30,061 nucleotides of DNA from the IMG/VR virus record IMGVR_UViG_3300027810_000040, positions 1 to 30,061 of that record; one strand, given 5' to 3'. The translations under genes were made by a program, and so were the position numbers. The DNA comes from a virus. Below the pieces are notes generated by a model. That model saw only the letters and a list, made by a program, of their open reading frames with translations. It had not been told where the DNA came from and did no database searches. Positions 1 through 30,061 of this stretch are shown in pieces. Positions within the stretch are counted from its first letter, which is position 1, and each line of letters begins with the position of its first letter.

Positions 1-1
1 G

Positions 2-91
2 GATGCTGTCTTATACTTACAAAAAGCTAAAGAAGTATATACTGAGGATCTTCAAGATAACTTAAACGCTAAATATGAGGAAACCATTTAA
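2..91 (+). CDS. C-terminal end of an unidentified protein (5' partial)
   Basis: A reading frame is open from the left edge and stops with TAA at 89-91, giving 29 visible residues that are charged and probably helical. It contains no ATG, so its start must lie outside the window. Its end overlaps the ATG of the nuclease gene at 75 by 17 bases, which is the same packing style as the following genes and supports it being real. Too little is visible to name it. From its position, a replication or nucleotide-metabolism protein is a reasonable guess, but nothing in the residues proves that. Confidence 0.6.
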   Translation, partial: DAVLYLQKAKEVYTEDLQDNLNAKYEETI

Positions 92-533
92 AAGAACAAG
101 CGGAAAACGCGGACCAGTAAGAGCAAAGAAGGTATCATATGATGGTATCGACTTTGCCTCCGGGCTGGAAAAGCATATGTACGTAGCTATGAAAGAAGCT
201 GGTATAAAAAGCAAGTACGAAGGAGAAACTTTTGTTTTACTTAACGGTTTTCATTTTGAAAATCAAGTGTATGAGAGACAAGCTAATGGAAAAGGAGAGT
301 ATAAAAATAGAGGTGAGAAAAGAATCTTACCTATTAAATACACTCCTGATTTTATCGGTGAAGATTTTATAATAGAAACAAAAGGTAGAGCTAACGAATC
401 ATTCCCTATGAGATGGAAACTATTTAAACAATTAGTTACAAATCAATTCCCAGGGTATACGATTTATAAACCACAAAATCAAGCAGAATGTCAAGAGACC
501 GTAAGATTAATCCTTTCGAAGCAAAGAGGATAG
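75..533 (+). CDS. PD-(D/E)XK-type phage nuclease, DUF1064-like
   Basis: This 152-residue protein has the layout of small phage endonucleases of the PD-(D/E)XK fold. The visible elements are a basic N-terminus, a helix carrying 'SGLEKHMY' (Glu32), a strand with 'TPDF' (Asp92), then 'IIETKG' (Glu101, Lys103), and a C-terminal helix/strand pair. Glu-Asp-Glu-x-Lys is the expected metal-binding and catalytic set. Known relatives in phages cut branched or flap DNA, or act as Holliday-junction resolvase-like enzymes. The role here in resolving replication or recombination intermediates before packaging is inferred. It overlaps the preceding frame by 17 bases and the following small gene by 46 bases, which suggests co-translation. 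No membrane segment or signal peptide is seen. The fold call is fairly secure; the precise substrate is unknown. Confidence 0.75.
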   Translation: MRKPFKRTSGKRGPVRAKKVSYDGIDFASGLEKHMYVAMKEAGIKSKYEGETFVLLNGFHFENQVYERQANGKGEYKNRGEKRILPIKYTPDFIGEDFIIETKGRANESFPMRWKLFKQLVTNQFPGYTIYKPQNQAECQETVRLILSKQRG

Positions 534-670
534 CCAGACAGAAATATGCGGAAAGACAAATTGACAAGTTTGTTAAATGGAGTTGGGAGATTAGAGGCAA
601 GATTAAATATAAAGATATAATTAAATTACACAACGAATATAAAATAGAATGTTATGGGTGGAGAAAGTAA
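488..670 (+). CDS. Small basic protein of unknown function
   Basis: This is a 60-residue protein rich in Lys, Arg and aromatic residues, probably all helical, with isoleucine-rich and 'IKYKDIIKLHNEY' segments in the second half. Nothing in it identifies a family. It fills the space between the nuclease and the next small gene. It overlaps the nuclease by 46 bases and the next frame by 17 bases. The long overlap makes the start slightly uncertain, but no later ATG offers a convincing shorter version. Its composition suggests a small nucleic-acid-binding accessory protein, which is inference only. The opposite-strand frame over this area looks like a shadow. Confidence 0.6.
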   Translation: MSRDRKINPFEAKRIARQKYAERQIDKFVKWSWEIRGKIKYKDIIKLHNEYKIECYGWRK

Positions 671-800
671 GAATTGGTCATTAGAATTTGGATTATATCC
701 AGGTATATTATTTGGCTTTAGAAGTTATGAAGATGAAGAGAAAAGTATTCATGTGCTATACATACCTTTTGTGGATTTAGCTTTGTTTATTTACAACTAA
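654..800 (+). CDS. 48-residue small protein, translationally linked to nrdB
   Basis: An ATG at 654 opens 48 codons ending in TAA at 798-800. The protein has an acidic middle ('SYEDEEKS') and an aromatic, hydrophobic C-terminus ('VLYIPFVDLALFIYN'). It fits the only gap between the 60-residue gene and nrdB. Its start lies 17 bases inside the previous gene and its stop shares one base with the nrdB start (TAATG), the classic arrangement for translational coupling. Small proteins like this are common in phage early regions. I cannot assign a function, and the hydrophobic end is too short to call a secure membrane span. Confidence 0.6.
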   Translation: MGGESKNWSLEFGLYPGILFGFRSYEDEEKSIHVLYIPFVDLALFIYN

Positions 801-1768
801 TGGGACTTTTTGATGAGCGCGTAGCGTACAAACCGTTTGAATATCCTGAATACTACACTGAGGGTTGGTTAAAACAAGCACAAGCATTTTGGTTACACAC
901 TGAAATATCTATGCAAGGTGATCTTAAAGACTGGAATGAAAAGTTAGATGAAAAAGAAAAGCACTTAGTCGGGAATATACTTCTCGGCTTTGCTCAAACA
1001 GAATGTGCGGTATCAGATTACTGGACACAAAAAGTTGTTGGTTGGTTTCCTAAGCACGAGATACAGCAAATGGCTATGATGTTTGGATCACAAGAAACAA
1101 TTCACGCTGTTGCTTACAGCTATTTAAACGAAACTTTAAAGCTAGAAGACTATGAAGCGTTTTTACACGAACCGGCTACAGCGGAAAGATTTAACAACCT
1201 TGTTGCGTATAAAGGTAATAGTCGTACTGGTATTGCTAAGTCTCTTGCTGTTTTTTCTGCCTTTGCTGAAGGCGTTAGTCTTTATTCTGCTTTTGCAGTA
1301 CTCTATTCTTTCCAGTTAAGAAACTTATTGAAAGGTATAGGTCAACAAATGAAGTGGTCTGTAAGAGATGAATCTTTGCATAGTAAAATGGGTTGTCAAT
1401 TATTTAGACATATGTGTGAAGAGGATAATCAATTGCTTGATCTGTGTCGCGAGGACATCATTAAATCGGCTGAGGCGATGGTTTCATTAGAAACTAATTA
1501 CATTACTAAGATGTTTGAAAAGGGTGACATAGAGGGCATCAAATCAAACGATTTAAAACACTTTATAAAGAAAAGAACAAATGAAAAACTTGTGGAACTC
1601 GGTTATGTTGACCTGGGTAACTATTTTGCGTATGACACCGCTGCAGCAGCTAACCTTGATTGGTTTTATCATCTTACCGGGGGCGTCACTCATACTGATT
1701 TTTTCGCTATTCGTCCAACAGATTATTCAAAAGCAGGCGAAGATGAAGACTACGAAGACATATGGTAA
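800..1768 (+). CDS. nrdB: Ribonucleoside-diphosphate reductase, class I small subunit
   Basis: This 322-residue protein holds the diiron site and tyrosyl radical that drive NrdA, supplying deoxynucleotides for phage DNA synthesis. The carboxylate/histidine ligands are visible in order: Glu68 ('QTECAVSDYW', the position that is Asp84 in E. coli NrdB), Glu99 and His102 ('QETIHAVAY'), Glu157 ('FAEGV'), and Glu191 and His194 ('RDESLH'). Tyr106 sits four residues after His102, where the radical tyrosine belongs, so a normal tyrosyl-radical enzyme is expected. The acidic C-terminus ending in Trp ('DEDYEDIW') fits the tail that docks on the large subunit. It starts on a TAATG overlap with the upstream small gene. 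The order is nrdB first, with a 70-residue gene between the two subunits. Length is normal for phage NrdB. Confidence 0.95.
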   Translation: MGLFDERVAYKPFEYPEYYTEGWLKQAQAFWLHTEISMQGDLKDWNEKLDEKEKHLVGNILLGFAQTECAVSDYWTQKVVGWFPKHEIQQMAMMFGSQETIHAVAYSYLNETLKLEDYEAFLHEPATAERFNNLVAYKGNSRTGIAKSLAVFSAFAEGVSLYSAFAVLYSFQLRNLLKGIGQQMKWSVRDESLHSKMGCQLFRHMCEEDNQLLDLCREDIIKSAEAMVSLETNYITKMFEKGDIEGIKSNDLKHFIKKRTNEKLVELGYVDLGNYFAYDTAAAANLDWFYHLTGGVTHTDFFAIRPTDYSKAGEDEDYEDIW

Positions 1769-1798
1769 CAAATTTAAACAACAAAAAGAAAATTTAAA

Positions 1799-2011
1799 AT
1801 GAAAGAACAAACACTAATTGAATTGAAGAATAAAGTTGAAACATTAGGTAAGGCTACACAGTATTTAATGCAAGAACAAAAGCAGTTAAAAGATTTAGCA
1901 ATAGGTACATTGGAAACAATTAAGCTTATGCCGGGTTACGAAACTGCTATAGAGTCTCTTAAAGAGAAAATGAATAACGAAGTTGCTGAAGAGAAAAAAC
2001 TAGAATTATAA
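1799..2011 (+). CDS. Short coiled-coil protein between nrdB and nrdA
   Basis: This 70-residue protein is rich in Glu, Lys, Leu and Gln, with heptad-like spacing in its first half ('LIELKNKVETLGKATQYLM'). It looks like one or two helices, probably a coiled coil. It begins 30 bases after nrdB and ends one base before the nrdA start, so it is translated as part of the RNR unit. I do not recognise a family. It could be an assembly or regulatory accessory of the reductase, or an unrelated small phage protein placed there. It has no cysteines, so it is not a glutaredoxin or thioredoxin. Confidence 0.7.
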   Translation: MKEQTLIELKNKVETLGKATQYLMQEQKQLKDLAIGTLETIKLMPGYETAIESLKEKMNNEVAEEKKLEL

Positions 2012-2012
2012 T

Positions 2013-3731
2013 ATGTGGAACAATGACTGGAAAAAAGGAGAAGATTACCCTGCGTGGGGTGATAACGACGTATACAAAAAGACTATATCCGGGGGATATT
2101 TATTCGACGGAGAAAGTCCTAAAGAAGCATACGAAAGAGTCACTAAAACTGTTGCTCGTAGATTATATAAGCCGGAAATGGCCGAAACGTTTTTTAATTA
2201 CATCTGGAATGGCTGGCTTTGCTTGGCTAGTCCGGTACTCTCCAACACAGGGACTGATCGCGGCTTACCTATTAGTTGTTTTGGTATTGATGTTGCTGAT
2301 TCGATCCAAGATATTGGACAAAAAAATCTAGAAATGATGATGCTTGCTAAGCACGGAGGTGGAGTAGGCTTAGGATTAAACCAAATAAGACCTGCGGGCG
2401 CTAAAATAACAGGTAATGGAACATCAGACGGGGTTGTACCTTTTTGCAAGATATATGATTCAACAATCCTTGCAACAAATCAAGGATCAGTCAGAAGAGG
2501 TGCTGCTTCAATTAATATCAACATTGAACATGGAGACTTCGAGGAGTGGCTTGAAATCAGAGAGCCTAAGGGAGATGTTAATAGACAATCGCTTAATCTA
2601 CATCAGTGCGCAATTGTTGGTGATAAATTCATGCGTAAACTTGAACAAGGAGATGCTGACGCTAGGAATAGATGGAGTAAACTTCTTAGAAAACGAAAAG
2701 CAACTGGCGAGCCGTATATTATGTTTAAAGGCAATGTTAACAAAGCAAATCCAGAAGCATATAAACAGAACGGATTAAAAGTCCACATGACTAACATATG
2801 TAGTGAAATAGCATTGCATACCGACGAAACGCATAGCTTTGTATGCTGCTTGTCATCATTAAATTTAGCAAAATATGAAGAATGGAAAGACACTAACCTT
2901 ATATATGACGCCACTTGGTTTCTTGACGGTGTTATGGAAGAATTTATTCAAAAAGCAAAAGGTCTTAGAGGATTCGAAAATTCTATTCGCTCTGCACAGA
3001 AAGGGAGAGCATTGGGATTGGGAGTACTTGGATGGCACACGTACTTACAAGATAAGGGAATTCCTTTCGAGGGTTTACTTTCGCAGTTTGAAACTAGGAA
3101 AATATTTTCACAGATTAAAATTGAAAGTGAAAGAGCCTCCAGGAATCTTGCTGAAGTTTATGGCGAACCTTTATGGTGTGTCGGCACTGGTATGCGTAAT
3201 ACTCACCTGCGTGCTGTTGCTCCCACTGTTAGTAATAGTAAGCTTAGTGGGAATGTTTCGCCAGGAATAGAACCTTGGGCTGCTAATGTATTCACAGAAC
3301 AGGGAGCGAATGGTACTTTCATTAGAAAGAATCCAACGTTAGTTAAACTATTAAGAAAACACAAATTAAATAATGAGAAAATTTGGAGTAAAATATTGGC
3401 TGACGGAGGTAGTGTCCAAGATATCGTGGAGCTTGATAATATTACTATGGGCCACGACATACCTGCTAAAGAAGTGTTTAAAACGTTTAAGGAAATTAAT
3501 CAACTAGAATTAGTTGGTCAAGCTGGACTAAGGCAACAGTATATAGATCAGTCTGTTAGTTTAAACTTAGCTTTTCCTTCTACTGCTACACCAAAGTGGT
3601 TGAACAAAGTTCATTTTGATGCTTGGAAAAAAGGTGTTAAAACTTTATATTATACTAGAACTGAAAGCGTTCTACGTGGAGATATTGCGGCAGCGGCAAT
3701 GAATGAAGATTGTTTAGCGTGTGATGGCTAA
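2013..3731 (+). CDS. nrdA: Ribonucleoside-diphosphate reductase, class I large subunit (compact form)
   Basis: This is the catalytic subunit that reduces ribonucleotides to deoxyribonucleotides together with NrdB. Visible hallmarks are 'ASPVLSNTG' followed by Cys89, the catalytic triad 'NICSE' (Asn261, Cys263, Glu265), Cys278/Cys279 before 'LSSLNL', 'APTVSNSKLSGNVSPGIEP' in the barrel, 'FPSTATP' near 521, and the radical-transfer tyrosine pair Tyr546-Tyr547 in 'YYTRTES'. The last residues carry Cys567-x-x-Cys570, the swinging C-terminal dithiol that is re-reduced by a glutaredoxin or thioredoxin. At 572 residues it is much shorter than cellular NrdA (about 750) and starts almost directly in the catalytic domain. 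The ATP-cone allosteric domain is therefore absent, as in other small phage enzymes, and inhibition by dATP is probably lost (inference). It is the last gene before a strong terminator. Confidence 0.95.
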   Translation: MWNNDWKKGEDYPAWGDNDVYKKTISGGYLFDGESPKEAYERVTKTVARRLYKPEMAETFFNYIWNGWLCLASPVLSNTGTDRGLPISCFGIDVADSIQDIGQKNLEMMMLAKHGGGVGLGLNQIRPAGAKITGNGTSDGVVPFCKIYDSTILATNQGSVRRGAASININIEHGDFEEWLEIREPKGDVNRQSLNLHQCAIVGDKFMRKLEQGDADARNRWSKLLRKRKATGEPYIMFKGNVNKANPEAYKQNGLKVHMTNICSEIALHTDETHSFVCCLSSLNLAKYEEWKDTNLIYDATWFLDGVMEEFIQKAKGLRGFENSIRSAQKGRALGLGVLGWHTYLQDKGIPFEGLLSQFETRKIFSQIKIESERASRNLAEVYGEPLWCVGTGMRNTHLRAVAPTVSNSKLSGNVSPGIEPWAANVFTEQGANGTFIRKNPTLVKLLRKHKLNNEKIWSKILADGGSVQDIVELDNITMGHDIPAKEVFKTFKEINQLELVGQAGLRQQYIDQSVSLNLAFPSTATPKWLNKVHFDAWKKGVKTLYYTRTESVLRGDIAAAAMNEDCLACDG

Positions 3732-3762
3732 AGGCTAAAAGTTATAACTTTTTAATATATAT

Positions 3763-3794
3763 AAAGGGCTCTCGTAATTGAGGGCCCTTTTTTT
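3763..3794 (+). terminator. Intrinsic terminator of the RNR operon
   Basis: An 11-pair stem (3763-3773 with 3780-3790, one G·T wobble, GC-rich centre) closes a six-base loop. On the plus strand it is followed at once by a run of T. It lies 31 bases after the nrdA stop. On the minus strand the hairpin is followed only by TTTATATATATT, a weaker tract, so it may terminate the late operon from the other side less efficiently. The stop codon of the endolysin gene (3793-3795) falls in its T run. Confidence 0.85.
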
Positions 3795-4185
3795 ATTTCT
3801 TTGATGTTTTACTCCAACGAGCTCTTGCTCCTCGAATATCGACATGTGTAAAAGTATTGTATATACCTATGCCTCCTAGCTTAAAGCTTTCGCACTTCAT
3901 TAGATCATCTACAATAGCAGCCATATCCTTAGGCTTTATGTCGCTAGATTTAATATCGGCAGCTTTACCTTTTAAATGTTGTGAATTAACAGACCCACCA
4001 ACATCAGCATTATGTTCTTTGCAGCGATAAGCATTAGTTAAGTCTATCTTACCATATACATCTCTTATAACCTGTAGATTTTCCGCTAACTCTTGTACAT
4101 TTTTTTTAACAAACTCAGGCATAACGCAACCGCATTTGCATTCAAATTCATCCATACTAAAGTTGTCAGTAAGTTTTTTACTCAT
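3793..4185 (-). CDS. M15-family peptidase, probable endolysin
   Basis: This 130-residue protein matches the small zinc D-Ala-D-Ala carboxypeptidase/L,D-endopeptidase-like family (Peptidase M15). Visible elements are 'NAYRC' (Tyr53-Arg54), the zinc site 'SQHLKGKAADI' (His70, Asp77), and 'GGIGIY' followed by 'THVDIRG' (His114, Asp116), then 'ARW'. The N-terminus has a 'FECKCGC' patch (Cys16, 18, 20) typical of the subgroup. It has no signal peptide, so release to the cell wall would need a holin. The upstream 52-residue membrane protein, whose end it overlaps by eight bases, is the natural candidate. It is the last gene of the late minus-strand unit. The role is peptidoglycan cleavage at lysis. 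A virion-carried entry enzyme is less likely given this position. Confidence 0.88.
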   Translation of the reverse strand: MSKKLTDNFSMDEFECKCGCVMPEFVKKNVQELAENLQVIRDVYGKIDLTNAYRCKEHNADVGGSVNSQHLKGKAADIKSSDIKPKDMAAIVDDLMKCESFKLGGIGIYNTFTHVDIRGARARWSKTSKK

Positions 4186-4336
4186 CCTCTTCTTTTTTTA
4201 TTCTAGCCCATTTAGTTACGGTGTAACCAATAGTTACAATTAATAATATTATTTTTAGCCAGTCTTCTATGTGCATAAAAGTAGTAAGGCCTAGCGTGGA
4301 TCCGTTTATCATATATATTCTTAAATTTTCAGTCAT
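4178..4336 (-). CDS. Small single-span membrane protein, candidate holin
   Basis: ATG at 4336-4334 (minus strand) opens a 52-residue frame that ends in TAA at 4180-4178. Residues 1-25 are mostly polar ('MTENLRIYMINGSTLG'). Residues 27-43 are strongly hydrophobic ('WLKIILLIVTIGYTV') and bounded by tryptophans. The end is charged ('ARIKKEEDE'). This is the build of many short phage proteins found beside endolysins and annotated as putative holins. The gene starts two bases after the stop of the 87-residue gene, and its last eight bases overlap the endolysin start. Without it there would be an unexplained gap of about 150 bases. Holin is inferred from topology and position; a spanin or another membrane accessory is possible. 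Confidence 0.78.
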   Translation of the reverse strand: MTENLRIYMINGSTLGLTTFMHIEDWLKIILLIVTIGYTVTKWARIKKEEDE

Positions 4337-4338
4337 GA

Positions 4339-4602
4339 TTATTTCTTTTTTGGTTCACAACTACCTTTAGCTCCTTTTTTAGTACCTGGCACTCGCTTAT
4401 GCGTCTTCCAGCATTTAGCGGGAGAGTCGTGACCGTAGCCTTCTTTCTTTAAAGACAAATGTTCTTTGTTAGTTTCTGCTACTTCGACAGATCCATCTTT
4501 GCTATACATATTGTGCTTTTTAAAGGTAACCGGTGACCCTATGCTATACCCGTTGTTGCCTTTTATTCCTAGCCCCTGAGGGCCTGTTCCTCTTGTTCTC
4601 AT
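4339..4602 (-). CDS. Small basic Gly/Lys-rich protein
   Basis: This 87-residue protein is rich in Gly, Lys, Ser and His, with a predicted strongly positive charge and little hydrophobic content, so it is probably poorly ordered. Segments such as 'RTRGTGPQGLGIKG', 'NKEHLSLKKEGYGHDSP' and the Lys-rich end look like a short virion or DNA-associated protein. It contains two cysteines and several histidines in the second half, which could bind metal but form no known finger. It sits six bases after the giant virion protein gene and two bases before the candidate holin, so it belongs to the late unit. I do not recognise its function. Confidence 0.75.
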   Translation of the reverse strand: MRTRGTGPQGLGIKGNNGYSIGSPVTFKKHNMYSKDGSVEVAETNKEHLSLKKEGYGHDSPAKCWKTHKRVPGTKKGAKGSCEPKKK

Positions 4603-4608
4603 ATCTTT

Positions 4609-7600
4609 TTATTTTTTACTAAATGTAGAGCCAAATCCCGATTTGAATGATGATTTTGATCTTTTAAAAGTTTTACCAAACCCTGATTTTCCCTTAGATT
4701 TTTTATTTTTAATCAATCCTAAGTCCCATTGGCTATAACCTAAGCTTAATGCAATTGATTGCCACATTTTAGTGTCATTGTCAACCGCAACTCTTAAATT
4801 ATCTGCTTTTCTAATCACTCTATCTAAAGGTAAATTGAAAGCTGCAGATACTAACTGTCCAACAGCATAGTAAGCAGGATTATCTAATCCATACCCTTTC
4901 ATTTTGTCACGAGTTGTTTTATAACTAAAAGCTCTAGCGGCACTCATTATTTTTCTCATTTTAGAGTCTACAGGAGGGGATATACTTAAAGCCCTTTGAG
5001 CAGCAACAGTATAATCAGGTCTGTCTTTAGTGTTTTGGTTGTAAATTTCTGCAATTATATTTTTTATAGTGGAAGCTATAGCTCCATATATACCAGCTCC
5101 ACGTAAAACCGAGTCTAGCATTGAATTAGCAACCCTAAGTTTTTTATTTTCCGCTGCTTCTTCGTCATCATCAAATGCCATCGCAAATAAAGCCGCTTGT
5201 AAACTAGAAAATATAATATTTTGTACAGCGGTGTAATATATTATTTTAGTAATATTAGTTTTAGCATCCCCTCTTCCATTCTTAAGATCTAAGAAAGCTT
5301 TTTTAGACAATCTCATGTATTGCATAGGTGTATTTGCAAAAGCCAATACGATACGCCCTAATGGACTTGCTTGTTGTTGAGATACTCTATCTGGTCTAGA
5401 TGATTGCTGAGTTTCTTCTGCTATTTCTTGAAAGTCTAAGAAAGCTTTTTCTTCCGCTTCATTTTTAGACATTCCGTCAGATACATATTTGTTTATTCTG
5501 TTCCTAATAAATGACGCTCCACCCATAGCGATAGCAAAACTATCCGCCATTTGTGTTGGCGTAAAACCTGCTTTAAGTAATGCAGCAAAAGCCGCTTTAG
5601 CTTTATTAGTTTGAGTTTCAGCCGCACTTGCTATTTCATCAGCATTAACATCAAGCTTCAAGCCAGATCTTCTTTGTTTTAAGAAATCGGAATTGAATAG
5701 CATAGAAAAATCAGCCCAAAATTGTTTTTGATTTGAAAAAGCTTTTGCTGCTTCAATAGGATTATTATCTCCCCAGTTTATAAAGTTAACTATAGATAAG
5801 GTTTGCAACAATGCTGATCTTGTATTAAAAAACATTATAGTACCTACGGAATCATTAACCCAGTTTAAAAACACGTTGGTTAGCTTATTAGCTCCAGATG
5901 GTCTATTACGCCCTGTTTTCATTCTGTAAAGTATATCCATCAATGCTTCTTTATAGTTCTCACCAAACTGAGCCTCAAGTTTACTTAGATTGTCTTTAGT
6001 AAAAATAGCGTCTGCGTTTTCTTGCCATTCTTTTAAAAACTCTGCACGCTTTTGAGTGTTTACTTTATTTATAGCGTCTGTAGTTACAGTACCTGCTATC
6101 CACTTACCTTGAGGTTCCGGGTAACCACTTAAAGCTTTGTCTAATTGCCTCGCGAATTTTCTTAATTTAGGGCTACCGTTTACAAAATCAACTAATTCAG
6201 TTTGTTCTTCTGTTGTTAAATCTGGTATATCAAATCCGTTTTTAGTCCATAAATATACTCTAACTGCAACATCGTTAGTAAATCCTGTTTTATTAACCTT
6301 ACCTAATCCGGCTGGGGTATTTTTTATAGTCTTTTTTAATTCTTTTATAATTGCAGCTGCATTTTGCTTATAGCTTTCAAATTCCCGAATACCTTTTGCG
6401 AACGGGTCAAATAAAGTTTCTTTAAACCAAGCTTGATGAGCGTCTCCTTGTTTCTTTATACCTGTTATTTTATATAATAACCCTGCAAAATCTTCTGCAG
6501 ATGGGGGTAGAAAGAATTTAAACCTTCCTTTTTTACTACCAAGCATTGTAGCTTTACTGCTAGATATTTTCTTACTAGCATCTAATCCAGTAACATCTTG
6601 TATAATAGTATTAAATTCAGTGTTTAGTTTTGAAGCGTCTGCAGCTGCTTGAGTTGCTGTCTTGCTAAACTGAAGTATTGTTACACCCTTTAAAAAGTCT
6701 ATTGCTCTTTGGTCATTGTATCTAGCCTTACCTTTTACACCTGTTTCAGTTTGTATTTTTCTTAATAATTTATCAAACTTTTTGGAAACTAAATTAATCT
6801 TAGCACCATCTAAAGTTTTATTAAGCTTAGCTTCGTTTTCGTCTACTAAGAATTCTTTCCATGCAATAAATATATCTTTAGCCTCAGTTTCATGTTCTAA
6901 TATTGCCTCTTTGACTTTTAAACCTTCGAAAGCAAAACCAGCAGTACTCATTTTTCTAATAGGTCCCCTCTGATCCGCACTAAGCAGGGATAAGAAACCA
7001 ACAAAAGCATCGGTATCTTTTGCTGCTATTGCGTTTTTCGCTTCACCTAAAAGCCAAGCTCTCACTTCCGCCGCTTCTTTGTTCATTGTTTGAACACTCC
7101 CTTCAAAATTAGATTTTATTCTTGTAATATCAGCTAATCCTTGCAGCCTAACACCATCTCTTAGTATGTAAGATCTATTTTTTACTGTATCTTCCTCAAG
7201 ACTAAAGCCGTATTTAGCAGGATCTCCTAATATTGGTTTTAATATTTGAGAATATACCTCCGAATTTTTAGTAATTCCACTTAAACCAAGCGTTCTAATA
7301 GATCTGCTTACATACCCTAAAAACAATTCAGCTTGCTTGCCTTTAGTAGCATCGTCTTTAGCGTTCTTAAAACTTGATTTAAAGTTGGATATAGCATAGT
7401 TATACCCAATAGTCTTTTGCTGGTATGAATATATTTTTTGGTTGGCAGTTATTGCGGTTATTAAAAACTTAACAGTATTAACATAATTTAATCTGTTAGA
7501 CAACAAATTTAATACTTCAGCCCTATATTCTCTTGTAGATCTTACACTTAAAATATCAGTACCAGCTGTCCAAACTAGTTTAGCTAAATCCTCAAAGTTG

Positions 7601-10600
7601 TTTACACTTTCCAGTCCGTCTAATATGTCTTGAATAACAGAACTTTTAAATTCATTATTTTTTACATTTGCTAATAACGGTCTTAAAGCGGTATCGATGT
7701 TTGCTTTTTGCGTAGCGGAGACGCTGCTACTAAATTGTATAATGTCAAAAGTAGATTTTTCTCCTTTGTACCTATCTAACTGTGACTGCAATTCGTTTAA
7801 TTGAGCCTCTATAATTATACCGGCTTGAACGTCTTGAGAAACATCAGGAGCTAGTTCTTGAATAGACTTAAGCTCAGCTAAATTTTCAGGTGTAGCGTAA
7901 TCAGCAACAACCTGCTTAGCTAATGGTTCAAGAATTTCTCTAAACAATTGCTTTTGTCTCTCTAATACAGTTGATTTATTACCTTTAACAAAATAGGTTA
8001 AGAATTCTCTTGGTTTAATCTTACTAATTTTAAATACAGGATTACCTTCCGCTGTAATTTCCCTACCAACTCTTTCAACAGGGAACAACTTACTATAGCT
8101 CTTCTTAATGCTTTTAATTGGCAATGCTTTAGTTATTATGTCAAATGTTTTTGGATCGTTTAGAAAGTCTATATAAGACCCAGGGATGACCGCATTAGGG
8201 TATACTCCAGCAATAGCCCCAAGCTTTTTGCTTAATTTCTTAAACAACTGCTTATTTACATAATTTTCAAGCCAGGAAACCACATAAGTATCTCTACCTT
8301 TTTTTACATCTATTGTTTCAGATAAAGTTCCTTTTTGTACTCTAATTCTTATTTCTTTTTCAAGATCTTGTTTGATGTCTTCAATTAAAGTATCGTCAAC
8401 AACATCTAGCTCATCAAAAGTAGCTTGTCCTCTTTCAACTGTACCGCTTCTGTCTATACTTTGTGTATCTTCTGTAGTACTAACTCCTTTAGCGTCATCT
8501 AAGGATTTTGCATATTCAGCATCAACATCTTTAAACATTAAAGATTGCCTAGTTTGTACCATCTTTTTTACATAACCAGCTAAGTCTTCGTTCTTAGCAG
8601 GGTTGTATGTTCGTACAGCAGCAAGAACTATTTCTCTAAGCACGTTTAAAGCATCTGCCTTTTCAAAACCTTGTTCTTTAGTTTGTATAAATTTCTGGTT
8701 AGCAATAGTATAAATATAAGCTTCAAACTTAGGTACTAGCTTGTTATCCAAATTGTTTGGTAAAGGATTTTTTCCGGTATAATTGGTTCGAACTTCACCC
8801 TCCATTCCTTCGTCATAGATATCCATTATTTCCTGAGATGTTTCATCTCTTGGGCCTAAGTCTGTAGTTCTTATTGGTTTTTTAGGTCTAACTACTTTTG
8901 GTTTTGGTTTAGCTTCTTTTTTAACCTCTTGCTTTATAGCGGATCTACCTGACACAACTCTTTCTTCTGCTTCTTCAAGTAGCCTTTCGGCTTTAGTTAC
9001 GTTTTGTTCAAGCGCTGGGTTATCTGGATCTTCTGCAAAAGCATCTAAAGCATCATCTAAAGCATTTTCAAGATCTAATATTTCTTGACTAGAAGAAAAT
9101 TGCATAGCGTTTTCAGGGTCTCGTAAACCTGGATCTTCTGAAACTAGGTTACCTGATTTTGCTTCTGCTTTTTTAATTGCTTCTATTGCTTTATCACTTA
9201 CTTCGCCTCCTTCTTTTAATCCGGAAGTATATTCTTTTAACCAATTATAAACACCACGGGCATCGTCAAAATGTAAATCCTCATGGTTTTTAATACCAGA
9301 TTTAAGTCCTAACTTACTTATTATGTTATTAAACCATAATCTTATTTTGTCAAAGAGCGAAGGATCATAATCTAACTCACCAGAAAGAATTGCATCTGAT
9401 AAGTAGTTTAAAAATTCTGTAGCTTGCTTGTCAGCTCCCTGTGTATCTTTTATTTTTTTGTTTATAGCTTTTCTAACCTTTGACGGCAATATAGCCATCA
9501 ATTCGTCGTAATTAGTTTTTTGGTTTAAGTAGCTACCTATTAAAGAATTAAGTATAGGGTGTATAATTTCATGCGAAGTTACTGTCCATTTACCTGTTTG
9601 CTTAGCCATCTCTTTGTTTATAAAAAGATTACCAGCACCTAAATACACTCCATCAGATTCTTCTGCTAATTTAGCAACACCTGCTTTTGTTAAAGGTTTA
9701 AAATCAGGATCAGCTTTTACTTTTCCTTCTTTTACATTTTTTAAATAAGTTCTTTCTTTTCTTTTTAAAGCTCTATATATAGCGGTTACATATGCATCGC
9801 TACTTTCAAATATTCTTGGAAGCTTATTATCTCCGAAGCCTAGCTTCTTTGCGAAATTAACAACAGCTGCGGTATTCTTTGTAAATTTTCCTTCAAAAAC
9901 TTTATTATCATTATCTAAAAAGGTTTGAGCATCTATCAATAATTTTGTTTGTTGCTCTTTTAAAACCTTAAGCTTTTCATCTATTAAAACTTGTTCCCCG
10001 GGTATTGCGTTTTTTCTTTGGTTTTCTAAACTGGTTATATTACTTTGCGAGTCTATAACTTTTAACAGCTCTGTTGACATACGTTTGTCAGAAAGAAACT
10101 TCGGCATTTTATTTATATTACTACTAAACTTTTGAACTTCTTGAGTTAGTCCATCAGCTTCTTTCTGTGTTAGATCACCATTTTTTACCCAAGAGTTAAA
10201 TACTTTTTCAACTCTATTAGGATCTTGCACAGTTAATTCTCTTAAGCGTCGTACTTTTTCAGTATCGCTCATTATACTTCGCTTACCGCCTCCTAAGGTA
10301 GATATACTACCCATACCTCCCGCAAAACCACCTGCAGCAAATGATAATACAGATGTGTTTATAAAATCCTCGTAGCTATAAGTATCTTTTAATAAAGGTT
10401 TACCAATACCCTTGTTTAATACTTTGTTTAAGCCAACCTCACCTAATTGTTGTACGTTTTCTTGTACAAATTCTTTCCCACCCTCACTAGCAATTATTGC
10501 ACCGAACTTAGCTAGTTTAGTTTGAAGTGGGGCAGCAACTATTTTACCGAAGTTTCTTTTTACGGCCGCGGCATTTCCAGATGCTTTAATAAGCTGTTTA

Positions 10601-12741
10601 ATCATATCGAAAGAAGAACCTTTTCCAGTGCCTTTAAATATTTTATCTATAAGACCTGTCCTAGGATTTATAGGTGTAGTTAAAGCAAACAAAGCAGCCA
10701 TGCCTAAGCTTGCTTCGTTAGCAATAGATTCAGCTTCGTCTAACCCCATACCCGCATCTAGAGCAGCGGTCTTAGCTTGGTTATATCCAGTCATAGCTCC
10801 ATATCCAGATTGGAATATTACAGCGTCAGCCATTCCTTTACTTATTCCTAGCGGTATTTTTTTACCAAAAGTATCCCATGTTCCTTTAGCTCCGCCTGTA
10901 ACACCTCTGTAATTTATACCAGCACCAAAACGCTTTGTCTTGTTAACGCCTGCCTCCATCCTAGCTAGACGAGCCTTAGATAAATTTTTAACTTTACCTA
11001 AATATTTTAAAGAAGCCACTTTCCTTAAAGTGCTAAATCCTTTCTGACCAGCAATCTGTATACCTAACTCCCCTATAACTTTTCCTGCTATTATTGATCC
11101 ACCAAACCCATCGAAATCAGAATCAAAAGTATAATTGCCTTTTTCAATAGCAACATCTATAGCTTTTCTATCTTTATTAGATAGGGTTCGCGATACATCA
11201 AAACCATTAGTTATGTTCTTAATACTACCATTAGCTTGTTTTATGTATTCTTTGCCGTTTAGGGTAACTTTTTTTCCCTCTGCATATAAATAATTTATAT
11301 TATCATCACCTCTTAAAGCTCTTCTATTCGATTTATTTCTTAACCTTTTTTTCTCTTCGCCTAATACTTCTGTCTCTGATTTTGAAAAAGGAAGAGGTAT
11401 ATTCCAGCCATCTATCCAATCAAAAGTATCCTCAATAGCATCACCTAAACCTGTAAGAGCATTCCCTATAGTTTTTCCAGTTCCATACGTTCCAGTAGAA
11501 AGACCTGTTTCTTTTTGCTCATTTCTATTCTGTTGCGCCTCTTTTATATTATCAAGCTGAATAGCTTCATATTCGTTTATAGCATTCCAATTGCTAGAAT
11601 TCCAAATTTCTAAATCTTTAAACTCTAAATGAGATCCGTAATTGTATTTTTTAGGATCCTCCATTAGCTTAGTATCCGCCACGCCCATTGCTTCAGGCAG
11701 CGTCATATCCTTGTACTCTGCTGGGTTATTTTTAATTTCTCTCAGTAGCACTCTCTCTATGTTTCTAGAACCTGTCTCATTCAGGTATTCGTCAAAATAC
11801 ATTTTAAGATCCTGTTGCATTGTTAAATTATCAGGCAATCCTTCAGAATATTTTCCATCTTTCTGCTCGTAAGCGCCTACTTCTTTTTGCTTTTGAAATT
11901 CACTTATATAACCCTTTCTAGTTAGGAACCCTTGAAAGTCATTAGCACTAATATTATACTTTGAAAACTCCTTTTTGCTTTCTGGACTAGTTAGATAGTA
12001 TTCTTCTACAAAGTCTTTATTTTTATTTCTATTGTAAGCTAAATTTGAATCAATGTCACTAAAATCTAAATCTTCACTACTGTATAAGTCTTCAGCTTGT
12101 TTGTCAATACTTACGTTATTGCGATAACCATTGTTTTTATAAAAAAGTTCAGGGTCATTAGCTTCCTCTTCATCGTCTTTATCATCTTTTTGAACCCACT
12201 TAGAAATTAAAGCAGCCATTGTACTAAGAGGATCAGCATTTGGTAACATGCTTTTAGTTTTAATATTAGCGAAAAGCATAGGGCTATTCTCCTCTAGACC
12301 TGTCCATAGATCTTTAAAAGTATTGCTTGCTCCATCACTAAAACTATTATTAGGATCATCATCAAAAGCTCTGGATAGCCATGTGCCATCCGATTTCGAT
12401 TCTTTTAGTTCTCGCTCACGCTTACCTCTATTGTTTTCAGAGTTCCACCTATTATTTGGTTGCCCCGAAAAACCATTTCCCGATTGTGATTCCGTAGCGT
12501 CTTGATTTGACTCCACAGCTGGAACCGCACTTGCAGAGTCGTTTGTCTTTGCTGGTATAGCTCCTACTAAAGATGAAAAATCATCTATGCTTTTATTATA
12601 TCCATTATTTTTAAATAAACTGTACGAGTCTTTAAGTGCTTCTGGATTAGAACTAATTAATTTTTTATAACCGTCTAAATCACCATTATAACCATTGCTA
12701 GCAAATAGGTTAAACGAGTCGTTTAATGCTTCTTCGTTCAT
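4609..12741 (-). CDS. Giant internal virion (ejection) protein with zincin-like site
   Basis: This 2710-residue protein is the largest in the window and the third of a small-medium-giant set (204, 470, 2710) like the T7 internal core proteins that leave the head with the DNA. Visible parts: two 30-residue 'NGY' repeats at 4-63; an acidic low-complexity stretch to about 200; glycine-rich hydrophobic helices between about 540 and 860; 'HEIIH' at 1057-1061 with Glu1109 as possible third ligand, a zinc-peptidase signature; a helical stretch at 1335-1415 resembling sigma region 2; long helical regions; a hydrophobic segment at about 2496-2523; and a basic tail with 'SGFGKTF'/'SGFGSTF' repeats. The sequence 'QFS' recurs at 1214, 1669 and 2024. 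The likely role is DNA ejection and early takeover (inference). An enzymatic polyvalent protein is the alternative view. No polymerase motif was convincingly found. Confidence 0.85.
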   Translation of the reverse strand: MNEEALNDSFNLFASNGYNGDLDGYKKLISSNPEALKDSYSLFKNNGYNKSIDDFSSLVGAIPAKTNDSASAVPAVESNQDATESQSGNGFSGQPNNRWNSENNRGKRERELKESKSDGTWLSRAFDDDPNNSFSDGASNTFKDLWTGLEENSPMLFANIKTKSMLPNADPLSTMAALISKWVQKDDKDDEEEANDPELFYKNNGYRNNVSIDKQAEDLYSSEDLDFSDIDSNLAYNRNKNKDFVEEYYLTSPESKKEFSKYNISANDFQGFLTRKGYISEFQKQKEVGAYEQKDGKYSEGLPDNLTMQQDLKMYFDEYLNETGSRNIERVLLREIKNNPAEYKDMTLPEAMGVADTKLMEDPKKYNYGSHLEFKDLEIWNSSNWNAINEYEAIQLDNIKEAQQNRNEQKETGLSTGTYGTGKTIGNALTGLGDAIEDTFDWIDGWNIPLPFSKSETEVLGEEKKRLRNKSNRRALRGDDNINYLYAEGKKVTLNGKEYIKQANGSIKNITNGFDVSRTLSNKDRKAIDVAIEKGNYTFDSDFDGFGGSIIAGKVIGELGIQIAGQKGFSTLRKVASLKYLGKVKNLSKARLARMEAGVNKTKRFGAGINYRGVTGGAKGTWDTFGKKIPLGISKGMADAVIFQSGYGAMTGYNQAKTAALDAGMGLDEAESIANEASLGMAALFALTTPINPRTGLIDKIFKGTGKGSSFDMIKQLIKASGNAAAVKRNFGKIVAAPLQTKLAKFGAIIASEGGKEFVQENVQQLGEVGLNKVLNKGIGKPLLKDTYSYEDFINTSVLSFAAGGFAGGMGSISTLGGGKRSIMSDTEKVRRLRELTVQDPNRVEKVFNSWVKNGDLTQKEADGLTQEVQKFSSNINKMPKFLSDKRMSTELLKVIDSQSNITSLENQRKNAIPGEQVLIDEKLKVLKEQQTKLLIDAQTFLDNDNKVFEGKFTKNTAAVVNFAKKLGFGDNKLPRIFESSDAYVTAIYRALKRKERTYLKNVKEGKVKADPDFKPLTKAGVAKLAEESDGVYLGAGNLFINKEMAKQTGKWTVTSHEIIHPILNSLIGSYLNQKTNYDELMAILPSKVRKAINKKIKDTQGADKQATEFLNYLSDAILSGELDYDPSLFDKIRLWFNNIISKLGLKSGIKNHEDLHFDDARGVYNWLKEYTSGLKEGGEVSDKAIEAIKKAEAKSGNLVSEDPGLRDPENAMQFSSSQEILDLENALDDALDAFAEDPDNPALEQNVTKAERLLEEAEERVVSGRSAIKQEVKKEAKPKPKVVRPKKPIRTTDLGPRDETSQEIMDIYDEGMEGEVRTNYTGKNPLPNNLDNKLVPKFEAYIYTIANQKFIQTKEQGFEKADALNVLREIVLAAVRTYNPAKNEDLAGYVKKMVQTRQSLMFKDVDAEYAKSLDDAKGVSTTEDTQSIDRSGTVERGQATFDELDVVDDTLIEDIKQDLEKEIRIRVQKGTLSETIDVKKGRDTYVVSWLENYVNKQLFKKLSKKLGAIAGVYPNAVIPGSYIDFLNDPKTFDIITKALPIKSIKKSYSKLFPVERVGREITAEGNPVFKISKIKPREFLTYFVKGNKSTVLERQKQLFREILEPLAKQVVADYATPENLAELKSIQELAPDVSQDVQAGIIIEAQLNELQSQLDRYKGEKSTFDIIQFSSSVSATQKANIDTALRPLLANVKNNEFKSSVIQDILDGLESVNNFEDLAKLVWTAGTDILSVRSTREYRAEVLNLLSNRLNYVNTVKFLITAITANQKIYSYQQKTIGYNYAISNFKSSFKNAKDDATKGKQAELFLGYVSRSIRTLGLSGITKNSEVYSQILKPILGDPAKYGFSLEEDTVKNRSYILRDGVRLQGLADITRIKSNFEGSVQTMNKEAAEVRAWLLGEAKNAIAAKDTDAFVGFLSLLSADQRGPIRKMSTAGFAFEGLKVKEAILEHETEAKDIFIAWKEFLVDENEAKLNKTLDGAKINLVSKKFDKLLRKIQTETGVKGKARYNDQRAIDFLKGVTILQFSKTATQAAADASKLNTEFNTIIQDVTGLDASKKISSSKATMLGSKKGRFKFFLPPSAEDFAGLLYKITGIKKQGDAHQAWFKETLFDPFAKGIREFESYKQNAAAIIKELKKTIKNTPAGLGKVNKTGFTNDVAVRVYLWTKNGFDIPDLTTEEQTELVDFVNGSPKLRKFARQLDKALSGYPEPQGKWIAGTVTTDAINKVNTQKRAEFLKEWQENADAIFTKDNLSKLEAQFGENYKEALMDILYRMKTGRNRPSGANKLTNVFLNWVNDSVGTIMFFNTRSALLQTLSIVNFINWGDNNPIEAAKAFSNQKQFWADFSMLFNSDFLKQRRSGLKLDVNADEIASAAETQTNKAKAAFAALLKAGFTPTQMADSFAIAMGGASFIRNRINKYVSDGMSKNEAEEKAFLDFQEIAEETQQSSRPDRVSQQQASPLGRIVLAFANTPMQYMRLSKKAFLDLKNGRGDAKTNITKIIYYTAVQNIIFSSLQAALFAMAFDDDEEAAENKKLRVANSMLDSVLRGAGIYGAIASTIKNIIAEIYNQNTKDRPDYTVAAQRALSISPPVDSKMRKIMSAARAFSYKTTRDKMKGYGLDNPAYYAVGQLVSAAFNLPLDRVIRKADNLRVAVDNDTKMWQSIALSLGYSQWDLGLIKNKKSKGKSGFGKTFKRSKSSFKSGFGSTFSKK
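12553..12732 (-). repeat. Two tandem 30-residue repeats at the N-terminus of the giant protein
   Basis: Residues 4-33 and 34-63 align without gaps: 'EALNDSFNLFASNGYNG' against 'EALKDSYSLFKNNGYNK', followed by a shared D-x-(D/G)-(F/Y)-x-x-L pattern. The period is exactly 30 residues (90 bases). This is a small helical repeat. Its place at the very start of a head-internal protein suggests a docking or packaging role, which is inference. Confidence 0.8.
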
Positions 12742-12752
12742 ATTGTATATTA

Positions 12753-14165
12753 TTAATTGTATTTAGACATGCTGCCGTCTGAAGAGGCTTGTTGATTGTT
12801 TTTTGTTCCTTTTTGCTGGTTTCGGAATTGATCTATAAAATAACCTTGAGCTTTAGAAGATAAGTCTGTGTTCTTCAAGTAAAATTCATATACATCTTGA
12901 GGATTGTCTGTATTAATAGCTACTCCTCTAGATTCTTGCCCGTCATTTGGATTAATAGCAAATATTTGTGCAGATCCGTATTTTTGATTAAAGCGAGCTC
13001 TACCTTCTTTATCATCTGTCCAATCGGATCCTTCGGCGTTTAGAAGGGAATTGAAAAATTGACTCCTAGAATTGTATACTTGTTTAGAAGATGGATCAAT
13101 AGAATTTATTATAGATACCATTTCTCGGGTCTTGGTTTCTCTTTGATCGCCAGGAACATCAACTGCAAATGCTTGTGCAAAATCCATAGCCTTGTTTACT
13201 GCTGGTCCTCCAGTATTTATTTCGTCTCTTAAAGCACCACCTATTCCAGCTGTCTTAGAACTACTAGCTGGCCTTTTATCATTAGCTCCTTGTTTAGAAG
13301 TATTTGTCAATGCATCCATGTAGCTGTTCAAAACAGTTTCCGCAAGTAGGTCTTGGTTTTCAGGCTCGAACAAAGAGGGGTCTTGTAAATTCAATCCGCC
13401 GTCTATTAAAAAATCATCTGAAGCTAACGACAATACGGTATCTCTACCTCCCGAGCTAATCATGTTTTTTAACTTATTCCGTATCATATCCTGCCTAGCT
13501 CCTGACAATGATTGCCCTGCGCTATACACAGATTCGTTAAGCGACAATATAGAATCAGCTGCTTTAAAATCTTTTAAAAATGGTTTTTGTATGGTAGAAT
13601 AATTTTCATATTTTCCATCGTCATCATCCCAAAAAGTAACCTGTCCTCCTGGACCAATACCCATTGAGCCTTCGTCTGTGTAAATTCTTGATGCTTTTTT
13701 TAGTGATCCAATTTCATTACCGTCTGAAACTCTTCTATCGTCAAAATCTTTTAAATAAGAGACTTTATCTTCTTTGTATTTGTTAAGCTGGTTAGCTAAA
13801 TTGCCAAACGATCTTTGAATACCGTTCATTTGATCTCTATAATCTAAGTACTCTTGAGATGAAGGATCTTCAATCTTAGTTATTTGGGTAGCTGCCTCAG
13901 CATACTTGTTTCTTTCTTGAACTAAATAATTTGTAACAGCTTGTTGTTGAGACTCGTTTAGATTAGTTAAATCAATATCAGAATTTAATTGATTTATGTA
14001 AGTAGAAACCTTATTGTTTATTTGGTTTCTCTCTGCTTTCTTTGCAGCATTAATTTGAGCAAGTTGATCCAACCCTGCGTTTAGACCACTTGTCAATGCT
14101 TTATTCCAGGTTGGCTGAGCAGTTTGCCTTACAAAAGCCTCTCCTTTAACTAATTGTTGATTCAT
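12753..14165 (-). CDS. Internal virion protein, middle member of the ejection set
   Basis: This 470-residue protein has a helical, Gln/Asn-rich N-terminal half: residues 1-150 contain 'INAAKKAERNQINNKVSTY', 'NESQQQAVTNYLVQERNKY' and similar stretches. The second half is more mixed and ends in a polar tail. It has no signal peptide, no clear membrane span and no enzymatic motif that I recognise. Its place between a 204-residue glycine-rich protein and the giant protein, with gaps of about 10 bases, matches the gp14-gp15-gp16 order of T7-like phages. I therefore infer an internal or ejected virion protein that may form part of a trans-periplasmic conduit. A tail-hub component is the main alternative. 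Confidence 0.7.
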   Translation of the reverse strand: MNQQLVKGEAFVRQTAQPTWNKALTSGLNAGLDQLAQINAAKKAERNQINNKVSTYINQLNSDIDLTNLNESQQQAVTNYLVQERNKYAEAATQITKIEDPSSQEYLDYRDQMNGIQRSFGNLANQLNKYKEDKVSYLKDFDDRRVSDGNEIGSLKKASRIYTDEGSMGIGPGGQVTFWDDDDGKYENYSTIQKPFLKDFKAADSILSLNESVYSAGQSLSGARQDMIRNKLKNMISSGGRDTVLSLASDDFLIDGGLNLQDPSLFEPENQDLLAETVLNSYMDALTNTSKQGANDKRPASSSKTAGIGGALRDEINTGGPAVNKAMDFAQAFAVDVPGDQRETKTREMVSIINSIDPSSKQVYNSRSQFFNSLLNAEGSDWTDDKEGRARFNQKYGSAQIFAINPNDGQESRGVAINTDNPQDVYEFYLKNTDLSSKAQGYFIDQFRNQQKGTKNNQQASSDGSMSKYN

Positions 14166-14175
14166 AATTTGTATT

Positions 14176-14790
14176 TTATTTACCTAATATTCCACCTAGA
14201 GCACTTTTTGGGTTGATAAAACCAGCTCCGGCTGAAGCTAAGCTTCCAACACCTCCTACTATTGCGTTAGTTGCTTCCTGTCTAGCAGCGTTAGCGGCTC
14301 CTAGTCTTTGCTGAGACATACCCATTAATGTTTCTGTTTTTTCCGTTTCCGCATCCCTAGAAATTAATTCCCCTTTTGCTTCATATAATTGCAAATTACC
14401 AGCTTGAGATCTTTCAGCCATTTGATTTGATTGCTCTTGCTTACCTATATCCATAGAGGCTTGTCTAACTTGATTCTGTTGTTGACCAGCTAACGATTGA
14501 GCTAAAGCTGCAATTCCGGAACCTCCAGCAGCTCCCTGCATGCTACCCATTATATTAGATAGCCCTTGTTGTGATTGTTCTGTTTGAAATTTAGCTTGAT
14601 CTTGGTTAACTGTTAAGTCTTCCATAGTATTCTCCATATTAGCATAAACATTGCTAGTATCTGTGTTTTCATAATCAGCTTTTCTTCTATCGTAATCAGC
14701 TTGAGCAGCTCTTTGCTCTCGCTTTCTTTTACCAGAGCCTATTATTCCTGAAGCGATACCTGTTAAACCGCCTATTACTTGTCCTACCAT
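14176..14790 (-). CDS. Small internal virion protein with hydrophobic glycine-rich ends
   Basis: The 204 residues begin with a glycine-rich hydrophobic stretch ('VGQVIGGLTGIASGIIGSG', residues 2-20). They continue as a Gln/Ala-rich coiled coil (about 21-170) and end with another glycine-rich hydrophobic stretch ('AIVGGVGSLASAGAGF' and 'ALGGILGK'). This build, with a membrane-active tip at each end of a helical rod, is typical of the smallest ejection proteins (T7 gp14-like) and of similar proteins in many podophages. It is the first of the three-gene internal protein set and lies 32 bases after the 110-residue gene. The likely role is to insert in the outer membrane at infection (inference). 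The basic patch 'GKRKREQRAAQADYDRRK' follows the first hydrophobic stretch. Confidence 0.72.
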   Translation of the reverse strand: MVGQVIGGLTGIASGIIGSGKRKREQRAAQADYDRRKADYENTDTSNVYANMENTMEDLTVNQDQAKFQTEQSQQGLSNIMGSMQGAAGGSGIAALAQSLAGQQQNQVRQASMDIGKQEQSNQMAERSQAGNLQLYEAKGELISRDAETEKTETLMGMSQQRLGAANAARQEATNAIVGGVGSLASAGAGFINPKSALGGILGK

Positions 14791-14822
14791 TATATTAGTT
14801 TTTATAGTGTTATTATTACATA

Positions 14823-15155
14823 TTATTTACTACTTACAAGAATATCAGACCCTACGGAGAATAATTCCGCATAATCAACAGAATCATTCTTAAATTGCAT
14901 CTCAGCGTAGTAACCTTTTAAACCACTAGTGTTTATACTTGCTGTTTTGCTAAAGAGTATAAAGCTAGTTAGAGTAGGTCTTATTGTGTTTGTACCTATT
15001 TCTGTAGTAATAGTATTTAAAGTCTTGTCGATAGCCGTAATCAACCCCATAACCTGTATGTCAACCCCGTTTATATCATTACTATAGTAAGTAGTGTCTC
15101 CTATCTGTATAGATACATTTAAGGATTGTGGAAAGGTTAATGTTATTGAATCCAT
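14823..15155 (-). CDS. Small virion-associated protein, conserved-looking
   Basis: This 110-residue protein is mostly beta-strand by composition. It ends in a distinctive block, 'SGLKGYYAEMQFKNDS' followed by 'AELFSVGSDILVSSK', a pattern I associate with small structural proteins found beside tail genes of several marine phages. It has no signal, membrane or enzymatic motif. It lies between the last repeated-module tail protein and the internal protein set, so a tail or adaptor accessory is likely. Its precise function is unknown, and confidence in the reading frame is much higher than in any role. Confidence 0.7.
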   Translation of the reverse strand: MDSITLTFPQSLNVSIQIGDTTYYSNDINGVDIQVMGLITAIDKTLNTITTEIGTNTIRPTLTSFILFSKTASINTSGLKGYYAEMQFKNDSVDYAELFSVGSDILVSSK

Positions 15156-15169
15156 TTTTTTAATTTATT

Positions 15170-16045
15170 TTAATTATTTTGCCCTGCGCCACCACCGCAT
15201 AAAGTTGTGGTTCCGTAAACACCACTTTTAACGAAAAGTAATTTTGCAGTACCTTCTGTTGAGGTATCCTTAATCATGTAATTACCATCACTGGAATTTC
15301 TAAAGACTGTTGTGCCCGCGGTATCTATAGAATCAGGGTGTATTGTGTATGCACTATCACTACTATTTATAATTTCATTATCTGTTAGTGAGAATGCTGA
15401 TAAAACCACGTTTTTTCCAGCCGCATTGGTGGTAAACCATGCTGTAGTGTAAAGTACATAAACTCTATTTTCCAAAGTACCATCATTACCTTCACTACAA
15501 CTTGCGGCGTTTGGAGCTGAAGGTGTAGCAGATAATAAAATGGCAGATATGTAAGTCGTACAAGTAGGACACGATGTAGTTGCTCCTAAATTACCTGTTG
15601 TTTGTTGTCTGTAATTACCAGTACTAGATACTTCAGTACTACCATTAGGTGTATATGATGAATTAGTTGAAGTATAATCTGGAGTATGCATTGTTCCTGG
15701 CACTAGGTAGTTAGGTTGAACATATTTACTAAGCTGCCATTTAAGACTTTGAAATGTTATATTATCATCAGATAGAATATGAACAGTAAAGTAACCTGTG
15801 CTAGTGCGGTGCTCAATAGGTATTCCAGTTGCAGCAACTATACCTGAAGTAATAGTTCCGCTATTAGAAACTTCAGTACCGTCTAATCTTATTGAAACTT
15901 GATAAGGAGTTGTACTTGATGTTGTACTCTCAAATTGTATGCTACCATCAAATAATATGCCTAAAAACAAATTATCATCTGCCATAGTAGACATCGGGTA
16001 GAAAGTAGTACCGTCAGGAAAACCCGTTACTTGGAACTCATTCAT
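15170..16045 (-). CDS. Tail adhesin-like protein with the shared Cys module
   Basis: This 291-residue protein is rich in Ser, Thr and Asn and almost entirely beta. Residues 1-115 look like a carbohydrate-binding or jelly-roll-type beta domain. Residues 116-145 are a Ser/Thr/Pro/Asn linker. Residues 144-162 hold 'NYRQQTTGNLG' followed by Cys159-x-x-Cys162, almost the same as the N-terminus of the 170-residue neighbour. A strand block with 'VYVLYTT' (195-201) follows, then a 'CGGGAGQNN' end. Its place after the large tail protein and its composition suggest a receptor-binding or decoration protein at the tail tip (inference). It shares DNA-level similarity with the 170-residue gene at 15594-15616 against 16555-16577. 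Confidence 0.7.
   Translation of the reverse strand: MNEFQVTGFPDGTTFYPMSTMADDNLFLGILFDGSIQFESTTSSTTPYQVSIRLDGTEVSNSGTITSGIVAATGIPIEHRTSTGYFTVHILSDDNITFQSLKWQLSKYVQPNYLVPGTMHTPDYTSTNSSYTPNGSTEVSSTGNYRQQTTGNLGATTSCPTCTTYISAILLSATPSAPNAASCSEGNDGTLENRVYVLYTTAWFTTNAAGKNVVLSAFSLTDNEIINSSDSAYTIHPDSIDTAGTTVFRNSSDGNYMIKDTSTEGTAKLLFVKSGVYGTTTLCGGGAGQNN
15594..15616. repeat. Copy A of a 23-base near-identical repeat in two tail genes
   Basis: This segment matches 16555-16577 at 21 of 23 positions in the same orientation. It encodes the NYRQQT part of the shared motif in the 291-residue protein. The same residues could have been coded by many codon choices, so similarity at DNA level points to duplication or recombination between the two genes. 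Confidence 0.75.
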
Positions 16046-16070
16046 AATTTATATTTTTTTTAATTTATAT

Positions 16071-16583
16071 TTATGCTTCTATGTTACACGGCTCTGTGCC
16101 GCCTGATAGTATTGTAGCTCCATGGTATACAATAACACTATCTAATTTCGCGCAAATTATTTTTTCTTCGTTTGCAATTAAACTTAAAAAACCACTAGGT
16201 TCACCTGCTTCATTAATATATGAATATCCAGCGGGAGTATTAGTACCCTCCATGCTACCATCGGAAAATATTTCGTATTGGTAAGTAACAGGAGTACTGA
16301 TTACCTCTCCACTAGGTGGATTACATCCCCCAGGAAGGTCATCGCTATAGAAACCTACAGCCGCTTCTACGTCTAAAGCGCTTGTTGTATATAGTAATCC
16401 CGTAACACTAGCTAAGGTTGTAACGCCTGCTCCTGCTACAAATACTGTTACTGATGTTGAATTTCCGCAACACAACTCATCTGCTGATACGCTGCTAAAG
16501 CATAGGCTTAATGATGAATAGCATGAGGCACACGCACTTACGGTTCCTAATCCTCCTGATGTTTGTTGTCTATAATTTGGCAT
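16071..16583 (-). CDS. Cysteine-rich tail protein carrying the shared module
   Basis: This 170-residue beta-rich protein has eight cysteines (18, 21, 28, 38, 39, 87, 144, 166), a high number for a virion protein made in the cytoplasm. It starts at once with 'NYRQQTSGGLG' and Cys18-x-x-Cys21. A module with a Cys pair (38-39), 'SVTVFVAG', 'GLLYTTSAL' and 'GFYSD' (77-81) follows. The rest is beta-rich with 'YQYEIFSDGSMEG' near 101-113. The module is also at the C-terminus of the 468-residue protein upstream and in part of the 291-residue protein downstream. A tail-tip or receptor-binding component is likely. The cysteines could bind metal or form disulfides after release; neither can be decided from sequence. 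Confidence 0.7.
   Translation of the reverse strand: MPNYRQQTSGGLGTVSACASCYSSLSLCFSSVSADELCCGNSTSVTVFVAGAGVTTLASVTGLLYTTSALDVEAAVGFYSDDLPGGCNPPSGEVISTPVTYQYEIFSDGSMEGTNTPAGYSYINEAGEPSGFLSLIANEEKIICAKLDSVIVYHGATILSGGTEPCNIEA
16555..16577. repeat. Copy B of the 23-base near-identical repeat
   Basis: Partner of 15594-15616 with two mismatches. It encodes the first residues of the 170-residue protein (from Asn3 on), placing the repeat exactly at the gene's start. Confidence 0.75.
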
Positions 16584-16596
16584 ATTTATTTATTTA

Positions 16597-18003
16597 TTAT
16601 TCTGTGTAAAATCCATTTGGAGCCAGCGTGCCGTCTATTAGTAATATAGCATTAGCATTGCTGAAAGTTTCGCTTTCTAATATGTAATAATTAACCGCGG
16701 TAGGATTACAACACGCTTCGGCTTCCGTTACTCCGTAGAATAAAGCTATTGGCTTTAATACTGTAAGTATACTTGTTAGATCCAAGATAGTTTCCATGTT
16801 AGAACCACCGTAAGTCTCTATAATACCACTAACAGCAATAGTACCACTAGTAGCTGGGTTTTGCAAATTAATTGCAGCTACAGGGTAAGCCGAAGTTCCG
16901 CCATTATAAACAGGGTTAAGATTACTCCAGTCGCTAGCTATTGGCTGATTAGCTAAAAGCAGCACTTGACTGCCTGTAGGTGTTATATTCCATGAAAAGC
17001 TTATAACTTCAGCGGCGTCTCCTAGAGGAGGATTCTGAAATGGTAAATAAGATTTTACAACGCTACTTTGAGCTGCAAGCCCACTAGGAAATGAAACACT
17101 TAAAGTTACTTCCGTATTAACTTTTTGTTGTATTGTAAAAGGATTAGTTTGTATAAATGGGCTAACTAAATCTCCAGACAATAATATTGAATAAGTAGTA
17201 TTAGTTGTTACCGCAGGAAACACTATTGGGAATGAATAAGAGCCAATAGAACCCATTGTTATATTTGTAACTAAATCAACACCATCCATAGCTACAGTGA
17301 ATATAGCTCCAGAATTCCCAAAAACTGTCATAGTTCGGTTATCTCCTTCTGCTGCAATTAAACCTGTATTTATTGAGTAAGAAGAAATACCTGTTGCAGG
17401 AACATATATCTCTGATGCGCAAGCAGATAATGTTAAATTGCTATTCGTAACATCAAAACTAGGAAATGTATATTGTACAACAAAACTAGTTTCTGTTATG
17501 TTTCCACTTCCGTCTAAAACATTTGTTTTTGATATAGCATAATTAGAATTACCGCCAGCGGATAAAATCAACGTTGGTTGCACTGGGAAATAATATCCAG
17601 TATCGGCTGTTACTAAAAAGCTTAAAACCGTATTAGTTGAATTAAAATTTCCCTGACCAGTGTATGTGGTGGGTATAGTATTACTTATGTTGCAACCTGC
17701 TTGTATTCCTAAAATATTTCCGCTAACCGAATACATAACTTCAGTAGCTACTCCATCGATACATATAGGAATAGAAAGGTTCGAACTAACTACTGTGCTG
17801 TCAAACCCAACTAGCATTAGAACATTAACTCCATCCTGCACAAAGCTTATTGAGTTTACAGGAGATGTAATAGTTGCTGAAAAGTTAGAAGCTGTTATAA
17901 CATATCCAGGATTTGGAGAAAGCGTTAAAGTCGTAGCCGATATACTACCTCCTGTAGCTACCGCTTCGTTTACTTCTGTTACTGTAAAATTATCAAATGC
18001 CAT
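16597..18003 (-). CDS. Beta-sandwich repeat tail protein with C-terminal module
   Basis: This 468-residue protein is dominated by Ser, Thr, Val, Ile and Asn and is probably a string of Ig-like beta domains. Two related segments are visible in the first 200 residues, each with a '(P/T)GY' turn followed by alternating strands ('TLTLSPNPGYVITASNF' and 'LSFLVTADTGYYFPVQP'). The C-terminal 40 residues (429-468) contain Cys431-Cys432, 'VNYYILESETF', 'AILLIDGTL' and end in 'GFYTE'. This is the same module as residues 38-81 of the next protein. It follows the 1447-residue tail protein by 18 bases. A tail-fibre or adhesin role is inferred from composition and place; no enzymatic motif is seen. Confidence 0.72.
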   Translation of the reverse strand: MAFDNFTVTEVNEAVATGGSISATTLTLSPNPGYVITASNFSATITSPVNSISFVQDGVNVLMLVGFDSTVVSSNLSIPICIDGVATEVMYSVSGNILGIQAGCNISNTIPTTYTGQGNFNSTNTVLSFLVTADTGYYFPVQPTLILSAGGNSNYAISKTNVLDGSGNITETSFVVQYTFPSFDVTNSNLTLSACASEIYVPATGISSYSINTGLIAAEGDNRTMTVFGNSGAIFTVAMDGVDLVTNITMGSIGSYSFPIVFPAVTTNTTYSILLSGDLVSPFIQTNPFTIQQKVNTEVTLSVSFPSGLAAQSSVVKSYLPFQNPPLGDAAEVISFSWNITPTGSQVLLLANQPIASDWSNLNPVYNGGTSAYPVAAINLQNPATSGTIAVSGIIETYGGSNMETILDLTSILTVLKPIALFYGVTEAEACCNPTAVNYYILESETFSNANAILLIDGTLAPNGFYTE

Positions 18004-18021
18004 ATGTTTAATTTTTGGTAT

Positions 18022-21000
18022 TTAGCAAGACGGGTCTGCAAAGATCCTTACATTAAATACATTCACGTCGCCACCTGTTATAGCGGTAGCTCTTCCAATA
18101 CCTTGCACATTAAATTCATGTGAGTCCACATTGTTATTGCAATCATCTACGAAAAATGTAGGCAATCCTTTTATGTAATTGTAGTATTTTCCCTCCTTAT
18201 TTATAAACTCTTTAACTTCCCCTTCTTGCAAATCTGTTACTATAGAGTTCGCATACCAACCTTTAGTTGTTGAGAATTGCGTAGGTACTAATTGCTGAGC
18301 TTGCACTTGAGCTAAAGAAAAGGTTTTAGCACCTGTTGCCGCAGTCTTGTATATATATTTACTAGAATTTGTTCCGTTATAGCTAATAGTCCTAAAATCT
18401 TTTACAGATGCAGGGCTTTCATTAAAAATAGTAGTAAAAGAACTTTCGTAATAAGATCCTAAACTTACGTCAGATGGGCCTATACCATAAAAGTTATTAT
18501 ACGAAGTATTAGAATTCATTTCCCAAATCCTACCTGATTTAAAAGTGTAATAAACATTATTTAAACTAATTCCGTTCTCTGGTATATACGTTTTTCTAGA
18601 AGTCCAGCCGTTTAAATCATCTTTAAAAGACACCGTAGTTGAATAAGTAGGGTACTCGTTAATAAATGCACCGCATTCCGGGTCCTTATTAAGCCTGTCT
18701 GTCTTACCGGCACCTAAAGTCTGTTGCCAATAGGGAGTAAGATTATTAAAGGTAACATTGTAATTTTTTGTATTAGCATCCCAAGAGCCGATTATTTTTT
18801 TATTAATAGCTAAGTTGTCTTGGAAAAAGCCACTCATGCCATAATCTGAAACAGGTGTTATTCCGTCGTTAGATAATCTTATAACAGTTCCTCTATTTGA
18901 ATCTACAAAATACATTCTAAATCCAAATTCAGCAAACGATTCTGGATTTGAGCCAATACCATACTCTCCTTTATATGTTATTGTTTGACCAAGAACAGCT
19001 TGGTTAGAAGTTATATTCGTACTGCCATTAGCGTTAAATAAGGCATCCTTGTTAGCTAAAATCTTCATTGATTTGTTCTCACACAAAGTAATTAAATCAG
19101 TGTCTCTGGAGTACAATTTTTGAATTGGACCGTACTCAGGATTTACTTCTTTAGTTATAGCTTCTGCTTGAATAAATTGATTTAAGTTATTTATACCTGA
19201 TATAGAATTAAATATTTGAGAAAATATTAAAGAGTTTGTTTTAACTTCCTCCATGTAAGGTACAGCTAAGGGAGCAGAAACAACTGGGCCTTTATCTATA
19301 GTAACAGCATTGAAATCATCTCTTATCCTATTTGATTCAACTCCGTTTCCATAGGAAAAGCAATTAAACCAGTCCAAAGCTTTGTCGTCCGCATATTCCC
19401 CTATAGGAATAGCCCCTGAAGCTTGGTAGTATATATCTATGTCAACAGCATCGCTAGGTTCAGTTTCGAATATAGCTGGATTTGAAGACGATAAAATATT
19501 ATTTCCATCAACTCTAATTTCCTGCACAATCTCAATGTCAGTTGCTGTAAAACCTCCTTCAAAAGGTCTATCTAATTCTACTCTAACTGATTTTCTTGCA
19601 TTACTACCGGTTCTCCTTTGTCCTCCGAAAAGACCAGTCCAGCCTCTTCTATCCCAATTCGTAGCGTGGTTGACTATAACATATATCTCACTCTTGTTGC
19701 CACTTGCATCAACAAATCGTATACTTGTATTATTAGAGCTTAAATAATTATCTATTAAAGGTATTGTTGGGCTTGTAGTACTAATAGGGGAACTAGAACC
19801 ACCTCCATAGCCGGCTATCCCTATACCAAACCAGGTTTGCCCGGATACAGGTCTTCTAATTTGTGTTTGCCAGTTATTAGATGGAGCATTAGTATCTGTC
19901 CAACCTATTCCGCCTTGCCCGTCTCCAGGACCTGTGTTAGCTATTTTAATAGGAACAGGTAAGGATTCTAAAATACCATATGTAGGTTCGAATCCTGCAA
20001 ACGAAGATATTACATAATTATCAAAATTAATATCCCTGTTTATTTTTGCAAAAAACCTACCCTCATATTCAGGTTTCTTTTCTACAATTTTTTCATTTAT
20101 AACTATAGTATATTTGTCTGTACCTGTTAAGCTGTCTAAAAAAGCAGCATCTTCCCCTAAGGCTTCTTCTAAAGTAAGTCTATACACCTCGTTTGTTCCC
20201 ACGGGGCCACCAGACTTTATTGCGTATTCAGCCGTAGTGTTACCTGACGCATTACTTATTACTACAAAATTATCAGCTGTAAAACCCTGATTAAACTTTG
20301 TGTTTTGCTCAACAGTGGGTCCTGTAAATTCGAATCTTAACACCCCTACTCCTGGGCTAGAAGCCGCGCCTATGTTCTCAACGTCAGATTCAGCTACACT
20401 TATAGTAGTGGTAGCTATAAAGTCAGGAGCTTCACTTTGAATTGATAGTACTTTAAACCTAGCTTTCACAGGCACAGCTGTATTGCTGTCATGCTCTTTT
20501 TTTAATATCAGATAAGTTTCTTCATCTATTTTGTTTCTTTCAGACGAAGGAAATGATAACCATATATTACCGTCTTCAGCAAAGTAAAACCTGTCTAAAG
20601 CTATATTATAATATTCGTTAGAAATATCTTTTATAAAGTATTTAAAGTGTGTTGCAAATGAAGGTATATCAGAGCCGGCTAAAGAAGCTATTACCTTGTT
20701 TACTTTTGTAGAAGCTGTTACTGGTACAAAAAACGAGCTATTGTTAGTTGTAAACACGGGAGTTTCTCTACCGTATTCGTCTAAGAAATTAACACCTATC
20801 TGATATGTTCTTATTGATTTTAAAGAAGCTATTGGCTTTACATCAAAAAAGCTAGCTGTAGAGGCGTGATAACCTTGTTGAACAGATGATTTTATAATTG
20901 GTTCTACTAAATCGTATTGTTGTGTATAACCACCATATATTAATCTATTTCCTGTTATTTCCTGAGCTTTTGCTCGCAGGGGGACGTTGTCATAAGGCCT

Positions 21001-22365
21001 AAGTAATTGGTTAGAATTAACTATTGCTCCAATAACTTCGTTTGATATTGTAAAGCTAGTTACACTTCTATCGGATATTGAGTCTACAACATATACAGCT
21101 GAAGAGTTAGAAGCTTTATACAGTATTTCTACTTCTCTTACACTCTCATCTCCCCAATCTAAATTGCTTAATATAATCTGTCTAGCATTGTTAACCATAC
21201 CTACGTTAAAACCGTCGCTTGACAAATACTCAAAAGGTCCCCCCACAAATACAATCTCAGTAAATGGTGAAAAACCAGAAACCTGGTTGTTGCTATATTT
21301 CCATCTAGTTGCAAACCTAGGAAAAATAAACTCAAACAAAGCAGAGTCCTCTACTAAAAGAACTTCCCATACTATTGTCGGGGATACAGGTATATCAGAA
21401 GATATAGCTTGTATACGGCATTGCAATGTATTACCAGTTTGTAAATCACCTGCCGAATTCAGCGGCCCTACAATTAATAATGTTACTCCGTATTTTGTTA
21501 CTTCACCTACTATATCTGTTACGCTGCCTTCTAGACTTATTATATCTAATGGCTTATAGGTATTTGGAGCTTGACTAGTCGATATGGTTACAGAACCTTT
21601 TACGTTATCCTCAACATAAGTAGGTAGAGAAGCGTGTATTAAAGGAAAGTTTGCCGGATCGGGGATATACGTAAAATTTGGTGTAGAAGAAGGCGCAGTT
21701 GTAGTTAACGGAGACAAACCTGTTCCAGGCCCGCCTCTTCCGCTTGCGTTAGCGTCAACAGTGGGAGCTAGCAAAGGCTTTTTCTTTATAACAGTAATGT
21801 CTGCCTCTACAAAATCTCTACCGTAAATTCTTGAATGCGTAATGAAATCCGCTGTAGAGCCAACCCAATCGCTTATATTTATACTTTTTGGTTCCGTTTG
21901 ATTATCTGTCCAAAGTAATATACCTTCTAATATATTTATACCTGTGATTAAATAATCATTGCTAAAATTTAAAATCCCAGATCTGTCTACTAATATTGGA
22001 GACGTTACTTGTGTAGTAGTATTATATGAAGCTATAATGCTAACCCCTAGATCTGCAATAAACCAATATATCACATCTGAGTTAGGTTCCGCTATAGAAC
22101 CTACACACACAGCGTTTCCTATATTATTTAATGCGCCTATATATACACTTGGATCCCATGTAGTATATTGCTTTGTGCTAGGGTTATAGCTAGAATATGA
22201 TTTTTCTGTATTACCTTTTAAATTCTGAAACGTTCCTACCTGAGAAGTATCAGACGAAGCGATTTCTAAATTTAAAGCATCCCGATATTCACCATTAGGA
22301 ACTAATCTCTCATCAAGATCTTTATTCATTTTCCCTCCGGTAAATGTATGTATTAATTCTGGCAT
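18022..22365 (-). CDS. Large tail protein, stabilisation/nozzle type
   Basis: This 1447-residue structural protein starts with 'FTGGKMNKDLDERLVPNGEY' and then 'RDALNLEIA'. I recognise that start in the large tail proteins of crAss-like and other Bacteroidota podophages, often annotated as phage stabilisation proteins. The body is beta-rich throughout, with many Asn, Ser, Thr, Gly and Tyr residues. This includes propeller-like stretches ('GNRLIYGGYTQQYDLVEP' near 470) and a glycine-rich segment ('WFGIGIAGYGGGSSSP'). No peptidase or hydrolase site is evident. Its position directly after the two connector proteins fits a tail nozzle or muzzle that closes the short tail and holds adhesins made by the following genes. 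The structural role is secure; the exact place in the tail is inferred. Confidence 0.8.
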   Translation of the reverse strand: MPELIHTFTGGKMNKDLDERLVPNGEYRDALNLEIASSDTSQVGTFQNLKGNTEKSYSSYNPSTKQYTTWDPSVYIGALNNIGNAVCVGSIAEPNSDVIYWFIADLGVSIIASYNTTTQVTSPILVDRSGILNFSNDYLITGINILEGILLWTDNQTEPKSINISDWVGSTADFITHSRIYGRDFVEADITVIKKKPLLAPTVDANASGRGGPGTGLSPLTTTAPSSTPNFTYIPDPANFPLIHASLPTYVEDNVKGSVTISTSQAPNTYKPLDIISLEGSVTDIVGEVTKYGVTLLIVGPLNSAGDLQTGNTLQCRIQAISSDIPVSPTIVWEVLLVEDSALFEFIFPRFATRWKYSNNQVSGFSPFTEIVFVGGPFEYLSSDGFNVGMVNNARQIILSNLDWGDESVREVEILYKASNSSAVYVVDSISDRSVTSFTISNEVIGAIVNSNQLLRPYDNVPLRAKAQEITGNRLIYGGYTQQYDLVEPIIKSSVQQGYHASTASFFDVKPIASLKSIRTYQIGVNFLDEYGRETPVFTTNNSSFFVPVTASTKVNKVIASLAGSDIPSFATHFKYFIKDISNEYYNIALDRFYFAEDGNIWLSFPSSERNKIDEETYLILKKEHDSNTAVPVKARFKVLSIQSEAPDFIATTTISVAESDVENIGAASSPGVGVLRFEFTGPTVEQNTKFNQGFTADNFVVISNASGNTTAEYAIKSGGPVGTNEVYRLTLEEALGEDAAFLDSLTGTDKYTIVINEKIVEKKPEYEGRFFAKINRDINFDNYVISSFAGFEPTYGILESLPVPIKIANTGPGDGQGGIGWTDTNAPSNNWQTQIRRPVSGQTWFGIGIAGYGGGSSSPISTTSPTIPLIDNYLSSNNTSIRFVDASGNKSEIYVIVNHATNWDRRGWTGLFGGQRRTGSNARKSVRVELDRPFEGGFTATDIEIVQEIRVDGNNILSSSNPAIFETEPSDAVDIDIYYQASGAIPIGEYADDKALDWFNCFSYGNGVESNRIRDDFNAVTIDKGPVVSAPLAVPYMEEVKTNSLIFSQIFNSISGINNLNQFIQAEAITKEVNPEYGPIQKLYSRDTDLITLCENKSMKILANKDALFNANGSTNITSNQAVLGQTITYKGEYGIGSNPESFAEFGFRMYFVDSNRGTVIRLSNDGITPVSDYGMSGFFQDNLAINKKIIGSWDANTKNYNVTFNNLTPYWQQTLGAGKTDRLNKDPECGAFINEYPTYSTTVSFKDDLNGWTSRKTYIPENGISLNNVYYTFKSGRIWEMNSNTSYNNFYGIGPSDVSLGSYYESSFTTIFNESPASVKDFRTISYNGTNSSKYIYKTAATGAKTFSLAQVQAQQLVPTQFSTTKGWYANSIVTDLQEGEVKEFINKEGKYYNYIKGLPTFFVDDCNNNVDSHEFNVQGIGRATAITGGDVNVFNVRIFADPSC

Positions 22366-22370
22366 ATATC

Positions 22371-23267
22371 TTAGTGTTTAATCTGCTTTGATTTATTTCT
22401 CATTACTTGAGCAATCTCTTCTATTTTAATGTTTGACAATCTTAGCTTAGAGTTACGTTTAGCAGCTGCTGCTTCTTTTTTAAATCTCATTACTAAATAC
22501 TCAGGAGTGTTAGCCCTAGTAGCTAGTATTGCATGTGCAATATATTTATATAAAGCCTCTTCTGCAAACTTATGAACGGTTAGCTCCTCGCTGTCTCCTA
22601 AGCCGTCTGATATATATTTCAATGTAACTATCCTACCTACAAAGCTAGAATCAAAGTTTATAATTCCTTTTGTTTGATCTATATAGAACACTCCATTGGA
22701 TTGAGCATTTTCCGGAGTTAACCCAAAGCGCTGTCCAAAATGGTTACCTCTATTATCTAAACGATCTTCACTGCTGTTACCTCCAGTTTTTTGGAAAGTT
22801 GTTTTGGTAGTAGAATTATTAGCTAAAAGATTTTCCCTATCTTGTTCATCAAACAAATATTCAAGAGTGTCATCTTGAAGTATAGGTTGCCCAGGGTTAG
22901 ATGTTTTTATAGCAGGGTATACAATTCTTTCTATGCCTCTACCATCCATCCATGTAACCTTAACGTAATTTACATAATCTATTGGTAGTATGAAATTCAA
23001 TGATGGGCCAATTTCAATTTCCTGAGCTTTAACAGAGGGTAAAACATCGTAACTAAATTCTTGTATTGCTCGTTGAGCGTGGAAAGCTACATCTGTTCTT
23101 TTTACTTTGCTAATTATTTTGCTCTCTCCTACATAAGATATAATAAAGTTATTTACTATGTCTTTTATACTTGTAAACTGGTAATTACCGTAATTTTCAT
23201 CATTACTATTCCAAATACCATCTGGTCCTAAGTAATATTGTTCATCATTAATATCTATAAGTCCCAT
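22371..23267 (-). CDS. Head-tail connector (ring) protein 2
   Basis: This 298-residue protein has a short N-terminal segment ('YYLGPDGIWNSNDENYGNY'), then a helical/beta body with 'FHAQRAIQEFSYDVLP' and 'ILPIDYVNYVKVTWMDGRG'. The C-terminal helices are basic ('MRFKKEAAAAKRNSKLRL'). The pattern of N-terminal helices, a central strand block ending in '(L)P.DYV', and a C-terminal helical hairpin is that of gp4/tail-tube-A-like adaptor proteins in podophages. Together with the 261-residue neighbour it would form rings between portal and tail. It starts three bases after the stop of its neighbour and ends five bases before the large tail protein, so the three are co-expressed. The adaptor assignment is inference from pattern and order. 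Confidence 0.75.
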   Translation of the reverse strand: MGLIDINDEQYYLGPDGIWNSNDENYGNYQFTSIKDIVNNFIISYVGESKIISKVKRTDVAFHAQRAIQEFSYDVLPSVKAQEIEIGPSLNFILPIDYVNYVKVTWMDGRGIERIVYPAIKTSNPGQPILQDDTLEYLFDEQDRENLLANNSTTKTTFQKTGGNSSEDRLDNRGNHFGQRFGLTPENAQSNGVFYIDQTKGIINFDSSFVGRIVTLKYISDGLGDSEELTVHKFAEEALYKYIAHAILATRANTPEYLVMRFKKEAAAAKRNSKLRLSNIKIEEIAQVMRNKSKQIKH

Positions 23268-23270
23268 ATA

Positions 23271-24056
23271 TTACGATTTTTCTTGTTGAATTTGTTCTTG
23301 TTCTTCCGCGTTAAATACTTGATATAAACCTAAATCTTTAATTAAAATTCCAGAAAGTTCTAATATTTTTATTACAAGTTCTGTTTCTTCTGAAGGGTCT
23401 AGCTCGAAGTCTACCGAATAGGTTGAGTCATACAAAGCTTCTCCGTATATCATTTGATACGCCCATTCAACTTTTGCTGGCTTACGTATGTAAGTTGTAC
23501 TTACAGAAGTAGCATCAACTATTTCTTCTGCCCCATATACATTAACACCTTTGTAGTCAGCAGTATACACTGGTCTAACGTTTTTAGGTTTTGTTAAAGG
23601 TGAAGCATTTAAGTATAAAAATTCATTCATATTAATTCGCTCAGCTTCTATTAATTCATTTGTAGTCTGCCTATATACAGTAGGATTTGCTACCGGATAG
23701 TTGGCGATTTGTGTTGGGGAAGGATATAGATCTCTGGTTGTAGTATTTTTATAAATAATTGTACCTAACCGATATGTATCAGTAGGTAATTTGTAGTGAT
23801 CAGTATGGTAAGTCAACGTAGAGGAATCCTCAAACGCTGATATTTTTTTATTTAAAACATCTAACATATCTGAATACTCTGTGTCATTTCCAGGTATTCT
23901 TCCAAATTGATTAATGTCATAAAAGTATTGTTCAAACAAATCTAACTGTGCTTGATTTGCAAACAAATTAAATTCTTGAGGCGTAACATACCCTCGTTGT
24001 TCTTTATTGAGTATTCCTAATACTCGTTGATAAACAGTATCTACACTTACGCTCAT
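23271..24056 (-). CDS. Head-tail connector (ring) protein 1
   Basis: This 261-residue protein opens with 'VDTVYQRVLGILNKEQRGYV' followed by 'TPQEFNLFANQAQLDLFEQY', an N-terminus that I associate with ring or tail-adaptor proteins of crAss-like and related Bacteroidota phages. The middle has 'KLPTDTYRLG' and 'TYIRKPAKVEWAY', strand motifs that recall the adaptor fold of the next gene. The C-terminus is an acidic helix ('EEQEQIQQEK'). It lies after a 67-base spacer containing a strong hairpin, while the next gene follows after three bases. A role as one of the stacked rings joining portal and tail is likely. The name rests on recognised pattern and order. Confidence 0.75.
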   Translation of the reverse strand: MSVSVDTVYQRVLGILNKEQRGYVTPQEFNLFANQAQLDLFEQYFYDINQFGRIPGNDTEYSDMLDVLNKKISAFEDSSTLTYHTDHYKLPTDTYRLGTIIYKNTTTRDLYPSPTQIANYPVANPTVYRQTTNELIEAERINMNEFLYLNASPLTKPKNVRPVYTADYKGVNVYGAEEIVDATSVSTTYIRKPAKVEWAYQMIYGEALYDSTYSVDFELDPSEETELVIKILELSGILIKDLGLYQVFNAEEQEQIQQEKS

Positions 24057-24073
24057 ATTTTTTATTATTATTT

Positions 24074-24113
24074 ATAGTAAATTAGGCTACCTTAGAAGCA
24101 GCCTAACCACTAT
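24074..24113 (-). promoter_or_regulatory. Strong hairpin ahead of the connector genes
   Basis: In the 67-base spacer, 24082-24090 pairs with 24098-24106 (nine pairs, one G·T, seven-base loop). Outside a small internal loop, 24074-24078 pairs with 24109-24113. On the minus strand no T run follows, so it is not a textbook terminator. It may be a processing site or a stabiliser of the mRNA end for the 273-residue gene. Confidence 0.6.
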
Positions 24114-24123
24114 AAAAGGTAAC

Positions 24124-24945
24124 TTAGTAAAGTTTCTTTAAAATCGCTTTATATACCTCCATGCCTTCATCTGTTTTGAAGTATGCAGCTAATGCGGAGT
24201 ATGGATGCTCATCAAACGGGATTGTTAAAAGTTTCCTGTTTGTTTCTCCATAATTGAATGTTCGTTGATCTTGTGATAAATTTATGATATTAGCTTCAAC
24301 AGCTTTCACACCAACATTTCTTAATTGTACATTGTCATCATTTGATAATTGTATAAACAAATTAGGTTGTCTTTTTGCAAAAATCATAAGATCTCTTTTA
24401 ATTTCGCTAGAAGATAAATCGCTAACCTTGCTTCCAAATTCAACTCTTAAGATTGCTTCAGCTTCATCAACTGTCATCGTTCTTGCAGAGTTCAATGCTT
24501 CTAATTCTAGTTCAATCCAGTCTAATTCATTTTCTGAAATTCCTACAGGATCAAATTCGTAATATATTTCATCTTTAAATGGATGATATAGTGATAATAA
24601 TTTTTGAAGAGCAACTCGTTCTTTAGGAACAACTAGCTGTCCATTACGCATTATAATTCTACCTAAGGTAGATGTACCTTTCTGTTCGTCAGCAAAAACT
24701 GATGGCTGATTGGTTGCGTATCTTAATTCTCTATTGTGACCTAACTCTTTGTCAAAATACAATAAAGGTTTTCTTTGACTATGCTTAGATGGCATGCTAT
24801 ACACCAACGGAGATTTACCCGTTTTTAAAACATAAGTTCTATCTTTAAATTCAAACACTGGTTTAGCAGGTGCTTGTGGAGCAGATTTTACTGCTACTGG
24901 CTGAGGAGCAACCTCAACTTTCTTTGCTACAGCTTGTTTAGCCAT
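24124..24945 (-). CDS. Virion structural protein downstream of the capsid gene
   Basis: This 273-residue protein has an Ala/Pro/Val/Lys-rich flexible N-terminus (1-28). A conserved-looking block follows: 'DRTYVLKTGKSPLVYSMPSK', 'KPLLYFD', 'NRELRYATNQPSVFADEQ'. It continues with an acidic helical region (about 125-185) and a C-terminal segment ending in 'EGMEVYKAILKKLY'. I associate the central block with structural proteins next to capsid genes in diverse marine tailed phages, but I know no proved function. Its place directly after the major capsid gene, separated by hairpins that could tune its level, suggests a head-associated or head-completion protein. It has no signal peptide, membrane span or catalytic motif. 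Confidence 0.72.
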   Translation of the reverse strand: MAKQAVAKKVEVAPQPVAVKSAPQAPAKPVFEFKDRTYVLKTGKSPLVYSMPSKHSQRKPLLYFDKELGHNRELRYATNQPSVFADEQKGTSTLGRIIMRNGQLVVPKERVALQKLLSLYHPFKDEIYYEFDPVGISENELDWIELELEALNSARTMTVDEAEAILRVEFGSKVSDLSSSEIKRDLMIFAKRQPNLFIQLSNDDNVQLRNVGVKAVEANIINLSQDQRTFNYGETNRKLLTIPFDEHPYSALAAYFKTDEGMEVYKAILKKLY

Positions 24946-24978
24946 AATATGATATAATTAAATAGTTTTTAAAAGTGT

Positions 24979-25018
24979 GACGATAGCCTATATATATAAT
25001 TAATAAGAAGCTATTGTC
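24979..25018 (-). promoter_or_regulatory. Hairpin in the capsid-gene/273-residue-gene spacer
   Basis: 24979-24987 pairs with 25010-25018 over nine positions (one G·T) around an AT-rich 22-base loop. On the minus strand it is followed by ACACTTTTAAAAAC, a poor T tract. It lies between the major capsid gene and the 273-residue gene and may partially terminate or stabilise the capsid transcript. Confidence 0.5.
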
Positions 25019-25024
25019 GTATAA

Positions 25025-25060
25025 GGGTAATAATTACCCCCGTAGATTCAACGAGGGTAA
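25025..25060 (-). promoter_or_regulatory. Two overlapping, mutually exclusive hairpins after the capsid gene
   Basis: 25025-25039 is a perfect inverted repeat (seven-base arms, one-base centre). 25034-25043 pairs with 25051-25060 over ten positions with one mismatch around a seven-base loop. The two share bases 25034-25039, so only one can form at a time. They start 20 bases after the capsid stop. An attenuator, a partial terminator or a processing element are all possible. Confidence 0.55.
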
Positions 25061-25079
25061 GAATTACATTAATTTAGTA

Positions 25080-26504
25080 CTAGGCTTTTTTCAACAATAC
25101 AAAGTTGTTAGCAGCTTGTACACATAAACATCTTTCTGATAAGAAGTGAACGTTCATTGCATCCTCGTCGCTTGTATAGTTTCCACCAACAGATCCAGTA
25201 ATCCAAGATTTCATCTTTCTATCATCTGCTTCAGAAGCTCTGTAACGGATGTGTAAAAATGGTCTTGAAATGTTCTGTCCTAATGATTGGTCATATACAG
25301 TTGAAGTTCCAGCTGGTACAATAACCCCTTCAATATCTCCAACTAATCCTCTAGTTGTAGCATCGTTTAAGTATTTCCAGTCAGTTTTATAGAAATCGTA
25401 AGATCCTCTACGGAATCCACTAAACCCTAAGTTAAGTGCCATGTCTTCAGAATTTTCGAATACTCCAAAAGAAGTTCCTCCTGCTCCGTAAGAATTTTGT
25501 GCAGCTAACATGTTATCAATTCCTAAAGAAGTAGCTCTATCTAAGAACATCATGTTCTCTTCAATAGCTCCCTGCTTATCTAGTTCTTGTAAGATAGCAT
25601 CAAAGTCTTCAAGTCCACTTCCAGCAGCGCCAAAATCAGCATCAGTATAAACTAATCCTCTATTTTCAAGTGCAGAGAAAAGACCATCAGATCCGTTAAG
25701 AGCAGTACCACCACCTAATCCAGCAGCTGGAGCAATTGGGTTTACAGCTTTTTCAGCTTCAATCATACTCATCTCTAATTGATCTTCAAAACGAATTCTA
25801 GCTTCGTGCTCAGATTTTAAATACCATAAGTATCCAGAAGTTCCAGCTTCAGTTGTTACTTCAACCCACCCGATTTGAGCAGTGTCAGAACCGTTTACAG
25901 CGTACTTATCTCTTAAGATAATTGGCTTGTTGTTAAATTGTTCGAAAGCAGCATCTACTGATGTTCCAGCGTTGCTTGTTCCTTTAGCATATTCAGAACC
26001 GTATACAAATACTTTACCAGCAGCGTGAGCGGTAATAGCTCCAGCATATCCAGCTACAGTTAATGTAACATCTCCAGCAGCGTCAGCAGCAGCAACAGAT
26101 TGTACATAAGCCTTTTGAACTGCTAATCCAGTATCAGAAGCTACAACGATAGTTGCTCCAGGGCCAATTAAGTTAGTTGATGCGTTGTTAGCATCTCCAG
26201 GAATTACTACAGTTGTTGCAGTAATAACTACAGGATCATATGCGATGTGTAATCTTCCTTGTTCAGACCATACAACTACATCAGAAGCCATAGGCATTTC
26301 TGCTCCTACCATACGTAAGAATCCAGAGATAGTACGGTTTCCGTATCTTTCTACTTCTTTCTCGTATACTTCTGGTAAAAATTGTTGTGTAAAATCTAAA
26401 TCAGTTAAAGTTAAATAGTTGTCATTAAATAATGTTTGTGTTGGGCGTGGTGTTAAATGCGCTAATGCGCCAGTACTACCCGTAAATGAGCCGTTTGCAG
26501 CCAT
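25080..26504 (-). CDS. Major capsid protein
   Basis: This 474-residue protein lies directly after the scaffold gene and has the features of an HK97-fold capsid subunit. It has an N-terminal arm (1-60, with 'FLPEVYEKEVERYGNRT') and then 'MPMASDVVVWSEQGRLHI'. An Ala/Val/Thr-rich beta region at about 95-175 could be a surface insertion. A long helix carries 'EARIRFEDQLEMSMIEAEKA' (about 235-255), and a C-terminal beta part is near 'HIRYRASEADDRKMKSW'. Codon choice is more uniform than in neighbours (frequent GCT/GCA, CCA, GTT), as expected of a very highly expressed gene. The leader is A/T-rich with no Shine-Dalgarno sequence. The assignment rests on order, length and fold-like pattern and is strong. 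Confidence 0.88.
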   Translation of the reverse strand: MAANGSFTGSTGALAHLTPRPTQTLFNDNYLTLTDLDFTQQFLPEVYEKEVERYGNRTISGFLRMVGAEMPMASDVVVWSEQGRLHIAYDPVVITATTVVIPGDANNASTNLIGPGATIVVASDTGLAVQKAYVQSVAAADAAGDVTLTVAGYAGAITAHAAGKVFVYGSEYAKGTSNAGTSVDAAFEQFNNKPIILRDKYAVNGSDTAQIGWVEVTTEAGTSGYLWYLKSEHEARIRFEDQLEMSMIEAEKAVNPIAPAAGLGGGTALNGSDGLFSALENRGLVYTDADFGAAGSGLEDFDAILQELDKQGAIEENMMFLDRATSLGIDNMLAAQNSYGAGGTSFGVFENSEDMALNLGFSGFRRGSYDFYKTDWKYLNDATTRGLVGDIEGVIVPAGTSTVYDQSLGQNISRPFLHIRYRASEADDRKMKSWITGSVGGNYTSDEDAMNVHFLSERCLCVQAANNFVLLKKA

Positions 26505-26529
26505 AATATTGGTTTTGTTTTAAGTTTAA

Positions 26530-27705
26530 TTATTTTTTACTCTTAATTCTCAACTTAGAAGAACTTTGACCGCCTGAAATTGACTTAACTGACCATCCGT
26601 TAGAAGCTACGACGTTTTCATGAGTCCCTCTAGGATCCATATCGATATTCTTGGCTTTGGACATTGTACCTTTAATTGCATCGGATTTACCTTGCTCATA
26701 AAAGTGACTTGCAATTGCATCAGCGTTCATAGCTGTGTATAAGGATTTGTGGTAACCAGCAGCATCATTCATTTCATTTTTATCATTCAAGAACTTCTTG
26801 ACAAAATTATTGATATTGCTTTGACTCTCCTTAACCTGGTCTGCGTTATTAACTTTAAAACGGAATTTCTTTTCACCAACACTGAAATCAAAACCTTTGA
26901 AGTCTTTGGAAAAAAGTTGTTCTGTCTTGTTATCGAAAGTAGACCTTTGTTTATCAGCTACTTTAGTAGCCTCCTCGTTGTTTTCTTTATAGCGATTAAA
27001 AAAATCAACCGCATTTTTTTGTTCTGGATTTAATTTTGATCCAGCTTTAATTTCTTGGTAATACTTACCTTTTAACCCTTCTAAGTGCCCCTTGGCTTTA
27101 GCGAGCTCTTCTTTATGCGCTAACTTTTTTCTTCGAATATCTCTATCTTCGTCAATATCCTCATCGTAAGCAAAGTTGTCTTCCATTAAGAAGTCAATCT
27201 CCTCTTTATCTAAATGAGGTTTTGTTGATTCATAGTATTCTCTTAATAGTTGTCCTTCATTTAAAGAAGCGTAATCGGTATTAAGCTTTACGTAATCTTC
27301 CAAGCTACCGCCTGTTTCATTCATGAATTCAACAACCTTCTGAATATTTTCTGGTAATTCAATACCAGATTCCTGTTGTTCAACTATAGCTTCTTGAATA
27401 TCCTCTTGCAAGTCTTCCGCAATTTCAGCAACTTCTTCGTTTGTTATTTCTTCAATAACGGATTCCTGAGCTTGAACGGACTCTTGCACTTGCTCAACAA
27501 CTGCTTCGCTACTTTGCGTGTCTTCAGGTTGTTCGACAATAGTATCGCCTGCATCTGGAGTTTGCTCTTGAACAGCCTCCTCTTGAGGTTTGTTTAGTTC
27601 TCCTAAATTTACTTTAATAATGCCATCGTCAAATGACATTGGCTTTTGAACTTCCTGAGTTGTTTCTTCAACTACAGGGGTTTCTTGTGTTGTTTCTTCT
27701 GACAT
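26530..27705 (-). CDS. Capsid scaffolding protein
   Basis: This 391-residue protein sits between portal and major capsid genes, the usual scaffold position. The first 120 residues are almost purely acidic and Gln-rich ('ETTQETPVVEETTQEVQ' and many Glu-Val-Gln repeats). The middle is helical and charged ('RRKKLAHKEELAKAKGHLEG'). The C-terminus is basic with 'SKLRIKSKK', matching the positively charged end that binds capsid subunits in known scaffolds. There is no hydrophobic core or catalytic motif, and no sign of an embedded prohead protease. It starts 32 bases after the portal stop and ends 25 bases before the capsid start. Role: core of the procapsid, later expelled or digested. Confidence 0.85.
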   Translation of the reverse strand: MSEETTQETPVVEETTQEVQKPMSFDDGIIKVNLGELNKPQEEAVQEQTPDAGDTIVEQPEDTQSSEAVVEQVQESVQAQESVIEEITNEEVAEIAEDLQEDIQEAIVEQQESGIELPENIQKVVEFMNETGGSLEDYVKLNTDYASLNEGQLLREYYESTKPHLDKEEIDFLMEDNFAYDEDIDEDRDIRRKKLAHKEELAKAKGHLEGLKGKYYQEIKAGSKLNPEQKNAVDFFNRYKENNEEATKVADKQRSTFDNKTEQLFSKDFKGFDFSVGEKKFRFKVNNADQVKESQSNINNFVKKFLNDKNEMNDAAGYHKSLYTAMNADAIASHFYEQGKSDAIKGTMSKAKNIDMDPRGTHENVVASNGWSVKSISGGQSSSKLRIKSKK

Positions 27706-27737
27706 GATAAAATATTATATAATTATTACTATTATTA

Positions 27738-30061
27738 TTACCTAGGATCAAAGGAACCTAGGTCAAAATCTCCGCTAAGTATGTCATTACCGCTAGATTC
27801 AAAGTTTTGAGGTGGTAAATCGTTTTGTCTTTGATTTATTAACTCGCTTTGTTGAGACGCTTGTATTTTAGTACGGTCGTCTTTTCTGTCTTCTTTTGAT
27901 TGTGCTTCTATCTTTTTGCCCTGAACTTCCATGCCTTTCAATTGCATATTCATTTGGAACTCTAATTGCATTAGCTCTTTCTTTAAAGCAGCTTCTTGCA
28001 TTAGTTTTTGGTAATCAATTTGTGCTTTAGCTTGTTCAAAAGAAATCTTTTGTTGAGTCAAAGCTTGTTGCTTTTGCACCTCAGAAGCCGCGGCAGCTTC
28101 ACTTGCTTGAGCGTTAGCTTGAGCTTGAGCTTGCATATTCTCTTGTTGCATCTTTTGATCCAACATTTGTTTTTCTTTCTTTCTTACTTTAAGTAATTGA
28201 TTAGCTAGTTTAATATTTTTAATATCACGTAGGTCGATAGCATCGGATAAATCAATCATACCCGCAGATACAGCTGCTTGTATATTGTTTTCAAGAACAG
28301 CTCTTTCTTCATCATCAGGAGTTAATTCTATAAATATACCAAAATCATACATATATAAGTTACTCATTTCCTCTAGCACCGCTACATTCTGATTACCTAT
28401 TTTGTGAATAAAAGCTTCTCTTGTTGGAGAGTATTCTATTATATCTGATATTCTTAATGATAAATTGTCACATAAATCTGCTGTTAAAAATAAACTACTA
28501 TCTAATATATGTCTTGTAGCTACATTTGAATTAGCTGCTGCTAATTTTTGTACACCTACTAATGCTCTAGAATCCGGAGTACTTCCATCTCTAGCTTCGT
28601 TTAATCCGGTAACATCCCGAATCATTTGCAAATAATAATTATACGTTGCTATTAAACTCTGTAATTTAGCGCCACCTGATCCAGACTGTAATTCCTGAAT
28701 AGGAACTTTTCCTGGATTCATATCACCTTCTTGAGTAAATGATCTACCAATTACGGAACCTGTTTGGAAATACATATTTAATGCTTCCTGCGGATTGTAA
28801 TTTGTACCATTCCCTAAATCAACTTCTGCGAAACCGTCAGCGTCTAAATAGACTCCATCTGGGACCATTCTTGACATAACTTGCTGTAGCTTCAAATGTG
28901 TCAACTGAATCATATCCGCAAACCCTGTTATACGCGATACGATGCTTTCTATGCGACCTTTATACATTCTAGGTGCTACTATGCTGTAATTCATTTTAAC
29001 CTTACTATAGTCGCTCTTTGGCCTTACCATATTTTTAGCCATTCCCCACTTAAGAGTTTTACCTCCGAGTACTTTTACTCCTTCGTATAAAACTTCTATT
29101 GAGTTAGACAATTTAGAAATACCCATTTCTTCCATCATTTCTTCTGGAGGATTAAACGTATCACTTTTAGGTATTGTTTTAACGGCTCCTGTAGCAGTCT
29201 CTTTTACTTTATATACGTCGTTAGCAAACGTTTTAAAGTTAAAATACAATATTTGAACCGTATTAGAGTCGTCGTCATCGTTGCGATCATATATTCCACT
29301 GCTACTGTATGATTGACTTGATATTTCTTTAAGTTCGTCTTCTGTTAATAAGGGAAATTGCTTTTTAAGCTCGTTTAAATGAACTCTTCTGACTTCACCT
29401 ACATAATATATATCGTCAAAATACGGAGATTCTGTATAAGACCACACTAAATTTGCTGGATCCACATACTCAACCTTAACTCCCTCAGCTTTTGTAAAAG
29501 AATTTTTAACTGCTCCGATTCCTATAGTTGTAATATCATAATTGCAACGCCTTTTTGTTAAATCGTATTTGTTGCCATCTAGCAATACATTTATAGCTTG
29601 TTCCTCTGCTAATTCTACTTGCTGCTTATAGCTAAGTTGCATGTGTAATTCTAGCTCTTCTTTGTTTTTAGGTAATGTTTCTGGATCTGTTTCAAATAAA
29701 CTAACTCCAAATTCAGCTTGAGCAAATTCTGCTAGTTCTTTCGTTTGCATATCCCGCAATATAGACTCCATGTACCTAGTACGTTTATCAACACCGTAAG
29801 GATCTTGAGAATAAGCTTTAATATCAAAAGATCTATCTGAAATACCGTTAACTACTATATCAACAAACTTTGGTATAATAGGAACTGGTTTCCAATCTAA
29901 ATTTAAGTAAGATAAATCTCCATTGATTGATAATTCATCTTTATACTTTTGAATTGATTGCTCTCCTCGAGCGTACAATCTTAAGTTGTGAAATGTGTTT
30001 TGATTACTTTGAAATCTACCTTGACCATTACTTGTAGTGTACCATTCACTCTCGATAGCTC
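27738..30061 (-). CDS. Portal protein (5' partial, runs off the right edge)
   Basis: The frame is open from the right edge to the stop at 27738, with 773 complete codons visible. Upstream of the TTG at 29978 the frame continues with 'WYTTSNGQGRFQSN' and 'HNLRLYARGEQSIQKYKDEL', the typical start region of such portals. The TTG is therefore not the real start and the true N-terminus lies outside the window. The body has 'LDWKPVPIIPKFVDIVVNGI' and a crown/stem region with 'GLNEARDGSTPDSRALVGVQ' (clip/wing part). A long Gln/Ala/Lys-rich coiled-coil barrel of about 150 residues precedes the C-terminus. It forms the twelve-fold gate for DNA at the head vertex. Length and barrel fit portals of crAss-like and related podophages. 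Confidence 0.9.
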   Translation of the reverse strand, partial: AIESEWYTTSNGQGRFQSNQNTFHNLRLYARGEQSIQKYKDELSINGDLSYLNLDWKPVPIIPKFVDIVVNGISDRSFDIKAYSQDPYGVDKRTRYMESILRDMQTKELAEFAQAEFGVSLFETDPETLPKNKEELELHMQLSYKQQVELAEEQAINVLLDGNKYDLTKRRCNYDITTIGIGAVKNSFTKAEGVKVEYVDPANLVWSYTESPYFDDIYYVGEVRRVHLNELKKQFPLLTEDELKEISSQSYSSSGIYDRNDDDDSNTVQILYFNFKTFANDVYKVKETATGAVKTIPKSDTFNPPEEMMEEMGISKLSNSIEVLYEGVKVLGGKTLKWGMAKNMVRPKSDYSKVKMNYSIVAPRMYKGRIESIVSRITGFADMIQLTHLKLQQVMSRMVPDGVYLDADGFAEVDLGNGTNYNPQEALNMYFQTGSVIGRSFTQEGDMNPGKVPIQELQSGSGGAKLQSLIATYNYYLQMIRDVTGLNEARDGSTPDSRALVGVQKLAAANSNVATRHILDSSLFLTADLCDNLSLRISDIIEYSPTREAFIHKIGNQNVAVLEEMSNLYMYDFGIFIELTPDDEERAVLENNIQAAVSAGMIDLSDAIDLRDIKNIKLANQLLKVRKKEKQMLDQKMQQENMQAQAQANAQASEAAAASEVQKQQALTQQKISFEQAKAQIDYQKLMQEAALKKELMQLEFQMNMQLKGMEVQGKKIEAQSKEDRKDDRTKIQASQQSELINQRQNDLPPQNFESSGNDILSGDFDLGSFDPR
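27740..27763 (-). promoter_or_regulatory. Hairpin covering the portal stop region
   Basis: 27740-27746 and 27757-27763 are seven-base perfect inverted repeats with a ten-base loop. They fall on the last codons of the portal gene, just before its stop. The following spacer is AT-rich (AATAATAATAG). It may modulate readthrough into the scaffold gene or mark an mRNA processing point. It could also be chance. Confidence 0.4.

Follow-up and report, generated by a model that had tools for sequence, protein, structure and literature searches.

A giant virion protein in a marine flavobacterial phage

The window, the whole 30,061-base stretch of an IMG/VR virus record analysed here, carries on its minus strand an open reading frame for a protein of 2710 residues, referred to below as the giant (Table 1). 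Directly downstream of it lies a gene for an endolysin-like M15-type peptidase, which is a separate wall peptidase and no zincin. Two genes on the opposite strand were read by eye as the small and large subunits of ribonucleotide reductase. Portal and capsid searches placed the window near the Flavobacterium elemo phages and the Cellulophaga phages phi40:1, Calle_1 and phi18:3, as well as near Maribacter phage Panino and MW202828, and the window phage is a member of a marine flavobacterial phage lineage.

The giants that occupy the same place in phi40:1 (gp101) and phi18:3 (gp123) are annotated as structural from MS/MS. The virion location of the window giant is therefore well supported, on purely positional grounds: a module comparison among 89 giants detected none common to the window giant and those of phi40:1 and phi18:3. 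The sequence-only reading had called the giant head-internal. Virion location stands by synteny with the MS/MS-detected giants, while the placement inside the head would follow by analogy with the capsid cargo of the crassvirus PhicrAss001 (gp45-gp50; PMC10172136). Like the window giant, this is large cargo in muzzle-bearing podoviruses of Bacteroidetes, but it consists of RNA polymerase-related giants, and neither a protease nor proteolysis is mentioned in PMC10172136. A 1447-aa protein encoded next to the window giant shows weak similarity to the C-terminal domain of the crassvirus muzzle (E 0.0042, below the cut-off). Used as a query, this neighbour retrieved 80 related viral loci, a retrieval in which the zincin played no part.

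Table 1. Features of the giant and of neighbouring genes in the window. Residue numbers refer to the giant.
Feature	Residues	Positions	Strand	Basis
Ribonucleotide reductase small and large subunits		800..1768 and 2013..3731	+	Reading by eye
M15-type peptidase, endolysin-like		3793..4185	-	Peptidase_M15_3, E 2.9e-21
Giant virion (cargo) protein, modular, 2710 aa		4609..12741	-	Open reading frame; position shared with MS/MS-detected giants of phi40:1 and phi18:3
Conserved C-terminal module	2036-2690	4672..6636	-	In 63-69 of 89 giants
Linker motif copy 3, L-QFSKT, directly before the C-terminal module	2023-2028	6658..6675	-	Many BLAST modules begin at 2023-2043
Linker motif copy 2, I-QFSSS	1668-1673	7723..7740	-	BLAST modules of L006, L048 and L031 end at 1671-1674
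Middle module, weakly sigma-70-region-2-like (AVRTYNPAKNEDLAGYVKKMVQTRQ)	1340-1668	7738..8724	-	Pfam Sigma70_r2 E=0.11, well below the cut-off; 47/89 giants
Linker motif copy 1, M-QFSSS, candidate processing site next to the zincin on its C-terminal side	1213-1218	9088..9105	-	Relatives repeatedly have a site at +140 to +160 from HExxH
Zincin-like domain (core about 970-1130)	950-1196	9154..9894	-	Alignments of 29 and 80 sequences; AlphaFold; dN/dS
Second HExxH, HEDLH, probably incidental	1153-1157	9271..9285	-	Confined to the window, L002 and L003
Glu1109, proposed third zinc ligand, second conserved helix	1109	9415..9417	-	Invariant in 96/96; helix 156-172 of the AlphaFold model
HEIIH, two putative zinc-ligand His and putative catalytic Glu1058	1057-1061	9559..9573	-	Invariant in 96/96 unique domains
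Tandem repeat of ~37 residues at the N-terminus (EALNDSFNLFASNGYNGDLDGYKKLI...)	1-60	12560..12741	-

Four invariant residues in the zincin-like domain

The giant had been proposed from its letters to contain a gluzincin-type site, with HEIIH in the context 'KWTVTSHEIIH' and Glu1109 in 'ATEFLNYLSD' as the third ligand. Both stretches read as described, at nucleotides 9573-9559 and 9417-9415. The giant has just seven histidines; with its composition 0.0012 HExxH motifs would be expected, and two are present. The other one, HEDLH, was dropped as an active site because it is lineage-specific, being confined to the window and its two closest relatives.

Among 29 relatives, whose mean column identity is 23%, the sole invariant columns are His1057, Glu1058, His1061 and Glu1109, and the same four were again the sole invariant columns in an alignment of 80 sequences. 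The quartet is intact in all 96 unique domains, among them 31/31 domains from scans whose search patterns contained no HExxH. An Asp or Glu is present seven positions after the ligand Glu in 93 of the 96. Domain homologues lacking HExxH were looked for among these 96 and none was found. Since exactly the proposed ligands and the catalytic Glu are invariant, the gluzincin reading is supported, as it is by the acidic residue at +7 and the predicted helix layout; sequence conservation thus argues for a genuine and strongly conserved metallopeptidase site in the giant. The zincin has a dN/dS of 0.083 in the comparison of the window with L003. The spacing from the first His to the Glu varies between 48 and 107 residues, which fits the variable insert reported for MPTase domains. 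For scanning viral contigs the family-wide alignment was too diverse and a closer subset was used instead. A scan of genome contigs found only two weak relatives, both in metagenome-assembled genomes.

Predicted fold and relation to polyvalent-protein peptidases

AlphaFold models were obtained for the window zincin domain with 29 sequences (pLDDT 83, pTM 0.74) and for a compact homologue with 80 sequences (pLDDT 83, pTM 0.65). In both models an N-terminal helix is followed by a strand, helices, a two-strand hairpin, the HExxH helix and the later Glu helix. The prediction places HExxH and Glu on a pair of helices that lie behind a small core of strand and helix. Two Foldseek searches of the PDB with the models gave no significant match, to a zincin or otherwise (best E 0.85 and 0.95). 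Selecase, a very small metallopeptidase, had the highest probability among the matches listed in the second search (0.20), and at E 1.4 this match may be read as only a hint. Among the BFVD fold matches with a probability of 1.00 is a Flavobacterium phage protein, the structural protein of elemoC_14-1A, and the domain profile finds the giant of elemoA_1-5B (HEIFH at 1516, E=2.2e-5). As the elemo giants match by fold and profile, the domain is present in a cultured phage.

Searches of Pfam, PHROGs and PDB sequences with the window protein and its family returned no family above the cut-off, and a Pfam search with the 29 members at E <= 0.1 returned no zincin or other plausible family. A PHROG that has no name (12413) matched over the zincin with E 0.0044. 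In hhalign the zincin of the N4 virion RNA polymerase aligned in register (P=0.035, probability 1.5%) with weaker controls, in a comparison restricted to the N4-type clade.

Zincin-like MPTase domains in phage-type polyvalent proteins were described by Iyer, Burroughs and Aravind (2017; PMC5512222). The order of elements in our models agrees with their layout, the comparison being made by that order. Shared features are the HExxH helix, the later Glu helix, a small three-stranded core, the variable insert between the helices and the setting within a giant, multidomain virion protein whose modules can be exchanged. Unlike these MPTases, the window domain has no sequence match to any Pfam family, and the N4-type comparison is borderline. 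The domain is probably a form of the polyvalent-protein MPTases that has diverged in sequence, and it is accompanied by a candidate processing code described below. N4 gp50 (HELVH at residue 2228) is likewise a giant virion protein with HExxH, and its G-x-hairpin-HExxH segment aligns in register. It contains a recognised RNA polymerase, unlike the window giant, and it has no QFS repeats and is full-length in the virion (PMC5512222). DdrB of the phage P1 darA operon also carries a C-terminal HExxH and is reported to be cut before being packaged into the head (PMC5512222), but it is far smaller (995 aa) and has no QFS motif.

Modules of the giants

The modules detected occur in between 5 and 86 of the 89 giants. 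The zincin accounts for the highest figure (86, versus 5-69 for the other modules), largely by construction, as most giants were gathered via the zincin. Its unbiased frequency is given by the giants fetched via the muzzle-like neighbour, 34 of 36 of which have the domain; the remaining two have a different HExxH. The modular content fits the polyvalent-protein class. The middle module could be a virion-carried transcription factor, an idea that its resemblance by eye and the weak Pfam match offer as only a lead. The N-terminal repeat stretch is common to the window and MW202828 giants (E about 1e-12) and is possibly a packaging or docking signal.

Further modules were noticed outside the window. 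By eye, 23/89 giants contain an HAD-like phosphatase module ('DFDDTLAxTKS ... ILTARP') that has no match in Pfam and is absent from the window; in the giants of L103 and L163 it lies at residues about 1630-1700. One giant has an AAA_33/zeta-toxin-like kinase domain (2.9e-12) and one a weak LPD18 match (0.0016). In the open frame of the MW202828 giant (L004 20001-31580), HEFGH occurs at 1621 and again at 2506; neither of these further HExxH motifs is matched by the window family profile. These are perhaps different zincins in the same role.

A QFS linker motif at module joints

Inspection of the module joints led us to define, after the fact, a motif phi-Q-F-S-[K/R/S]-[T/N/S] that recurs at joints between exchangeable modules, C-terminal to the zincin. 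This QFS linker motif in zincin-bearing giants is new. QFS[KRS] was observed 126 times in the zincin giants versus 5.6 times in shuffles, and at least two copies of [QE]FS[KRS] were present in 37/89 giants versus 0.43 expected; the giants are mutually related, so that neither count is made of independent cases. Other ORFs of the same phages showed no excess of QFS[KRS] (20 observed, 17.3 expected). Considered by itself, the window giant would have three copies by chance with a probability of 3.7e-4, a figure for a motif defined afterwards, and two of its three copies read QFSSS rather than QFSKT.

Sites are dense on the C-terminal side of the zincin, whereas upstream of it their density is that of the background. 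Of the 12233 BLAST module ends, 2110 fall no more than 10 residues from a site, whereas 200 random draws averaged 320 and never exceeded 521 (about 6.6-fold enrichment); control motifs reached 0.75-1.67-fold at 20 residues. The flanks of motif copies within one protein are unrelated (6.5% identity), and the multiple copies are therefore not products of module duplication. At the DNA level, 82 sites comprise 51 distinct 15-mers, with Ser encoded by both TCN and AGY codons near background. The use of both Ser codon families and the varied DNA indicate selection on the protein and not on the DNA.

The strict form of the motif is missing in about half of the giants (45/89 giants >1400 aa). QFS[KRS] repeats were found neither in the MW202828 giant nor in the zincin-bearing giant of the cultured elemoA_1-5B, a 3667-aa structural protein that is larger than the window giant and shares its domain. 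A search of the elemo and distant giants for an alternative repeated motif gave none that was convincing.

Proposed self-processing of the giant and alternative readings

We propose that the giant is a self-processing polyprotein with an embedded gluzincin-type protease that cuts at phi-QFS-[K/R/S] linkers, a reading to which we give a probability of roughly 0.55. Whether a phage polyprotein cut in this way releases interchangeable cargo proteins seems to us an even bet. On this view the giant would belong to the phage-type polyvalent proteins, with its modules strung together round one embedded zincin-like metallopeptidase and packed in the virion. Zinc would be bound by His1057, His1061 and Glu1109, with Glu1058 as the general base. 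Cuts at linkers C-terminal to the zincin, at residues about 1214, 1669 and 2024, would detach a piece made of the N-terminus and the zincin from the C-terminal module and the cargo modules. This would happen either while the head matures or once the protein has been delivered into the cell. The scissile bond may be Q|F. Thermolysin-like enzymes prefer a bulky residue at P1', which Q|F would suit.

The giant itself, neighbouring internal proteins and a host target at entry had all been named as possible substrates by the sequence-only reading. We now favour the giant because of the linker motif, which suggests this substrate, short of proof. Self-processing appears to be the most economical reading given that the zincin is nearly constant while the other modules vary, and that the motif occurs almost only in zincin giants and mostly at joints. 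PMC5512222 predicted peptidase domains in giant virion proteins, left their substrates open and proposed autoprocessing without naming sites; a search of its text found no mention of linker, processing-site or FSR motifs. The invariance of the quartet, the zincin-like layout, the multi-copy motif at joints and the protein-level selection on it were computed here.

The zincin might instead be an injected effector that cuts a host protein, for example a defence or transcription factor, while the giant stays uncut and QFS serves as another kind of linker such as a docking or packaging tag. PMC5512222 offers a host target as one possibility for MPTase domains and reports that the MPTase-bearing N4 virion RNA polymerase is packaged unprocessed, and some zincin-bearing giants lack the motif. 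Yet effectors usually vary, whereas the zincin is the most constant module, and a multi-copy motif located at joints almost only in zincin giants would be left unexplained; we consider this reading unlikely. Many phages process head proteins, and the peptidase is probably carried in the virion beside other cargo, judging from synteny, so its targets could be other virion proteins, or the cell envelope at entry, instead of the giant. The other proteins of the same phages, however, have no excess of the motif (20 observed, 17 expected), and a separate M15-type wall peptidase gene sits directly downstream of the giant, which makes such a substrate distinctly improbable.

A catalytically dead fold with a zinc-binding or purely structural role is harder still to credit: domains of this kind can lose activity, but the general base Glu1058, which is structurally dispensable, is as invariant as the ligands (96/96), and the dN/dS of the zincin is low at 0.083. 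Equally little weight falls on QFS sites as DNA recombination joints for module swapping, with an unrelated peptidase. Module boundaries do coincide with the sites, and the window and L003 differ most in the module that the sites at 1669 and 2024 enclose (37% identity), but the DNA of the sites is unconserved, and their codon diversity led us to reject recombination linkers at the DNA level.

With a near-universal, single-copy zincin and a candidate cleavage motif at the joints, this lineage opens the substrate question to direct test. Should cleavage take place at the motif, the start and end of each injected module would be marked as well, which would help to assign functions to many uncharacterised virion cargo proteins. 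Self-processing of the giant, if true, would represent a prokaryotic counterpart of polyprotein processing with a cleavage code that can be read from sequence.

Gene splits near motif sites in L110, L164 and L093 were considered as natural fissions and rejected, as they are probably indels. The split copies of L110 and L164 are 99.9-100% identical to the intact L111 and L163, and that of L093 is 95% identical to the intact L096 over part of its length. A further split of the giant, in L066 (20525-24544), falls immediately ahead of the zincin and leaves it at the start of a 346-aa ORF of its own; this is either a natural fission or a frameshift.
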